The position numbers and the translations under genes are program-made. A stretch of 64,000 nt of DNA, from NCBI RefSeq assembly GCF_030680395.1, contig NZ_JAUXVR010000027.1:1-64000 (forward strand). Direction: 5' to 3'. The notes below the pieces were generated by a model. It did no database searches and was not told where the DNA came from. It saw nothing but the letters and a program-made list of their open reading frames with translations. Positions 1 through 64,000 of the stretch are shown in pieces (the first letter of the stretch is position 1; the number at the start of each line of letters is the position of its first letter). The stretch is from Methylobacter sp. (GTDB lineage Bacteria; Pseudomonadota; Gammaproteobacteria; Methylococcales; Methylomonadaceae).

Positions 1-966
1 TTGTTGGCGTAAACTCGATATTAAAGACGAATTCAACACTTCGGAGACGCTGTCAATGTCACGCCCGCTTTTGGCAATGGCTTCTATTTGCTGATATTTG
101 GCTTCAGCTTCCGCCCGCTGGGCGCGGGCGATAATTAACTGGCTGTTGACTTCCGACATTTGTTGTTGCGTAAGCCCTACCTCTTTCTTCACTTCCAGTA
201 AGTCATGGGTTTTACGATATTGCTCCACGGCACGTTCTGAAGACTCTACTTTGAGCTTCAATTCGCCAAGCTGGTCATTTAGCCAGTCGGTCGCTTTTTT
301 AGTCGCATCAAACTTGGCTTGTAATTGCCCGACAATATATTTATCGGCAATTTCATTGGCGATTTTTCCTGCTAGTTTAGGGTCTTCGGATTCAAACCCT
401 ACATTAATGACCTGCGAACGTTTGACTTGCGAGACGTTCAGTTTTCCAAGGAAAGTATTGGTCAATCTCGTTAAGCGCGCTTCTTCTTTTTCTTCATCAG
501 TACGACTATCAATTTTCACTAGTCCTATAGCTTCTTGCCAGGATTCAGGCAAGAAATTTTTAAGACTGAATTGCGCTAAAAAGCCGGGCTTTCCAAGTTC
601 AGGATTAAATTCTTTGTATTGTTCCAAATGCAAAATATCAATAATTTTATGCGCTAATTCACGCGATTTAACCACTTCCATTTCGCCAATTACTGCCGAA
701 TCGCCTTTCAGATTACCGGTCATAACCTCTTCAATATCGACTACTTTGGCAGCGTTGATGCCAATCAGCAATTGCGTTGTAGCCGTATAACGAGGCACTA
801 GCTGATAAATAATCAATATCGCCAATATGCTAAGAGAAAAAGTCACGCTCATCAATAAACGCTTTCTCAGCCACAGGGTATGAAAAAAGTTAATCAGTGA
901 AAGCTCTGTATTATCATTTTGTGAAAATTCGTTGGACACTAACGATTGATCTTTTGAATCGTACAC
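1..966 (-). CDS. Wzz/EpsF-type polysaccharide chain-length regulator (3' end outside window)
   Basis: Inner-membrane polysaccharide co-polymerase that sets the length of an exported polysaccharide. The 322 visible codons hold a short cytoplasmic N-terminus, a transmembrane segment at about residues 38-55, the Wzz-type periplasmic domain (TATTQLLIG, then KRSQVINVGFESEDPKLA) and the start of a long coiled-coil region near residues 220-310. The second membrane segment and any tyrosine-kinase domain would lie beyond the left edge. Start taken as GTG at 966: the frame is open only to a TAA near 1041 and has no ATG before residue 40. It follows the exporter gene and the beta-barrel gene on the same strand, which is the EpsE/EpsF/EpsL arrangement. 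The family is clear; the start and the exact subfamily are not. Confidence 0.82.
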   Translation of the reverse strand, partial: MYDSKDQSLVSNEFSQNDNTELSLINFFHTLWLRKRLLMSVTFSLSILAILIIYQLVPRYTATTQLLIGINAAKVVDIEEVMTGNLKGDSAVIGEMEVVKSRELAHKIIDILHLEQYKEFNPELGKPGFLAQFSLKNFLPESWQEAIGLVKIDSRTDEEKEEARLTRLTNTFLGKLNVSQVKRSQVINVGFESEDPKLAGKIANEIADKYIVGQLQAKFDATKKATDWLNDQLGELKLKVESSERAVEQYRKTHDLLEVKKEVGLTQQQMSEVNSQLIIARAQRAEAEAKYQQIEAIAKSGRDIDSVSEVLNSSLISSLRQQ

Positions 967-1116
967 GACGGTTTTCTCGGTAATATTAAAAAAGGTGGGA
1001 TATTTGAAAATATCGAAAGATGGAACATGGATGACACTGATTTAAACGGGTCTTGACGAATTTATTTATTAGCCAAATAGGCGTTATCCGTGCTGTATTT
1101 GATGACAATGTAATAA

Positions 1117-1710
1117 CTAAAAATAACGCTCTTTAATGTGAATCACATCGCCAGGTAATACTTTTTCATCCATGTTGAGGGTAAGCTCGCGCTTTTCCGG
1201 ATCATTCATATGAATAACCACGACGTAATCTTCTTTAGCCCGATAGGTATAACCTCCGGCAATAGCCACAGCATTAAGATAGGTCATACCATCGACATAA
1301 GGGTAAGACTTAGGTTCCTTGACTTCACCCAAAATATAAAAGGGTCGGTAATTAAGTACTTGCGCACTAACACGGGGATTAAGCAAATAATCGGGCTTTA
1401 ATTTATCGGCAATGCCTTGTTCAACTTGTTTTACCGTTAAATCTTTAGCATTAACATCGCCGATCAACGGTAAGGAAATCTGGCCTGCGCCATTGATAGT
1501 GTACTCGCCTGACAAGTCTTCCTGATTGAACACGGTAATTTTCAGTAAATCGCCGGAACCTAAGCGATACTCTCTATTTAATGAAGCTGAATCCTGATTT
1601 TGCGCTTGTTGCGTATTATTTTCTTTAGCAGCGCACAAGGATGGATAAAAAAATACACTGCACAACAATAATGATGGGAGTGAAAAAAACTTAATACGGT
1701 ACTGGCTCAT
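1117..1710 (-). CDS. Polysaccharide export protein (Wza/EpsE-like), short form
   Basis: Periplasmic or outer-membrane exporter component that passes polysaccharide across the outer membrane with the Wzz-type protein encoded downstream. 197 aa: signal peptide in residues 1-28 (cleavage likely near SLCAA), a Poly_export domain from about 48 (YRLGSGDLLKITVFNQ) to 120, and one SLBB-like domain (FYILGEVKEPKSYPY) ending in PGDVIHIKERYF. No convincing lipobox is present, unlike full-size Wza, and the protein lacks the C-terminal helix that forms the Wza pore, which is usual for EpsE-like members. The beta-barrel protein encoded upstream (1790-3076) may provide the outer-membrane channel; that is inference. 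Confidence 0.85.
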   Translation of the reverse strand: MSQYRIKFFSLPSLLLCSVFFYPSLCAAKENNTQQAQNQDSASLNREYRLGSGDLLKITVFNQEDLSGEYTINGAGQISLPLIGDVNAKDLTVKQVEQGIADKLKPDYLLNPRVSAQVLNYRPFYILGEVKEPKSYPYVDGMTYLNAVAIAGGYTYRAKEDYVVVIHMNDPEKRELTLNMDEKVLPGDVIHIKERYF

Positions 1711-1789
1711 CTTTTCTCACAAAACATGCTATTTATGAATCGGTGTCACACATTACCTTAATGTATATTAAAACTCAACCGCGCCGGGT

Positions 1790-3076
1790 TCAAAACTCTC
1801 CTCTCAAATTAAGCATTACTTGATGCACTTCATAGTTACTAAACAGATAGTTAACATCCCGGCTTTGATAAGTATACGACAGAACTGTAGATAAATTTCT
1901 ATTCAGCAAATACTTGGCGCTTACATTAGCGCCATAAATTTTATCCTGACGATTTTCCCGGTTTGCAACAGCAGAGCCTTGATAGTCATTATTGGTAAAG
2001 CTGCCGTTAGCGCTAAGAAGAACATTACGCAGTAATTCGTGATCAACGCCCAAACTTACACCGGTTGTTAAAACGCCAGCAACACCCTCCTGCGTGGTTT
2101 CATTAATATCATGACTGAGTTTACCGTTAAAAGTGCTAAGCGCTGTAGGGCGCCATTTTAATTTGACAAATCCGTTAATTCCGGAAATGCTTGGTAATCG
2201 GGAATCTACATAATCACGTTGCAAATAACCGACAGACATATCGCCTGTCACCAATTCGGTCATTTCAAACGCCAAACCAGCCAACGCATTGTAGCCTGAC
2301 GAATTACGATTATAGGCTATGCCGGAACCGCTGGAACGTACCAAATCATCATAATCAACCTCTTTATACACCAGGTTTATATAGCCCTCATATTCCGGTT
2401 GGATCTCGTATCCTAAACGAATCGAAGGCGCATGTTCCCAATGGTTACGAGTGCTCATTGCTAACACTGAATCTAGCGAAGTGAATACATCTTGATAATC
2501 ATAGCGAACGGTATCTAAACCCGTCTTAATCGACACCCGGTTTAGCTTATGCGAATAAAAAGCTCCCATAACTTTGCTATCGTAAAAGGTCGGACCTTTG
2601 CCGGCAATCTGATCAGGAGATCCCCGGTCTTCATGTAAGCTGTTATAGGCGAATCCTAGATCCAAATGGCTATCCCGAACGACATCCAGTCGTCCATCCA
2701 GGCGGGTAAACATATCTTGATAATTATTGAGATTACCTTGGGTGGCATACTGTGTAAAATCGCTATCAAACATCAAGTTAAGCGCGTGCCGACTCCAATC
2801 CGAACGTACATTCAAACCGGGCTTAAAATGCGCAACATAACTATCTACCGGACTCAGTTTTTTGTCCTGCTTATAAATATTGGAATCGTACTGGTTATCA
2901 ATATCCAACTTGGGTGAAATGATAAAAGATCTTGCGCGTATGCCGACTTTCTCATACTCGGAAGTTTGACGTTCTTTGTTTACTTTGGCGTCGTCTGTAC
3001 TGTCATAAGCCGATACGGTTCCACAGCTTGCAATACTTAACAAAGAAATGACCAAGAGATTATTTTTCTTATGCAT
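1790..3076 (-). CDS. Outer-membrane beta-barrel protein of EPS locus (EpsL-like)
   Basis: 428 aa with an N-terminal signal sequence (residues 1-23, ending VSA before YDS) and then a run of alternating polar/hydrophobic strands typical of a large beta-barrel. The last residue is phenylalanine (LNLRGEF), the standard BAM recognition end. Aromatic girdle residues recur (YINLVYKEVDYDD, TVLSYTYQSRDVNYLF). The leader also contains IASC, which resembles a lipobox, so lipidation cannot be ruled out. Position just upstream of the exporter and chain-length genes, on the same strand, suggests the EpsL-type outer-membrane protein of exosortase-linked EPS loci. Family assignment rests on context and barrel pattern rather than on a diagnostic motif. 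Confidence 0.65.
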   Translation of the reverse strand: MHKKNNLLVISLLSIASCGTVSAYDSTDDAKVNKERQTSEYEKVGIRARSFIISPKLDIDNQYDSNIYKQDKKLSPVDSYVAHFKPGLNVRSDWSRHALNLMFDSDFTQYATQGNLNNYQDMFTRLDGRLDVVRDSHLDLGFAYNSLHEDRGSPDQIAGKGPTFYDSKVMGAFYSHKLNRVSIKTGLDTVRYDYQDVFTSLDSVLAMSTRNHWEHAPSIRLGYEIQPEYEGYINLVYKEVDYDDLVRSSGSGIAYNRNSSGYNALAGLAFEMTELVTGDMSVGYLQRDYVDSRLPSISGINGFVKLKWRPTALSTFNGKLSHDINETTQEGVAGVLTTGVSLGVDHELLRNVLLSANGSFTNNDYQGSAVANRENRQDKIYGANVSAKYLLNRNLSTVLSYTYQSRDVNYLFSNYEVHQVMLNLRGEF

Positions 3077-3133
3077 GGTAGGTTTGGTTATTAATCTTAA
3101 ATTAAAGGTCGCTTGTTATAATCGAGAGTGCAT

Positions 3134-3907
3134 TTAATTCGGGCTAACAGGTTTTTTATTTTCGACTATATCGATGATTTTCGTCTGCAGATTAGGATTA
3201 ATAGTTATTACCGCTCTGATTATCTCTCCAGCCAGCGATCCCGCTAAATCAGGGCTAGAGCCGCCTTGGCTCATTGCTGCAACAGCAGCGGCAATTTTAC
3301 ACGAGTCATCAGTGCAACTCTTGAGTGTGCTTTCTAAAGCATTTGTTATAGCATTTTGTTTAACAGCGGAATTACTTGTCGTTGATTCTGATTGGGCAAA
3401 AACATGACTCGGTGAAATAACTGCCACGCCAACAACCACCTTTACAATATCCGAAGCTAACTGAGGCGCTGCGGCGACAGCTGCTGCCGTGATTTTTGCC
3501 ATTTCAGCTGGGGCCGCAGTGACAGCGGCCTTTGTAATAGCTGTCGTGGACGTAGATGGCGCAGCAGCAATAGCTGTTGTCACAATCTTCACCGCACTCT
3601 CAGGAAACACTTTTGCAACCGCGTATGCGATAGCCGCCGCCGCATTTGGATTTGCTGCGACAAATGCTTTTGTAATCTCCAGTACTCTATCAGGATCGGC
3701 TACCGCCGCTAACAGAGCTTTCTCTGCAATAGCCTCAACAGTTTTAGAATCCAGAGGATTGCCCGTCTGGTCCGTAAATTGTATTTTTGCCGCTGTTGTG
3801 ATTATTTGCTGTACTTGGGCTGGATTGAAATCGGCATGTGCCGTTAACGGCACACCTAGCGATACAGCCAACACAATTAATTTAAACTTATCAACTAGCT
3901 CATTCAT
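3134..3907 (-). CDS. Secreted alanine-rich 15-residue repeat protein, function unknown
   Basis: 257 aa from the ATG at 3907. An upstream in-frame ATG at 3973 would add 22 residues in front of a normal signal peptide, so the inner start is preferred. Residues 1-25 are a Sec signal (cleavage after AHA). Residues 72-162 form a regular array in which a proline recurs at 72, 87, 102, 117, 133 and 148, i.e. every 15-16 residues, each followed by an alanine-rich helix with an Ile/Val at a fixed place; this looks like a helical solenoid. Two cysteines (SCTDDSC, about 213-218) may form a disulfide. It is first in the minus-strand order leading into the EPS genes, 57 bp before the beta-barrel gene. I do not recognise a family. 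Confidence 0.6.
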   Translation of the reverse strand: MNELVDKFKLIVLAVSLGVPLTAHADFNPAQVQQIITTAAKIQFTDQTGNPLDSKTVEAIAEKALLAAVADPDRVLEITKAFVAANPNAAAAIAYAVAKVFPESAVKIVTTAIAAAPSTSTTAITKAAVTAAPAEMAKITAAAVAAAPQLASDIVKVVVGVAVISPSHVFAQSESTTSNSAVKQNAITNALESTLKSCTDDSCKIAAAVAAMSQGGSSPDLAGSLAGEIIRAVITINPNLQTKIIDIVENKKPVSPN

Positions 3908-4063
3908 TGTTTTACCACCACTTTGATTTCTTATTATTTGTTCATGTTCAGAAAGAACCAAATGCAATGGCATAGAATTATAGGCTTTTGGCTCTCATTG
4001 TCTATGAAAACGCGGGTCAAACTTTCAAATCATAAAAAAATTTTGCCGTTAATTAAATAAGTA

Positions 4064-4303
4064 CTAATACCTAAAGCAATTCTCATTATGAGGATTGCTG
4101 GTGCTGTTTCGATAGTTTGCTGTATTAGCCGGTAGTAATTTGATTCGGTTTAAAACCAGATTGGCATCGACTCTGGTAATTTCGTCAATTGGCTTATCAC
4201 TGATTCTTGTAAACTCAGGGTTACTGCTCTGTGCAGTCTGTATGAGGGAATTGATATCTTCGGTTGTAAATCCCGCCGCGCGCAGTGCAATAATTTCTTC
4301 CAC
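4064..4303 (-). CDS. Small hypothetical ORF, possible gene remnant
   Basis: 79 codons from a GTG at 4303. The start of the translation (EEIIALRAAGFTTEDINSLI) looks like genuine protein, a short helix-turn-helix-like or SHOCT-like segment. The same frame stays open upstream (TIKTDTNGNKHVKFSV) back to a TGA near 4369 but has no ATG and no ribosome binding site. It may be the tail of a decayed gene rather than an intact small gene. No family recognised. Confidence 0.25.
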   Translation of the reverse strand: MEEIIALRAAGFTTEDINSLIQTAQSSNPEFTRISDKPIDEITRVDANLVLNRIKLLPANTANYRNSTSNPHNENCFRY

Positions 4304-4594
4304 GGAAAACTTAACATGTTTATTGCCATTGGTGTCCGTTTTGATAGTAAGGCCAATTATTTTAGGGGATCAGGCGGCCGTATTTTTTTATTATTTCCTC
4401 ATAGATGAGTTGATCAAAATAGTCATCATATGATGAACTCAAGTCGGCCGAACAACGGCCTCAGAACGAGGTGGGGCGGCGTTTAATGAGATATTGAGGT
4501 GAAGCGGAGAGACAGTTTGTATAAAACAGAGAAAATTACTCTCCACGTTTTGCTAAAAAACGGGTAAAATCAATAAGAAAGGGATATAATCGAA
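4304..4594. other. Gap downstream of tRNA-Leu, no gene seen
   Basis: Between the small ORF and the tRNA I see no convincing coding frame on either strand, no clear intrinsic terminator for the tRNA, and no repeat. The stretch 4441-4500 is purine- and G-rich on the plus strand, but no structure was recognised. Confidence 0.5.
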
Positions 4595-4681
4595 TGGTGC
4601 CGAGGAGAGGACTTGAACCTCCACGGGGTTGCCCCCACCAGCACCTGAAGCTGGCGTGTCTACCAATTTCACCACCTCGGC
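4595..4681 (-). tRNA. tRNA-Leu(CAG)
   Basis: 87 nt including an encoded CCA end. The acceptor stem pairs GCCGAGG with CCTCGGC; the anticodon stem is CCAGC/GCTGG around the loop TTCAGGT, giving anticodon CAG; a class II long variable arm (TGGGGGCAACCCCGT) identifies leucine; the T-loop is GTTCAAGTC. All domains are intact. It has its own promoter at 4715-4743 and lies alone between the EPS region and rnr. Confidence 0.97.
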
Positions 4682-4714
4682 AGAGGCTAGCTGTAAAAGC
4701 TAAAGTGAGCGCGC

Positions 4715-4743
4715 ACTATACCCACCCTCTTTGATTTTGTCAA
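4715..4743 (-). promoter_or_regulatory. Sigma-70 promoter of tRNA-Leu
   Basis: On the minus strand a perfect -35 box TTGACA (4743-4738), a 17-bp spacer and a near-perfect -10 box TATAGT (4720-4715), followed at once by a GC-rich discriminator (GCGCGC). Such discriminators are typical of stringently controlled stable-RNA promoters. Transcription would start about 25-30 bp before the tRNA 5' end. Confidence 0.9.
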
Positions 4744-4929
4744 TTAAGCGCGAAGTTTTTACCTAAACTTAAATGATTTCGAGTTAGACATAGTGACGTT
4801 ACCTCGAGCTAACGGAGAATAGTTCTTTGTTATACGACCCAAAAACTTTTCTCTTTCAATCCTAATCGATATACTAAGCTTGTATAAGATATGTTTATTG
4901 TATCCATCCTCTTCTATTTAATTATTTAA

Positions 4930-7170
4930 ATGACATTGAAGTCTAAAAAAGACGTTGATTTTAATTCAACAAAAGATCCATATGCTCAGCGCGAAGCTGA
5001 GAAATATGAGAACCCTATTCCCAGTCGCGAATTAATTCTCCAATTAATCGAACATGCTGGAAAGCCTTTGCGCCGTGAAGAAATCGCAGAAGCGTTTTCT
5101 CTTGAAGCCGAAGATCAGCTAGAGGCTTTACGCCGCCGATTGCGGGCAATGGAAAGGGACGGGCAGCTATTGTTTAATCGGGGCAAAAAATATTGTCTGG
5201 TAAATAATGAAGATCTAATTGCCGGGCGTATTATCGGCCATGCGGATGGTTTTGGTTTTCTTAAGCCGGATGATGGGTCGGACGATCTGTTTTTATCGCC
5301 ACGAGAAATGAATCCCTTGCTGCACAATGACCGGGCGCTGGTGCGTGTTGCCGGGGTCGATAAAAAAGGTCGCAGGGAAGGCGCTGTTGTTGAGATTCTA
5401 CAGAGAAATACGCATCAAATTGTAGGCCGACTTTATAAGGAAGATGGCTTTACCTATGTAGTGCCTGATAATAAAAATATAGCGCAAACTGTCTTGGTTC
5501 AAAAAGGCGGCACCGGCAACGCAAAACAAGGGCAGATTGTCGTCGCGGAAATTATTGATCAACCGACTCAGCTTCGACAGCCTATTGGCCGAATCATTGA
5601 AGTCATGGGTGAGCACATGGCGCCGGGAATGGAAATCGACATGGCGATTCGTTCCTATGAACTGCCTAATCATTGGCCTGATGAGTTGTTGGAAGAAATT
5701 AAACCGCTTAAAAATGAGGTGCCAGAGTCAGCTAAAGAGAACCGGGTCGATTTGCGGAAAACTCCGTTAGTCACCATTGATGGCGAAGATGCCCGCGATT
5801 TTGACGATGCCGTTTATTGCCAGAAAACCCCTAAAGGCTGGAAATTACTGGTTGCGATTGCCGATGTTTCGCATTATGTGCAGATTAACTCGGCTTTGGA
5901 CAAAGAAGCTCAAAAACGCAGTACATCGGTGTATTTCCCTGAACAGGTCATACCGATGTTGCCGGAGATTTTGTCCAATGGATTGTGTTCGCTTAATCCG
6001 CATGTAGACCGCTTATGCATGGTATGTGAACTGTATATTAACGAGGAAGGGCAGGTTACACGATCGCGTTTCTTTGATGCGGTGATGAGCTCTCATGCAA
6101 GATTGACCTATACCGAAGTGGCAAAAATGCTTGTCGATGGCGATAAGGCATTAGCCGAGAAATATAAAGCCTTAATGCCGCACTTGCAGGAGTTATATGC
6201 GCTTTATAAGGTTATGCGGGTGAGCCGTGAAAAACGCGGTGCTATGGATTTTGACACTCAGGAAACCCGGATTGTTTTCGGTGCAGAGCGTAAAATCGAA
6301 AAGATAGTGCCTGTGGTGCGTAACGATGCGCACAAATTGATTGAAGAGTTTATGATCACCGCGAACATGGCGGCGGCGCGTTTTTTAAATAGTAAAAAAA
6401 TGCCCAAGCTGTTGCGGATACACGACGGTCCGAGTGCCGACAAGCTGCTTAACCTGAAAACGTTTCTTGGTGAACTGGGTTTGAGTTTAGGCGGAGGTGC
6501 CAAGCCGACGCCGCTGGATTATATGCATCTGATCGAGTCAATCAAAGACAGGCCAGATGCGCATTTGATTCAGACTGTATTGTTGCGCTCAATGTCGCAG
6601 GCCGTCTACAGTCCCGAGTTAAAAGGCCATTTCGGCCTGGCGCTGGAAGCTTACGCGCATTTTACGTCGCCTATCCGGCGTTATCCTGATTTACTGGTTC
6701 ATCGCGCGATCAGGCATTGTTTGCAGGGCAAACCGGTGGAAAGCTTTTTCTATGGGGTTCCCGATATGGTGGTGTTGGGCGAGCAATGCTCCGCCAATGA
6801 GCGACGCGCCGATGATGCCACGCGGGATGTAGTGAGCTGGCTTAAATGCGAATACATGATGGATAAAGTCGGAGAGGAATTCCCCGGCATTATTTCAGCG
6901 GTTACCTCGTTTGGTTTTTTTGTTGAACTGGCCGAAATCTATGTTGAAGGTTTGGTTCATATCAGCAATCTGGCGCAAGATTACTTTCATTTTGACCCAA
7001 CCAGTCACCAGTTAAGGGGCGAGCGTACCGGCATTAATTATCGGCTGGGCGACAGCGTCAGGGTCAGGGTCGTCCGCGTCGACCTGGACGAAAAGAAGAT
7101 TGATTTTGAGCTGGCGCAAAAACAAGCCGCGATGGATACCAAACCTAAAAAAAGACGCCGTAAAAAATGA
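4930..7170 (+). CDS. rnr: Ribonuclease R
   Basis: 3'-5' exoribonuclease that degrades structured RNA and takes part in rRNA quality control and tmRNA-linked mRNA decay. 746 aa: N-terminal winged-helix domain (about 25-80, PLRREEIAEAF), cold-shock domains (about 85-240), RNB catalytic core from about 265 with the acidic cluster DARDFDDAVYC, which binds the catalytic Mg2+ ions, a C-terminal S1 domain (about 645-730, FPGIISAVTSFGFFVEL) and a basic tail KKRRRKK. Length is slightly under the E. coli enzyme (813). The ATG has no clear Shine-Dalgarno sequence. The stop overlaps the rlmB start (ATGA), the usual rnr-rlmB pairing. Confidence 0.95.
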   Translation: MTLKSKKDVDFNSTKDPYAQREAEKYENPIPSRELILQLIEHAGKPLRREEIAEAFSLEAEDQLEALRRRLRAMERDGQLLFNRGKKYCLVNNEDLIAGRIIGHADGFGFLKPDDGSDDLFLSPREMNPLLHNDRALVRVAGVDKKGRREGAVVEILQRNTHQIVGRLYKEDGFTYVVPDNKNIAQTVLVQKGGTGNAKQGQIVVAEIIDQPTQLRQPIGRIIEVMGEHMAPGMEIDMAIRSYELPNHWPDELLEEIKPLKNEVPESAKENRVDLRKTPLVTIDGEDARDFDDAVYCQKTPKGWKLLVAIADVSHYVQINSALDKEAQKRSTSVYFPEQVIPMLPEILSNGLCSLNPHVDRLCMVCELYINEEGQVTRSRFFDAVMSSHARLTYTEVAKMLVDGDKALAEKYKALMPHLQELYALYKVMRVSREKRGAMDFDTQETRIVFGAERKIEKIVPVVRNDAHKLIEEFMITANMAAARFLNSKKMPKLLRIHDGPSADKLLNLKTFLGELGLSLGGGAKPTPLDYMHLIESIKDRPDAHLIQTVLLRSMSQAVYSPELKGHFGLALEAYAHFTSPIRRYPDLLVHRAIRHCLQGKPVESFFYGVPDMVVLGEQCSANERRADDATRDVVSWLKCEYMMDKVGEEFPGIISAVTSFGFFVELAEIYVEGLVHISNLAQDYFHFDPTSHQLRGERTGINYRLGDSVRVRVVRVDLDEKKIDFELAQKQAAMDTKPKKRRRKK

Positions 7171-7913
7171 AATTAAGCAAAATATACGGCATACATTCGG
7201 TACAGTCGGCTTTAGATTATTCCCCTAAAAAAATCGGTAAAGCCTGGGTTGACAGCCAAAGACAAGACAAGCGCTTGACGCAGCTAATCGATGATTTATT
7301 GGATTTGGGCATAGAGCCGGAAAAAGTTGATCGTAAAAAACTGGATCGTTTTGCGGAAGGCAGCAATCATCAAGGCATAGTGATCGAAGTTGAAATGCCC
7401 GGCGAGTTGTCGGAAAGCGATCTAAAGGACGCTGTATTAACGCTGTCTGGAACGCCTCTATTTTTGGTGCTGGATAATGTTCAGGATCCGCATAATTTCG
7501 GCGCTTGTCTTAGAACCGCTGACGCTACCGGCGTGCATGGGGTCATTATCACCAAAGATAATGCCACGGGGATTACCCCGACAGTCTGTAAAGTGGCTAG
7601 CGGCGCTGCTGAAACCGTGCCTGTTTATCAGGTGACCAATTTGTCCAGAACCTTGCGCTGGCTCAAAGACCAAGGCATCTGGGTTATGGGAGCTGCGGGT
7701 GAAGCAACGCAGACCGTCTATCAAACCGATTTTACGGTGCCTTTGGCTTTGGTCGTGGGTGCAGAAGGAAAAGGATTAAGACGGTTGACCAAGGAACAAT
7801 GCGATGTGCTGGTTAAATTACCCATGCTGGGCCAAGTAGAAAGTCTTAATCTGTCGGTTGCAACCGGTGTGCTGCTTTATGAAACCGTGCGGCAGCGATT
7901 GCTTACTGCTTGA
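7167..7913 (+). CDS. rlmB: 23S rRNA (guanosine-2'-O-)-methyltransferase RlmB
   Basis: SpoU-family SAM-dependent methyltransferase that modifies G2251 in the peptidyl-transferase P loop of 23S rRNA. 248 aa: N-terminal substrate-binding domain (YGIHSVQSALDY), linker, then the SPOUT trefoil-knot domain with motif 1 (DNVQDPHNFGACLRTADATG), motif 2 (LVVGAEGKGLRRLT) and motif 3 (LPMLGQVESLNLSVATGVLLYE). It overlaps rnr by 4 nt, implying translational coupling. Length and motifs are standard. Confidence 0.95.
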   Translation: MKLSKIYGIHSVQSALDYSPKKIGKAWVDSQRQDKRLTQLIDDLLDLGIEPEKVDRKKLDRFAEGSNHQGIVIEVEMPGELSESDLKDAVLTLSGTPLFLVLDNVQDPHNFGACLRTADATGVHGVIITKDNATGITPTVCKVASGAAETVPVYQVTNLSRTLRWLKDQGIWVMGAAGEATQTVYQTDFTVPLALVVGAEGKGLRRLTKEQCDVLVKLPMLGQVESLNLSVATGVLLYETVRQRLLTA

Positions 7914-7929
7914 TTGTCACTTTTACGTA

Positions 7930-8553
7930 ATGCGAACAAAATCAACATACTCCCTTGTAGGTACGGGTTTAAGCTGTATTCGCGATGATCGGGTGCTGTT
8001 TGAAGAACTGGCTTTTAAATTGGTTTCAGGGCAGGTTTTATTGCTGGAAGGTAAAAACGGCAGCGGCAAGACCTCATTGCTGCGCATTTTATGCGGATTT
8101 CGGGAGCCTGATGCGGGCGAGATTAACTGGTGCGGCGACGCGGTAAAAGACAGTCAGTTTTATGCGCAGATGGCTTATGTCGGTCACTTGGATGGCATTA
8201 AAAAAGAACTGACCGTATTGGAAAATTTAAAAATGTCTGTGGCTTTAAGCAGTGCCGGCCAGTATTCCATTGATGAGGCTTTAACCAAGGTTCATATGGC
8301 AGACTACGATGATGTTCTCGTTCAGGCTTTATCGGCGGGCCAGAAAAGGCGGCTGTCTTTGGCAAGATTGTTGATTACCGAAAATGTGTTATGGATACTC
8401 GATGAGCCCTTCACCTCATTGGACAAGCAGGGCATTGCCCTGATCGAAACCTTAATGACCGAACATTGCGCCAACGGCGGAATGATTGTTCTCACCTCGC
8501 ATCATGACATAGACTTACATGGTGTGGATGTCCAGCGTATTAATTTATCCTGA
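7930..8553 (+). CDS. ccmA: Heme exporter ATP-binding protein CcmA
   Basis: ATPase of the CcmABCD complex, which drives release of heme-loaded CcmE during System I cytochrome c maturation. 207 aa from the ATG at 7930, the same length as the E. coli protein; an upstream in-frame start at 7858 would lie inside rlmB and is rejected. Walker A is GKNGSGKTS (about 41-49), the signature is LSAGQKRR, and Walker B is LWILDEP. First gene of the ccm operon; its TGA overlaps the ccmB ATG by 1 nt. Confidence 0.95.
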   Translation: MRTKSTYSLVGTGLSCIRDDRVLFEELAFKLVSGQVLLLEGKNGSGKTSLLRILCGFREPDAGEINWCGDAVKDSQFYAQMAYVGHLDGIKKELTVLENLKMSVALSSAGQYSIDEALTKVHMADYDDVLVQALSAGQKRRLSLARLLITENVLWILDEPFTSLDKQGIALIETLMTEHCANGGMIVLTSHHDIDLHGVDVQRINLS

Positions 8554-9227
8554 TGTCTCTATCCCGCGCATTTTTTGCCGTTATTCGGCGCGACCTGGTT
8601 TTGGCTTTACGGCGCCGTTCGGAAATAGCCAACCCGCTGCTGTTTTTTATTCTGGTAATAACCCTGTTCCCCTTGGGCATCGGCGCGCAGCCGCATTTAT
8701 TGCAAGCCATCGCGCCGGGAATTATCTGGGTTTCCGCGTTACTGGCGGCGATGTTGTCTCTGGACAGCTTGTTTCGTTCGGACTTTGATGACGGTTCACT
8801 GGAGCAGATTTTATTAAGTCCGCATCCGACTTCGGTGCTGGTGCTGGCTAAAATTATCGCTCATTGGTTAGTGACCGGTTTACCGCTGTTGGTTGTGGCG
8901 CCGCTGCTGGCGGTTTTTTTAGGCATGCCCAATCATGCTCTGGGAATCTTGTTGCTGACCTTGCTGCTGGGAACCCCCGTATTGAGTTTAATAGGCGCGA
9001 TTGGCGTTGCGCTAACCGTGGGACTGCGTCGGGGCGGCATGATTTTGTCGCTGCTGGTTTTACCGTTGTATGTTCCAGTGTTGATTTTCGCCGGTAATGC
9101 GGTACAGATGGCAGGCAGTGGATTGCCTGTCGATGCGCAAATCAATATTTTGATTTCCATTTTATTAATGGCTTTAGTGCTGGCGCCTCTGCCGGTAGCG
9201 TCAGCATTAAAAATGAGTATTAATTGA
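8553..9227 (+). CDS. ccmB: Heme exporter membrane protein CcmB
   Basis: Six-helix permease partner of CcmA in the inner membrane. 224 aa; starts RAFFAVIRRDLVLALRRRSEIANPLLFF, then hydrophobic segments near 20-40, 45-65, 100-120, 130-150, 160-180 and 195-215. The LDSLFRSDFDDGSLEQ motif after helix 2 is characteristic of CcmB. Coupled to ccmA by a 1-nt overlap. In most genomes ccmC follows directly; here an unrelated di-iron gene intervenes. Confidence 0.95.
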   Translation: MSLSRAFFAVIRRDLVLALRRRSEIANPLLFFILVITLFPLGIGAQPHLLQAIAPGIIWVSALLAAMLSLDSLFRSDFDDGSLEQILLSPHPTSVLVLAKIIAHWLVTGLPLLVVAPLLAVFLGMPNHALGILLLTLLLGTPVLSLIGAIGVALTVGLRRGGMILSLLVLPLYVPVLIFAGNAVQMAGSGLPVDAQINILISILLMALVLAPLPVASALKMSIN

Positions 9228-9271
9228 TAATATCTCGTAGAATAATCGATCATATTATCGACTTGGAATAA

Positions 9272-10171
9272 ATGATGATGGCATCAGCTAAGTATTTGTC
9301 TGTTTTTGCACCGGCTACCCAGCAACAAAGAAAAGAAAATTTTGATAAGTACTGGGAGTTTACCCAGCAGCATGGTGGGGAACTGTTCGAAGACGATAAG
9401 GATTTGGCTAAAAAACGTGATCGACTGAAGCATTTTCAGGATAACCCGGTTAAATTGCGCCAGCCACTGGCTGATCCTGATGCTTTTTATCGCAATTACG
9501 TTGATATGCAAGACGACCCTAAATCACTGGATCGTATGACGCTGATGCTGACAGGCGTATACAAGTTTGCCAGACATGAATGGGTGGGCATTAAAGGCGC
9601 CTGGGATGCAATACCCGATATGGCGAATTCACATACCCTGGAAGACAAAATCAGTCGCGTGCATTTGGCTGAAGAATTTTGCCATGTGCGCTTATTTGAT
9701 GAAATGCTCCGCACTTGCGGTTTGAATAAAGTAGAGTGGGTTCCTTTAGGGCCGATCAAAGAAAAGATCTATGAGCAGTTTCCTAAATTGCCCGGTTTTT
9801 TAATGGACGCTCCGGCTTTCGTCACCGAGTTGATGGGGGTGACGTTCTATTGTCATTTATATCGCCTGTTTGACGAAGTACTGACCGATGAGCCCGAAGT
9901 GCGCGACCGTTTAAAAGAATTGCTGGATGAAATTACCCTTGATGAAGTGGCGCATGTCGGACAACGAAGAAATTTTGTCGGGCCGATAGGCATCAAAGTC
10001 TCAAAATGGCTGGTTAAGCCTTTTTATACGATGTTCTTTAATGATATTCCTGAAGTTGGGCAATTGTTCGACGTTGAGCAGATGATTAAAGACGGCGTCG
10101 CTTTTGATTTTAATGAATTACCTGAGTATATGATCGAACGCAGCTGGATTCCTTCATACTGCAAAGCCTAA
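9272..10171 (+). CDS. Ferritin-like di-iron protein inside the ccm operon
   Basis: 299 aa from the ATG at 9272 (the next Met is at 9275). It has a complete set of ligands for a carboxylate-bridged di-iron four-helix bundle: Glu102 (RHEWVGIKG), E134-x-x-H137 (AEEFCHVRLFDEM), Glu185 (VTELMGVTFY) and E224-x-x-H227 (LDEVAHVGQRR). No signal peptide or membrane segment is evident, so it is probably cytoplasmic. It could be an oxygenase, an oxidase or an iron-storage-like protein; the sequence does not say which. It lies 44 bp after ccmB and 50 bp before ccmC on the same strand, so it is probably co-transcribed with genes for heme handling. I do not recognise a named family. Confidence 0.7.
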   Translation: MMMASAKYLSVFAPATQQQRKENFDKYWEFTQQHGGELFEDDKDLAKKRDRLKHFQDNPVKLRQPLADPDAFYRNYVDMQDDPKSLDRMTLMLTGVYKFARHEWVGIKGAWDAIPDMANSHTLEDKISRVHLAEEFCHVRLFDEMLRTCGLNKVEWVPLGPIKEKIYEQFPKLPGFLMDAPAFVTELMGVTFYCHLYRLFDEVLTDEPEVRDRLKELLDEITLDEVAHVGQRRNFVGPIGIKVSKWLVKPFYTMFFNDIPEVGQLFDVEQMIKDGVAFDFNELPEYMIERSWIPSYCKA

Positions 10172-10196
10172 AATACAGACTTTCCGTATATTTTAG
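10168..10196 (+). terminator. AT-rich stem-loop between the di-iron gene and ccmC
   Basis: CTAAAATAC pairs with GTATATTTTAG (2-nt bulge) around a 9-nt loop and is followed by TTTT. It begins inside the di-iron gene's stop codon. It could act as a weak terminator or attenuator that reduces read-through into ccmC, or as an RNA-stability element. Confidence 0.35.
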
Positions 10197-10221
10197 TTTT
10201 GAACCTTTAGCCTGATTTCCT

Positions 10222-10983
10222 ATGTTTTTAATTCCAGATCCTGTAGTCCGATTTTTTCATCGCATGGCATCTCCGCCGCATTTTTACGCGTTTACCGAGC
10301 GATTAATGCCGTGGCTGGTGGTTATTTTTCTGCTGCTAACAGCCGCCGGCCTTTACGGCGGCCTGTATCTTGCGCCTGCCGATTATCAGCAGGGCGACAG
10401 CTACCGCATTATCTATATTCATGTGCCCAGCGCCTGGATGTCGTTATTTATCTACGTCGTTATGGCGGTTTCAGGCGCAATAGGCTTGGTCTGGCGTATC
10501 AAGCTGGCGGAGATTGTGGCTATCAGCAGCGCGCCGGTCGGTGCCAGCTTTACCTTTATCGCGCTGGTGACCGGTTCCTTGTGGGGCAAACCAATGTGGG
10601 GGACTTGGTGGGTCTGGGACGCGCGGTTAACGTCTGAATTGATATTGCTGTTTTTGTATCTCGGCGTTATCGGGCTTTACGGCGCGATAGACGATAAGCG
10701 CACCGCGTCCAGGGCCGTGGCTATTTTGGCCTTGGTCGGCGTGGTCAACATCCCGATTATCCATTACTCAGTCGAATGGTGGAATACGCTGCACCAAGGG
10801 CCGACGGTAACAAAAATGGATAAGCCGTCCATCCATGTCAGTATGTTGATCCCGCTGTTGCTGATGGCGGTAGCGTTCAAGTTTTATTACCTGATCGCCA
10901 TGCTGCAGAGGGCGCGTACCGAATTGTTGCTGCGTGAACGTAATGCGCAGTGGGTTAAGGTCATGATCTCGGAGTCGAAATAA
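10222..10983 (+). CDS. ccmC: Heme handling protein CcmC
   Basis: Inner-membrane protein that delivers heme to CcmE. 253 aa, six transmembrane segments, with the tryptophan-rich heme-handling motif WGTWWVWDARLTSE (about 130-143) and the flanking periplasmic histidines expected of the family (IYIHVPSAWMS at about 71 and VEWWNTLHQGP at about 188). The TAA stop overlaps the ccmD ATG by 1 nt. Complete and of normal length. Confidence 0.95.
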   Translation: MFLIPDPVVRFFHRMASPPHFYAFTERLMPWLVVIFLLLTAAGLYGGLYLAPADYQQGDSYRIIYIHVPSAWMSLFIYVVMAVSGAIGLVWRIKLAEIVAISSAPVGASFTFIALVTGSLWGKPMWGTWWVWDARLTSELILLFLYLGVIGLYGAIDDKRTASRAVAILALVGVVNIPIIHYSVEWWNTLHQGPTVTKMDKPSIHVSMLIPLLLMAVAFKFYYLIAMLQRARTELLLRERNAQWVKVMISESK

Positions 10984-11141
10984 TGAGTATGCAGGAATTT
11001 TTCGCAATGGGCGGTTATGCCTTTTATGTCTGGACCTCTTACGGCCTGACCTTAATCGTGCTGCTTGCCAATATTATTATTCCGGTGGCGCAACGCAAAC
11101 AGTTTTTACGTTCCTTAGCGCTCAAGCAAAAACGGCAGTAA
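10983..11141 (+). CDS. ccmD: Heme exporter protein CcmD (52 aa)
   Basis: Tiny single-helix protein that stabilises the CcmABC complex and helps release holo-CcmE. 52 aa: MSMQEFFAMGGYAFYVW, a membrane helix at about 17-34 (YGLTLIVLLANIII) and a basic cytoplasmic tail (RKQFLRSLALKQKRQ). Identified from size, topology, the conserved GGYAFYVW-type start and its exact place between ccmC (1-nt overlap) and ccmE (3-nt gap). Confidence 0.93.
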   Translation: MSMQEFFAMGGYAFYVWTSYGLTLIVLLANIIIPVAQRKQFLRSLALKQKRQ

Positions 11142-11144
11142 ATC

Positions 11145-11594
11145 ATGAAACCAGCCAGAAAACAGCGTTTAATGCTTATCGGCCTGATGGTCATCGGAGC
11201 CGGTCTAGCCACGGGGTTCGCGCTTAAGTCCTTCAATGAAAATTTGATGTACTTTTTTTCCACTACCGATGTTGTAGAAGGCAAAGCGCCCAAAGACACC
11301 TTGTTTCGATTGGGCGGTATGGTTATTAAAGGCTCCGTGGAAAGGCCGAATGACGGACTGATGGTGCGCTTTAAATTGACCGATTTCAGTAAGGATGTGA
11401 CCGTCGAATACACGGGCATCCTGCCGGACTTGTTCAGGGAAGGGCAGGGTATCGTTGCCCACGGCAGGTTAAATGCACAGGGCGTATTTATCGCCGAAGA
11501 AGTGCTGGCCAAGCATGATGAAAATTACATGCCACCGGAAGTAAAAGACAGTTTAAAAAACCAGCCTGCGCCAGTTACAGGCCAAAAATCATGA
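11145..11594 (+). CDS. ccmE: Heme chaperone CcmE
   Basis: Membrane-anchored periplasmic chaperone that binds heme covalently and passes it to CcmF/CcmH. 149 aa: N-terminal anchor (about 8-27), OB-fold periplasmic domain, and the heme-binding motif VLAKHDENYMP with His124 followed by the conserved tyrosine. It carries the HxxxY form rather than the archaeal/deltaproteobacterial CxxxY form. It overlaps ccmF by 4 nt. Confidence 0.96.
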   Translation: MKPARKQRLMLIGLMVIGAGLATGFALKSFNENLMYFFSTTDVVEGKAPKDTLFRLGGMVIKGSVERPNDGLMVRFKLTDFSKDVTVEYTGILPDLFREGQGIVAHGRLNAQGVFIAEEVLAKHDENYMPPEVKDSLKNQPAPVTGQKS

Positions 11595-13564
11595 TTGCAG
11601 AGTTGGGTCATTTTTCACTCATTCTGGCCTTATGCATGGCTGTTACTTTGGGGATATTGCCCATTATCGGTGCTTCCAGGTCTATTTCCGGCTGGATCGC
11701 TGTCGCAAGACCCGCCGCGTTTGGACAACTATTATTCATGGCGGTTTCATACGGTTGCCTGACCTATGGATTTTTGACGCATGATTTTTCCGTCGCCTAC
11801 GTTGCCAGAAATTCCAATACCGCATTGCCGGTTTTGTATTTGGTTTCCGGTGTCTGGGGCGCGCATGAAGGCTCGTTATTGCTTTGGGCGCTGGTTTTAT
11901 CCGGCTGGACAGGTTTGGTTGCGATGTTCAGTCGCGCTATTCCCGATACTACCGTTGCCCGGGTTTTAGGGGTAATGGGACTGGTCTCTATCGGTTTTAT
12001 CCTGTTTTTATTGCTGACCTCGAATCCGTTTGAACGACTGTTTCCTGCGCCGCTGGAAGGCCGCGATTTAAACCCTTTGTTGCAGGACCCGGGATTGGCG
12101 ATACATCCGCCGATGCTTTATATGGGCTATGTAGGCTTTTCCGTGGCGTTCGCTTTCGCTATTGCCGCGTTGCTTGAAGGTAGGTTGGATGCGGCTTGGG
12201 CGCGCTGGTCAAGACCTTGGACCAACATCGCCTGGATGTTTTTAACCATCGGCATCGCCTTGGGCAGTTGGTGGGCTTATTACGAATTGGGCTGGGGCGG
12301 CTGGTGGTTTTGGGATCCTGTCGAGAACGCCTCATTCATGCCCTGGCTGGTCGGCACAGCGTTGATTCATTCTTTGGCGGCCACTGAAAAACGCGGCGCG
12401 TTTAAAACATGGACGGTATTGCTGGCGATTTTTGCGTTTTCTTTAAGTTTGCTGGGTACCTTTCTGGTTCGATCCGGCGTATTAACCTCAGTACATGCGT
12501 TTGCCAGCGATCCTGCAAGAGGTCTGTTCATCCTGATATTTCTGGCCGTCGTGGTGGGCGGTTCGTTATTGCTGTATGCGATAAGAGCGCCCTACGTCAA
12601 GAGCAGCGCAACGTTTGAACTCGTTTCAAAAGAATCTGCAATATTGCTGAACAACGTACTGTTAGTGGTGACGGCCTCCAGTATTTTGTTGGGTACGTTG
12701 TATCCTTTGGTGATCGACGCGTTGGGATTGGGCAAGATTTCGGTCGGCCCTCCGTACTTTAATGCCGTATTCATTCCGTTGATGGCACCGCTGGCGATTG
12801 CCGTGGGCTTGGGCATGTTATTGCGCTGGAAAAGGGACAATATCAACGTGATTGCATTACGGGTGCGTTGGGTTGTTTTGGCTTGTGTTGCTGGCGGATT
12901 GCTGCTTCCGTTGGGCATGCCGTTTTATTCCTGGGGCGCGGTATTGGGCTTAACGCTAGCGTTATGGACGGTTGCCATTACCGTGATGTCTTTTGTCGAC
13001 AGGATGGGTCCGCAGGGTTTTTCATGGCAACGGCTGCAAACCGTACCGGCCGGTTTTTACGGTATGACCGTGGCGCATCTGGGCATTGCCGTATTTGTGA
13101 TCGGCATTACCCTGACGTCCGTTTACAGTGTCGAAAAAGATGTTCGCATGGCGCCTGACGACAAGCTGGATATGTCCGGCTATATCTTTGAATTTCACGG
13201 CGTAAAACAAACCCAGGGACCAAACTATATTGCCGAACAGGCTTTTGTAACCGTCAGTTATGAAGGTAAGCAGGTCGCCAAACTGGAGCCGCAAAAGCGG
13301 GTTTATCAGGTGCAAAAAATGCCGATGACTGAAGCGGCTATCGATGCAGGATTGTTCAGGGATTTGTTTGTTGCGATAGGCGAACCGTTGGGCGATAAGG
13401 GCGCATGGAGCATGAGGATTTATTACAAGTCGTTTATCCGTTGGATTTGGCTGGGTGCGTTGTTTATGGCGGCGGGCGGGCTAATCGCCGCCTGTGATAG
13501 ACGGTATAAAATGCCGTTGCCCAGCAAGAACTTGGGCGCAAGCGAGGTACCGGTCGATGCTTAA
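11591..13564 (+). CDS. ccmF: Cytochrome c heme lyase subunit CcmF
   Basis: Large integral membrane component of the heme ligation complex that attaches heme from CcmE to apocytochrome c. 657 aa with about 15 membrane segments; the WWD signature is GWGGWWFWDPVENASFMPW (about 235-253). A C-terminal periplasmic domain (about 515-615) precedes a final helix. Normal length. It overlaps ccmE by 4 nt and ccmG by 8 nt, so the genes are tightly coupled. Confidence 0.96.
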   Translation: MIAELGHFSLILALCMAVTLGILPIIGASRSISGWIAVARPAAFGQLLFMAVSYGCLTYGFLTHDFSVAYVARNSNTALPVLYLVSGVWGAHEGSLLLWALVLSGWTGLVAMFSRAIPDTTVARVLGVMGLVSIGFILFLLLTSNPFERLFPAPLEGRDLNPLLQDPGLAIHPPMLYMGYVGFSVAFAFAIAALLEGRLDAAWARWSRPWTNIAWMFLTIGIALGSWWAYYELGWGGWWFWDPVENASFMPWLVGTALIHSLAATEKRGAFKTWTVLLAIFAFSLSLLGTFLVRSGVLTSVHAFASDPARGLFILIFLAVVVGGSLLLYAIRAPYVKSSATFELVSKESAILLNNVLLVVTASSILLGTLYPLVIDALGLGKISVGPPYFNAVFIPLMAPLAIAVGLGMLLRWKRDNINVIALRVRWVVLACVAGGLLLPLGMPFYSWGAVLGLTLALWTVAITVMSFVDRMGPQGFSWQRLQTVPAGFYGMTVAHLGIAVFVIGITLTSVYSVEKDVRMAPDDKLDMSGYIFEFHGVKQTQGPNYIAEQAFVTVSYEGKQVAKLEPQKRVYQVQKMPMTEAAIDAGLFRDLFVAIGEPLGDKGAWSMRIYYKSFIRWIWLGALFMAAGGLIAACDRRYKMPLPSKNLGASEVPVDA

Positions 13565-14087
13565 GTACCTTCTTCCTTTATTATTATTTACCGTTCTGGC
13601 AGTATTTCTGGCGCTGGGACTAAACCTTCATCCCGGCGAGATTCCTTCGCCGCTGATCAACAAACCAGCCCCGGCATTTTCAGCGCCCAAGCTGCAAACG
13701 CCTGCGGAAAAATTATCCGGGGCCGATTTGAAAGGCAAGGTCTGGCTGTTCAATGTGTGGGCATCGTGGTGTGCTTCGTGTCGTTCCGAACATCCGATAC
13801 TCAACCAATTGGCGCAACAAAAAGCGGCCATTATCGTCGGCTTAAATTACAAGGACGAGCCGGAAGCGGCCTTAGGCTGGCTGGCGCAATTGGGCAATCC
13901 TTACGATGTCAGCATCATGGATCAGGACGGGCGTATCGGTATAGACTGGGGCGTTTACGGTGTGCCGGAAACCTTCGTGATTGATAAACAGGGCGTGGTT
14001 CGATATAAGCATACCGGCCCCGTTACGCCTGACGATGTGCAGCAAGTATTCCTGCCTTTGATCGCCAAGTTACAAGCTAAAAACTAA
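13557..14087 (+). CDS. ccmG: Thiol:disulfide interchange protein CcmG/DsbE
   Basis: Membrane-tethered periplasmic thioredoxin that keeps the apocytochrome CxxCH cysteines reduced for heme attachment. 176 aa from the ATG at 13557, which overlaps the end of ccmF; longer in-frame starts lie inside ccmF and add non-homologous residues. N-terminal anchor at 3-22, then a thioredoxin fold with the active site WASWCASCRSEHP (Cys72/Cys75) and the cis-proline region GVPETFVID. Confidence 0.95.
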   Translation: MLKYLLPLLLFTVLAVFLALGLNLHPGEIPSPLINKPAPAFSAPKLQTPAEKLSGADLKGKVWLFNVWASWCASCRSEHPILNQLAQQKAAIIVGLNYKDEPEAALGWLAQLGNPYDVSIMDQDGRIGIDWGVYGVPETFVIDKQGVVRYKHTGPVTPDDVQQVFLPLIAKLQAKN

Positions 14088-14560
14088 TGAAGTATTTATC
14101 TATCATTCTCTTGCTGATACTGTCCGGCATAGCCTGTGCCGGTGTCGAATATCGTCAGTTTGCCAATTCTGATCAACAAGAAGCTTATGAAACGCTGACC
14201 TCGGAACTGCGCTGTCTTGTTTGTCAAAACCAGACCATCGCCGATTCCAATGCGGAACTGGCCGCGGACTTACGCAGACAGGTCTACGAAATGTTGCAAC
14301 AAGGCAAATCAAAACAAGACATAGCTCAATTCATGACCGATCGCTACGGCGATTTCGTTTTATACAATCCGCCCTTTAAGGCCAAAACCGGCGTATTGTG
14401 GATAGGGCCGGTGGTATTTTTGTTAATCGGTTTGATCGTTGTGTTTTTGTTTGCACGGCGTAAAAAGACTGCCTCCGTCCTGCAGGCCAACACAGGGAAC
14501 GAGAACGCTGAGAAATTGGCAAAAATCCGCAATTTATTAGAGAAAGGTGATCAGTCTTGA
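14087..14560 (+). CDS. ccmH: Cytochrome c maturation protein CcmH (N-terminal/CcmL type)
   Basis: Periplasmic thiol reductant for apocytochrome c, acting with CcmF and CcmG. 157 aa: cleavable signal (1-18), the conserved LRCLVCQNQTIADSNAELA motif with Cys43 and Cys46, then a C-terminal membrane helix (about 104-122) and a short cytoplasmic tail. It corresponds to the N-terminal half of E. coli CcmH; the TPR half is the separate next gene, ccmI. Its ATG overlaps the ccmG stop by 1 nt. Confidence 0.95.
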   Translation: MKYLSIILLLILSGIACAGVEYRQFANSDQQEAYETLTSELRCLVCQNQTIADSNAELAADLRRQVYEMLQQGKSKQDIAQFMTDRYGDFVLYNPPFKAKTGVLWIGPVVFLLIGLIVVFLFARRKKTASVLQANTGNENAEKLAKIRNLLEKGDQS

Positions 14561-15792
14561 ATATGCTATTTTTGCTTATTGTTAGCGTACTGATCTTAAT
14601 CGCCTTTCTGATTGTTCTGCCGCCGTTGTGGAGAAAACATCCGGTTGCCGAGGCAGACCAGGATCAGCGTAATATCGCCATTGCTAGGCAACGATTGGCT
14701 GAACTTAAGGAACAACTGCAAGCAGGCGCATTAACTCAGGCACTTTATGACGAGCAGCTGGTCGAACTTGAACAGGCCTTGAGCGATGATCTCGATATAG
14801 AGAGCCATGTCAACGCATCGCCATCGCAAGGCCGGTGGATGGCGCTGGTGCTGATGTTGGCAATTCCTTTTGTAACGGGTTCGCTTTATTGGGCGCTGGG
14901 TAACTACCCGTCATTAACTCAAGTTGATCAACCGGCGGCAGCAAATCAGGCAACACCCGAGCTGGAGCAAATGAAAAGCATGGTTGCCGGGCTTGCGGAG
15001 CGCCTGCAAAAACAACCGGACGATGCGCTAGGCTGGACTATGCTGGGCCGGTCCTACAAATACTTGCAGCAATATCCTAAAGCTGTCGAAGCTTTTGAAC
15101 ATGCGTACAGGTTGATAGGCGATCAGCCGGAAATCATGCTGCTTTACGCCGATGCTTTAGCCTTTGCCAACAACGAGCAGATGGCCGGAAAACCTTCGGA
15201 ACTGGTGTTTAAAGCCTTGGCGATGGAACCCAATAATGTGACCGGTTTATGGCTAGGCGGCATGGCAAAAGCGCAAATAGGCGATTTTGCTGCGGCAATG
15301 GATTTGTGGAAAAAACTTGAAGCGCAATTACCGGCAGGGTCCGAAGCTCAGCAGGAAATACAGGGTTTGTTGGTAAAGCTCTCCACTCAGGTACCGGCAG
15401 GTACTGCTGCGCAAGCGGAAGCAAAACCCGTACAACCGGCTAAAGCAGTGAATATTGATGTTCAGGTAAGCTTAGCGCCCGAGTTGCAAAAATCAGCCAG
15501 CCCTAATGACACCGTTTTTATTTATGCTCAGGCATTATCCGGCCCCAAAATGCCGCTGGCTATCGTGCGTAAACAGGTGTCCGAATTGCCGGTAACCGTC
15601 AACTTGACCGATGCGATGGCGATGATGCCGACCATGAAGTTATCGAATTTCGAGCAAGTCAAATTGCTGGCGCGCATTTCCAAGTCCGGCGATGCGATAC
15701 AAAAGCCCGGCGACTTGATAGGCGTGGTCGAACAGATAGCGTTGACTGATAAAGGCCCTCATAAAGTAGTCATTAACAGCCAAATAAAATGA
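14557..15792 (+). CDS. ccmI: Apocytochrome c chaperone CcmI (CycH)
   Basis: Membrane protein that captures apocytochrome c for the heme lyase complex. 411 aa: two N-terminal membrane helices (about 2-22 and 90-110) with a cytoplasmic loop between them (IAIARQRLAELKEQL), then periplasmic TPR repeats (about 150-250, LGWTMLGRSYKYLQQYPKAVEAFEHAY) and a C-terminal domain rich in beta strands (about 290-411). It overlaps ccmH by 4 nt and hemN by 4 nt, which ties heme synthesis to cytochrome maturation in one transcript. Confidence 0.93.
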   Translation: MNMLFLLIVSVLILIAFLIVLPPLWRKHPVAEADQDQRNIAIARQRLAELKEQLQAGALTQALYDEQLVELEQALSDDLDIESHVNASPSQGRWMALVLMLAIPFVTGSLYWALGNYPSLTQVDQPAAANQATPELEQMKSMVAGLAERLQKQPDDALGWTMLGRSYKYLQQYPKAVEAFEHAYRLIGDQPEIMLLYADALAFANNEQMAGKPSELVFKALAMEPNNVTGLWLGGMAKAQIGDFAAAMDLWKKLEAQLPAGSEAQQEIQGLLVKLSTQVPAGTAAQAEAKPVQPAKAVNIDVQVSLAPELQKSASPNDTVFIYAQALSGPKMPLAIVRKQVSELPVTVNLTDAMAMMPTMKLSNFEQVKLLARISKSGDAIQKPGDLIGVVEQIALTDKGPHKVVINSQIK

Positions 15793-17171
15793 TGGATCAA
15801 TCTATAAAATTCGATTTGGGCCTTATCAATCGCTACGATAAGGCCGGTCCCCGTTATACCTCTTACCCGACTGCGCTGGAACTGCACGAAGGCTTCGGCG
15901 ACAAGGAATATCGCCGACACATCGCCAAATCCAATGCTGCAGGCGGGCCGTTATCGCTGTATTTCCATATTCCTTTTTGCGATACCGTCTGCTTTTATTG
16001 CGCATGTAATAAAATCGTCACCAAAAACAGAAAGCATGCAGAACCGTACTTGGCGAATTTGTGCAAAGAAATTGCGATGCAGGGCTATTTGTTCGACTCC
16101 AGCCGAATCGTTAATCAATTGCACTGGGGCGGGGGTACGCCGACTTTTTTAAGCTACGAGCAGATGAAAACCTTGATGGCGGTAACCCGCCAGCATTTTC
16201 AGCTAAGGGATGACGACAAGGGCGAATATTCGATCGAAGTCGATCCCCGGGAAACCAACGACCAGACCATAAAGCAACTGCGCGAACTGGGCTTTAACCG
16301 GGTCAGTTTGGGTCTACAGGATTTTGATCCGGCCGTACAAAAGGCCGTCAATCGCCTGCAAAGCGAAGAGCAGACGTTCAGTGTTTTGGAGGCCGCCCGT
16401 GCCGAGGGTTTTCGTTCAACCAATATCGACTTGATCTACGGCTTGCCGCTGCAAACGGTCGAGACTTTCGCCCTTACGCTGGATAAAATTCTGGCGGTAG
16501 CGCCGGATCGTTTCTCGATCTTCAACTACGCCCACATGCCCGCACGGTTTAAAACCCAGCGTCAGATTAACGATGCCGATATGCCGACGCCCGACGTCAA
16601 GTTGGCTATTTTACAGATGGTAGGACAACGGCTCACCGAAGCCGGTTATGTTTACATCGGTATGGATCACTTCGCCAAACCCGATGACGAACTCGCCGTT
16701 GCCCAGCGGGAGAGACATTTGTACCGCAATTTTCAGGGCTATTCCACGCATTCGGATTGTGATCTGGTGGGCTTAGGGATTACTTCCATCGGCCGGGTAG
16801 GCGATGCGTATATCCAGAATGTCAAAGAGCTGGACGAATACGACCAGCTTATCACTCAGAATAAATTGCCGGTATTTAAAGGCGTCGAACTGGATAATGA
16901 CGACAAGCTGCGCCGTGCGGTGATTACCCAACTGATTTGCCATTTCGATTTGGGCTTTGCCACTATCGAACAACAGTTTGCCATTAACTTTGCCGACTAC
17001 TTTGCGCAGGAGCTTCACGCATTAGCGCCGATGCAAGTCGATGGTTTACTGGTTTTATCGGCGGAGGGCATCAAGGTGTTATCCTCAGGCCGTCTGCTGA
17101 TCCGCAACATCTGCATGGTATTCGATAAGTACTTGGCGCAAAAACAGCAACAGTTTTCAAAAGTTATTTAA
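15789..17171 (+). CDS. hemN: Oxygen-independent coproporphyrinogen III oxidase
   Basis: Radical-SAM enzyme that converts coproporphyrinogen III to protoporphyrinogen IX without oxygen. 460 aa: the 4Fe-4S motif is CDTVCFYC (Cys64, Cys68, Cys71) followed by the extra cysteine in CACNK found in true HemN, then the glycine motif LHWGGGTPTF. The C-terminal HemN domain (about 370-450) is present, which supports HemN rather than HemW. Translationally coupled to ccmI, it may supply heme for the cytochrome system under low oxygen. Confidence 0.95.
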   Translation: MMDQSIKFDLGLINRYDKAGPRYTSYPTALELHEGFGDKEYRRHIAKSNAAGGPLSLYFHIPFCDTVCFYCACNKIVTKNRKHAEPYLANLCKEIAMQGYLFDSSRIVNQLHWGGGTPTFLSYEQMKTLMAVTRQHFQLRDDDKGEYSIEVDPRETNDQTIKQLRELGFNRVSLGLQDFDPAVQKAVNRLQSEEQTFSVLEAARAEGFRSTNIDLIYGLPLQTVETFALTLDKILAVAPDRFSIFNYAHMPARFKTQRQINDADMPTPDVKLAILQMVGQRLTEAGYVYIGMDHFAKPDDELAVAQRERHLYRNFQGYSTHSDCDLVGLGITSIGRVGDAYIQNVKELDEYDQLITQNKLPVFKGVELDNDDKLRRAVITQLICHFDLGFATIEQQFAINFADYFAQELHALAPMQVDGLLVLSAEGIKVLSSGRLLIRNICMVFDKYLAQKQQQFSKVI

Positions 17172-17179
17172 GTCGCCTT

Positions 17180-17386
17180 ATGAATGAAGATCGCATCATC
17201 GAATTGGAAATAAAAATCGCTTATCAGGAAGATTTGTTGCAGGCATTGAATAAGATAGTCGGTCAGCAGCAGCAACAGATAGATCGCTTGGAAGCGACTT
17301 GCAGAATGCTTAATGAGCGAATTAAAAGCTTGTCTGTTGAGGGTAGCGGCGGCGAAAGTGTCGAGGAAGTACCGCCGCATTATTAG
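17180..17386 (+). CDS. slyX: SlyX family coiled-coil protein
   Basis: 68 aa, almost entirely one heptad-patterned helix (RIIELEIKIAYQEDLLQALN...) with the conserved polyglutamine turn GQQQQQIDRLE and the typical end VPPHY. SlyX is widespread in Gammaproteobacteria; its molecular role is unknown. It sits 8 bp after hemN and is probably the last gene of the ccm-hemN transcript. Confidence 0.9.
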   Translation: MNEDRIIELEIKIAYQEDLLQALNKIVGQQQQQIDRLEATCRMLNERIKSLSVEGSGGESVEEVPPHY

Positions 17387-17464
17387 CCGTTGAGCAGAAT
17401 CGTAGCTATAACTCAAATTAGCTACAAACAGCGCCAAAGAATTATCCATAACTATAATAATAAA

Positions 17465-18541
17465 ATGAAGCAGACCATTCTTGTACGCCATCCAGGCGAC
17501 TTAACGGTTTCCTGGGCTCAGCAAGTCGTTGAACAACATGATGCCAACACCGTCGTTACCAAGGTGGATATTGTTGCCGTAGACATCGGCACCACAACGC
17601 GCGTTTGTGTCGCTGTTGAACATAATGGCCCGAACACCTTGCCGAACCGGTGGTTTATAAAATTGCCGTCACTGGCATGGCGGGCGAGGATGATTACGAC
17701 GTTACCGCGACTATTACAGACCGAAGTGCGTTTCTATAATGAATTGGCGGAGGCTATTCCCCTTAGCATGCCTGTTTGTCTGGCGGCGCAAAGCCGGTTT
17801 GGTTACGGTTCGACATTGGTGCTTGCCGATATTGCGGAGTTCGATGGCGTTCCCAGTGCCGCCAGCGATACTTTGACACTTGAGCAAGTGACTTTGGTTG
17901 TTGAACAGCTTGCCTGTAGTCATGCGCGATTTTGGAATAACGTGCATCTTGACCCAAAATATCGCTGGTTAGCCGGGCCGATCCGAATTTTGGAAGATTC
18001 ACTGGGTACAGCTTTGGCTGTGCCGTTGATGAAGCGAGGCTTGCAGCAGGCAGGGGTGCATATACCTTCTGTTCTACATGCTCCAGCCCTTCATTATGCC
18101 CGGCATCGCCGAGCCGCAATGCGTTTTCTTTCCGACGCGCCCAAAACGCTGGTTCATCACGACTGTCATCCCGGTAATTTATTCTGGAACAAGAACAGAT
18201 CAAGGGTTGGTTTTCTTGACTGGCAACTTGTCCGCATCGGCGAAGGCGTCGGCGATGTGGCTTATTTTTTGTCAACTGCGCTGAGTACAGAAACACGGAA
18301 GCTTTATGAGGCAGAGCTGTTGGTCAAGTATGCTCAAACATTGTCGGACAATGGGGTGGTAGATTTTGATAACACCCGGTTAGTGCAACGATACCGCGCT
18401 CACCTTGTTTATGCTTTTGAGGCCATGGTGGTTACACTTGCTGTGGGCGGCATGATGAATTTGGATTGTAATTTGGAGCTGATACGCCGAACGGCGGCGG
18501 CTGTTGAGGAACTAGACGCCTTCTCCGCCCTGCCGATATGA
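17465..18541 (+). CDS. Aminoglycoside-phosphotransferase/EcKinase-like small-molecule kinase
   Basis: 358 aa from the ATG at 17465; an upstream TTG at 17390 would add 25 low-quality residues. The kinase core shows the APH-type catalytic loop HHDCHPGNLFW (about 234-244, with catalytic Asp and Asn) and the metal-binding LDWQ (in place of the DFG/DxD motif) followed by GVGDVAYFL. This pattern matches the APH/ecdysteroid-kinase-like group found widely in environmental bacteria. The substrate is unknown and there is no reason to call it a resistance gene. It follows slyX after 78 bp and converges with the smr gene. Confidence 0.75.
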   Translation: MKQTILVRHPGDLTVSWAQQVVEQHDANTVVTKVDIVAVDIGTTTRVCVAVEHNGPNTLPNRWFIKLPSLAWRARMITTLPRLLQTEVRFYNELAEAIPLSMPVCLAAQSRFGYGSTLVLADIAEFDGVPSAASDTLTLEQVTLVVEQLACSHARFWNNVHLDPKYRWLAGPIRILEDSLGTALAVPLMKRGLQQAGVHIPSVLHAPALHYARHRRAAMRFLSDAPKTLVHHDCHPGNLFWNKNRSRVGFLDWQLVRIGEGVGDVAYFLSTALSTETRKLYEAELLVKYAQTLSDNGVVDFDNTRLVQRYRAHLVYAFEAMVVTLAVGGMMNLDCNLELIRRTAAAVEELDAFSALPI

Positions 18542-18575
18542 AACGTGGGATATAAGAACGGCAGGAGTCCTGTCC

Positions 18576-19127
18576 TTATGCATCATATTTTTCAGACAAC
18601 TGCAATAACACAAAAACCGCCCCAGTCCCTCCGTCTTTAGGCGGTGCGGAGCAAAAGGCCTGAACGTCTTTGTGTTGCCTCAGCCATATGTTGAGATTGT
18701 TTTTTAGTACGGGATGGTTATCGGTCGAACGATAACCTTTGCCGTGGACAATATGTACGCAACGGCAGCCGTCTTCTACGCAGTCATACAGAAAATGCAG
18801 CAGTTGCCGTTTGGCCTCATTGCTGTTAAGTCCATGTAGGTCGATTTCTGCATCCAGTCCAAACTGTCCTTTGCGTAGTTTTTTTAAGACATTATGCTGT
18901 AGTCCCGGAGCCATAAAGCTCAGTGAGTCTTCAAGACCCACTTTTTCAATATCACATTCGACTATGCCGCTTAAGTGTTCCTCTATGTTAATGGCCTGGG
19001 ATTTGGGGAATGGCTTGGGTTTGCTATCCTTTGTTAATAGCACTTTATCGCTTTTTACAGCGTGTACTTTACCGATAGTGAGACGAAATAAATCGCTGTC
19101 TTCTGGAGTAGGGTTTTTTTTTGCCAC
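18576..19127 (-). CDS. Smr-domain DNA/RNA nuclease-like protein (SmrA type)
   Basis: 183 aa. The C-terminal Smr (MutS2-related) domain at about 90-183 carries the LDLHG-type motif (EIDLHGLNSNEAKRQL) and HGKGYRS, the hallmarks of stand-alone Smr endonuclease domains. The N-terminal 90 residues are the variable SmrA/SmrB extension. E. coli SmrA has DNA nicking activity and SmrB cleaves mRNA at collided ribosomes; which applies here cannot be decided from sequence alone. Monocistronic, convergent with the kinase-like gene and divergent from surE. Confidence 0.85.
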   Translation of the reverse strand: MAKKNPTPEDSDLFRLTIGKVHAVKSDKVLLTKDSKPKPFPKSQAINIEEHLSGIVECDIEKVGLEDSLSFMAPGLQHNVLKKLRKGQFGLDAEIDLHGLNSNEAKRQLLHFLYDCVEDGCRCVHIVHGKGYRSTDNHPVLKNNLNIWLRQHKDVQAFCSAPPKDGGTGAVFVLLQLSEKYDA

Positions 19128-19201
19128 GAAAGCTGATTTTGTTGTGTATTGTTGCTAATATGGTCGATTTTATAGCTTAATCGGCTTCAGGGCGATTGAT
19201 A

Positions 19202-19957
19202 ATGCATATTTTGTTAAGTAATGATGATGGCTACTTGGCTGAAGGGCTCAATGCATTAGCCAATGCATTGAGCCCTCATGCCGAAATATCCGTAGTAGCT
19301 CCAGATAGAAACCGTAGCGCGGCGAGTAATTCTTTAACGTTGGAAATGCCGTTACGCGCTTATGCAACGGACAACGGTTTTATTAAAGTCGATGGTACAC
19401 CCACCGATTGCGTGCATTTGGCAATAACCGGCTTGTTAAAAAACGAGCCGGATATGGTCTTTGCCGGTATTAATCATGGCTCTAATTTAGGCGATGACGT
19501 GCTTTATTCGGGTACTGTTGCGGCAGCGTCCGAAGGGCGTTTTTTAGGGTTGCCCGCCGTTGCCATTTCGTTGGCGGGCAGTAATCCAGTTCATTTTGAA
19601 ACCGCTGCACATGTTGCAGTGACGCTGTTGCGGCAATTGATCAACAGTCCCTTGCCGCAAGACACTATCCTCAATGTCAATGTGCCTGATGTTTCCCTTA
19701 AAGACTTAAAAGGCTATCAGGCAACCCGGCTCGGTCAGCGGCATAAATCGGAGCCGGTCATCATGAGTCAGGATCCTCGCGGGCGCATTATTTACTGGGT
19801 AGGGCCTCCGGGGGCGGAGCAGGATGCAGGTCCCGGCACTGATTTTTATGCCATTAATGCAGGTTTCGTGTCGGTTACCCCGTTACAGTTGGATTTGACC
19901 AGGTATGAACGGATCAATGATTTAAAGGCGTGGCTGCCCGAGGAGCATGTTTTATGA
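19202..19957 (+). CDS. surE: 5'/3'-nucleotidase SurE
   Basis: Metal-dependent phosphatase acting on nucleoside monophosphates and short polyphosphates. 251 aa from the ATG at 19202; an in-frame TTG two codons earlier is less likely. The metal-binding SNDDG motif sits at the N-terminus ([13 protein letters not shown]), with [12 protein letters not shown] and the [11 protein letters not shown] loop typical of the family. It overlaps pcm by 4 nt, the normal surE-pcm pairing. Confidence 0.96.
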
Positions 19958-20616
19958 TTCAAAGCCTGCAAGGAATAGGCATGACCTCTTCGCGCACCCG
20001 TGAGCGCATGATTAATCGGTTAATGGAGCAAGGCATCCGAAGCAACAAAATTTTGGATGTCATACGCAATACGCCCAGGCATATTTTTATGGATGAGGCC
20101 TTGGCCAGTCGCGCTTATGAAGATACTGCACTGCCGATTGGCTACAATCAGACGATTTCACAGCCTTATATTGTCGCAAAAATGACAGAGCTGCTGTTGG
20201 CCTCATCAGGTCGATTGGCAAAAGTGTTGGAAATAGGCACCGGCTGCGGTTACCAAACGGCAATTCTGGCGCAGCTTGTCGATCATGTCTATTCCGTTGA
20301 AAGAATCGCGCCGTTGCAGAAAAAAGCTAAAGATCGGCTCTGGAACTTAAAACTCAAAAATGTCAGTTACTTGCACAGCGATGGCGGTTGGGGATGGCTG
20401 GGTCATGCGCCGTATGATGGCATTCTGGTTGCTGCCGCACCGCCTGAAATCCCGGAAATGCTGTTGCAGCAAATGGCTGTCGGCGGTGTGATGGTTATTC
20501 CTATTGGCAAAGGCGGTAGCCAGCAGTTACAGAGAGTAACGCGTACAGAAAGTGGTTATGATGTTGAAAAGTTGGAGCCGGTTATTTTTGTGCCTTTTTT
20601 ATCCGGAAGGAAATAA
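19954..20616 (+). CDS. pcm: Protein-L-isoaspartate O-methyltransferase
   Basis: Repairs age-damaged proteins by methylating L-isoaspartyl residues. 220 aa from the ATG overlapping the surE stop. Motif I is [18 protein letters not shown] (SAM binding); other conserved blocks are [14 protein letters not shown] and [15 protein letters not shown]. In many gammaproteobacteria nlpD and rpoS follow; here the next gene is a REC-TPR protein after 566 bp. Confidence 0.95.
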
Positions 20617-21182
20617 GTTTTTTTCGAAAACTGCATGACACAATCTTTTGCAGAATTCTCATTTTTTCGATGCCGCGCCAATGGGCCGTAGTCATTTTAG
20701 TGTTATAAAACGCTATTTTTCGCGGATAACCGACGTTGATCTGTTTTTATATTTGACAGCATTGTGCCCTGGTTACAGGTCATCCATTACCCGGAAAATT
20801 AGTCGCCCTTCAGCAAAAAAAATCGGTTCGAACGGTGCGAATTTTGGACGATATTTGCGCCAATTTCTTACAAAGGCGTTTTACTATGCCTGCTGCTGTT
20901 CTTAATAGGGTGATTTTTGTCTTTTTTGGTGGGAGACCACTGCTTCTAACATCTCTTCTGCGGTATGTTTTTGTTTCGAGTTAATCTAAAAGCGATCAAC
21001 AGTGCTTAGTCTATTGAAGTGATGAATATTAATAAGCAGCATAAAAGTTTGTGTTAATTCGTGTTCTGGTTGGCATTTCTATTTTATTGGAATTATTAAC
21101 GATAAGTGGCATGTTATTTTTGAGACAAAGTAAGCAGTTATAGAATTTTCCGCGCATCAATTTAAGGTTAAGATCGGTTCCT
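20617..21182 (+). other. 566-bp gap after pcm
   Basis: AT-rich. I see no convincing gene: the longest frame (20648-20905) has no ribosome binding site and reads as non-protein-like composition. A TTGACA occurs near 20753 without a matching -10, and no sigma-54 site with intact GG/GC dinucleotides was found. It probably contains the promoter of the REC-TPR gene. Confidence 0.5.
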
Positions 21183-22820
21183 ATGAAAATGAACTTTGAC
21201 TCAAAAAAGATTCTGGTGATCGAGGATCAGGCGATCATACGAGAAACCATTAAACACATATTATATTCGTTGGGTGTACGACACATCGTTGAAGCGGGAA
21301 CCGGCGTTAATGGCATAGTGGAGATGAGGCGCAGCCAATTCGATATTGTCCTCTGCGATTATAATCTTGGCGACGGGAAAAATGGCCAGCAGGTTTTGGA
21401 AGAAGCAAAACATTTTAAGTTACTGCCGTTTAATGCTGTTTTTATAATGATTACCGTTGAACAGAGCAAGAATATGGTGCTCAGCGCTCTCGACTGCAAG
21501 CCTGATGATTACCTGATAAAACCCTTTAACCGCCTGCAACTTTCAACCCGGATCGAACGATGTATTGTCCGCAAGGAATATCTTGCCAGTATTGAACGTG
21601 AAATAGATATAGGTAACGTTTATCAAGCGATACAAAACTGTGAAAAACTGCTTCAGCAAGGCGATAAAAAAACGCGCTTACATGTATTGAGGATACGCGC
21701 CGACTTGGCGCTTGTAATCAGTGATTTCAAGGCAGCCAAAAGAATTTATGAGGAGATACTGCAAGAAAGGGAGGATATTCCCTGGGCTAAGTTGGGCATA
21801 ATTGTTATCGTGTTTTTTGATGGTAATTATGAGCAGGCTGTTGAGTCTCTTCAGCAGTTTATCGGTCAATATCCTATGATGTTGGAAGCTTATGACTGGT
21901 TGGCAAAGTCGTACGAAGCCTTAGGTGACAATGAAGAGGCGTTAGTCACGATTAACCTGGCGATTGATCTTTCACCTCAAACTATTTTAAGACAGCAAAG
22001 ACTGGCCTTGTTGGCTGATAAAACTGAAAATATTGAAGTTGCAAAAAAGGCCTATAAAGCAGCGATTAGTCTAGGCAAACATTCTGTATATGGATCATCC
22101 AGTGATTTTTCAGGTTTGGCTAAAGCTCACTTAAAATCCAATTCAGCTGGCGATGCACTGAAGATATTGAATGACATGAACAAATGCTTTTTTAATGATC
22201 CGGATTCAAGGCTTAGAGCTGCAATATTGGAAATCGAGATCCAAAAAGCAAAAAATAACGGCGTAGTGGCGGAGAAGCCTTATGAAAAGGCATTCAAATT
22301 AAACGAGCAGTTTGGTAAGCAAATAGCCAGAGAACTACGCCTGGAAATGGCAAAGATCAGTCATCTGAGCGGGGCCAGTGAAATCACCGATGAAATTCTT
22401 ACGGATTTAATTAAAACCAACATTGATGATAAACATTTTATCGGTGACATTGACAAAATGTGTAACACATTTATCGGTGATAATTATGCGAACGATTTGA
22501 TTGATCGGATAAAACAGGAGTTAGTGGGTATTAATAATGCTGGAGTCAACTTATTTAAGGAAGGCAAAATTAAAGAGGCTCTCGCAATTTTTGAAGATGC
22601 GATCAAAAAAATGCCTAATAACAAGGCAATCACTTTAAGCATGCTGAAAATCAGTATCCATGATCTTAAAACATCTAGACCCGATCCTAAAAAAACCATG
22701 CTGGTTCAGTCTTATATCAATAACGCTATTAAAATAGGTGTTTCCCACGATCAAATTGGCAGTATTCAACTGGAGCTTGACAAGATTCAATATCAAAATC
22801 CATTAACCCAAAAATCATAG
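21183..22820 (+). CDS. Response regulator with TPR output (REC-TPR)
   Basis: 545 aa. Residues 9-125 form a CheY-like receiver with the acidic pair ED at 14-15, phospho-acceptor Asp59 (VLCDYNLGDG) and Lys113 (YLIKPF). The rest, about 130-520, is a series of TPR-like helical pairs (YEQAVESLQQFIGQYP, LEAYDWLAKSYEALGDNEEALVTINLAIDLSP, NLFKEGKIKEALAIFEDAIKKMP) with no DNA-binding or enzymatic domain. It probably works through protein-protein contacts. No histidine kinase is adjacent, so it is an orphan regulator. Domain calls are firm; the pathway is unknown. Confidence 0.85.
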   Translation: MKMNFDSKKILVIEDQAIIRETIKHILYSLGVRHIVEAGTGVNGIVEMRRSQFDIVLCDYNLGDGKNGQQVLEEAKHFKLLPFNAVFIMITVEQSKNMVLSALDCKPDDYLIKPFNRLQLSTRIERCIVRKEYLASIEREIDIGNVYQAIQNCEKLLQQGDKKTRLHVLRIRADLALVISDFKAAKRIYEEILQEREDIPWAKLGIIVIVFFDGNYEQAVESLQQFIGQYPMMLEAYDWLAKSYEALGDNEEALVTINLAIDLSPQTILRQQRLALLADKTENIEVAKKAYKAAISLGKHSVYGSSSDFSGLAKAHLKSNSAGDALKILNDMNKCFFNDPDSRLRAAILEIEIQKAKNNGVVAEKPYEKAFKLNEQFGKQIARELRLEMAKISHLSGASEITDEILTDLIKTNIDDKHFIGDIDKMCNTFIGDNYANDLIDRIKQELVGINNAGVNLFKEGKIKEALAIFEDAIKKMPNNKAITLSMLKISIHDLKTSRPDPKKTMLVQSYINNAIKIGVSHDQIGSIQLELDKIQYQNPLTQKS

Positions 22821-22967
22821 TTTACCCTATTGGATTATCTGGGAACTTTGCGAGCAATTGGCTTTCAGGTTTGCTGATATCGGGTAACGATAAATAGAAT
22901 GCGCTTGATTTTAGGTGATTTACTACGTTAATGCAGGAAGATAGCGCGGGATATAGAGGGGGGTGTA

Positions 22968-22989
22968 GCCGAGCAGCGAACTGCCCGGC
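22968..22989 (-). terminator. UUCG-capped stem-loop after fusA2
   Basis: On the minus strand GCCGGGCAG-TTCG-CTGCTCGGC forms a 9-bp stem (one G-U pair) closed by a UUCG tetraloop, 14 nt after the fusA2 stop. It is followed by TACACCCCCC rather than a U-tract, so it may protect the mRNA 3' end or depend on other factors instead of acting as a classical intrinsic terminator. Confidence 0.5.
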
Positions 22990-23003
22990 GTACCTTTTCC
23001 AGC

Positions 23004-25088
23004 TTACTTCTTTTTGTTGCGTTCGTTCACTTCTTTGATAACTTCTTCCGACACGTTTTTCGGGCACGGTAAATAGTGCGAGAATTCCATGGAGAACTGA
23101 CCGCGACCGGAGGTCATGGTGCGCAAGTCGCCGATATAGCCGAACATTTCGCTCAGCGGTACATCAGACTTGATACGAACACCGGTTACGCCCGCATCTT
23201 GTGATTTGATCATGCCGCGGCGACGGTTAAGATCGCCGATAACATCACCCACATGGTCTGATGGCGTGAAAGTGTCAACTTTCATGATCGGTTCGATCAG
23301 TTGCGGTCCTGCTTTTGGAATCGATTGACGGAAAGCCGCTTTCGCAGCAATTTCAAACGCAATTGCAGAGGAGTCAACCGCGTGGAAACCACCGTCGGTT
23401 AAAATGACTTTAAAGTCCAAGCAAGGGAATCCGGCCAACACGCCTTTGTCCAGCATGCTCTTAAAGCCTTTTTCAACTGCCGGCCAGTATTCGCGGGGTA
23501 CGTTACCGCCGGTAACCGCGGATTCAAACACAAAACCGCTGCCGGGTTCGCCGGGCTGGATAATGTAGTTGATTTTTCCGTATTGGCCTGAACCGCCTGA
23601 TTGCTTCTTGTGGGTATATTCGTCTTCAACCGCTTTGGTAATCGTTTCGCGGTAGGCCACTTGGGGCTTGCCGACAATAACGTCAACGCCGTGGGTACGT
23701 CTTAAGATGTCGACTTTAATGTCAAGATGCAACTCGCCCATGCCTTTAAGAATGGTTTCGCCACTGTCTTCATCAGTCTCAACGTGGAAAGAAGGATCTT
23801 CCTGAATCATTTTGCCCAGCGCGATTCCCATTTTTTCGGAAGCCGCTTTGTCTTTCGGTGAAATCGCTAATGAGATAACGGGATCAGGGAAGACCATCGG
23901 TTCCAATGTTGCCGGGAATTTCGGATCGCATAGTGTGTGGCCGGTTTGCACATTCTTCATGCCCAGTACCGCAACAATGTCGCCCGCTTGCGCTGAATCC
24001 AGTTCATTACGTGTGTCAGCATGCATTTCTACGATACGGCCGATACGCTCGGTTTTGCCGGTAAAGGTATTAAGTACTGATGTACCTTTTTCCAGTTTAC
24101 CGGAGTAGATGCGCAGGAACGTCAACGCGCCAAAACGGTCATCCATGATTTTAAATGCCAGTGCGCGTAGCGGTTTTTCGGCATCAACGATAGCAAAGGT
24201 GCCCGTTGGGTTACCTTCCAGATCGACTTCAGGCTGTGGTTTAACTTCTGTCGGGCAAGGCAGGTAATCGATAACGCCGTCAAGAACCAATTGCACGCCT
24301 TTGTTTTTGAAAGACGAACCACAAAAGGTCGGGAAGAAATCCAGGTTAATCGTACCTTTGCGGATACAACGTTTGATGGTGTCGATATCGGGTTCTTCGC
24401 CTTCAAGGTATCTTTCCATGACATCGTCAAACTGATCGGCAACTTGGTCGATCATTTTTTCACGCCATTTTTCGGTGTCTGCCACCATGTCGGCAGGAAT
24501 GTCTTTGATTTCGTAGTTCATTGGGTCGCCGGAATCATCCCATATCCAGGCTTTGCGGGTCAGTAGGTCGACCACGCCGGAGAATTGGTCTTCAGTACCG
24601 ATAGGTAAGGTCATAACCAGCGGCACAGCGCCGAGCACTTCTTCAACTTGCTTGACCACGCGGTAGAAATCAGCGCCTATACGATCCAGTTTGTTGATAT
24701 AGATAACGCGAGCTACTTCAGAGTCGTTGGCATAACGCCAGTTAGTTTCTGATTGGGGTTCTACGCCGCCTGAACCGCAGAAAACGCCGATACCGCCGTC
24801 AAGAACTTTCAGTGAACGATAAACTTCAATAGTAAAGTCAACGTGTCCCGGGGTGTCGATAATATTAAAACGATAGTCTTTCCAGAAACAAGTGGTTGCA
24901 GCCGACTGAATGGTGATGCCGCGCTCCTGCTCTTGTTCCATGAAGTCAGTGGTTGCCGCGCCATCGTGTACTTCACCGATTTTGTGGATTTTACCGGTAA
25001 GTTTTAAAATCCGCTCGGTAGTCGTTGTTTTACCGGCATCGACGTGAGCGAAGATGCCGATGTTTCTGTAATGCGCTAAATCTGTCAT
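23004..25088 (-). CDS. fusA2: Elongation factor G paralogue (FusA2 type)
   Basis: Translational GTPase. 694 aa with all EF-G domains: G1 [13 protein letters not shown] (about 14-26), G3 DTPGH, G4 NKLD, the switch region RGIT, then domains II-V ending in [19 protein letters not shown]. Its start ([20 protein letters not shown]), the [14 protein letters not shown] segment and its stand-alone position mark the second-copy FusA2 lineage of gammaproteobacteria rather than the str-operon fusA, which would sit with rpsL, rpsG and tuf. Paralogues of this kind can specialise in translocation or ribosome recycling; which applies here is unknown. It is preceded by a long leader. Confidence 0.88.
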
Positions 25089-25802
25089 GTTTTTACTCTA
25101 AAGTTGGGCATAAAAAACTTTTTTGGTGACCGCTCTCAATAATCATTCATTGTTTGAACGCTTATTGAGGACTCGTACCGGGGCGGTGGGCTACATATCA
25201 TAACCGCAGTCACACAACCTAAGACCGCGGTGGCGGTAGCCATCGGAGTGGATGAAATGCGTTGGGTACATGCGGGTAGCTCAAAGCCGAGTGAGGTGCA
25301 TTTATTTGAGTCACCATCGCTGCTCACTCGTCCAGCTTCGAAAGCCCGCTATTTTAACCTAAAAACTTTGGTAAAAATATAGAAAACCCATGTGTTATGT
25401 TGTAGTCACACTAAAATGGCTGAATCTATTTAGTCATTTCATGTCAGTGTTTTGAAGAAAGACAACCTTGAAACCTTGATGGTACAGTCCCAAGCGTTTT
25501 TATATGCATAAAGACGGGCTACGCAATGCCATGTATTTTAGCAATAGTCCTGTTGGTTTTTGGTATTGTTGATCGGCAAAGACAGGCATGGGATATTATT
25601 TTTTATAGATAATGTCATCAGATTAAGGGCAGTCTGTTCCGGTTACTGCGTCCAACCATAAGCAGTGTTTGAAAAAGCGCTGCGTAAAAGGGATATGAAT
25701 AGAGGTTTATCTATATATAATTGAATTAAAGTGTCGTAAAAACAGCTACATTTACAGATATGTTATTGTAGAATATTCGATTGACAGCAGGAGATTCAGA
25801 TT
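25089..25802. other. 714-bp divergent intergenic region between fusA2 and the CBS gene
   Basis: Contains the possible structured leader of fusA2 (25185-25335). The 400 bp next to the CBS gene are AT-rich and show no recognisable gene or repeat. The CBS gene has a good ribosome binding site (AGGAG, about 25788-25792). Confidence 0.5.
25185..25335 (-). promoter_or_regulatory. Possible structured 5' leader of fusA2
   Basis: GC-rich island inside AT-rich flanks. On the minus strand CGAGTGAG (25330-25323) pairs perfectly with CTCACTCG (25295-25288), and GGCTAC (25241-25236) pairs with GTAGCC (25194-25189), enclosing ACCGC/GCGGT (25231-25227 with 25207-25203). Nested perfect stems upstream of a translation-factor gene suggest a cis-acting RNA. 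It matches no riboswitch class that I recognise. A 63-codon frame overlaps it (25327-25136) but reads poorly as protein. Confidence 0.3.
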
Positions 25803-26276
25803 ATGATTGTCGCTGATATTATGACCGCTAATCCGGTTAAGGTTAACATGGATACCGAGCTATTGGTGATCAAGGACATTTTTGATCATGTCTATTTTCA
25901 TCATCTGCTGGTTGAAAATGAAGCGGACAAAACTATTGCCGGCGTTATTTCGGATCGTGATTTATTGAGTGCTCTAAGTCCCTATATTCATACAGCTGCA
26001 GAAACTTTGCGCGATCAGGAAACTTTAAAAAAACGCGCTCATCAAATCATGTCGCGCCAAATTGATACCGTGACACCAACAACCGATTGCAATATTGCCG
26101 TACAAAAAATGCTGGATGCGGATGTATCCTGTCTGCCTGTCGTAGGCGATGACAACGTTATCTTGGGTATCGTTACCTGGAAGGATTTCTTAATACATTA
26201 TTTAAAACAACAATCGCCCGAAAACTATAAATATCTTGTTATGAAACATGATTGGCGTAATGACAGGAATCAGTAA
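25803..26276 (+). CDS. Two-CBS-domain protein
   Basis: 157 aa consisting of a tandem CBS pair: the first CBS spans about 1-62 (VADIMTANPVKVNMDTELLVIKDIF ... GVISDRDLLSAL) and the second about 82-142 (QIMSRQIDTVTPTTDCNIAVQKM ... GIVTWKDFLIHYL). Such Bateman modules bind adenine nucleotides and act as energy sensors. No enzyme domain is attached. It is 90 bp upstream of the HDOD-GAF gene on the same strand, suggesting a shared signalling role; that is inference. Confidence 0.88.
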   Translation: MIVADIMTANPVKVNMDTELLVIKDIFDHVYFHHLLVENEADKTIAGVISDRDLLSALSPYIHTAAETLRDQETLKKRAHQIMSRQIDTVTPTTDCNIAVQKMLDADVSCLPVVGDDNVILGIVTWKDFLIHYLKQQSPENYKYLVMKHDWRNDRNQ

Positions 26277-26366
26277 GGCAAACAACAAAAAATCATCTTT
26301 GTCCGCACAAGAAAATGTCGCTTGTTTTGGCAAGGCTTAAAGTGAAGTATTACTGGTAAAAAAATA

Positions 26367-27908
26367 ATGACATCGAAGAACGATCTTCTAAACCTTAATT
26401 TAATGGAAATGGACATGGAAGTAGTCCCCTCCAAAATTATAGCGGAACCCCATTCTCTTAATGAATGGACACACGTGTTGTGTAATGAAGAAATGCCGAT
26501 ATTTTCCAATACTGCACTCAGTATTCATGACGTTTTAAGTGATGATAGAAAAGGCGCTATGGAGTTGGCGTCTGTTATCTTGCAGGACCCGAATCTGACG
26601 GTTAAATTATTAAAAATCAGCAACACGCCTCATTACAATCCGTCGCGCCAGAAAATGGTTACGGTATCGCGGGCCATTATTATGATTGGCTCCGAGGTTA
26701 TTCGCGAGTTAACGTTGGTTTGCTCCTTTTTGGAATGCATTCTATCCGCGACCAACAAACAGCAGGCCAATGAAGAAATAGCCCAAGCTATTCATGCTGC
26801 GGTACATGCAAAGTCCATAGCGATGGCCGCAAGCGATTCATCGCCGGAAGAGGTTTTTATTGCCACGTTACTTAACCATATCGGCAGTATTTCTTTCTGG
26901 TGTTTTTGCGGCGATCAGGGAGAGCGCATTCAAGCTTTAATAAATAAAGGAAATTGCACTCGCGAAGAAGCGGAGAAGCAAGTGCTGGGCTTTAAATTGA
27001 CAGAACTTGGTGCTTGCTTAAGTAAGGCCTGGAAATTAGGCGGCTTGATTGAAGAGTCTATCAAGCCAGGCGTAGCGTCCAAAAACCCCAGAGTAGGCTT
27101 GGTTTACTTAGGGTATGAAATTACCGAGGCATTAAAAGAGGGCGTCGGTTCAAAGAAATATGATGCTTGTATCAGGAAGATTGAAACTCTTACCAAGGAG
27201 TCTCCAAAAGTTATAATTGAAAAGCTTCAAAATAACACCGCCAACGCCTCTGATATGGCTTGTCAATTCGGCGCGACTGATGCCGCCATGCTCATTCAAA
27301 GTCGTCTGCATAAAGCGGTCGATTTGGAAGAACCATTACCGGTTATTGATAAAAAACAACTGCAACTCCATATTTCGCAAGATATTATTTCAATCATAAG
27401 TGACCAGTTTGATATCAATTTATTGCTTGAAACGGTGCTTGAGGGGATTCATCGGGGTATCGGTATGGATCGAACTATTTTTTCTCTGTTAGTCACCGAC
27501 AAACAGTCCCTTAAAGAAAGGCTGTCTTTGGGTTGGCGCAAAGACACGTATGAGCATAAGGCTATTTTCAATATCTCGGAAACACCACCCAATATTTTTT
27601 TTCATGTTCTGGCCGGTACTCAGGCTTTCTGGGCGAAGCCTTTGGTTAATGGCAAGTTGTATACACTTCGAGATATTAATGTAGTTGGAAAAAACGAATG
27701 TTTTATTATGCCGATTTTTTCCAACAGTATACCGATTGGTTTAATTTATACCGATCGGGGAATCAGCAGTCAACCGTTAACTGAGGAGGATTTTAATGCT
27801 TTTAAATATTTTGCCCAACAGGCAAATATAGGTCTTGCGATTTACCGTATGCAGCGGGCGGTTAATGGAAAAAAAGATAGCAGTATTGACCAGAACAGCG
27901 GTTATTAA
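26367..27908 (+). CDS. HDOD-GAF signalling protein
   Basis: 513 aa. Residues about 20-230 form an HDOD domain ([40 protein letters not shown]), related to HD phosphohydrolases but lacking the catalytic HD pairs. A C-terminal GAF domain follows at about 345-490 ([28 protein letters not shown] ... [13 protein letters not shown]). Proteins of this layout act in c-di-GMP, chemotaxis or stress signalling, though this member's output is unknown. The stop overlaps the convergent aat stop by 4 bp. Confidence 0.85.
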
Positions 27909-28597
27909 ACTTGCCAGGCGGACGGCTTGGCAGGGCTATCACAATATTGATCGAGTAACTTTATAAAATAATCCCGATCAATTTCCTCGGCGCCAAAGCT
28001 TTCCAAATGCCTTGTGTGGACTTGGCAGTCTATCAGTTGGTAGTCCCAGGATTGAAGCTGTTGAACCAGGGTAGCGAAAGCTACTTTGGATGCATCCGTT
28101 CTGGTATGAAACATGGATTCGCCCAAAAAAACCTGCCCTAGTGCGACACCGTATAATCCTCCAACCAGTTCATCGCCAATCCAGGTTTCAACCGAATGAG
28201 CAAATCCGGCTTGATGCAGTTGATTATAAGCCGCGTTGATTTCTGCTGTTATCCATGTGCCTGCGGCGTCTTTGCGAGGATCAGCACAGGCGGTAATGAC
28301 TTCATTAAAAGCCTGATCAAAGGTGACTGAAAAAATATTTTTCCGCAAGGTTTTCTGCAAGCTGCGGGAAATAATCAGCTTATCGGGGAATAAAACCAAG
28401 CGAGGATCGGGCGACCACCATAAGATAGGATCACCGCTGTTATACCAAGGAAATATTCCGTGCCGATAAGCGTTTAGCAACCTGTTTTGGGACAGGCATC
28501 CGCCGATGGCAAGTAAGCCGTCCGGTTCTCGGAGGGCTGCGCACGCCAAAGGGAAATCTTGATTTGGGTTTTGGGAGTCAAGAACAGTCAGTCGCAT
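27905..28597 (-). CDS. aat: Leucyl/phenylalanyl-tRNA-protein transferase
   Basis: Attaches Leu or Phe from aminoacyl-tRNA to proteins with N-terminal Arg or Lys, marking them for ClpAP (N-end rule). 230 aa; conserved blocks are [63 protein letters not shown] and [23 protein letters not shown]. Complete. It lies 64 bp downstream of trxB on the same strand. Confidence 0.96.
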
Positions 28598-28661
28598 AGT
28601 TTGACTTAACTTAAGGTATAAAACTGAAAAACCATGTCAGTTATTAAACCAAAATTGTAGC

Positions 28662-29651
<990 letters not shown>

Positions 29652-29819
29652 TTAATTATGAAGATGAAAGCGTGTTTCGTAAACTGTTTTATCAGAATAG
29701 CCGACGGATAATGGCAGAAATGCGAACGGGAGTTTATTGCAGACATTACTAATGTAAAACATCTCATTATTGATCTATAATTATGTTTTATTAGTAATTT
29801 ATGTGACGAGTTGTTAAAT

Positions 29820-32099
29820 ATGGCTGCTGTAATGGAAGAAAAAACCTTTCGTGGGTTGCGTGAAGTTGCTTTATTAGGCTTCATTGCAGGCGCATTATTT
29901 TTTTTAATTTCGCTGATTACTTTTAGTAACGAGGACGCAGGCTGGACGCATAGCGGATCAGTACAGACAGTCTCTAACGCTTGCGGTGTCTTTGGAGCGT
30001 GGATCGCTGATTTCACGCTCAGCTGTTTCGGTTTGGTCGCTTATCTGTTTCCGGTCATGATCTTCTGGCAAGGTTACCTGATTTACACCCAGGGCAGACA
30101 AGGCCGCGAAAAAATGATTATCGCGCTGCAATGGGTAGGGTCTATAGCGACTATCATTTCAGGCGCCGCATTATTGAATTTGTATTTATTAAGAATAGGG
30201 ATCGAACTGCCCAGCAACACCGGCGGTATTTTAGGCCAGGAAACCGGCAATGCCTTGCTGGTAGTCTTCGGCAATTCGGGGGCGACGCTATTCTTGCTGG
30301 TGATTTTATTGGCTGGTGTTACTTTGGTTACCGGGGTGTCATGGGTCACGGTAATAGATGTTATCGGCAAATATACCGTATTTATATGTCGGGTTTTTTG
30401 TGGTAGCGTTCTAAGCTTGTTACAGGAACGTTCGGTCAATCGTACCCAGACGTTGGTGGATAGCCCCGCGAAGTCGGAGCTTAAGAGAAAAGCCAGTGCT
30501 AAAGCTATACCGAATATCGAAAAGCCTGTAGAAAAAATAGTAAAGAACGCGCTTCCACTTAAAAAACAGCCGGCCATTAAATACGACGCCAGCAAAGGCG
30601 TATTGCCCTCTCTGGAATTACTGGATCACCGGGACACCCGCGTTATAGGTTATTCGCAAACCGATTTGGAAGAAATGTCACGCTTGGTGGAAGATATCTT
30701 GGCCGATTTTAACGTCGCCGTCGCCGTCGTCGGCTTTCATCCAGGCCCCGTTATCACCCGTTTTGAATTACAACCTGCGGCAGGCGTTAAAGTCAGCCGT
30801 ATCAGCACCCTGTCCAAAGATTTGGCCAGAGCATTGTCAGTTACCAGTGTTCGTATCGTTGAAATTATTCCTGGTAAATCGGTAGTCGGTCTTGAAATTC
30901 CCAATCGGGAGCGGGAAATGGTGACCTTGCGCGAATTATTGGTGTCAGCGCCGTTTGAAAAATCGAAATCCATGTTGACTCTGGCGATGGGCAAGGATAT
31001 TTCCGGCACGCCGATGGTTGCCGATCTGGGTAAAATGCCTCATGCGCTGGTTGCTGGTACCACAGGTTCCGGTAAATCGGTCGCTATCAACACCATGATT
31101 CTCAGTCTGCTTTATAAAGCAACACCAGAACAGGTGCGCATGATCATGATTGACCCGAAAATGTTGGAGTTATCGGTTTATGAAGGCATTCCTCATTTAT
31201 TGACCCCCGTCGTAACCGATATGAAGGAAGCCAGTAACGCGCTACGCTGGGCGGTTGCCGAAATGGAAAGACGTTACAAGTTAATGTCCAAAATGGGCGT
31301 CAGAAACCTTGCCGGATTTAATCAGTTGATAGAAGATGCGACGGCAAGAGGCGAGACCATCAGGGACCCCATGTTTCAAATGATTAATCCGCTGGAAGAA
31401 GGGGAAGAATACCCTACCTTAAATACCCTGCCCAGCATTGTCATCGTCATCGACGAATTAGCCGACATGATGATGATCGTCGGTAAGAAAGTTGAAGAAC
31501 TGATCGCCCGGCTGGCGCAAAAAGCCCGCGCGGCCGGCATTCATTTGATTCTAGCCACGCAACGCCCATCGGTTGATGTATTAACCGGCCTGATTAAAGC
31601 TAACGTACCGACCCGGATTTCATTTCAGGTATCGTCTCGCATCGACTCGCGCACCATTCTCGATCAAGGCGGCGCGGAAACTTTGCTAGGCAATGGCGAT
31701 ATGCTGTTTCTGCCTTCAGGCACCAGCATCCCCATCCGTGCTCACGGCGCTTTTGTCGATGACCATGAAGTGCATCGCGTGGTTGAATTTTTAAAACAAA
31801 CCGCACCGCCGAATTATCTTGAAGACATCACCCGCGAACTTTCCGCTTCCGGTGATGGTTACAGCATGAACGGTGGTGGCGGTAATGGCGATTCCGAGAC
31901 TGATGCTTTGTACGACGAAGCCGTGCAATTTGTCACTGAAACTCGTAAAGCCTCAATATCCAGCGTACAAAGACGCTTTAAAGTCGGCTACAATCGCGCC
32001 GCAACCATGATTGAAGGCATGGAGGCGGCCGGCGTTGTCAGTTCTCCTGAAAGCAATGGTTCAAGAGTCGTACTGGCGCCGTCGCCCGTAAGAGATTAA
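29820..32099 (+). CDS. ftsK: DNA translocase FtsK
   Basis: Septum-anchored DNA pump that clears chromosome dimers and activates XerCD. 759 aa from the ATG at 29820; a TTG three codons earlier is possible. Four N-terminal membrane segments (about 15-185), a short basic linker, the motor with Walker [11 protein letters not shown] (about 411-420) and Walker [12 protein letters not shown], then the winged-helix gamma domain at about 690-745 ([20 protein letters not shown]), which reads KOPS sites. The linker is short compared with the 1,329-aa E. coli protein, as in most bacteria. Confidence 0.96.
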
Positions 32100-32101
32100 C
32101 G

Positions 32102-32278
32102 ATGAACATTGCGGTGTGCGGAGTCGCTATTGTGCTGATGGCGACTCTGGGCAGCCTGGTTATCGTCAGACGCAATTCTCCCCAGCAGCCGATACAAGTC
32201 AAGGCAGTGCTTTTCGGGCTTTATTTCTGGGGGTTGGTGTTTTTACAGCTGGTTGTATTCGGGTTGTTCATGGGCTAA
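32102..32278 (+). CDS. 58-aa two-helix membrane protein downstream of ftsK
   Basis: 58 aa starting 2 nt after the ftsK stop. Two hydrophobic segments, about 3-22 (IAVCGVAIVLMATLGSLVIV) and 34-57 (AVLFGLYFWGLVFLQLVVFG), are separated by a short polar basic loop (RRNSPQQPIQVK), which predicts a small inner-membrane hairpin. The tight spacing suggests translation coupled to ftsK. I do not recognise a family. The frame is clean and ends before an AT-rich gap. The product could be a division-site accessory peptide, but that is only positional inference. Confidence 0.55.
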   Translation: MNIAVCGVAIVLMATLGSLVIVRRNSPQQPIQVKAVLFGLYFWGLVFLQLVVFGLFMG

Positions 32279-32596
32279 AGCGCAGGCTAAGGAATAAAAT
32301 ACACCATATTGCCATAACAGAAAATAAAGTAATAAAAGGTATTGTTTCATCAATTGATTTTGTAAGGGAGTACTTGAAACAAAATATTCAACAGGTCATC
32401 CAATAGATTACTTATGCCTTTGGACGGTTTTATTGAAATAATAGCGGCTTCTCCATGATGTTTGGAAAAATAAAATCGAATGGATAAGGCGGCAGTAAGT
32501 TTTTGAGATAAAAAGACTTGTATATAAAGAAAGATAAACATGAACTGGGCTTTTAGGTTTATTGACAATAGCTCAATGAGCTGATACTTTGCCTCG
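32279..32596 (+). other. Gap upstream of hrcA
   Basis: AT-rich with no convincing gene on either strand. It ends in the putative hrcA promoter, which contains a small palindrome AGCTC-AAT-GAGCT (32570-32582) in the spacer. Confidence 0.5.
32562..32590 (+). promoter_or_regulatory. Putative promoter of the hrcA-grpE-dnaK operon
   Basis: A perfect -35 TTGACA (32562-32567), a 17-bp spacer and a weak -10 TACTTT (32585-32590), immediately upstream of the CIRCE element. HrcA bound at CIRCE would block transcription or clearance from this promoter. No clear sigma-32 promoter was seen. Confidence 0.55.
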
Positions 32597-32623
32597 CTGG
32601 CACTCGTCTTAATGGAGTGCTAA
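32597..32623 (+). promoter_or_regulatory. CIRCE operator (HrcA binding site)
   Basis: CTGGCACTC-N9-GAGTGCTAA. The right arm matches the CIRCE consensus 9/9 and the left arm 7/9 (consensus TTAGCACTC), with the exact 9-nt spacing. It lies between the promoter and the hrcA start, so the operon is most likely autorepressed by HrcA and derepressed on heat shock. Confidence 0.92.
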
Positions 32624-32643
32624 ATTTGGTTGCAGAGGTTGGT

Positions 32644-33825
32644 GTGAGTAATACGCAATTTTTAAATGAGCGGTCGTTGCAGTTATTGAAATCACTGGTC
32701 GAGCGCTATATCAGTGATGGCCAGCCGGTGGGTTCACGGGCTTTATCAAAAGATTCGGATTTAAACTTAAGTCCGGCAACTATTCGCAATGTCATGGCCG
32801 ACCTGGAAGACCTAGGTTTGGTGCATTCACCCCATACTTCGGCAGGAAGGGTGCCTACGGTCAGCGGCTACCGCTTGTTTGTCGATACCTTATTGACGGT
32901 TAAGCCAATGGAGTCGAAAGATTTAACCCGACTGCACCAAGGCTTGTCGTTGAGCGAGGACAGCAGCGATATGATCGGCGTCGCATCGCGCCTACTTTCA
33001 GAATTAACGCAGATGGCCGGGGTGGTGACCTTGCCTAAAAGAGAGCAGGTATGCTTGCGGCATATCGAGTTTCTATCTTTATCTCACACCCGCGTGTTAG
33101 TTATTTTTGTTACCAATGAGCAGGAAGTTCATAACAAAATCATCCATACCTCCAAAGTATTCAGTCCTGCCGAACTACAGCAGGCAGCCAACTATTTAAA
33201 TTCAATTTATTCCGGCCGCAGCCTTGATGCGGTGCGCAAAGCGGTTTTAAAAGAGTTGCAGGAAGACCAGGAACGCATGACAAATCTGTCTGGAACAGAT
33301 TTGCATTTACCCGAAGGGTGTCGGGCAGGAAAGCCCGGCATGACAAATCTGTCTGGAACAGATTTGCATTTACCCGAAGGGTGTCGGGCAGGAAAGCCCG
33401 GCATGAATCAGGGCATGCTGGATGCGGTAAAAATGGCGCAACTGGCGTTCGATCAGGACAATAAAAAAGATGATTATGTGCTGACCGGCGAAACCAATTT
33501 AATGGGTTTTTCCGAGTTGTCGGATATGGAGCGGCTAAAAAGCCTGTTTGAAGCGTTCAGTCAAAAGCAGGGCGTTATTCATTTGCTGGACCAATGTATG
33601 AAAGCCGACGGCGTGCAGATATTTATCGGCGAAGAATCGGGCTATCGGGCTTTCGATCATTGCAGTCTGGTGACCTCATCCTATTCGGTCAGCAACGAAG
33701 TGGTCGGGGTATTGGGCGTTATCGGGCCGACGCGTATGGCCTATGAGAAAATCATCCCTTTTGTCGATGTGACGGCAAAATTGTTGGGAGCCGCCTTGAA
33801 TCCAAAATCAACGACCCCACTATAA
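32644..33825 (+). CDS. hrcA: Heat-inducible transcription repressor HrcA with a 42-residue insertion
   Basis: Repressor of the chaperone operon, binding CIRCE. 393 aa from the GTG at 32644 (AGAGG about 10 nt upstream); a GTG at 32617 lies inside CIRCE and is rejected. N-terminal winged helix (RSLQLLKSLVERYI, SPATIRNVMADLEDLGL), a GAF-like middle and the conserved C-terminus (GVLGVIGPTRMAYEKIIPFVD). Residues 212-253 are two identical 21-residue copies (MTNLSGTDLHLPEGCRAGKPG) encoded by a perfect 63-bp tandem repeat. Without them the protein is 351 aa, the usual length, and QEDQERM joins NQGMLDAVKMA smoothly. The insertion keeps the frame, but its effect on activity is unknown. Confidence 0.93.
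   Translation: MSNTQFLNERSLQLLKSLVERYISDGQPVGSRALSKDSDLNLSPATIRNVMADLEDLGLVHSPHTSAGRVPTVSGYRLFVDTLLTVKPMESKDLTRLHQGLSLSEDSSDMIGVASRLLSELTQMAGVVTLPKREQVCLRHIEFLSLSHTRVLVIFVTNEQEVHNKIIHTSKVFSPAELQQAANYLNSIYSGRSLDAVRKAVLKELQEDQERMTNLSGTDLHLPEGCRAGKPGMTNLSGTDLHLPEGCRAGKPGMNQGMLDAVKMAQLAFDQDNKKDDYVLTGETNLMGFSELSDMERLKSLFEAFSQKQGVIHLLDQCMKADGVQIFIGEESGYRAFDHCSLVTSSYSVSNEVVGVLGVIGPTRMAYEKIIPFVDVTAKLLGAALNPKSTTPL
33277..33402 (+). repeat. Perfect 2 x 63-bp tandem palindromic repeat within hrcA
   Basis: Two identical 63-bp units (33277-33339 and 33340-33402). Each unit has two inverted repeats: CAAATCTGT-N5-ACAGATTTG (33281-33303 in unit 1) and CGGGC-N6-GCCCG (33322-33337). Each unit begins ATGA, and the host sequence after the second unit also begins ATGA, consistent with a short target duplication or slippage. 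63 is a multiple of 3 and no stop occurs in frame. Confidence 0.95.
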
Positions 33826-33887
33826 ATAATGTCTTTTTGTGCCTTCGGGTATGGGTATTAATTTTAAATATTAAGGAGCTATAAATA

Positions 33888-34499
33888 ATGAGTACTGATC
33901 AGGAATCGCCTGAATCTCAGGTTAAAACTGAAGGCGAAGCGGTTGTAGAGCCGCCGCATACCGAACTAGTCGAACACGAGCTTACAATTGAGGAGTTACA
34001 GCAGGCCTTGGCCCAAGCTGAGCAAAAAGCTCAGGAGAACTGGGACAAAGCAGTTCGCGCACAGGCGGAAATGGAAAACCTGAAAAGAAGAACGCAAAAG
34101 GATCTAGAAGATGCGCACAAATTTGCGCTGACAGGTTTTGCCAAGGAGCTATTGCCGGTATTAGACAGTTTGGTATTAGGTTTGCAGGCGGCAACCGGCG
34201 ATAGCGAAGAAGTGAAAAAATTTCGTGAAGGTAGCGACTTAACGATAAAACAGTTCGAATCAGTATTTGCAAAATTCAAAATTGAAGCAATTGATCCCAT
34301 CGGTCAGCCGTTTAATGCGGAACTGCATCAGGCCATGGCTATGCAGGCCGTAGAAGGAGCCGAGCCGAATACGGTGGTTAACGTTTTCCAAAAAGGATAT
34401 ATGTTGAACGGACGTTTGCTTCGTCCCGCGATGGTTTTAGTTGCTAAAGCCGCTGAAAAAAAACCGACAGATAGTCCTAGCATCGATGAACAGGCTTGA
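33888..34499 (+). CDS. grpE: Nucleotide exchange factor GrpE
   Basis: Co-chaperone that releases ADP from DnaK and acts as a thermosensor. 203 aa: a long N-terminal coiled coil (about 25-75, LTIEELQQALAQAEQKAQENWDKAVRAQAEMENLKRRTQ) and a C-terminal beta domain (AMAMQAVEGAEPNTVVNVFQKGYMLNGRLLRPAMV). Strong ribosome binding site AAGGAG before the ATG. Second gene of the CIRCE-controlled operon. Confidence 0.96.
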   Translation: MSTDQESPESQVKTEGEAVVEPPHTELVEHELTIEELQQALAQAEQKAQENWDKAVRAQAEMENLKRRTQKDLEDAHKFALTGFAKELLPVLDSLVLGLQAATGDSEEVKKFREGSDLTIKQFESVFAKFKIEAIDPIGQPFNAELHQAMAMQAVEGAEPNTVVNVFQKGYMLNGRLLRPAMVLVAKAAEKKPTDSPSIDEQA

Positions 34500-34569
34500 A
34501 ATCAAATAAAGCAGCCTCATATTTGTAATAACTTTTACTTTTTAAATAAATTCAAGTCTGGAGAACTCA

Positions 34570-36501
34570 ATGGCTAAAATAATCGGCATAGATTTAGGAA
34601 CAACAAACTCGTGCGTTGCGGTACTGGAAAACGGCGTAGCGAGAGTGATTGAAAACAGCGAAGGCGCGCGTACTACGCCGTCCATTATCGCTTTTACCAG
34701 TGACGATGAAGTATTGGTTGGACAGTCTGCAAAACGTCAGGCGGTTACTAACCCAAAAAATACCGTATTTGCGATCAAGCGTTTGATCGGTCGTCGCTTT
34801 AAAGACGATGTCGTACAAAAAGACATCAAAATGGTGCCTTATAAAATCGTCGAAGCTGAAAACGGCGATGCCTGGGTTGAAGTTCACGGCAAAAAAATGG
34901 CGGCTCCCGAGATTTCAGCGCGTATCTTGATGAAGTTGAAAAAAGATGCTGAAGCCTATTTAGGCGAAGAAGTCACCGAAGCCGTAATTACCGTACCGGC
35001 TTATTTTAATGACTCGCAACGCCAAGCGACTAAAGACGCCGGTCGTATTGCCGGACTTGAAGTTAAACGTATTATCAATGAACCGACCGCATCTGCATTG
35101 GCTTTTGGCATGGATAAGCCTAAAGGCGACACTAAAATTGCAGTGTATGACTTAGGCGGCGGTACCTTTGATATTTCCATTATTGAAATTGCCGAGATAG
35201 AAGGCGAGCATCAGTTCGAAGTGTTATCGACCAACGGCGATACTTTCCTGGGTGGTGAAGATTTCGACTCAAGAATCATTGAATTTTTAGCGGCAGAATT
35301 CAAAAAAGAAAGCGGCGTTGACGTGCATAACGATCCGTTAGCCTTGCAACGCCTAAAGGAAGCGGCCGAAAAAGCCAAGATTGAACTGTCTTCAAGCCAG
35401 CAAACCGACGTGAATCTGCCTTACATTACCGCAGATGCATCAGGTCCCAAGCATTTGAATGTTAAATTGACCAGAGCCAAACTGGAATCGCTGGTTGAAG
35501 AGCTGATTAATCGCACTAAAGGTCCTTGCGAAATGGCGCTGAAAGACGCCAAATTATCAGCATCGGATATTAATGACGTGATTTTGGTCGGCGGTCAAAC
35601 CCGTATGCCGAAAGTACAGGAAATGGTAAAAGCCATTTTCGGTAAAGAACCGCGCAAAGACGTTAACCCTGATGAAGCGGTTGCTTTAGGCGCGGCGATT
35701 CAGGCGGGCGTTCTGGGTGGCGAAGTTAAAGACGTGTTGTTGTTGGATGTTATCCCGTTATCATTGGGTATCGAAACGATGGGCGGCGTAATGACCAAAC
35801 TGATCGAGAAAAACACCACGATCCCAACCAATGCATCGCAAGTATTTTCTACGGCGGACGACAATCAAACTGCAGTGACCGTGCATGTATTGCAAGGTGA
35901 GCGTGAAGTCGCAGCAGCAAACAAATCGTTGGGACGTTTCGATCTGGCCGATATTCCACCCGCACCGCGCGGTATTCCGCAAATTGAAGTTGCATTCGAT
36001 ATCGATGCCAACGGTATTTTGAACGTGTCCGCAAAAGACAAGGCGACCGGTAAAAAACAATCCATCGTTATCAAAGCATCCAGCGGTTTGTCGGATGATG
36101 AAGTTGATCGCATGATTAAAGATGCTGAAGCGCATGCTGATGAAGACCGTAAACTGACTCAATTGGTGTCGGCGCGTAACCATGCTGACGGTATGATCCA
36201 TGCGACTGAAAAATCGATGAAAGAGCTGGGCGACCAAGTCGGCGCCGATGAAAAAACCAGCATCGAACATGCGATTGAAGCACTGAAAACTGCGATTAAA
36301 GGCGATGATAAAGCGGAAATTGAAGCCAAAACGAACGACTTGACTGAGTTGTCCGGAAAACTGGCCGAACGCGTTTACGCACAAAAATCGGCCGCTGAAG
36401 GCGAGTCTTCCGGCGCTCATGCTTCTTCAGAGCATCATGCGGCTGATGACGGTGTTGTCGATGCCGAGTTTGAAGAAGTTAAAGATGACGATAAGAAATA
36501 A
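34570..36501 (+). CDS. dnaK: Chaperone DnaK (Hsp70)
   Basis: ATP-driven chaperone that binds exposed hydrophobic peptides. 643 aa: ATPase domain from [13 protein letters not shown] (about 5-17) with [17 protein letters not shown] and [14 protein letters not shown], the linker [16 protein letters not shown], the substrate-binding beta domain (about 395-505) and a helical lid. It ends EEVKDDDKK, close to the classic EEVKD tail. Ribosome binding site GGAGA upstream of the ATG. 70 bp after grpE. Confidence 0.98.
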
Positions 36502-36550
36502 GATGTAGGTTGGGGTGCACTATCCCCCTATGCATTAACTTAAGGCATAA

Positions 36551-36615
36551 AACCACGAAGAACACGAAGCTCGCGAAGAAAAAACTTCGTGTCCCTTCGT
36601 GTTCTTTTTGCGGTT
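36551..36615. repeat. CACGAAG-type intergenic palindrome (copy 1)
   Basis: Imperfect inverted repeat between dnaK and dnaJ. The left arm AACC-ACG-AAGAACACGAAG pairs with CTTCGTGTTCTT-TTTGC-GGTT. The same CACGAAG/CTTCGTG design recurs at 61347-61417. The transcript would fold into a long hairpin that could modulate dnaK-dnaJ read-through. Confidence 0.8.
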
Positions 36616-36697
36616 TAGTAACCACCTCTTATCCCGGGTATCTCAGACAAAATCAGACGATGATAACCACCAAAATCCAACAATAGAATATTGAACC

Positions 36698-37825
36698 ATG
36701 GCAAAAGAAGATTTTTACAAGCTTCTCGGTGTAGACAGAAACGCCAGTGATGCAGAGATTAAGAAAAGCTATCGCAGCAAGGCGATGAAGCATCATCCGG
36801 ACAGAAATAAAGATAATCCGGTAGAGGCTGAGGCCAAGTTTAAGCAGATTAAAGAGGCTTACGAAGTTTTATCGGACCCTAAAAAACGTTCCGCTTACGA
36901 CCAGTTCGGCCATGCCGGAATTGATCCTTCGATGGGCGGAGGGCGTTCCGGCGGTTTCGGCGGCGGTGAAAGTTTCAGCGATATTTTCGGCGATATTTTT
37001 GGCGGAGGAAGACAGCAGCGGAGCAACGTTCAGCGTGGCTCTGACCTGCGTTACAACCTGGAATTAACGCTCGAAGAAGCCGTGTTCGGGACCGATGCCA
37101 AAATCCGCGTGCCGGTACTGGTTACCTGCGGCGAATGTAGCGGTTCCGGCGCTAAAAAAGGCTCCAGTCCAGTTATCTGTTCAACTTGTCACGGTCACGG
37201 CCAAGTCAGGATGCAACAGGGTTTCTTTTCGGTTCAACAAACCTGTCCAACCTGCCGCGGTACCGGCAAACAGATAAAAGATCCTTGCGGCGTATGTTAC
37301 GGCCAGGGGCGAGTCCAGGAAAATAAAACCCTGTCCGCAAAAATCCCGGCCGGTGTCGATACCGGCGATCGGATACGTTTGGCTGGAGAAGGTGAGGCTG
37401 GAGAATTCGGCGGCCCGGCAGGCGATCTTTATGTCCAGGTTCAGGTAAAAGATCATCAGATTTTTACCCGCGATGGCGCGAATTTATATTGCGAAGTGCC
37501 GATCAGCTTTCCTACAGCCTGTTTGGGTGGAGAGTTGGAAGTGCCTACCTTGAACGGCAAAGTGTTGTTGAAAATCCCCGCTGAAACGCAAACCGGAAAA
37601 CAGTTCAGGCTGCGCGGCAAAGGCGTGAAGCCGGTCAGAGGCGGACCGGTCGGCGACTTACTATGCAAAGTACAGGTTGAAACACCGGTGCATCTGACCA
37701 AAGAACAAAAAGCCTTGGTTGAGCAGCTCAGCGAATCCCTGTCCGGCAGCGGTAAACATCATAGCCCTCAAGAGTCCTCATGGACGGACGGCGTAAAAAG
37801 CTTTTTCGATAAACTAACAGGATAA
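36698..37825 (+). CDS. dnaJ: Chaperone DnaJ (Hsp40)
   Basis: DnaK co-chaperone that stimulates ATP hydrolysis and delivers substrates. 375 aa: J domain (1-70) with the HPD motif ([10 protein letters not shown]), a Gly/Phe region (about 75-110), four zinc-binding CxxCxGxG repeats ([32 protein letters not shown], about 145-215) and C-terminal substrate-binding domains. Type I DnaJ, complete. Separated from dnaK by 196 bp holding a palindrome. Confidence 0.97.
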
Positions 37826-38632
<807 letters not shown>

Positions 38633-38709
38633 ATATCGGGTATTAGTACCTTAATATCCATATGTATCAATCTAAGGCATAAAACTATGAGATTTACGAA
38701 GTCGAGTCG

Positions 38710-38737
38710 GTTGGGTTGCATCTTTTCGCGACCCAAC
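38710..38737. terminator. Stem-loop between dapB and the HNH gene
   Basis: GTTGGGTTGC pairs with GCGACCCAAC (10 bp, one G-T) around an 8-nt loop. It sits between the convergent ends of dapB (38632) and the HNH gene (38772) and could end transcription from either side, although no U-tract follows. It could also be a member of a dispersed palindrome family. Confidence 0.45.
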
Positions 38738-38771
38738 AATATTGGCTAAATTGTTTTCGATATGGAAGTCA

Positions 38772-39383
38772 TCAGGTAACTAAAAACTGCTTGATAATAT
38801 TGACCAGAACAGGGCCGAATGGAAGAAGTTGGCCCTCGCAGTCAGGTTGTTGAAAATCATCTATTAAAACAGCAAGTAAATCATCCCCCAGAAGTTGTAA
38901 ATCATCAGGTTTATCTGGAAATATCAAATTATCTACCATTTGCTTACGTTCTTCCTGAATGGCACGACTATTTAAACCTAACACTGCAATAGAGTCTATC
39001 GATCGCGGAGTTAGCCCCTTTACTTTGCCAGACAGATAGAATTTTAATTCGGTTTCGCATTCAGCCATCAGTGGCGTTAAGGGCAAAGGCAGAGAATCAT
39101 GAGCTTTGCCGCATTGATTACGTGTATTACATGAAGCGACGATATTGCCGAAATCTAACTGACGATTTGGAGCTAAGTGACGAGCTTCAATATGTTCATT
39201 GTGGCTTTTTTGGGCATCAATCTTTTTACAACAATAGGCGCATAAGCCAAACTGCTCTTGTCGTGTTGCATCATTAATAGCCTGTCGTTCTATAGGAGAT
39301 AAGTCCGTATATTGTCCACGCGGATTTCTACGTTTCCATGTTGTCAACTTTGGTGGTTCTGATTCTTTGGTAATTTTACGCAC
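38772..39383 (-). CDS. ptuB: HNH endonuclease of PtuB type (retron/Septu effector)
   Basis: 203 aa from a GTG at 39383 that overlaps the end of the ATPase gene by 8 nt; longer frames only read through the ATPase gene out of frame. The N-terminus VRKITKESEPPKLTTWK matches the KxxEPxxLxxW start of the retron-associated HNH family. The nuclease core has CAYC (Cys48, Cys51), NEHIEAR (His64), GNIVASC (Asn80, Cys85), Cys91 and GKAHDSL (His95), a complete treble-clef HNH fold. With the ATPase it should form a PtuAB anti-phage complex that cleaves nucleic acid on infection. No toxin-only alternative fits better. Confidence 0.8.
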   Translation of the reverse strand: MRKITKESEPPKLTTWKRRNPRGQYTDLSPIERQAINDATRQEQFGLCAYCCKKIDAQKSHNEHIEARHLAPNRQLDFGNIVASCNTRNQCGKAHDSLPLPLTPLMAECETELKFYLSGKVKGLTPRSIDSIAVLGLNSRAIQEERKQMVDNLIFPDKPDDLQLLGDDLLAVLIDDFQQPDCEGQLLPFGPVLVNIIKQFLVT

Positions 39384-40725
39384 GTTGCATTTCCAATCGC
39401 CTGATAAGTAATCTGGCTTTATTAAGCTCCAGATGGTCGATAGCAATTTTGCTTTCCAGTTCAGCAAGAAGCTGTTTGGCTGCATCCAGTTTACCGTCTT
39501 GCAGATTATCTCGTAACTGGTCGAGCGCATTTTGTATATCAGCGTTACGAATATCGGCATCCATATCCTGTAACAAGACTTGATTAACATCCATACCATA
39601 AAGACTAGGCAACTTTTCCAGTTCACCATCGTTAAGTGCATAGCAAAGCAAGTTGGGAGTTTCACTAATGACTATCGGTGAGTGGGTAGTTAAAATAAAT
39701 TGGCAGTTTGGGAACGTCCTGTTCAGATTGCCGATAATCGCCCGTTGCCAGTTGGGATGTAGGTGCATATCCACTTCATCAATCAAAACAATACCAGAAC
39801 CTTCAAGCGGATTTTCCAATGTCGGATTCATCATCGCCAGTCGCCGGGCTATATCGCCGACTAATGCCATTAATGATTTCTCACCTTGAGAAAGCTGGCC
39901 GACATCTAATGCTTTGCTGTTTTTGTCTATCAGCATTTGTAACCGTGGTTTGCGTTGTACCCGTAAATTATCAAAATCGGGCATAAACGATTTAATAGCA
40001 ACTCGTATAGCAGTAAGCTGACGATCACGAGCGGTTGCTTTTATTCGGTCAAGTGCTTTGAACAGATCAGCAATATCTTCAGTATTATCTCTGTATTGTT
40101 CAATAATTTCATCGAATTGTTGTCGTAATTTAGATGAGCGAATTTCATTTTCGGCATCCTCTCTGTCCCTAAACCATTCAAAAAAACGCCTAAAATCAAC
40201 ACCTTTCTGCAATGAATTATCGTAGCCATCAAGTTGGTCAAAATTGTGGCGGGTTCTAATTTTTAATGGAATATCCAATACGACACGTTCAATTGGATAA
40301 TTAGCAATTAGTGGTAATGATGTTTGTCGATCATTAGTTAGTTGTTCCCTGAAACAGCCAGCCAGTTTAGTCACGTCGCTTAACTGACTATCCAATGTTT
40401 TCACTCGACCTTTAAGTGTTTTAGATAACACCCAATGATAAGCCGATTGGTCGTAGTCTATCTGTAAATCAATAGTTGACGCATTTTCTCCGTTTAAAAC
40501 ATCCGCATCAGCAAGACTACCGCCACTGCCTTTTTCTCGATTAATTCGAGCGACCAACCAGCTTAAACTTAATGCCAGCGCATCTAAAATAGCTGTTTTT
40601 CCAGCACCATTATTACCGATAAAAACGATTGTATTAGGTTCGCTAGCATCTACCCCATCATCGAAAGGTATAGTAAGCTCGCCAAAACGTCGGAAATTGG
40701 TTAGCTTGAGTTGTTTAACATGCAC
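39376..40725 (-). CDS. ptuA: AAA/ABC-type ATPase of PtuA type (Septu/retron effector)
   Basis: 449 aa SMC/RecF-like ATPase: Walker A FIGNNGAGKTA (about 36-46), signature LSQGEKS (279-285), Walker B IVLIDEVDMHLHP (313-325), H-loop TTHS (347-350) and a short C-terminal helical segment. In Septu and type I-A retrons, PtuA binds the HNH partner and controls its activity by sensing nucleotides. The start ATG at 40725 (MHVKQLKLTNFRRFG) is the normal start of this fold. No reverse transcriptase or msr-msd is visible upstream, so the pair is a stand-alone Septu-like module. It lies next to sbcDC. Confidence 0.8.
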   Translation of the reverse strand: MHVKQLKLTNFRRFGELTIPFDDGVDASEPNTIVFIGNNGAGKTAILDALALSLSWLVARINREKGSGGSLADADVLNGENASTIDLQIDYDQSAYHWVLSKTLKGRVKTLDSQLSDVTKLAGCFREQLTNDRQTSLPLIANYPIERVVLDIPLKIRTRHNFDQLDGYDNSLQKGVDFRRFFEWFRDREDAENEIRSSKLRQQFDEIIEQYRDNTEDIADLFKALDRIKATARDRQLTAIRVAIKSFMPDFDNLRVQRKPRLQMLIDKNSKALDVGQLSQGEKSLMALVGDIARRLAMMNPTLENPLEGSGIVLIDEVDMHLHPNWQRAIIGNLNRTFPNCQFILTTHSPIVISETPNLLCYALNDGELEKLPSLYGMDVNQVLLQDMDADIRNADIQNALDQLRDNLQDGKLDAAKQLLAELESKIAIDHLELNKARLLIRRLEMQRA

Positions 40726-41065
40726 GAGCGATACCTTATTGTTGAAAAATACGTGACATTATAATGGCTCTAGCCAGCTAGAAACAGCTTTATAAATTCA
40801 ATGCTTACAGCTCTATTTGAAATAAATCATCATACAAGGCCACTTCATTTCTTCGCTTCCAAGCTTTTTTATAATACTTTCTGTAGGCGAACAATGACCA
40901 ATTTAGCCAGCGCCGTAGATTAATCATATAGACGCCTTATTAACCATGGAGCAGTATAAATACTTCTAATTGGTGAGAGTAGCCATCATCATGCTTACTC
41001 GACGCTTTATGCAAATGCCTAAATCCGCGTTATATTGCTTACCAACCCTTTAAAACAGGCAACCA
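40726..41065. other. 340-bp divergent gap between ptuA and sbcD
   Basis: No gene seen. A TATAAT-like -10 for ptuA is present on the minus strand (40763-40758) without a good -35. A small perfect inverted repeat TCTAGC-CA-GCTAGA (40769-40782) lies just upstream of it and could be an operator. No reverse-transcriptase gene and no obvious retron RNA fold are visible. Confidence 0.5.
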
Positions 41066-42358
41066 ATGTTAAGACTATTTCACACCGCCGACTGGCATCT
41101 CGGTCATCACCTGCATGGCGTATCGCGGCAACTGGAACATCAGCAGTTTCTGGACTGGTTGTTGGATGAATTGCAAACCAAACAGGCCGATGCGTTGATA
41201 GTTGCCGGTGATATTTTCGATTCGGCAAATCCATCCTCCGCCGCGCAATCTCAGCTTTATGACTTTCTGGTCAAAGCCAGAACCCGGCTGCCGAATTTGA
41301 ATATTATTTTAATAGGCGGCAATCACGATTCCGCTTCACGGCTGGATGCGCCATCGCCCATTCTCAATGCGCTGGGCGTTACTGTGGTCGGCGGCTTGTC
41401 GCTCAACGCTCAGGGCAATATCGATTGGGATCGCTTATTGGTCCCGCTGACCAATGCGGAGGGCGAGATTAAAGCCTGGTGCGGAGCCATGCCGTTTTTA
41501 CGCAATGCTGATTTGCCTACGGCTACCAGGGATGATAATGGCGGCAGTGTCATAAGCGATATTGAACGGCTAAGCGAGCAAGACAACGATCCGTTAATAT
41601 CCGGCATGAAAACGCTGTATGCCGAGTTGTTTACGCAGCTACAACAAAAGGCGAGCAATGCCGAAAGCCTGATCCTGACCGGGCATTGTTATATGGTCAA
41701 TGGTGCAGTGTCCGAATTAAGCGAGCGCAAAATACTGGGCGGCAACCAGCATGCGCTGCCGGTTGAATTATTTCCAGATGACATTGCTTATGTGGCATTA
41801 GGCCATCTCCACTTGGCACAAAAAGTTGGCGCGAACGAGCATATTCGTTACAGCGGTTCGCCGATTCCGCTGTCGTTCGATGAAACCGATTATTTGCATC
41901 AGCTTGTCCAAGTCGATGTTCGGGCAGGGCAGCCGGTTGAAACCGTCGCCGTTAAAATCCCCCGTAGCGTCCAATTATTAAGAATTCCCAACGGCAAAGA
42001 TTTTGCCGTATTGTCTGAGGTGATCGGGCAATTGGAAACCCTGACCCTCAACGATCTGCCGATCGGGCAAAGGCCGCTGCTTGAATTGCGCATCAGACTG
42101 GAAAAACCGGAGCCGGGATTGCGCCAGCAGATTGAAGAAGTCATTTCCAAACTGCCGGTGCGTTTATTGAAAATATCCACAGCTTACAGCGGCAGCGAAA
42201 AAAGTCTGGCTGATTTAAAAATCGAAGAACGCCTGGAAGAGTTGCAACCGCTGGATGTTTTCCAGCGCTGCTATCAAAACAAATATGACAAGGACGCGCC
42301 CGAAGCCATGAATGCGCTGTTTAGCGAATTGGTCGAAAGCCTGCAAGGAACGGAATAA
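41066..42358 (+). CDS. sbcD: Exonuclease subunit SbcD (Mre11-like)
   Basis: Metal-dependent nuclease of the SbcCD complex, which cleaves DNA hairpins and processes double-strand ends. 430 aa with phosphoesterase motifs in order: DWHLGH (about 8-13), GDIFDSANPS (about 49-58), GGNHDSASR, TGHCYMVNG and ALGHLH. Its stop overlaps the sbcC ATG (TAATG). Standard sbcD-sbcC arrangement. Confidence 0.96.
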   Translation: MLRLFHTADWHLGHHLHGVSRQLEHQQFLDWLLDELQTKQADALIVAGDIFDSANPSSAAQSQLYDFLVKARTRLPNLNIILIGGNHDSASRLDAPSPILNALGVTVVGGLSLNAQGNIDWDRLLVPLTNAEGEIKAWCGAMPFLRNADLPTATRDDNGGSVISDIERLSEQDNDPLISGMKTLYAELFTQLQQKASNAESLILTGHCYMVNGAVSELSERKILGGNQHALPVELFPDDIAYVALGHLHLAQKVGANEHIRYSGSPIPLSFDETDYLHQLVQVDVRAGQPVETVAVKIPRSVQLLRIPNGKDFAVLSEVIGQLETLTLNDLPIGQRPLLELRIRLEKPEPGLRQQIEEVISKLPVRLLKISTAYSGSEKSLADLKIEERLEELQPLDVFQRCYQNKYDKDAPEAMNALFSELVESLQGTE

Positions 42359-45300
42359 TGCGCATTTTAGCTATACGCGGAAAAAACCTGGCAAGCCTGG
42401 CCGAACCGTTTGAGATTTCACTGAATTCCGGGCCGCTTGAGCAAGCCGGATTATTCGCGATTACCGGACAAACCGGCGCCGGCAAAAGCACGATTCTGGA
42501 TGCCTTGTGTCTGGCGCTTTATGACAAAATTCCGCGCTTGCCGGACGGTCACGGTTTTGCGGTAGGCCATAAAGATGAGGATGAAAACCTGCGCGTGGTC
42601 AGCACTGACGTGCGCTCGATACTGCGCCGCGGCACCAGTAACGCGTATGCCGAAGTGGATTTTATCGGCAAGGACAAGCATCACTATCGAGCACGCTGGG
42701 AGGTCAGCAAAGCCCGAGGCAAAGCGGACGGACGCTTGCAGGCGCAGGAAGTCACGTTAAGCAAAATTGACGACGGCCAACGCATCGGGCAGGGCAAAAA
42801 GAACACGCTGGAGAAGATCTGCGAACTGATCGATCTGAACTTCGACCAGTTTCGCCGCTCGGTATTATTGGCTCAGGGCGATTTTGCCGCGTTCTTGAAA
42901 GCCAAAAAAGACGAACGTTCCAGTCTGCTGGAGCGCATTACCGGCACCGAACTTTATTCCGAACTGTCCATTGCCGCATTCGATCGGGCCAGACACGAAA
43001 AAGACGCGTTAAACCTGATTGCAAACCGGATGCAGGATCAAATTCCTCTGGATGAAGAGGCTCGTCAACGGCTGGAACAGCAACGGGATCAATTTAGCAG
43101 CCAGTTGGTCGATCTGGATCAGCAAATCGCAAGCAACCAAAAAATCATCGATTGGTATGGCGAATTGAAAAAACTGCAAGAAGCTGAACGGGTTGCCGGT
43201 AATGCTCTTGCCGACACGCAACAGGCATGGGATGCAGCCGAAGCCGATCGGCAGTTGATACGAAAGATCGAAGCCGCACAGCCGTTAAGACCGCTGTTAA
43301 GCCAATACCAAGCAGCAGACGCCGAACATCGGGATGCCGAACAAAAACTCAAAGACAGCAGCGTTCAGCAAATAACCGCTGAAATAAAACTGCAAAGCGC
43401 CAAGGAACAGCTCGGAATTCTGGCAGCTGCATTAACCGAAGCCGAACAGCAACAGCAGCGGGCGCAACCGGTATTAATCAAAGCGCGCGGCTTGGACACC
43501 CGAATCGATGTTATCCGGCAAGCTGTTGGCGTGCTGGCCTCTGAAGAAAACCAATTACTTAAAGTGTTGGATAGCGCCGAAAAAGAGCATCAATCTTTAT
43601 TGGCTCGACAAGCCGAACAATCCACGGCACTGCAACAGCTTAATATCTGGCTGGAACAGCATCAGGCGATTAAACCTGTCGCAGCCGAATGGAATCGATG
43701 GGATGCCGAGCTGGAACGCTATCAAACCTTGAATATTCGGAAAATAGAAGCCGAACTCAACGCGGAGCAGTTAAGACTATCGGTGGCCAGGGATGAACTT
43801 AGCTTGGCAGAGTTAAAGCTGGCGATTGATGGTAGCCACAAAAAGTTGGAACTGCATCAGCAGAGGCTGGCGCAACTGAAAACACAGGATAGCCGACAGT
43901 CTCTTGAAGACTTGTATCAAGCAAAAGACGAGCTTGAGATCAAGCGCGAGCATGTCGCCCTGGCGCTGAAACTGGCGAATAATGCGCAGGAGCTGGAACA
44001 GACTATCAGGCAGGACACGGACAAACTGGCGGATACCGAACAGACGATGAGTGACAGTACAGTGCAACTGCAAACATTAAGCCGACAGCAGATGGCTAAT
44101 GGTGCCGCGTTGACCGAAGCAAAAAAGGCCTTGGAGCTGATACAGGCGACAACGCATAAAAACGCCGAACAATTCCGCTCTTTGTTGCAAGACGATCGGC
44201 CCTGTCCGGTTTGCGGAGCGCTGGAACATCCGTGGAAAGATCATGTCAGCATAGGCAATGAACATGCCGTAGCCCAGACAGCGCGGGTCGCCGAGTTGGA
44301 AGTTCAAAATGAAACGCTGATCAAAACTATTGCCGAACTGACTAAAAGCATCAGCCAAGGACAGGAGCAACAAACAATACTGGCCGGAAAGCTGGCCGAG
44401 GCGCAGACAAAGCGGGTTCAATGCGGCAATGATTGGGCCGCTTTAGCTATGCACGATAAGGTCGCATCGGTTCCCGACCGATTGCGACACTTCCACCATC
44501 CTTGGCAGTCGCCTGATTTTGTTATCGCCGATAGCCGACTTTTAGCAATCCTTAAAAGTCATGAAGAACAGATAAGTGCCGCGTTGGAGCTAATCAAGCA
44601 ACAGGAAAAAACGGCTCTCGAATTACAAAAACAGCTTAAAACGGCACAAGATTTATTCGATGCGGCCAAGCTTAACAAGGAAAACTTATCTGCCGAACAT
44701 GCCACGCTGGATAAGCAACACGCCAAAAACAAAGCCGATTTGGAACATATCGTCAACGGCATTCAACAATTAGAACAACAACTGCAAGCTATTATCGATT
44801 TATTGGCAACGCCATTCCAACAGCTGGAAAACTGGCGGTCTTGTTTACAGGATTCCACCGTAGCATTCAGGCAGGATTGCACGGCACAAGCGCAGCAATT
44901 TCAGCGCACCGAACAGCAAATTGAAACCGCTGCCAAAGCCCTGGAAAAAATCAACCACGATGAAAAGCTCGCCGAGCAAGCGCTAAAGCAATGCCGGCAA
45001 CAACATCGGATTAAACAGGCCGAGTTAAGTACCCAAACAGAAGAGCAGCAAAAACTGTCAGTCGAGCGTGATGCAGTATTGCCCATGCTCACTGCCGACA
45101 GTTACGAGCAAACCGTTAACCAAAACCTACAGACTGCAAGAGCCGCCCATCAGCAGGCCGGTCATACCGTCAATCAGGCGGAAACAGAGCTGGCAACCCA
45201 TCAACAAGATCAGCAGCATTGGCAAGCCGAGACCGGCAGGCGTTATAGTAATCTGGAAAAAGCGCTAAGCGCTTTGAATCAGTCGCTGGAAAAGCAGGCC

Positions 45301-46179
45301 CTTGACCTTGAGCAGTTAAGCCGGTTGCTGGAAAAAAACGAGCACTGGCTGGCTGAACAGAAAACCCAAATGGCGGCACTGGAACGCGCGCTGCAAGAGT
45401 CTGCGGCCATATTAAAAGTAAAAGCCGACGATTGCGTTAAGCATCGACCGCCCTGGATGTTGCAAGTGGCAGAGAACCCATGCGACCAAAGCTATCCTGT
45501 CGAAATACCTGAGGAGGACGCCAATAAACTGTCGGACGAATTGCAGCAGCAAAGACAGATTGCGCATAGCCAAAAAGAAGAGCAAGTCATACTGCTGCGG
45601 GAAGATGATAAAAAAATCGAAGCCGGATGTCTTTTGAAAGCCGAGCTGGACGGCCAACGAGACCGCTGGGAACAATGGGAAAGCCTGAATGAATTAGTAG
45701 GTTCAAAAAATGGCGCCAAGTTTCGTACTTTTGCCCAAAGTCTGACTCTGGAAGCGCTGCTGGCGCACAGTAACCAACATCTTGAAGACTTCGCCAAGCG
45801 CTACGCCCTGCAACGCGTGCCGGGCAGCGATCTGGAGCTGCAAATCATAGACCGCGACATGGCCGATGATGTGCGCAGCGTACACAGCCTGTCCGGCGGC
45901 GAAAGCTTCCTGGTGTCCTTGGCGCTGGCCTTGGGTTTGGCGTCCTTGTCATCCAATAAAACCCAGGTTGAATCATTGTTCATTGACGAGGGCTTCGGCA
46001 GCCTGGATCCAGAAACCTTGGACATAGCCATCGCCAGTCTGGATACCCTGCAAGCTTTGGGCAGAAAAGTCGGTGTTATCTCGCATGTGCCTATTTTGGT
46101 TGAACGGATTGGTGCCAGGGTGGTGGTTGAAAAACAGGGCGGAGGGCGGAGTCGTGTTGTGATTGTTGGGGGATATTGA
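42358..46179 (+). CDS. sbcC: Exonuclease subunit SbcC (Rad50-like ATPase)
   Basis: 1,273-aa SMC-type ATPase partner of SbcD. Walker A TGQTGAGKST (about 37-46), two very long coiled coils (about 200-600 and 660-1,080, rich in Gln and Glu), the zinc hook CPVCGALEHPW (about 617-627) that joins two molecules, and the C-terminal signature LSGGESFLVSLALALGL with Walker B FIDEGFGSLD. Somewhat longer than E. coli SbcC (1,048). With SbcD it removes hairpins; palindromic repeats such as those in this window are its typical substrates. Confidence 0.96.
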   Translation: MRILAIRGKNLASLAEPFEISLNSGPLEQAGLFAITGQTGAGKSTILDALCLALYDKIPRLPDGHGFAVGHKDEDENLRVVSTDVRSILRRGTSNAYAEVDFIGKDKHHYRARWEVSKARGKADGRLQAQEVTLSKIDDGQRIGQGKKNTLEKICELIDLNFDQFRRSVLLAQGDFAAFLKAKKDERSSLLERITGTELYSELSIAAFDRARHEKDALNLIANRMQDQIPLDEEARQRLEQQRDQFSSQLVDLDQQIASNQKIIDWYGELKKLQEAERVAGNALADTQQAWDAAEADRQLIRKIEAAQPLRPLLSQYQAADAEHRDAEQKLKDSSVQQITAEIKLQSAKEQLGILAAALTEAEQQQQRAQPVLIKARGLDTRIDVIRQAVGVLASEENQLLKVLDSAEKEHQSLLARQAEQSTALQQLNIWLEQHQAIKPVAAEWNRWDAELERYQTLNIRKIEAELNAEQLRLSVARDELSLAELKLAIDGSHKKLELHQQRLAQLKTQDSRQSLEDLYQAKDELEIKREHVALALKLANNAQELEQTIRQDTDKLADTEQTMSDSTVQLQTLSRQQMANGAALTEAKKALELIQATTHKNAEQFRSLLQDDRPCPVCGALEHPWKDHVSIGNEHAVAQTARVAELEVQNETLIKTIAELTKSISQGQEQQTILAGKLAEAQTKRVQCGNDWAALAMHDKVASVPDRLRHFHHPWQSPDFVIADSRLLAILKSHEEQISAALELIKQQEKTALELQKQLKTAQDLFDAAKLNKENLSAEHATLDKQHAKNKADLEHIVNGIQQLEQQLQAIIDLLATPFQQLENWRSCLQDSTVAFRQDCTAQAQQFQRTEQQIETAAKALEKINHDEKLAEQALKQCRQQHRIKQAELSTQTEEQQKLSVERDAVLPMLTADSYEQTVNQNLQTARAAHQQAGHTVNQAETELATHQQDQQHWQAETGRRYSNLEKALSALNQSLEKQALDLEQLSRLLEKNEHWLAEQKTQMAALERALQESAAILKVKADDCVKHRPPWMLQVAENPCDQSYPVEIPEEDANKLSDELQQQRQIAHSQKEEQVILLREDDKKIEAGCLLKAELDGQRDRWEQWESLNELVGSKNGAKFRTFAQSLTLEALLAHSNQHLEDFAKRYALQRVPGSDLELQIIDRDMADDVRSVHSLSGGESFLVSLALALGLASLSSNKTQVESLFIDEGFGSLDPETLDIAIASLDTLQALGRKVGVISHVPILVERIGARVVVEKQGGGRSRVVIVGGY

Positions 46180-46193
46180 TAATGGGCCTTACC

Positions 46194-46225
46194 GCGCCAG
46201 ATAGCTTGTAAATCTGGTTCGGCGC
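46194..46225. terminator. Inverted repeat between convergent sbcC and clcA
   Basis: GCGCC...GGCGC with an alternative inner pairing CCAGAT-N9-ATCTGG. It lies 14 bp after the sbcC stop and 28 bp before the clcA stop on the other strand. A bidirectional stem-loop terminator is possible, although no T-tract follows on either strand. Confidence 0.35.
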
Positions 46226-46253
46226 AATGATATCGGGATTAACAAACCAGGAA

Positions 46254-47552
46254 TCAAGCTATAGTCTCAATCGGTTTCGTTTTGCTTAAAGAAGGTTTAT
46301 AGGTATCGCACAACGCGAGGTACAAAGGTACTGGATTGATGAGTTTTGATGTTCCGCTAGCCAAAAAAGCGGTAGCCATTAACGGAATTAGAATTTCATG
46401 GCTGTTAGTCATTTCCATAACAATCACAAATGAAGTGAGTGGCGATTGCAGCATGCCGGAAAAATAAGCGGTCATGGTCAGTAAAATCATCACCGAAGCA
46501 GGCGCTATTGGAAGCCAGCTTGCCAGATTAACGCCAAATCCGGCCCCGGTTGCAAGGGACGGAACAAAAATACCGCTGGGTATGCCACTAAAGAACGTTG
46601 CGCAAGTGGCGAGCATTTTAAGGAATGGATAAGAAAAATCCATGGGTTGAACATTGTTTAATATGGCCTTGGTTTGTTGGTAACCGGTACCCACGGTAGC
46701 GCCATGGGAAAAATAATTTACTGTAGCAACGACTCCGCCGCAAACTATGGCGATCACAACAATCGAGATACCCGTTTGCTTGAGAAGCCGGCTGCCGAGA
46801 ATGGTGCTCTTACTGAATAAACCGCCCAGAAATCCACCGACAATTCCGCATAACGGCACCGCAAGCCAGCTTTGTCCCAATGGCATGACGAGCGACGCAT
46901 CTTCAAAATAAATGTAACTATTTAATATCGCATAGGCGGTAATGCCGGAAAAAATAATAGCGGTTAATACCAGGCTGCTGATTCGTTCTTCCAGCGTTCT
47001 GCCCATTTCTTCAATCGCAAAAATAATACCCGCCAACGGTGTGCTGAACATAGCAGCAAACCCGGCGGCACTGCCAGCCAGAATTAACCCTTTCTCCAAA
47101 TAATGAGGCGGGAATTTAACGGTCTTGCCGAGCGACAACATAATAGAGGCGCCGACGTGTACAGCGGGGCCGCCAAAACCAATCGATGCTCCGGAAAGCA
47201 GGCCCATAATAGGCAGGAACATTTTTCCGAAAGCAATTCTTAAGGAAATTAATTTGGATCGTTCATTTAGATTACTGGAAATTCCTAACGCTGTTTTGAC
47301 CTGGGGAATGCCGCTGCGCTCGCTGCCGGGAAAGAAGCGAAAAGTGACCCATGCCGTAAATCCCATTCCGACAGGTGGAATGATAAAATGAAACCAGGGG
47401 TATTGTAATGAAAGGAGGCGGTAGGTTTGTGCTGCCCATTCGCTGAGCAAGGTCATCATAACGATAACCAGTCCGACAATGATTGCGCCTATCCAAAATA
47501 CAAGGCGCTGCTTCCAGGCAATATAGGAAAGAAAAGAAAAGGGCTGTTCCAA
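46254..47552 (-). CDS. ClC-family chloride channel/antiporter
   Basis: 432 aa membrane protein with more than ten hydrophobic helices. The chloride-binding motifs are RSGIPQVK (variant of GSGIPE, about 103-110), GGPAVHVGASI (in place of GREGP) and GIPSGIFVPSLATGAGFG (GxFxP motif). The GREGP-to-GGPAV change and Q for E in the first motif leave open whether it is a channel or a proton-coupled exchanger. No cytoplasmic CBS domains. Monocistronic and divergent from draT. Confidence 0.88.
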   Translation of the reverse strand: MEQPFSFLSYIAWKQRLVFWIGAIIVGLVIVMMTLLSEWAAQTYRLLSLQYPWFHFIIPPVGMGFTAWVTFRFFPGSERSGIPQVKTALGISSNLNERSKLISLRIAFGKMFLPIMGLLSGASIGFGGPAVHVGASIMLSLGKTVKFPPHYLEKGLILAGSAAGFAAMFSTPLAGIIFAIEEMGRTLEERISSLVLTAIIFSGITAYAILNSYIYFEDASLVMPLGQSWLAVPLCGIVGGFLGGLFSKSTILGSRLLKQTGISIVVIAIVCGGVVATVNYFSHGATVGTGYQQTKAILNNVQPMDFSYPFLKMLATCATFFSGIPSGIFVPSLATGAGFGVNLASWLPIAPASVMILLTMTAYFSGMLQSPLTSFVIVMEMTNSHEILIPLMATAFLASGTSKLINPVPLYLALCDTYKPSLSKTKPIETIA

Positions 47553-47887
47553 AATAAGAATTCCATCTATCGTAAGATTAACGTCGGTAAATGTAACTCT
47601 TCCGTAAGTATTACCAACGCAGAATAAATTTTCCGTGCAACTTTACGGCTAACATGAGGAAAATAAGGCTGAAACTATACCCGTGTTTATCAGTATAGGT
47701 GCTCTATCCCTTGTATTCAAGTCGTCTACATCGGGTTGGCAGACTCGACCTATTTCTTTCCATTCCCTCTATACGGGGTGCTCTGATGGCTTGATGCATG
47801 TTGTATCGGCGTGCCCTCTCTGGCTAAACGGACAATTTCATGTAAAGATTGTTTCATTCATTGCCTGAAGACTTCCTTGATCAACCA
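47553..47887. other. Divergent gap between the ClC gene and draT
   Basis: I looked for a NifA activator site (TGT-N10-ACA) and a sigma-54 promoter (GG-N10-GC) before draT and found none that fits. A 61-codon frame (47683-47868) has no ribosome binding site. Otherwise nothing seen. Confidence 0.4.
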
Positions 47888-48697
47888 ATGCCGGATATTT
47901 CTCAACACGGACACAGCACCAACTTAATCGGTTTGGCGACTGCTTGTATGGCCAGCCATGCCTTTAACGAAAATCCCAAGCCGATGCATATTGCAGGCAC
48001 CCGCGAGTCGGCTTCAGGTTTGTTCGAGCAATTGGGCAGGCAATCGACACGCGATGACTGCGGCCGGATATTTCAAGACTATATGTGTGTCGTTTTCGGC
48101 TTTGAAACGGAGCAAAGACTGCGCGATGATCACTCAGGAATGCGCCGTTACCGCAACAGTTATCTCAGGTTAATTCAGGATTGGGGGCTGGATTCAAACA
48201 ATGCCCAAGGCGCGGTTTTTAAAGGCTGGGTCGAAAGCCGCTTCGGACTGTTTCCCACGTATCATAAGCAGCACATAGCCAGTTTCATCAGCAAGGACTG
48301 GGTCATGTATATCGAAGAAAAGATGAACAGCCGTTATCACAACAACTGCATTTACATGCAACTGGATCTGCTTTACGAATATTGTCAGTGGATTATCGAA
48401 CGTTTTCAGTTTCCGGCGGCAACCCATAAAACCCTCTATCGTGGCGTTAACTCACTGGATGATCATTGGCTTGTTCAGGATGAAGATAAGCTGCATAAAA
48501 TCGTTCGCTTCAATAGTATTGTTTCTTTTACCGACCGCTGCAGTATTGCCAGTGAGTTCGGCGCGTATATTCTGGAAGTTGAAGTGCCAATGGTTAAGCT
48601 GGTTTTTTTTAATGAGCTGCTACCGCGCCATGCTTTGCACGGCGAAGCCGAGTATCTGGTGATTGGCGGCGACTATCGAGTCAAAGTACAGCGTTAA
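47888..48697 (+). CDS. draT: NAD+-dinitrogen-reductase ADP-ribosyltransferase
   Basis: Switches off nitrogenase by ADP-ribosylating an arginine on the Fe protein (NifH) when ammonium appears or energy falls. 269 aa from the ATG at 47888; TTG codons at 47849 and 47861 are in frame and possible, but none has a good ribosome binding site. The DraT signature STNLIGLATACMASHAFNENPKPMHI is near the N-terminus, followed by the ART fold with LYRGVNS (catalytic Arg about 185), SIVSFTD (Ser about 213) and GEAEYLV (ExE, about 253-255). The adjacent draG supports the call. Confidence 0.88.
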   Translation: MPDISQHGHSTNLIGLATACMASHAFNENPKPMHIAGTRESASGLFEQLGRQSTRDDCGRIFQDYMCVVFGFETEQRLRDDHSGMRRYRNSYLRLIQDWGLDSNNAQGAVFKGWVESRFGLFPTYHKQHIASFISKDWVMYIEEKMNSRYHNNCIYMQLDLLYEYCQWIIERFQFPAATHKTLYRGVNSLDDHWLVQDEDKLHKIVRFNSIVSFTDRCSIASEFGAYILEVEVPMVKLVFFNELLPRHALHGEAEYLVIGGDYRVKVQR

Positions 48698-48707
48698 GGG
48701 AGGGAAT

Positions 48708-49592
48708 ATGTCTACAGATCAAGTGTTGAACAGGGCGCTGGGCGCCTATTTAGGTTTTGCCTGCGGCGATGCGCTCGGCGCTACGGTAGAGTTTATGTCG
48801 CCGAAACAAATCCAAAAACGCTACGGCGTGCATCGGGATATGATCGGTGGCGGCTGGCTGGGTCTGGAAGCAGGCCAAATCACTGACGACACGCAAATGT
48901 CGCTCGCCGTAGGGCAGGCCATTATCGATCATCAGGGTTGGAATATTCAGGCTGTCGCCGATAATTTTGTCGCATGGCTGGAAAGCGATCCGCCGGATAT
49001 AGGTAATACCTGTCGGCGCGGCATCATGCGCTACCGGGATAGCGGCGAACTGTTCGGTTTGCCTCGCGCTGACGATGCAGGCAACGGGGCTTGTATGCGT
49101 AACCTGCCGGTGGTGCTGGCGACCTTAAATCGGCCGGACTGTTTTAACGAGTGGAGCTTGCAACAATGCCACATTACCCATAACAATCCGTTGTCCAATG
49201 CCGCCACCTTAACACTGGGGCGAATCGTCAATCATTTGATTAACGGGCTGGATACGGATGCCTGCCAACAGGAAGTCGAGCAGTTGATCAGTCAACACGG
49301 CGAATTTGCCTACAGCCCCTATCTGGGCAAAGCCTCGGCTTATATTGTCGATACCGTACAGACGGTTTTACATTATTTTTTTAGCGCCGACAGTTTTGAG
49401 TCCTGCCTGATTGCAACCGTTAATCAGGGTGCCGATGCCGACACTACCGGTGCGTTGGTCGGTATGCTGGCAGGTGCTAAATATGGCGTTGAGCAGATTC
49501 CGGAGCGTTGGCTAAAGCAGTTGGATCAACAGATTGTCGCTCAAATACGTCAGCAAACAGCGGAACTTATCCGGCTTGCGGGGTTGCTGTAA
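48708..49592 (+). CDS. draG: ADP-ribosyl-[dinitrogen reductase] glycohydrolase
   Basis: Removes ADP-ribose from NifH and so reactivates nitrogenase. 294 aa from the ATG at 48708, which has a strong ribosome binding site (GGGAGGG). The binuclear-metal residues of the ADP-ribosylglycohydrolase fold are visible: ITDDTQMSL (Asp60, Asp61, Thr62) and NQGADADTTGALVGMLAGA (Asp243, Asp245, Thr246). GDALGATVEF at the N-terminus is also conserved. It starts 10 bp after draT, forming a classic draTG operon and implying a diazotrophic host. No nif gene lies in the window. Confidence 0.92.
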   Translation: MSTDQVLNRALGAYLGFACGDALGATVEFMSPKQIQKRYGVHRDMIGGGWLGLEAGQITDDTQMSLAVGQAIIDHQGWNIQAVADNFVAWLESDPPDIGNTCRRGIMRYRDSGELFGLPRADDAGNGACMRNLPVVLATLNRPDCFNEWSLQQCHITHNNPLSNAATLTLGRIVNHLINGLDTDACQQEVEQLISQHGEFAYSPYLGKASAYIVDTVQTVLHYFFSADSFESCLIATVNQGADADTTGALVGMLAGAKYGVEQIPERWLKQLDQQIVAQIRQQTAELIRLAGLL

Positions 49593-49739
49593 ATCCATTC
49601 TGTTCGATCGGCATTGCGTTGTTTGACAGTAGAAAAATTGATGCTTTGCTCTAACGGAATTCGGGAATCATAAATTCGCTTACTTTCGGCCTCGGGTATA
49701 ATGCCATGCTGAAATAACATCAATCTAAAGAGGAACACA

Positions 49740-50462
49740 ATGCCGGTCGATATTTTACTTACGGTTCTTGCAACATCCGTCGTTCAGTCTATTTTTGGAG
49801 TAGGCGTATTATTATTTGGCACCCCGCTGCTGCTTTTACTCGGATATGGCTTTGTCGATGCGCTGGGAGTGTTGCTACCGGTTTCTATTGCCATAAGCGC
49901 TTTACAATTTATAAGGCACTATGAAGATGTTGACGTCGCATTTTATAAAAACGTACTGATTTACAGTACGCCTTTGGTAGTGCTGCTTTTATTACTGGTT
50001 ACTACGATTAAAATTAATATCAGCCTGGTGATTGGCGGCGTATTGATTTTTGTCGCGTTAAAGAATTTTTCAATAACCATTGAAAAAACACTGCGCTTCA
50101 TAGTCAAGTATGAAAGGATTTATCTGATGGCGGTAGGTCTGGTTCATGGTATGAGCAACCTGGGTGGCTCAATGTTAACAGTGATAATTTACAGCAAGCA
50201 CTATCCCAAAAACAGAATGCGAGTAACGGCTGCGGCCAGCTATGCGACGTTTGCCTTGTGTCAATTGGCAACGTTATTGTTAATAGACAGTGAGTTTACA
50301 GTGTCATTTGCCGACAAGATAAGCTTTATTCAGATTGCTGTGGTGATGTTTTTATTGACTGAAGAAATACTTTATAACGGAATCGATAATGAAAAATACA
50401 GCAAGATATTTGCAATGTTTTTATTTGCATCAGGTATTCTGTTAATAGTGAAATCCTTATAA
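49740..50462 (+). CDS. TauE/SafE-family membrane permease
   Basis: 240 aa with about 7-8 hydrophobic segments. It starts with VQSIFGVGVLLFGTPLLLLLGYGFVDALGVLLPVSIAISALQF, the first-repeat pattern of TauE/SafE (DUF81) transporters, which export sulfite, sulfonates or similar organic anions. The matching second repeat is GLVHGMSNLGGSMLTVIIYSKHYPKNRMRVTAA. Good ribosome binding site AGAGGA. The substrate is not predictable. It is 14 bp upstream of the DUF502 gene and probably co-transcribed. Confidence 0.8.
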   Translation: MPVDILLTVLATSVVQSIFGVGVLLFGTPLLLLLGYGFVDALGVLLPVSIAISALQFIRHYEDVDVAFYKNVLIYSTPLVVLLLLLVTTIKINISLVIGGVLIFVALKNFSITIEKTLRFIVKYERIYLMAVGLVHGMSNLGGSMLTVIIYSKHYPKNRMRVTAAASYATFALCQLATLLLIDSEFTVSFADKISFIQIAVVMFLLTEEILYNGIDNEKYSKIFAMFLFASGILLIVKSL

Positions 50463-50476
50463 AACTGGAGAGAAAA

Positions 50477-51067
50477 ATGAAAGAATTGGTTAAAAAACTA
50501 TTGAATTATTTCTTGATCGGCATTTTTGCAGTTATTCCCATTGTCATTATTTTACAAATCATGATTTTTGTAAAAGATCGGGTTTCCGATTTGTTTCAAC
50601 TGGTTTACGGCTATGCAGATAATTATCTTTATACGATTCTGGTTTTTGCGGTCAGTTTTTTTATTCTGGTATACATTGGTCGTAAATTAGTCCAGGAAGG
50701 CCGTTCCTGGGTTATTGGCGCGTTTGACCATGTTATTGAGCGGATTCCATTAATGAATACGCTTTATCGGGTGCTGAAAAAAGTTGTCAATATGTTTTCA
50801 TCCCACGACCGGACTATCGCAAAGGAAGTGGTTTATGTCGAATACCCGAAAGAGGGTGTGTGGATGACTGCTTATGTTACGAACCGGCACGACGATAAAT
50901 ACGTACTGTTTATTCCTACATCGCCTAACCCGACTTCCGGTTTTACGGTGATTGTCGAGAAATCGAAGGTCATTAAATCCGCCATGAATATCGAAGAGGC
51001 CAGTAGTTTTATCATCAGTGTGGGCGTTGATTACGGCAAGGTTTCGGAAATGAGTCAACTACCCTAA
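50477..51067 (+). CDS. DUF502 family membrane protein
   Basis: 196 aa: two membrane helices (about 10-32 and 49-70), then a soluble domain with the DUF502 pattern IERIPLMNTLYRVLKKVVNMFS, VVYVEYPKEGVWMTAYVT and LFIPTSPNPTSGFTVIVEKSKV. The family is widespread in bacteria and plants, but its function is unknown. Ribosome binding site GGAGAG upstream. It lies between a permease and a small lipoprotein on the same strand. Confidence 0.85.
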   Translation: MKELVKKLLNYFLIGIFAVIPIVIILQIMIFVKDRVSDLFQLVYGYADNYLYTILVFAVSFFILVYIGRKLVQEGRSWVIGAFDHVIERIPLMNTLYRVLKKVVNMFSSHDRTIAKEVVYVEYPKEGVWMTAYVTNRHDDKYVLFIPTSPNPTSGFTVIVEKSKVIKSAMNIEEASSFIISVGVDYGKVSEMSQLP

Positions 51068-51093
51068 ATTTGAACTGTAGTATGGGAATATAG

Positions 51094-51297
51094 ATGAAAT
51101 TATTAATTGGAGTGGCGGCGATCCTGATGCTGGTTTCAATTTCAGGCTGCGATAAAGACGATAAACAGGTTAAAACTGCTGATGCAGGGCCGTTAAAAAC
51201 GCAACTGGAAACGTTGGAGCAGGCCAAGCAGGTTGAGCAACAGATTCAGGATGCTGCGGAGCAACAGAGTCAAAAAATAGAGACGGGAACGCAATAA
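51094..51297 (+). CDS. Small lipoprotein
   Basis: 67 aa. Signal peptide with lipobox SISGC (Cys19) and Asp at +2 (CDKDDK), which in gammaproteobacteria tends to retain lipoproteins in the inner membrane. The mature part is a short charged Gln-rich helix (TLEQAKQVEQQIQDAAEQQSQK). No family recognised. It lies 27 bp after the DUF502 gene. Confidence 0.7.
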   Translation: MKLLIGVAAILMLVSISGCDKDDKQVKTADAGPLKTQLETLEQAKQVEQQIQDAAEQQSQKIETGTQ

Positions 51298-51494
51298 TTT
51301 GGAAGGGTAGTGATGTGTTTTCTGTCATCCAGAGGCTACAGATTGTTATGCGGTGTCGGCGTCAGTAAGGAAAAACCTGTGTAGAAAGTTGCTGAAAGCA
51401 TTTTTGTTGACTTTGAGTTGCTTGTTTGTTATGAATGATCCTGCCTTTACCGGCAAAAAATAATAATAAACAATTACATAAGAGGGGGATGGGT

Positions 51495-52304
51495 ATGGGA
51501 TCTGATAACGGCACCAAAACAGGCAGGTTGGCGAAATTAACTCAGCTGGAAGCGGAGGTAGCCAAGCTTTCCGAGCAGCTGAAAGCAAATAAGAAAACTA
51601 TCGTTTTGTTGAAAAAATCTTTGACTGAGCGCGATTTAAAGATTCATGAATTAGAATCAAAATTGATATATGCTCAACAATCGTTGTTGAAAAAAGCGAT
51701 CTTCACAATTCACCAATGCAGGGATCAAATCAAAAACGGAATTGACGGAAAAATAATCAACCCTGCGTTAGCGCAAATTCAGCAGCAGATTGAGGTTATT
51801 CAGGGCATTGTCTATGAAGCCAGAGATCTCATCAGCAAGAAAAAAATGCTGATTCACGAAAATATCCATACGACTTCAAATATGGTCCAGCAATGTCCTG
51901 ATCAAGCGATAAGGTATTTTGAAAAATGGGTTGTTGAACCGGCCAGGTTGGTGGTCAAGGAAGTTGTTGGATTGGTCGACAACAATGTAAAAAACGGTCA
52001 GTATCTGATCGAGCAAAAAATCATATATCCAGGCAAACTGTGGTATGACAAAGTTGTTGTCGTTGTGCAGGCGCTACCGATGGAGAGTCGGGTTATTTTT
52101 CAAGTGTGGCTGGCAGGACCCGCTATGCAGAAAATAGAAGCGTTACCTGTTGTTGGAAAAGAGCTTGGCGCCAATGCAGAGGCATTACTGAAGCGCTTGA
52201 TTGAGCAGTTAAAATCAGGAGCTGAACAGGGTTTTGAAAAAGCTGCCGATGTAGTAAAAAAATCATCTTTTTGGGATGGCAAGCGCAAGATGGAAGCCGC
52301 TTAG
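51495..52304 (+). CDS. Coiled-coil protein, function unknown
   Basis: 269 aa from the ATG at 51495, preceded by a strong AGAGGGGG; an ATG two codons earlier sits right against that site and is less likely. N-terminal coiled coil (about 10-65, LTQLEAEVAKLSEQLKANKKTIVLLKKSLTERDLKIHELESK), then amphipathic helices (DKVVVVVQALPMESRVIFQVWLAG). No signal peptide. No family recognised. It may belong with the preceding membrane genes, with which it shares strand, but a 197-bp gap separates them. Confidence 0.6.
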   Translation: MGSDNGTKTGRLAKLTQLEAEVAKLSEQLKANKKTIVLLKKSLTERDLKIHELESKLIYAQQSLLKKAIFTIHQCRDQIKNGIDGKIINPALAQIQQQIEVIQGIVYEARDLISKKKMLIHENIHTTSNMVQQCPDQAIRYFEKWVVEPARLVVKEVVGLVDNNVKNGQYLIEQKIIYPGKLWYDKVVVVVQALPMESRVIFQVWLAGPAMQKIEALPVVGKELGANAEALLKRLIEQLKSGAEQGFEKAADVVKKSSFWDGKRKMEAA

Positions 52305-52342
52305 ATAAAGGATAGTCGCCTTCAGGCGTCTAAAAATGACGA

Positions 52343-52365
52343 GGCGACCGAGAGGGTTGGTCGCC
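52343..52365. terminator. Stem-loop between convergent genes
   Basis: GGCGACC-N9-GGTCGCC, a perfect 7-bp stem, lies between the ends of the coiled-coil gene and oadB. No T-run follows on either strand, so terminator function is uncertain. Confidence 0.45.
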
Positions 52366-52419
52366 TGTCTTCATCAAGAACAGTTTAAAGCAACAGTATT
52401 ACTTCTCGTCCTTGCATGG

Positions 52420-53547
52420 TTATTTAACCAAACTCAATAAAACGCCCGCAGCCACCGCAGAACCAATCACTCCGGCGACATTAGGCCCCATGGCATGCAT
52501 TAGCAGGAAGTTATGTGGATTGCTCTCCAATCCGACTTTGTTGACCACCCGTGCGGCCATCGGCACTGCGGAAACACCGGCTGCGCCAATCAGTGGATTA
52601 ATCGGGGTGCTGCTGAATTTATTCATGATTTTTGCCATGATCACGCCGGCCGCCGTGCCGATGCTGAAAGCAATCGCTCCCAAGGCCAGGATACCCAGTG
52701 TCTTGACTTGTAAAAAAGCTTCGGCGCTGAGCTTTGAACCTACCGCTAGTCCCAGGAAAATAGTGACGATGTTGATGAGTTCGTTTTGTGCGGTTTGACT
52801 CAAGCGTTCAACCACACCGCATGCATTCATCAGGTTACCCAGTGCAAACATGCCGATTAAAGGCGCGGCCGACGGTAACAGCAAGGTGCAAATAACGAGC
52901 AGCATTAACGGAAAGACGATTTTTTCGGTCTTGCCCACTACGCGCAGCTGTTGCATTTCGATTTTGCGTTCATCTTCGGTGGTCAAGGCGCGCATGATCG
53001 GCGGTTGTATTAGCGGTACCAGAGCCATGTAGGAATAAGCCGCGACAGCAATGGCTCCCAACAAGTCAGGCGACAATTTTGAGGCCACATAAATAGCAGT
53101 CGGACCGTCGGCGCCGCCGATAATGCCGATTGCGGCGGCATCTTTTAAAGTAAACTCCAGGCCCGGTACGGCATTGAGCGCCAGCGCTCCCAATAGTGAG
53201 GCAAAGATACCGAACTGCGCCGCAGCGCCCAGCAGCAAAGTTTTAGGGTTAGCCAGCATGGGACCGAAATCGGTCATCGCGCCCACGCCCATAAATATGA
53301 GCAACGGAAACAGGCCGGTTTTAATACCGAAATACAAATAATACAAAATACCGCCTTCATCGGCGATACCTGCAACCGGAATATTGCTGAGTATGGCGCC
53401 AAAGCCTATCGGCAACAACAGCAAGGGCTCAAAGCCTTTTTTAATGGCCAGAAACAGCAGCAAAAAGCCGACCAGCATCATAAAGGCCTGTCCACCGGTG
53501 AAGTTGTATATGCCGGTGCTATGCCAGAGTGAAATGAGATTTTCCAT
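52420..53547 (-). CDS. oadB: Oxaloacetate decarboxylase beta subunit (Na+ pump)
   Basis: Integral membrane subunit that decarboxylates carboxybiotin and pumps Na+ outward. 375 aa, about nine membrane segments; conserved blocks are [52 protein letters not shown] (with the essential Asp) and [19 protein letters not shown] with [19 protein letters not shown]. Last gene of the oadG-oadA-oadB set on the minus strand, 95 bp after oadA. Confidence 0.95.
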
Positions 53548-53642
53548 GAGATGTCTCTTTATTAAATCATGTAGAGCGACCGGATGATCGCTCTTTATGC
53601 CCGCGGGTACTACGGTTTTTCGTGTTTTCTGTGGTTATCCTT

Positions 53643-55451
53643 TTATAAAGAAATCAGCACATCGCCCCCGGCAACGGCACTGCCTTCTTTTATATTAACA
53701 GTGCTGACGATTCCAGTTGTTTTGGAGCGTACTTCGGTTTCCATTTTCATCGCTTCCATAATGACTACGATATCGCCTTCGGCAACGATACTGCCCACAG
53801 TGACCAGGACTTTCAGAATATTACCGGCCATTGGAGATTCAACCACGGCGCCGCTGCTGGCTATCAGTGCGGCATGGGTTGCACTGCTGATCGCAGGTTG
53901 AATAGTCAGGGCTGCGTTGTTAGCTCCGACGATGACGCTGAAATTTCTGCCATCAACGTTGACGGTGTAGGTTTCCATTTGTGGCTGGGTGGTTGCGTTG
54001 TCGGCAGTGGATGATTTTGCCTGAGGTGCGTTGTTGGCGGCAAAGGCTTGCGCATCCGGGGTCGCTTCAAAGGCGGCCGGATTACCCCGGTTAGCCAGAA
54101 ACTTCCAGCCGACTTGCGCGAACAAACCGTTGATCAAAGCATCTTCTTCGACGTTGGCGGCCAGGGTTACGCCTTCGGCTTGGGCTTTCTCGCGCACTTC
54201 GGCAATCAGCTTGTCCATTTCCGGCGCGATCAGATCGGCCGGACGACAGGTAATCGCTTGTGTGCCGTTCAGTACTTTGTCTTGCAGGGCTTTGTTGACC
54301 GGCGCAGGCGTTGCGCCGTATTCGCCTTTTAAAACACCGGCGGTTTCCTTGGTGATGTTTTTGTAGCGTTCGCCGTTCATTACGTTAATCACGGCCTGGG
54401 TGCCGACGATTTGCGAAGTCGGCGTGACCAGCGGAATAAAACCCAAGTCTTCGCGCACACGGGGAATTTCCAGCATGACTTCGTCGAACTTGTCGGCGGC
54501 GCCTTGTTCTTTGAGCTGGCTTTCCATGTTGGTCAGCATGCCGCCCGGTACTTGGGAGATCAGGATGCGGCTGTCGACGCCTTTCAGGCTGCCTTCGTAT
54601 TGCGCATATTTTTTGCGGATGTCCCGGAAATAAGTGGCGATATGTTCCAGTTCTACCAAATCCAGGCCGGTATCGCGGCCGGTGCCTTCCAGGCTGGCAA
54701 CGATGGTCTCGGTGGGACTGTGTCCGTAAGTCATGCTCATCGATGAAATGGCGGTATCGACATTGTCGACGCCCGCCTCGGCAGCCTTGATCAGCGTGCC
54801 GACACTCAAGCCGGTGGTCGCATGGCAATGCAGATGGATCGGTATATCGGTGCTGGCTTTCAGGCGGCTGACCAGTTCAAAGGCATCGTAGGGCTTGAGC
54901 AAGCCTGCCATGTCTTTGATACAAATCGAATGCGCGCCCATGTCTTCAATCTGTTTGCCCAGATCCACCCATAAATCCATGGTATGCACAGGGCTGGTGG
55001 TGTAGGAGATGGTACCTTGGGCATGAGCGTCGGTGCGGAGCACGGCCTTGACGGCATGGTCAATGTTGCGCATGTCGTTCATTGCATCAAAAATCCGGAA
55101 CACGTCGATACCGTTGACTACGCAACGCTCGACAAATTTATCCACGACATCGTCGGCATAATGCCGGTAGCCCAGGATATTCTGTCCGCGAAACAGCATT
55201 TGCTGAGGCGTATTGGGCATGGCGGCTTTCAGCAGGCGTAGTCTTTCCCAAGGGTCTTCGCCCAGGTAACGGATACAGGCATCAAAGGTCGCGCCGCCCC
55301 AGGACTCAATCGACCAATAACCGATTTGGTCGAGTTTTTCGCAAATCGGCAGCATGTCTTCAATGCGCAACCGGGTTGCCAAAATGGATTGATGAGCATC
55401 ACGCAGAACGACTTCGGTGATACCTAAGGGCTGCTTTATATCGGTGGACAT
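53643..55451 (-). CDS. oadA: Oxaloacetate decarboxylase alpha subunit
   Basis: Carboxyltransferase plus biotin carrier. 602 aa: an HMGL-like TIM barrel (about 8-290, [17 protein letters not shown], with metal-binding [12 protein letters not shown]), the conserved carboxylase domain (about 295-465), a proline/alanine/glutamine-rich linker (about 475-500) and a C-terminal biotinyl domain with the biotinylated lysine in [13 protein letters not shown]. Together with OadB and OadG it couples oxaloacetate decarboxylation to Na+ export. No biotin carboxylase subunit is adjacent, which argues against pyruvate carboxylase. Confidence 0.95.
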
Positions 55452-55609
55452 GCTTGTTGTTTCTCCTGAAACCTTTGTAAATTTTAATCATTGACCCTAG
55501 GGTCATTAATTTTGGTGTCGTTAGTTATGCTTCTCGGCAACCGCTCCCTGCGTTGCTCTACCTCCCGCATAAACCACATGGATGTGGTGAATGCAGAGAA
55601 ATGACTGGA

Positions 55610-55852
55610 TCATTTCCTGCCCTTGCGGTCGTTGCGATATTGGTGCACGGCAGCAGTGATCGCCGCAACAACACTTTTATCAATATCATTGGTGATGCCG
55701 GGGACTGTCCTTGAGGCCGGTATGTCCGGGAAATAGCGTTGCACAAATGCCGACATGAGGTTGATAGCGACTACCAACATGGTCAAAAACAGGAATACTA
55801 TGCCCATCCCGGTAAACATTAATTCGATCCCGCTAGTCATTTGTTCTGTCAT
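55610..55852 (-). CDS. oadG: Oxaloacetate decarboxylase gamma subunit
   Basis: 80 aa: one N-terminal membrane helix (about 8-34, GIELMFTGMGIVFLFLTMLVVAIN) with the family motif GMGIVFLFLTMLV, and a hydrophilic C-terminal tail (IDKSVVAAITAAVHQYRNDRKGRK), which in the family binds Zn and assembles the complex. It lies 158 bp upstream of oadA on the same strand. The gap contains a small hairpin CCACAT-GG-ATGTGG (55574-55587). Confidence 0.9.
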   Translation of the reverse strand: MTEQMTSGIELMFTGMGIVFLFLTMLVVAINLMSAFVQRYFPDIPASRTVPGITNDIDKSVVAAITAAVHQYRNDRKGRK

Positions 55853-56017
55853 AGTTGATCACTTATTAAATTTCTTAACTATTGCATTGTATCATAGGCA
55901 AAATTCATAACTAATCGTTGTTTCTTCCATATCGATTGCGATCGCCGGTCTTTTGGCGATGCGGTCTTGAACGCGTACAATACATACCATTATAAATGGT
56001 TATTATGAGGTAAAAAT

Positions 56018-56416
56018 ATGACAGATAAAGAACGTAACAAAGACGAACAATGGCAACAGAAATTAACGCCTGAGCAATTTAACATTTGCCGACTGAAAGC
56101 CACGGAGCCGCCTTTTACCGGCAAATATGCCGATTGCAAAAAAGACGGTATTTATCATTGCATTTGCTGCGGCAATCCGTTGTTCGACTCGACGACCAAA
56201 TATGATTCAGGCTCCGGCTGGCCGAGTTTTTGGGATGTATTGTCTGAGAACAGTGTTGCTGAACATGTTGACGCCAGTCACGGTATGCGCAGGGTTGAAG
56301 TGACTTGTAAATCCTGCGATGCGCATTTAGGCCATGTGTTTGAGGACGGTCCGCAACCAACAGGGCTGCGCTATTGCATTAATTCAGCGGCATTAGATTT
56401 GAAAGAAAGATCATGA
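56018..56416 (+). CDS. msrB: Peptide-methionine (R)-S-oxide reductase
   Basis: Repairs methionine-R-sulfoxide in oxidised proteins. 132 aa: structural zinc pairs CICC (Cys48/Cys51) and CKSC (Cys97/Cys100), [27 protein letters not shown] with catalytic Cys120. Start has GAGG upstream. It overlaps apeB by 4 nt (ATGA). Confidence 0.96.
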
Positions 56417-57720
56417 ATAGTAGGGCTCAGGTTCAAAGTTTACTGGATTTTATCGATGCCAGTCCCAGCCCCTGGCATGTCGTTAAAACCATTGAAACTC
56501 AGCTTGCGACACAAACACCGGCGTGGCAACGTCTTGACGAAACCGCCAAATGGACATTGCAGCCGGGCGGCCGGTATTACGTGGTACGCGATGATTCGTC
56601 TATCGTTTTGTTTATACAAGGACAAAAACCGCTGGCTGAAACCGGCTTTAAAATTATCGGCGCACATACCGACTCCCCCGGCTTAAGAATAAAGCCGAAT
56701 GCAGCAAGTAGCGCGGACGGCTTGTTGAGACTGGGTGTCGAGATATACGGCGGCCCCATACTGGCGACCTTTACCGACAGGGATTTGAGCCTTGCAGGAA
56801 GAATCGCTTATAAAAACGATCAGGATCAGATAACGGGCGTGCTGGTCAAATTCGATCAAGCGCTGCTGCGTTTGCCTAATCTGGCAATCCACATGAACAG
56901 GGCGGTTAACGAAGAAGGCCTGAAACTGCAAAAGCAGACCGAATTGCCGTTGATCTTGTCGGTATCGACCGAAGAACAATTGCCGCGAGCTTATTTTTCA
57001 GCGTTGCTGCAACAACAATCAGGCATAGCTGCTGAGCGTATTTTATCCTGGGATTTAGCCGTGTATGACACGCAGAAAGGCGCTTTCTGGGGGGCGGAAA
57101 GCGAATTTTATGCGAACAGCCAGCTGGATAATCTGGCCTCCTGCCATGCCGCATTGCAGGCGTTGCTTGATAATGCAGATTTACAGCCGGACAGTACCCG
57201 AGTATGTGCGTTATTCGACCATGAAGAAATCGGCAGCCAAAGCAACAAAGGCGCTGACGGCAGCTTCCTGCCCGATGTGCTCCAGCGCATCGCTTTGGCG
57301 ACCGCAACCGATGACGAGGATTATGCCAGGGCGCTGGCGAAAAGCTTCATGATCAGCGCGGATATGGCGCATGCCTACCAACCCAACTTCCCAAATGCTT
57401 ACGACCCCGATCATAAAGTCAGCGTCAATAAAGGCCCTGTGATTAAGGTCAACGCCAACCACAACTACAGCTCGGAAAGCGTCTCGGCGGCTATGTTTGC
57501 CAACTGGTGCGAACAGGCTGATGTGCCGTATCAGACATATTCGCACCGTTGCGATCTACCCTGCGGTAGCACCATCGGGCCGATTACATCCGCAAAACTG
57601 GGCATCCGCTCAATCGATGTCGGCAATCCAATGTGGGCTATGCACAGCCTCAGGGAAAGCGCCGGGGTGCTGGATCATGAGTACATGATCAGAGTGATGA
57701 AACGGTTTTTTGCCGAGTAA
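56413..57720 (+). CDS. apeB: M18 family aspartyl aminopeptidase
   Basis: 435-aa zinc aminopeptidase that removes N-terminal acidic residues. Conserved M18 blocks: [14 protein letters not shown] (N-terminus), [16 protein letters not shown] (metal-binding His and Asp), [16 protein letters not shown] (catalytic Glu) and [15 protein letters not shown] near the C-terminus (metal-binding His). Complete. Translationally coupled to msrB. Confidence 0.95.
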
Positions 57721-57739
57721 AGGCCAAAGACGAAGTTGC

Positions 57740-57764
57740 GTAGGGCGCGCACCGCACGCCCTAC
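57740..57764. repeat. GTAGGGCG palindrome after apeB
   Basis: GTAGGGCG-N9-CGCCCTAC, a perfect 8-bp inverted repeat 20 bp after the apeB stop. It could serve as a transcription stop or be a REP-like unit. Only one copy was seen in the window. Confidence 0.6.
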
Positions 57765-57868
57765 CATAATGGTTAAAATAAGCCCCGCCCCGTCTGCCGG
57801 AAGGTGCTTCATGTCATGATTTCGATAAATAATTAAAATGACAATTGTCGATTTTCTACTACACGTAG

Positions 57869-58453
57869 ATGACCGTTAATCTAGCCCCCTTTGACGGCGA
57901 GCTTTATTTAATCAAGCAGTTTTACAGCTTGCCGGAGGCCGATCTGCTGTTTGCAAAGTTACACGCCGATTTGGCTTGGCAGGAAGAAGCCATTTTTATC
58001 TACGGCAGGTGGGTAAAAGTGCCTCGTCTGATGTGCTGGTACGGGGATAATGATGCCTGGTACCGTTATTCGGGCGTTAATCATCAGCCGATGTCGTGGA
58101 CACCGATGTTGCAGGCAATCAGGGAGAAGGTGGAGCGGCAATGTCACTGTACTTTTAATAGCGTATTAGCCAATTTGTACCGTGACGGTAACGATTCGAT
58201 GGGCTGTCATGCCGATGATGAAAAAGAGCTGGGGCCGAACCCGGTGATTGCGTCATTGAGCCTGGGCGACGAGCGCGTATTCAAGCTGCATCATAAAAAA
58301 TGCAAAGAAAAACTGGATATTGTTTTAGGTCACGGCGATTTGCTGGTGATGGCCGGAACCTTGCAACACCACTGGATGCATTCGGTGCCTAAAACCAAAA
58401 AAATGAAAACGCCGAGGATTAATTTGACGTTTCGGCGGATTAAGCAGGATTGA
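57869..58453 (+). CDS. alkB: AlkB-like alpha-ketoglutarate-dependent dioxygenase
   Basis: Fe(II)/2-oxoglutarate dioxygenase that directly reverses alkylation damage. 194 aa: LANLYRDGNDSMGCHADDE contains the HxD iron site (His114, Asp116); the distal histidine is His171 (HHWMHSVPK), and the 2-oxoglutarate-binding arginines lie in PRINLTFR (Arg183, Arg189). The PRLMCWYGD segment is shared with the AlkB2/AlkB3-like short form. No Ada or other adaptive-response gene is adjacent. Confidence 0.92.
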   Translation: MTVNLAPFDGELYLIKQFYSLPEADLLFAKLHADLAWQEEAIFIYGRWVKVPRLMCWYGDNDAWYRYSGVNHQPMSWTPMLQAIREKVERQCHCTFNSVLANLYRDGNDSMGCHADDEKELGPNPVIASLSLGDERVFKLHHKKCKEKLDIVLGHGDLLVMAGTLQHHWMHSVPKTKKMKTPRINLTFRRIKQD

Positions 58454-58486
58454 TGTCTTCTTTAAACGGCAGGGAAAACCACAAAC

Positions 58487-58570
58487 GGAGCCGCGACTTT
58501 AGTCGCGCATGAGCCTTCATGCGTAGGCAGTGATGATAACAGTCATCACCGCGACTGAAGTCGCGGCTCC
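58487..58570. repeat. 84-bp cloverleaf-like palindromic element
   Basis: Starts GGAGCCGCGACTTTAGTCGC and ends with the near-perfect reverse complement. Each arm is itself a palindrome (CGCGACT-TT-AGTCGCG and CGCGACT-GA-AGTCGCG). Between them are two smaller hairpins, CATGA-N4-TCATG-like (58508-58521) and TGATG-N8-CATCA (58531-58548). It lies between alkB and the HicB-like gene and has no coding capacity, resembling a REP/MITE-type element. Confidence 0.8.
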
Positions 58571-58664
58571 AAATGCCCTGAAATTTAAAGCAGGTACACA
58601 TCACGAAGAGCTGAGAATAAAATTGCGATTTTTGTTAGTTTCCGTAGCAGACAAAGGAGCGAAT

Positions 58665-58862
58665 ATGAACGAAATTTTCTTTATTGTAGAAGATGCCCCG
58701 GAAGGCGGTTATACGGCCAAGGCGCTCGGCGAATCGATTTACACTGATGCGGACAATCTTGAAGAGCTCCACGCCAACGTCCAGGATGCAGTCCGCTGTC
58801 ATTTCGATGAAGACAAAAAGCCAAAGATGATTCGCCTGCATTTCGTTCACGAAGTCATGTAG
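58665..58862 (+). CDS. Orphan HicB-like antitoxin-fold protein
   Basis: 65 aa from the ATG at 58665 with an excellent ribosome binding site (AAAGGAG); a longer in-frame reading runs back into the palindromic element and is rejected. The sequence FFIVEDAPEGGYTAKALGESIYTDADNLEELHANVQDAVRCHF fits the partial RNase-H fold of HicB-like proteins, often misnamed 2-oxoisovalerate dehydrogenase. No HicA toxin ORF follows: the TAG stop lies inside a 117-bp palindromic element that may have replaced the downstream DNA. Confidence 0.75.
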   Translation: MNEIFFIVEDAPEGGYTAKALGESIYTDADNLEELHANVQDAVRCHFDEDKKPKMIRLHFVHEVM

Positions 58863-58974
58863 GCCGGAATAAGACCACCCAAGCGTAGCGCGAGGTGGCG
58901 TTTCCGGCGATTTGCACGATACGCCGGAAACGCCAGTTTTCGCTGTCGCTCGAACCGACTTATTCCGGCCTACA
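58858..58974. repeat. 117-bp palindromic element (TGTAGGCCGGAATAAG type)
   Basis: Outer arms TGTAGGCCGGAATAAG / CTTATTCCGGCCTACA are a perfect 16-bp inverted repeat; inner arms GGCGTTTCCGGCG (58897-58909) and CGCCGGAAACGCC (58922-58934) are a perfect 13-bp inverted repeat around a 12-nt loop. The element supplies the TAG stop of the HicB-like gene on its left and ends 3 bp before the stop codon of the 309-aa gene on its right. It resembles REP/MITE-type elements. Confidence 0.85.
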
Positions 58975-58977
58975 GTG

Positions 58978-59907
58978 CTATGTTTCGCAAGTATTGAGTA
59001 GTTTGTCATATTCTCGGAGAAGATATTCAAATTGCTCCATGGGGATTGCCTCGTGTCGTGATGGAGGTATCTCCTTTGAGGTTGATTCTCCAATAAAAAT
59101 GACGGGGACAGCGCCTGTCGGAATTTCTAGTGATCTACGCATCGCATCGAAGTAGTGGGCACACTCAGCAAGTCGCACACTCTGGAATTGCACTGCCTCC
59201 AGACAGAGCTGGCGCAAACAGTGAAGATATTCCGTGATAAGTGGCAACAATTCGAACTCAGGAGGCTGCTGCTGAATTTCTATTTGAAGTTTTTTCCAAT
59301 TCCATCCGTCTTTGAGAAGTTCATCACGCAAAATCAAGGGTTCTGCTCTAAAAAGGAGAGGCGCATTTTGGGAGGTGCGTCTTCCAGCAATGTTGAAGCT
59401 CGAAAAAGGAAGGCTTCTGTGCTGGGAGAAATGACGAAGCTCATACAAAAAACGGTACGAAAAGGTGGACGCGTGCAGGTCTTTTCGCTTCTCATCCCAC
59501 GCATTTAGCTCGGGTGAATCTTCGCCGTGTACGCGACGGAGTTGCGTTTCTGTTTGATCGAGAAAGGCGCTTGTAGATGATAGAAAATTGGAGATTTTCT
59601 GAATGGCCAAAATTTTTCCATTCATGATGAGCGAAATAGGCTTCGCAGTTATCGTCAGCGAATTGTCCAATTGCGAACAATGCTCTTGAATTGAATCGGT
59701 AAGCTCCTGATAATTTCTTTCAATCACATTAAAAGCAAATATGATTGGTTGAAGATTGAAGATGACACTAATAACTTCATGAAATTCGGTGATATTTTCT
59801 CCATTTGCAACTCTGCCACGCACGACAATATTCATGGTTCCGTCGGGTTTAGGGATGTAGTATCCGAATCTTCGTATGTCCGCTGCTGCGGATGTGTTCT
59901 GGTTCAT
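58978..59907 (-). CDS. Hypothetical protein, 309 aa
   Basis: Starts MNQNTSAAADIRRFGYYIPK. The middle is helical (VIERNYQELTDSIQEHCSQLDN, RFLYELRHFSQHRSLPF), with no signal peptide, membrane segment or nucleotide-binding motif. I do not recognise a family. The RFLYELRHFSQHRSLPF stretch gives a conserved-looking R-H-x-x-Q-H pattern seen in some uncharacterised accessory proteins, but I cannot assign it. It sits between a palindromic element and purD in what looks like an accessory patch. Confidence 0.65.
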   Translation of the reverse strand: MNQNTSAAADIRRFGYYIPKPDGTMNIVVRGRVANGENITEFHEVISVIFNLQPIIFAFNVIERNYQELTDSIQEHCSQLDNSLTITAKPISLIMNGKILAIQKISNFLSSTSAFLDQTETQLRRVHGEDSPELNAWDEKRKDLHASTFSYRFLYELRHFSQHRSLPFSSFNIAGRRTSQNAPLLFRAEPLILRDELLKDGWNWKKLQIEIQQQPPEFELLPLITEYLHCLRQLCLEAVQFQSVRLAECAHYFDAMRRSLEIPTGAVPVIFIGESTSKEIPPSRHEAIPMEQFEYLLREYDKLLNTCET

Positions 59908-59963
59908 ATCATCGAAACCAGATAGCCTGGATGAAGCTTGAGAAACCCAGGATTCATCATCCC

Positions 59964-61241
59964 TTACCCTTTTATGGCCTTAAAGCCAATATCGGTGCGG
60001 TAATAAACATTATCCCAGTGGATGCTGTTAGCCAGCGCATAGGCTTTGCTTTGGGCTTCCTTAATATCATGACCCAAGGCGCAGGCGCATAAAACCCGTC
60101 CGCCAGCCGTGACCAGATAGCTGTCGCTTTGTTGGGTGGCAGCATGGAACACTTTGCGGTCTTCGTGCTCCTCGGCAGGTAAGCCGGAAATGGCCGCGCC
60201 GCTTTGATAGGTGTCGGGATAACCGCCCGCTGCCAAAACTACGCCTAATGCGGCGCGTTCGTCCCACTCGCTGCTGGTTTTGTCGAGATTTCCAGCTAGC
60301 GCAGCCTCGCAAAGTTCTACCAGGTCGCTTTTCAAGCGCATCATGATCGGTTGCGTTTCAGGATCGCCAAAGCGGCAGTTGTATTCCAGCACTTTAATGG
60401 AACCGTCGGCACTAATCATCAATCCGGCGTATAGAAAACCGATATACGGCAGTCCGTCTTCCGCCATGCCTTTTAAGGTTGGTTCGATCACATCGCGCAT
60501 GACCTTATCGTGTATTTCAGGGGTGACGACGGGAGCAGGGGAGTAAGCGCCCATGCCGCCGGTGTTGGGGCCTTGGTCGCCATTGTCGCGGGCTTTGTGA
60601 TCCTGGGAGGTCGCCATCGGCAAGGCGTGTTTGCCGTCGGCTATGACGATAAAGCTGGCTTCCTCGCCGGTCAGGAATTCTTCGATGACCACACGGTTGC
60701 CTGCTTCGCCGAACACATTGCCGGATAACATGTCTTCGACGGCGGCTATCGCTTCCTGTTCGGTTTGGGCGACGATGACGCCTTTGCCTGCTGCTAAACC
60801 GTCGGCCTTGACCACAATGGGCGCGCCTTGTTGCTTGATATAAGCGATGGCTTGCTGCTGGTCGGTAAAGGACTTGAAAGCGGCGGTCGGAATATTGTGG
60901 CGGATCATGAAGTCTTTGCAAAAGGTCTTCGAGCCTTCCAGTTGCGCGGCCTTTGCGGTCGGGCCAAAGCACTTGAGTCCCGCTTCCTGAAAACGGTCGA
61001 CGATGCCCAAAACCAGAGGCACTTCGGGGCCTATGATAGTCAGGTCGATCGCTTCTTGTTGGGCGAATGCCAGCAGCGCGTTAATATCGTCGACGGCAAT
61101 GGCGACGTTTTCAACAGACGGTTCCAGCGCGGTACCGGCATTGCCGGGCGCGACAAACACTTTTTCGACTTTGGCTGATTGCTTGGCTTTCCAGGCGAGG
61201 GCGTGTTCACGGCCGCCGCTGCCGACGATGAGGATTTTCAT
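59964..61241 (-). CDS. purD: Phosphoribosylamine-glycine ligase
   Basis: Purine pathway step 2: ATP-dependent ligation of glycine to phosphoribosylamine. 425 aa from the ATG at 61241 ([17 protein letters not shown], the invariant start); a longer frame adds 16 unrelated residues. ATP-grasp domain (about 105-320) with [16 protein letters not shown] and [14 protein letters not shown]. Downstream of purH on the same strand, as is common. Confidence 0.97.
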
Positions 61242-61346
61242 AATGATACTCGTTAGTTGCAAGAACGACCGGGCGGTCACCCATAACAATTGATTGAAAC
61301 AGAAAGTTCGTATATTTAATCAATAAAGCGTAAGCAGATTGATTAA

Positions 61347-61417
61347 TTCACCACGAAGACACGAAGGACACGAAGAAAAAAGGTGAAACTTCGTGCTCTT
61401 CGTGTCTTCATGGTGAA
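61347..61417. repeat. CACGAAG-type intergenic palindrome (copy 2)
   Basis: TTCACCACGAAGACACGAAG pairs with CTTCGTGTCTTCATGGTGAA (19 of 20 positions), giving a near-perfect hairpin between purH and purD. It is related to the 36551-36615 element by the repeated ACACGAAG core. It starts 13 bp beyond the purH stop and could affect purH-purD read-through. Confidence 0.85.
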
Positions 61418-61430
61418 TGCTTTTAAAATA

Positions 61431-62987
61431 TTAATGCCTGAAATGACGCATGCCGGTAAAGACCATGGCGATATTATGCTCATCGGCTGCGGCAATGACT
61501 TCATTATCCCGCATCGAACCGCCGGGCTGGATGACGGCGGTAATGCCCGCTTCGGCGGCGGAATCGATACCGTCCCTGAACGGGAAAAAGGCATCGGAAG
61601 CCATGGCTGAACCCGGAACATCCAGACCCGCATCGGCGGCTTTGATACCGGCGATTCTGGCCGAATAGACACGGCTCATTTGTCCCGCGCCTACGCCGAT
61701 AGTCTGGCCGTTTTTGCAGTAGACAATCGCATTGGATTTGACGAATTTGGCGACTTTCCAGGCAAATAGCAAATCGGCCAGTTCCTGTTCGGTCGGAGCG
61801 CGCTTGCTGACTATTTTGAGGTCGGATGCGCTGATTTCGCCGATGTCTTTGTCTTGAACCAGTAAGCCGCCTGCAACGCGTTTGAAATCGAGAGATGTTT
61901 GGTTGGAGCTGTTCCAGAGGCCGCATTCCAACACGCGCACATTTTGTTTTGCAGCCAAAACGGTTTGTGCGGCTGCGCTGATAGACGGTGCAATAATGAC
62001 TTCGACAAATTGACGTTTGACGATTTCAGCGGCAGTTTGTTCGTCCAGTTCACGGTTGAACGCGATAATGCCGCCGAACGCCGAGGTCGGGTCGGTGGCA
62101 TAAGCCTTGTCGTAAGCAGCAAGCAGGCTGTCAGCCTGGGCTACGCCGCAGGGGTTGGCATGTTTGACGATAACGCAGGTGGGCTGGTCGCCGAATGATT
62201 TAACGCATTCCAGCGCGGCATCGGCATCGGCAATATTGTTGTAGGACAGTTCCTTGCCTTGCAATTGCTTGGCGGCGGCAATCGTGCCGCTAGCCGGTGT
62301 TTTTTCCCGGTAAAACGCCGCGTTTTGATGCGGGTTTTCGCCGTAACGCATGGTCTGGTTACGGTAAAACTGCAAATTCAGCGTGTCGGGAAACTGGACG
62401 CCGCTAATGTTGCCTAGGTAGGCCGAAATCGCGGTGTCATAACGGGCGGTGTGTTCAAAGCTTTTTAGCGCCAGCTTGAAGCGGGTTTGATGCGAAAGGC
62501 TGTTGTTGTTTTTCAGTTCGGCAACTATCGATGAGTAATCGGCCGGATCGACGACGACGGCAACATCGGCATGATTCTTGGCCGCAGCGCGGATCATGGT
62601 CGGGCCGCCGATGTCGATGTTTTCAATGGCTGTGTCTAAATCGCAGTCAGGGTTAGCGATAGTCTGTTCGAAGGGGTACAGGTTAACCACCACCATATCG
62701 ATCGGATTAATGCCGTTCGCGGCCATCACTGCATCGTCTATGCCCCGACGCGCTAAAATGCCGCCGTGGACTTTGGGATGCAAGGTTTTGACCCGGCCGT
62801 CCATCATTTCGGGGAAACCGGTGTAATCGGAAACTTCAGTCGCAGGAATGTTATGTTCAGCCAGTGTCTTGGCGGTACCTCCGGTGGACAGGATTTCGAT
62901 GCCTAATTGATGAAGCTCCAGGCAAAAATCCACGATACCGGATTTATCGGATACGCTGACCAGCGCGCGAGTGACTTTTTTGTTCAT
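61431..62987 (-). CDS. purH: Bifunctional AICAR formyltransferase/IMP cyclohydrolase
   Basis: Last two steps of IMP synthesis. 518 aa: N-terminal IMP cyclohydrolase (about 1-200, [42 protein letters not shown]) and C-terminal AICAR transformylase (about 205-518, with [11 protein letters not shown] and [12 protein letters not shown]). Complete and of normal length. Located downstream of fis and upstream of purD in the common fis-purH-purD order. Confidence 0.97.
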
Positions 62988-63031
62988 GCAGATCTCAGAA
63001 TGAAAGGGGGGGAGCCAGCCTTGTTTGGGTA

Positions 63032-63316
63032 TCAGGACAGGCCGTAGAATTCCAGTTTTTTGCGCAAGGTGCTGCGACTCAAGCCCAATGCTTTGGCCGC
63101 TTTGGTTTGGTTATAGCCTGAATGTTCCAGCGTTGCCTGCAATAAAGGCTTTTCAACTTCGGCGATGACCATCGCATGCAAACCTACCGCATCATGACCG
63201 TTGAGATGCAAAAAATATTGCTCCACCGTTTGTTTAACATGTACGCATAAAGGTATGGTTACGGTTTTTATGCTGTCTATGCTAATGAGTTCAGCACTTT
63301 TTTGGGATGCGTTCAT
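63032..63316 (-). CDS. fis: Nucleoid protein Fis
   Basis: DNA-bending factor for inversion and for rRNA and growth-phase control. 94 aa from the ATG at 63316; a GTG at 63328 would add four residues and overlap dusB. The C-terminal helix-turn-helix is classic ([35 protein letters not shown]), preceded by the dimer helices (VEKPLLQA). Directly downstream of dusB, the standard dusB-fis operon. Confidence 0.94.
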
Positions 63317-63317
63317 A

Positions 63318-64000
63318 TTATGCAGCACGGTCGGTGGTTAAAAGATTAAATGCCGAATTAATCAGCGTTATTTGTTGGGATGGACATTGTGCCTGATTGA
63401 TAGTGCTTTGGGTCTCCTGAGCTACGGACCCAAGATGCTTGAAATACCAGGCTATGTGTTTCCTTGCTATTCTAACACCGCTCGCATTGCCGTAGAAGCT
63501 ATATAGTTTGTCCAAATGATTCATGAGTGTGCTGTGTATGTCGGTAATTGTTGGCTTTTCAAGGTGTTTGCCGTGATTGATAAAGTGACTTATTTGGCTA
63601 AATAACCATGGATTTCCTTGGGCGGCCCGACCGATCATAATGGCGTCCGCACCGGTTGAATGAAGCACAAACCGGGCTTGTTCGGGTGAATCAATATCGC
63701 CATTGGCGATAACCGGAATGCTGATTGTTTGCTTCACTTTTTTAAGGGTTTCATGTTCGGCCTGACCGTCAAATTTGCAGGCACGGGTTCGTCCGTGAAT
63801 CGTCAACGCGGCAATGCCCGCATTTTCGGCTATTTTGGCTATTTCAACGGCATTGCGGCTATGCAAGTCCCAGCCGGTACGGATTTTTAACGTAACCGGA
63901 ATATCGACGGCATTAACGACTGCATCCAGTATTCGCTTTACCAGCGCTTCATCTTTCAATAACGCGGAGCCCGCGGCGACTGAACAGACTTTTTTTGCCG
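63318..64000 (-). CDS. dusB: tRNA-dihydrouridine synthase B (5' end outside window)
   Basis: FMN-dependent enzyme that reduces uridine in the D-loop of tRNA. About 226 C-terminal residues are visible, starting GKKVCSVAAGSALLKDE just after the catalytic-cysteine region. FMN-binding motifs LTIHGRTRACKF, VIANGDIDSPEQA and DAIMIGRAAQGNPW are present. The C-terminal helical tRNA-binding domain is intact to the TAA at 63320-63318. The fis gene immediately downstream supports DusB over DusA or DusC. Confidence 0.93.
   Translation of the reverse strand, partial: AKKVCSVAAGSALLKDEALVKRILDAVVNAVDIPVTLKIRTGWDLHSRNAVEIAKIAENAGIAALTIHGRTRACKFDGQAEHETLKKVKQTISIPVIANGDIDSPEQARFVLHSTGADAIMIGRAAQGNPWLFSQISHFINHGKHLEKPTITDIHSTLMNHLDKLYSFYGNASGVRIARKHIAWYFKHLGSVAQETQSTINQAQCPSQQITLINSAFNLLTTDRAA

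Follow-up and report, generated by a model that had tools for sequence, protein, structure and literature searches.

In-frame tandem copies of a dispersed 63-nt palindromic unit in the heat-shock repressor gene hrcA of a Methylobacter genome

Coding palindromes are, by the title of a 2002 paper of Ogata, reportedly a unique feature of Rickettsia, whose elements of this kind are abbreviated RPEs. A passage of a 2024 review treats a similar process as conceivable in other prokaryotes (PMC10969869), and the account of GTAG/CGTC REPs in another paper includes intragenic REPs in other species (PMC3733652). We describe here an insert in the heat-shock repressor gene hrcA within the window (the whole 64,000-nt stretch of Methylobacter DNA that was analyzed). 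The insert is very probably a tandem pair of copies from a family with a 63-nt unit, one that is dispersed, non-autonomous and hairpin-forming and that occurs in Methylobacter and in some other Methylococcales; its original reading as a coding palindrome of the Rickettsia type finds support for the most part.

The host ORF (Table 1) matches the Pfam domains HrcA (E 1.9e-60) and HrcA_DNA-bdg (E 2.2e-6), may alternatively start at 32644, and is followed downstream by ORFs that, from their sequences, we take to be grpE-, dnaK-, dnaJ- and dapB-like; the putative operator that precedes hrcA was scored against the CIRCE consensus. Two identical 63-bp units lying in frame in hrcA at 33277–33402 had been predicted, and the sequence bears this out, with the ORF open throughout and with Tandem Repeats Finder reporting 33275–33406 at a period of 63 and 100% matches. 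ATGA is indeed the start of each unit so delimited and recurs directly after the insert. Two details of the prediction needed adjustment: the unit boundary that fits the empty sites lies 3 nt to the right of the one first given, and the insert comprises residues 221–262 in the 402-aa numbering, the earlier 212–253 fitting a start nine codons later. Since 63 nt equals 21 codons and the one open sense frame runs through the unit, an insertion after an xTG codon is predicted to add a peptide resembling TNLSGTDLHLPEGCRAGKPGM and to leave the frame unshifted.

Table 1. Features at the hrcA locus, in positions of the window.
Feature	Position	Strand	Basis
CIRCE-like operator (putative HrcA binding site), 2 mismatches vs consensus	32597..32623	+	Motif search
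hrcA, 402-aa ORF, heat-shock repressor, host gene	32617..33825	+	ORF open through both units; Pfam match
Element unit 1, ACAAAT...GGCATG, 63 nt, predicted peptide TNLSGTDLHLPEGCRAGKPGM	33280..33342	+	Sequence; boundary set by empty sites
Hairpin 1, unit 1: CAAATCTGT / 5-nt loop / ACAGATTTG	33281..33303	+	Predicted fold; covariation
Hairpin 2, unit 1: ACCC - GAA - GGGT	33309..33319	+	Predicted for the window's unit; not in family consensus fold
Hairpin 3, unit 1: CGGGC - AGGAAA - GCCCG	33322..33337	+	Predicted fold; strongest compensatory changes among copies
Element unit 2, same sequence as unit 1	33343..33405	+	Sequence; Tandem Repeats Finder
Right flank AATCAG, abuts GCATG in element-free relatives	33406..33411	+	hrcA alignment

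The insert occurs in hrcA of 13 of the 23 genomes of the genus and is missing from ten, in which the junction reads GCGCATG/AATCAG (the slash marking the insertion point). Copy number at this site varies between genomes from one to three units, as anticipated: eight genomes have one, G000 and G009 two and G021 three, whereas G002 keeps a 27-nt remnant and G008 has at least two units around a run of N (locus L069); among the bearers is the isolate M. tundripaludum SV96, with one unit in frame (L291). In other genera the insert was found in none of the 27 HrcA checked, of which seven, from fetched members of the family, are without it, and the 20 further ORFs all have an insert-free length of 341–363 aa, with the site continuous in the rows displayed (one in two). 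The inserted residues are therefore not common to all relatives, many of which have an HrcA without them, and the element is also found elsewhere in the genome. As for the doubling in the source genome, it is very unlikely to be an assembly artefact over a true single unit. Both units are identical, and the N run inside the G008 tandem marks a place where assemblers stumble, as such an artefact would lead one to expect; against this, the units of G009 and of G021 differ within their arrays, so that real tandems exist, and assemblers tend to collapse repeats, not to create them.

The prediction that the unit is a dispersed repeat was confirmed by a 141-nt query, which gave 17 matches at 16 places in the source genome (two matches overlap), a number that excludes chance. 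A single unit matches 24 of 41 genomes searched, namely 22 of the 23 of the genus (the source genome included) and 2 of 18 others. Among named genomes, an exact 21-mer is present in 102 stretches, mostly of Methylobacter, the other carriers being Methylomicrobium sp. wino1, Methylotuvimicrobium buryatense 5G, Methylovulum miyakonense and Crenothrix. The 21-mer was also seen in metagenome-assembled contigs labelled Nitrospirales, Verrucomicrobia and Moraxellaceae (L248, L286, L295), where binning error or chance is the likely cause. Phage and plasmid collections gave no match to the element (E 1e-5), and viral contigs no exact 21-mer. Near-identical units lie in unrelated genes and also between genes, on both strands, and these dispersed copies already refute the view that the hrcA insert is a repeat expansion of HrcA's own coding sequence and not foreign. 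To that view, which would suit the occurrence of one to three units within one gene, we assign practically no chance; the uninterrupted HrcA of ten genus genomes and of the members of other genera that were checked speaks against it as well.

The census of the family comprises the loci of the matches listed for the source genome and for the 41-genome search, plus seven (L191–L197) that a protein search found in frame or near it; 155 loci were entered, 154 of them with a match, the exception being the weakest source-genome match (L023). Among the matches listed, 150 of 185 units are 63 nt long (40 of 50 intragenic, 110 of 135 others), a count from which 5 of 190 matches were dropped, which includes nine units with no recognised end, and which is biased towards 63 by the choice of the end nearest to that length. 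The spacing of tandems is free of this bias: among the matches listed, all 20 steps within ORFs of at least 150 aa measure 63 nt, as do 8 of the 10 outside such ORFs, the remaining two measuring 64. Two or more units, arranged as head-to-tail tandems, occur in 21 of 160 clusters among the matches listed, and 73 of the 160 fall in ORFs of at least 150 aa, some of which are likely spurious (e.g., L018, L021 and L022).

Hosts with the element inside a Pfam-matched protein are HrcA, a presumed RsmD (PF03602), where the insert directly follows the DPPF motif, TilS, ComF, an M1 aminopeptidase, an ABC transporter, GDPD, a DUF4912 protein, a spermine-synthase-like membrane protein and a ribosome-binding-type GTPase, together with DsrC, which has it near the N-terminus. 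The protein that we take to be ComF matches the zinc ribbon above and the phosphoribosyltransferase below the Pfam cut-off, and has two sites, one per strand. In the source genome, 4 of 15 clusters lie well inside Pfam-matched genes (hrcA, tilS, rsmD and the ABC transporter). At 12 loci (L040, L108, L109, L132, L134, L164, L167, L168, L169, L179, L183 and L188) an antisense element codes for a C-terminal extension of a histidine kinase, likewise a Pfam-matched host; the 772-aa ORF of L157 had no Pfam match. In the rsmD of G021 (L192), two sense units in tandem are accompanied by an antisense unit at a separate place, and one open frame runs through all of them. Sense insertions are mostly read in one frame, with L020 and perhaps L083, L021 and L190 in another, and antisense ones in two more; the predicted 21-residue peptide is therefore much alike in unrelated hosts. 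Of the distinct units among the matches listed, 28 of 31 intragenic ones keep sense frame A open, compared with 44 of 98 others, an excess that is unusable as proof because intragenic copies were chosen for lying in open frames. Diversity by codon position gave no clear third-position signal (0.204, 0.131 and 0.165 in intragenic units vs 0.178, 0.142 and 0.172 elsewhere).

Empty counterparts of several sites define the ends of the element at nucleotide resolution. At comF, the search set of 18 genomes divides into 14 with an empty site, reading CACCTG/AAACAA, and 4 with a filled one, which in one case is shortened; the census adds G021 and G022 as filled. At rsmD, only G000 of the 18 is filled, with CGG as its left flank, and 17 are empty, reading CTG/AATC; G021 is again filled according to the census. 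The tilS region is highly variable, its stretch measuring at least 144 nt in 7 of 19 genomes and 78–114 nt in the rest. Three empty REPs of the source genome read ATTCCGGC-A-ATCCCTGCCGGAATGACG, and filled REPs hold the unit in that loop. A boundary of ACAAAT...RTG fits the empty and filled sites, with no target duplication in REPs beyond one shared A; in genes, a short TGA or ATGA duplication is indistinguishable from a seamless 63-nt insertion. Insertions lie mostly directly after TG and before A: among the matches listed, with orthologues counted, T occupies position −2 in 23 of 31 distinct intragenic left flanks vs 29 of 72 others, and G position −1 in 25 of 31 vs 35 of 72. The TG/A target is not universal. 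Intergenic copies were observed in loops of CGTC-type REPs (L014, L142, L158, L178 and others), and those of L081 and L160 in the loop of a palindrome of the GGGGCGAAT...ATTCGCCCC type, giving palindromes nested in palindromes. At four loci that we take to be hypA-like (L015, L194, L196 and L197), the 3′ end of the element, (C)CATGCATG, abuts the gene and appears to supply its ATG start.

When folded as DNA, the unit has a predicted energy of −16.9 kcal/mol, compared with −6.67 ± 2.01 in shuffled sequences (z −5.1; 0 of 200 equal or better). The palindromic nature of the unit, as originally described, is thereby upheld, whereas the number of inverted repeats given, two, is replaced by three hairpins in the predicted fold, the short one of which falls outside the family consensus fold. 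Among 127 distinct 63-mers from the matches listed, counted with relatedness uncorrected, covariation is seen in the stems of hairpins 1 and 3. At pair 44–57, A-T (71), G-C (39) and T-A (6) make 116 paired units, compared with 80 expected from independent columns, and pairs 43–58, 40–61 and 10–16 are formed in 115, 122 and 126 units vs 89, 93 and 105 expected in the same way; near-invariant pairs (e.g., 4–22, 9–17 and 45–56) show no excess over expectation. When the count was made on a gapped alignment, only hairpin 1 emerged. Two Rfam matches far under the gathering score (PhotoRC-I, 14 bits vs 45) were taken as chance.

With regard to the route of spread, the copies would have been distributed by a trans-acting enzyme, perhaps one acting on the folded single strand, and unit number would shift by slippage or by unequal recombination between the direct repeats. 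Seamless joining and hairpins would fit a HUH (Y1) transposase working on single strands, a route that we propose with low confidence. Y1_Tnp genes are present in all eight genomes searched (66 matches). Of the 30 Y1_Tnp loci retrieved together with some 1.5 kb of sequence to either side, one has a copy of the element nearby, and none could be singled out as the mobilising enzyme. The original prediction of a palindrome that enters genes in frame, as RPEs do, holds, with dispersed copies and with hrcA, rsmD and comF both empty and filled; the mobility predicted with it is putative. A more specific proposal would make the family a CGTC-type REP moved by a RAYT-like Y1 transposase, and would place it truly within the group to which RPE-4 and RPE-6 of Rickettsia belong. 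The Y1_Tnp genes in every genome searched, the apparently seamless insertion, the presence of CGTC in stem 3 of the family consensus and the intergenic copies inside CGTC-type REPs would all agree with this. Nevertheless we regard it as unlikely: CGTC is absent from the hrcA unit, the stems have no initial AT and there is no CCA tail, unlike the CGTC families as far as their description in one source goes (PMC3733652), and a copy was near only one of the 30 Y1_Tnp loci fetched (of 66 matches).

The distribution of the insert at hrcA is patchy. On a tree of 30 hrcA rows, six changes are required to account for the 13 bearers (shuffled mean 10.0, with 4 of 500 as low), and well-supported branches force no fewer than three of them, and G009, with two units, is sister to G012, with none (support 97/93); this is not expected from a single insertion with plain descent. 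For the first unit in 11 genomes (55 non-independent pairs; G002 and G008 dropped), dS is 0.18 and dN 0.10, compared with 0.84 and 0.04 in the flanks, giving a dN/dS of 0.55 vs 0.05, and amino-acid constraint on the insert is weak. First units of G000, G003, G007, G009, G013, G019 and G021 differ by 0–2 of 63 positions; in G003, G009 and G019 they share a single sequence, which copies at other loci have too. The copies in the window are identical, as first reported, but the recent doubling read from this is no more than one option, given that first units can match perfectly between species as well. The mean difference between first units is 3.4 in nine genomes (G005 and G020 left out) vs 6.6–11.3 in 63-nt flank windows, and 7.0 in all 11 vs 8.6 and 12.1 in the adjoining 63-nt flanks. 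At other loci, intergenic ones included, 13 of 16 orthologous groups have lower divergence in the unit than in either flank, with one tie and two exceptions; these groups were located through their resemblance to the unit, a procedure biased towards conserved copies. Low divergence of the insert, once considered as proof of repeated insertion at hrcA, is weakened by this common tendency; it may reflect renewal or gene conversion, re-insertion, or constraint at the DNA level.

The small differences among the seven first units and the nine-genome mean would also be expected if the insert had been co-opted, its peptide or mRNA hairpins tuning HrcA activity or expression of the hrcA operon and being kept by selection. 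This is quite improbable in view of the weak amino-acid constraint, of the insert-free hrcA of ten genus genomes, of the narrower gap between unit and flanks when all 11 genomes are compared, and of the similar tendency at other loci. Moreover, the hrcA copies of G005, G020 and G015 have diverged, indicating that the peptide is not strictly required, and G002 keeps only its remnant. A different possibility, somewhat less likely than not, is that in different Methylobacter lineages one and the same junction between codons of hrcA, and maybe also one of comF, has been repeatedly renewed: a site-preferring 63-nt element would re-enter or be re-copied in frame, be tolerated as 21 codons, decay when unrenewed (G005, G020, G015 and G002) and at times be cleanly lost (G012 beside G009). 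If true, repeated renewal at hrcA would mean that free-living bacteria have an active system by which peptides are inserted in parallel and without danger to the frame.

Selection would purge insertions that are out of frame or bear stops. HrcA itself probably works with the insert, given that both of its Pfam domains match in all 29 HrcA proteins scanned and that each of the seven genomes searched, whether or not it bears the insert, has CIRCE-like sites (three each in the source genome and four others, two in G007 and four in G018). The protein may accommodate the peptide as a loop, a weak structural reading, as both AlphaFold models are poor (mean pLDDT 44.2 and 50.9) with the insert residues among the least confident; the PDB search returned one sequence, 1STZ, aligned to profile position 193, short of the insert. 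We regard the insert as a selfish insertion that is tolerated; the change in heat-shock control suggested originally would be hypothetical.

The family may be compared with described systems; searches of open-licence PMC papers, mostly at the level of listings, turned up no account of it. It resembles MITEs in being small, dispersed and without a gene of its own, but differs in that its ends are not mutual inverted repeats, the left end ACAAATCTGT not matching the reverse complement of the right end CATGCCGGGC and the predicted hairpins being local. Its REP sites have no duplication other than the shared A, whereas in genes a short one may be hidden. With intragenic GTAG/CGTC REPs, as portrayed in one account, it shares short palindromic repeats, complementary changes in stems and a location of some copies inside ORFs, where those REPs code for 20–82 residues (PMC3733652), and some REP dimers likewise sit within larger palindromes (PMC3733652). 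In contrast, neither GTAG nor CGTC stands as a terminal tag beside a stem of the window's unit, which is also longer than REPs, and its family forms head-to-tail tandems, whereas head-tail GTAG dimers are given there as absent or rare in most genomes (PMC3733652). The likeness to RPEs is one of kind, drawn from descriptions: dispersed palindromes lying in frame in unrelated genes and also between genes. RPEs are, by the review passage, about 150 bp (PMC10969869), compared with 63 nt here, and the present element further differs in its tandem in-frame arrays and in its hosts, free-living gammaproteobacterial methanotrophs. For such a lineage there are isolate genomes and several sites known both empty and filled, resolved to the nucleotide, and the length of the unit makes frame conservation automatic. 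The way in which working proteins gain peptides from a selfish repeat thereby becomes testable.
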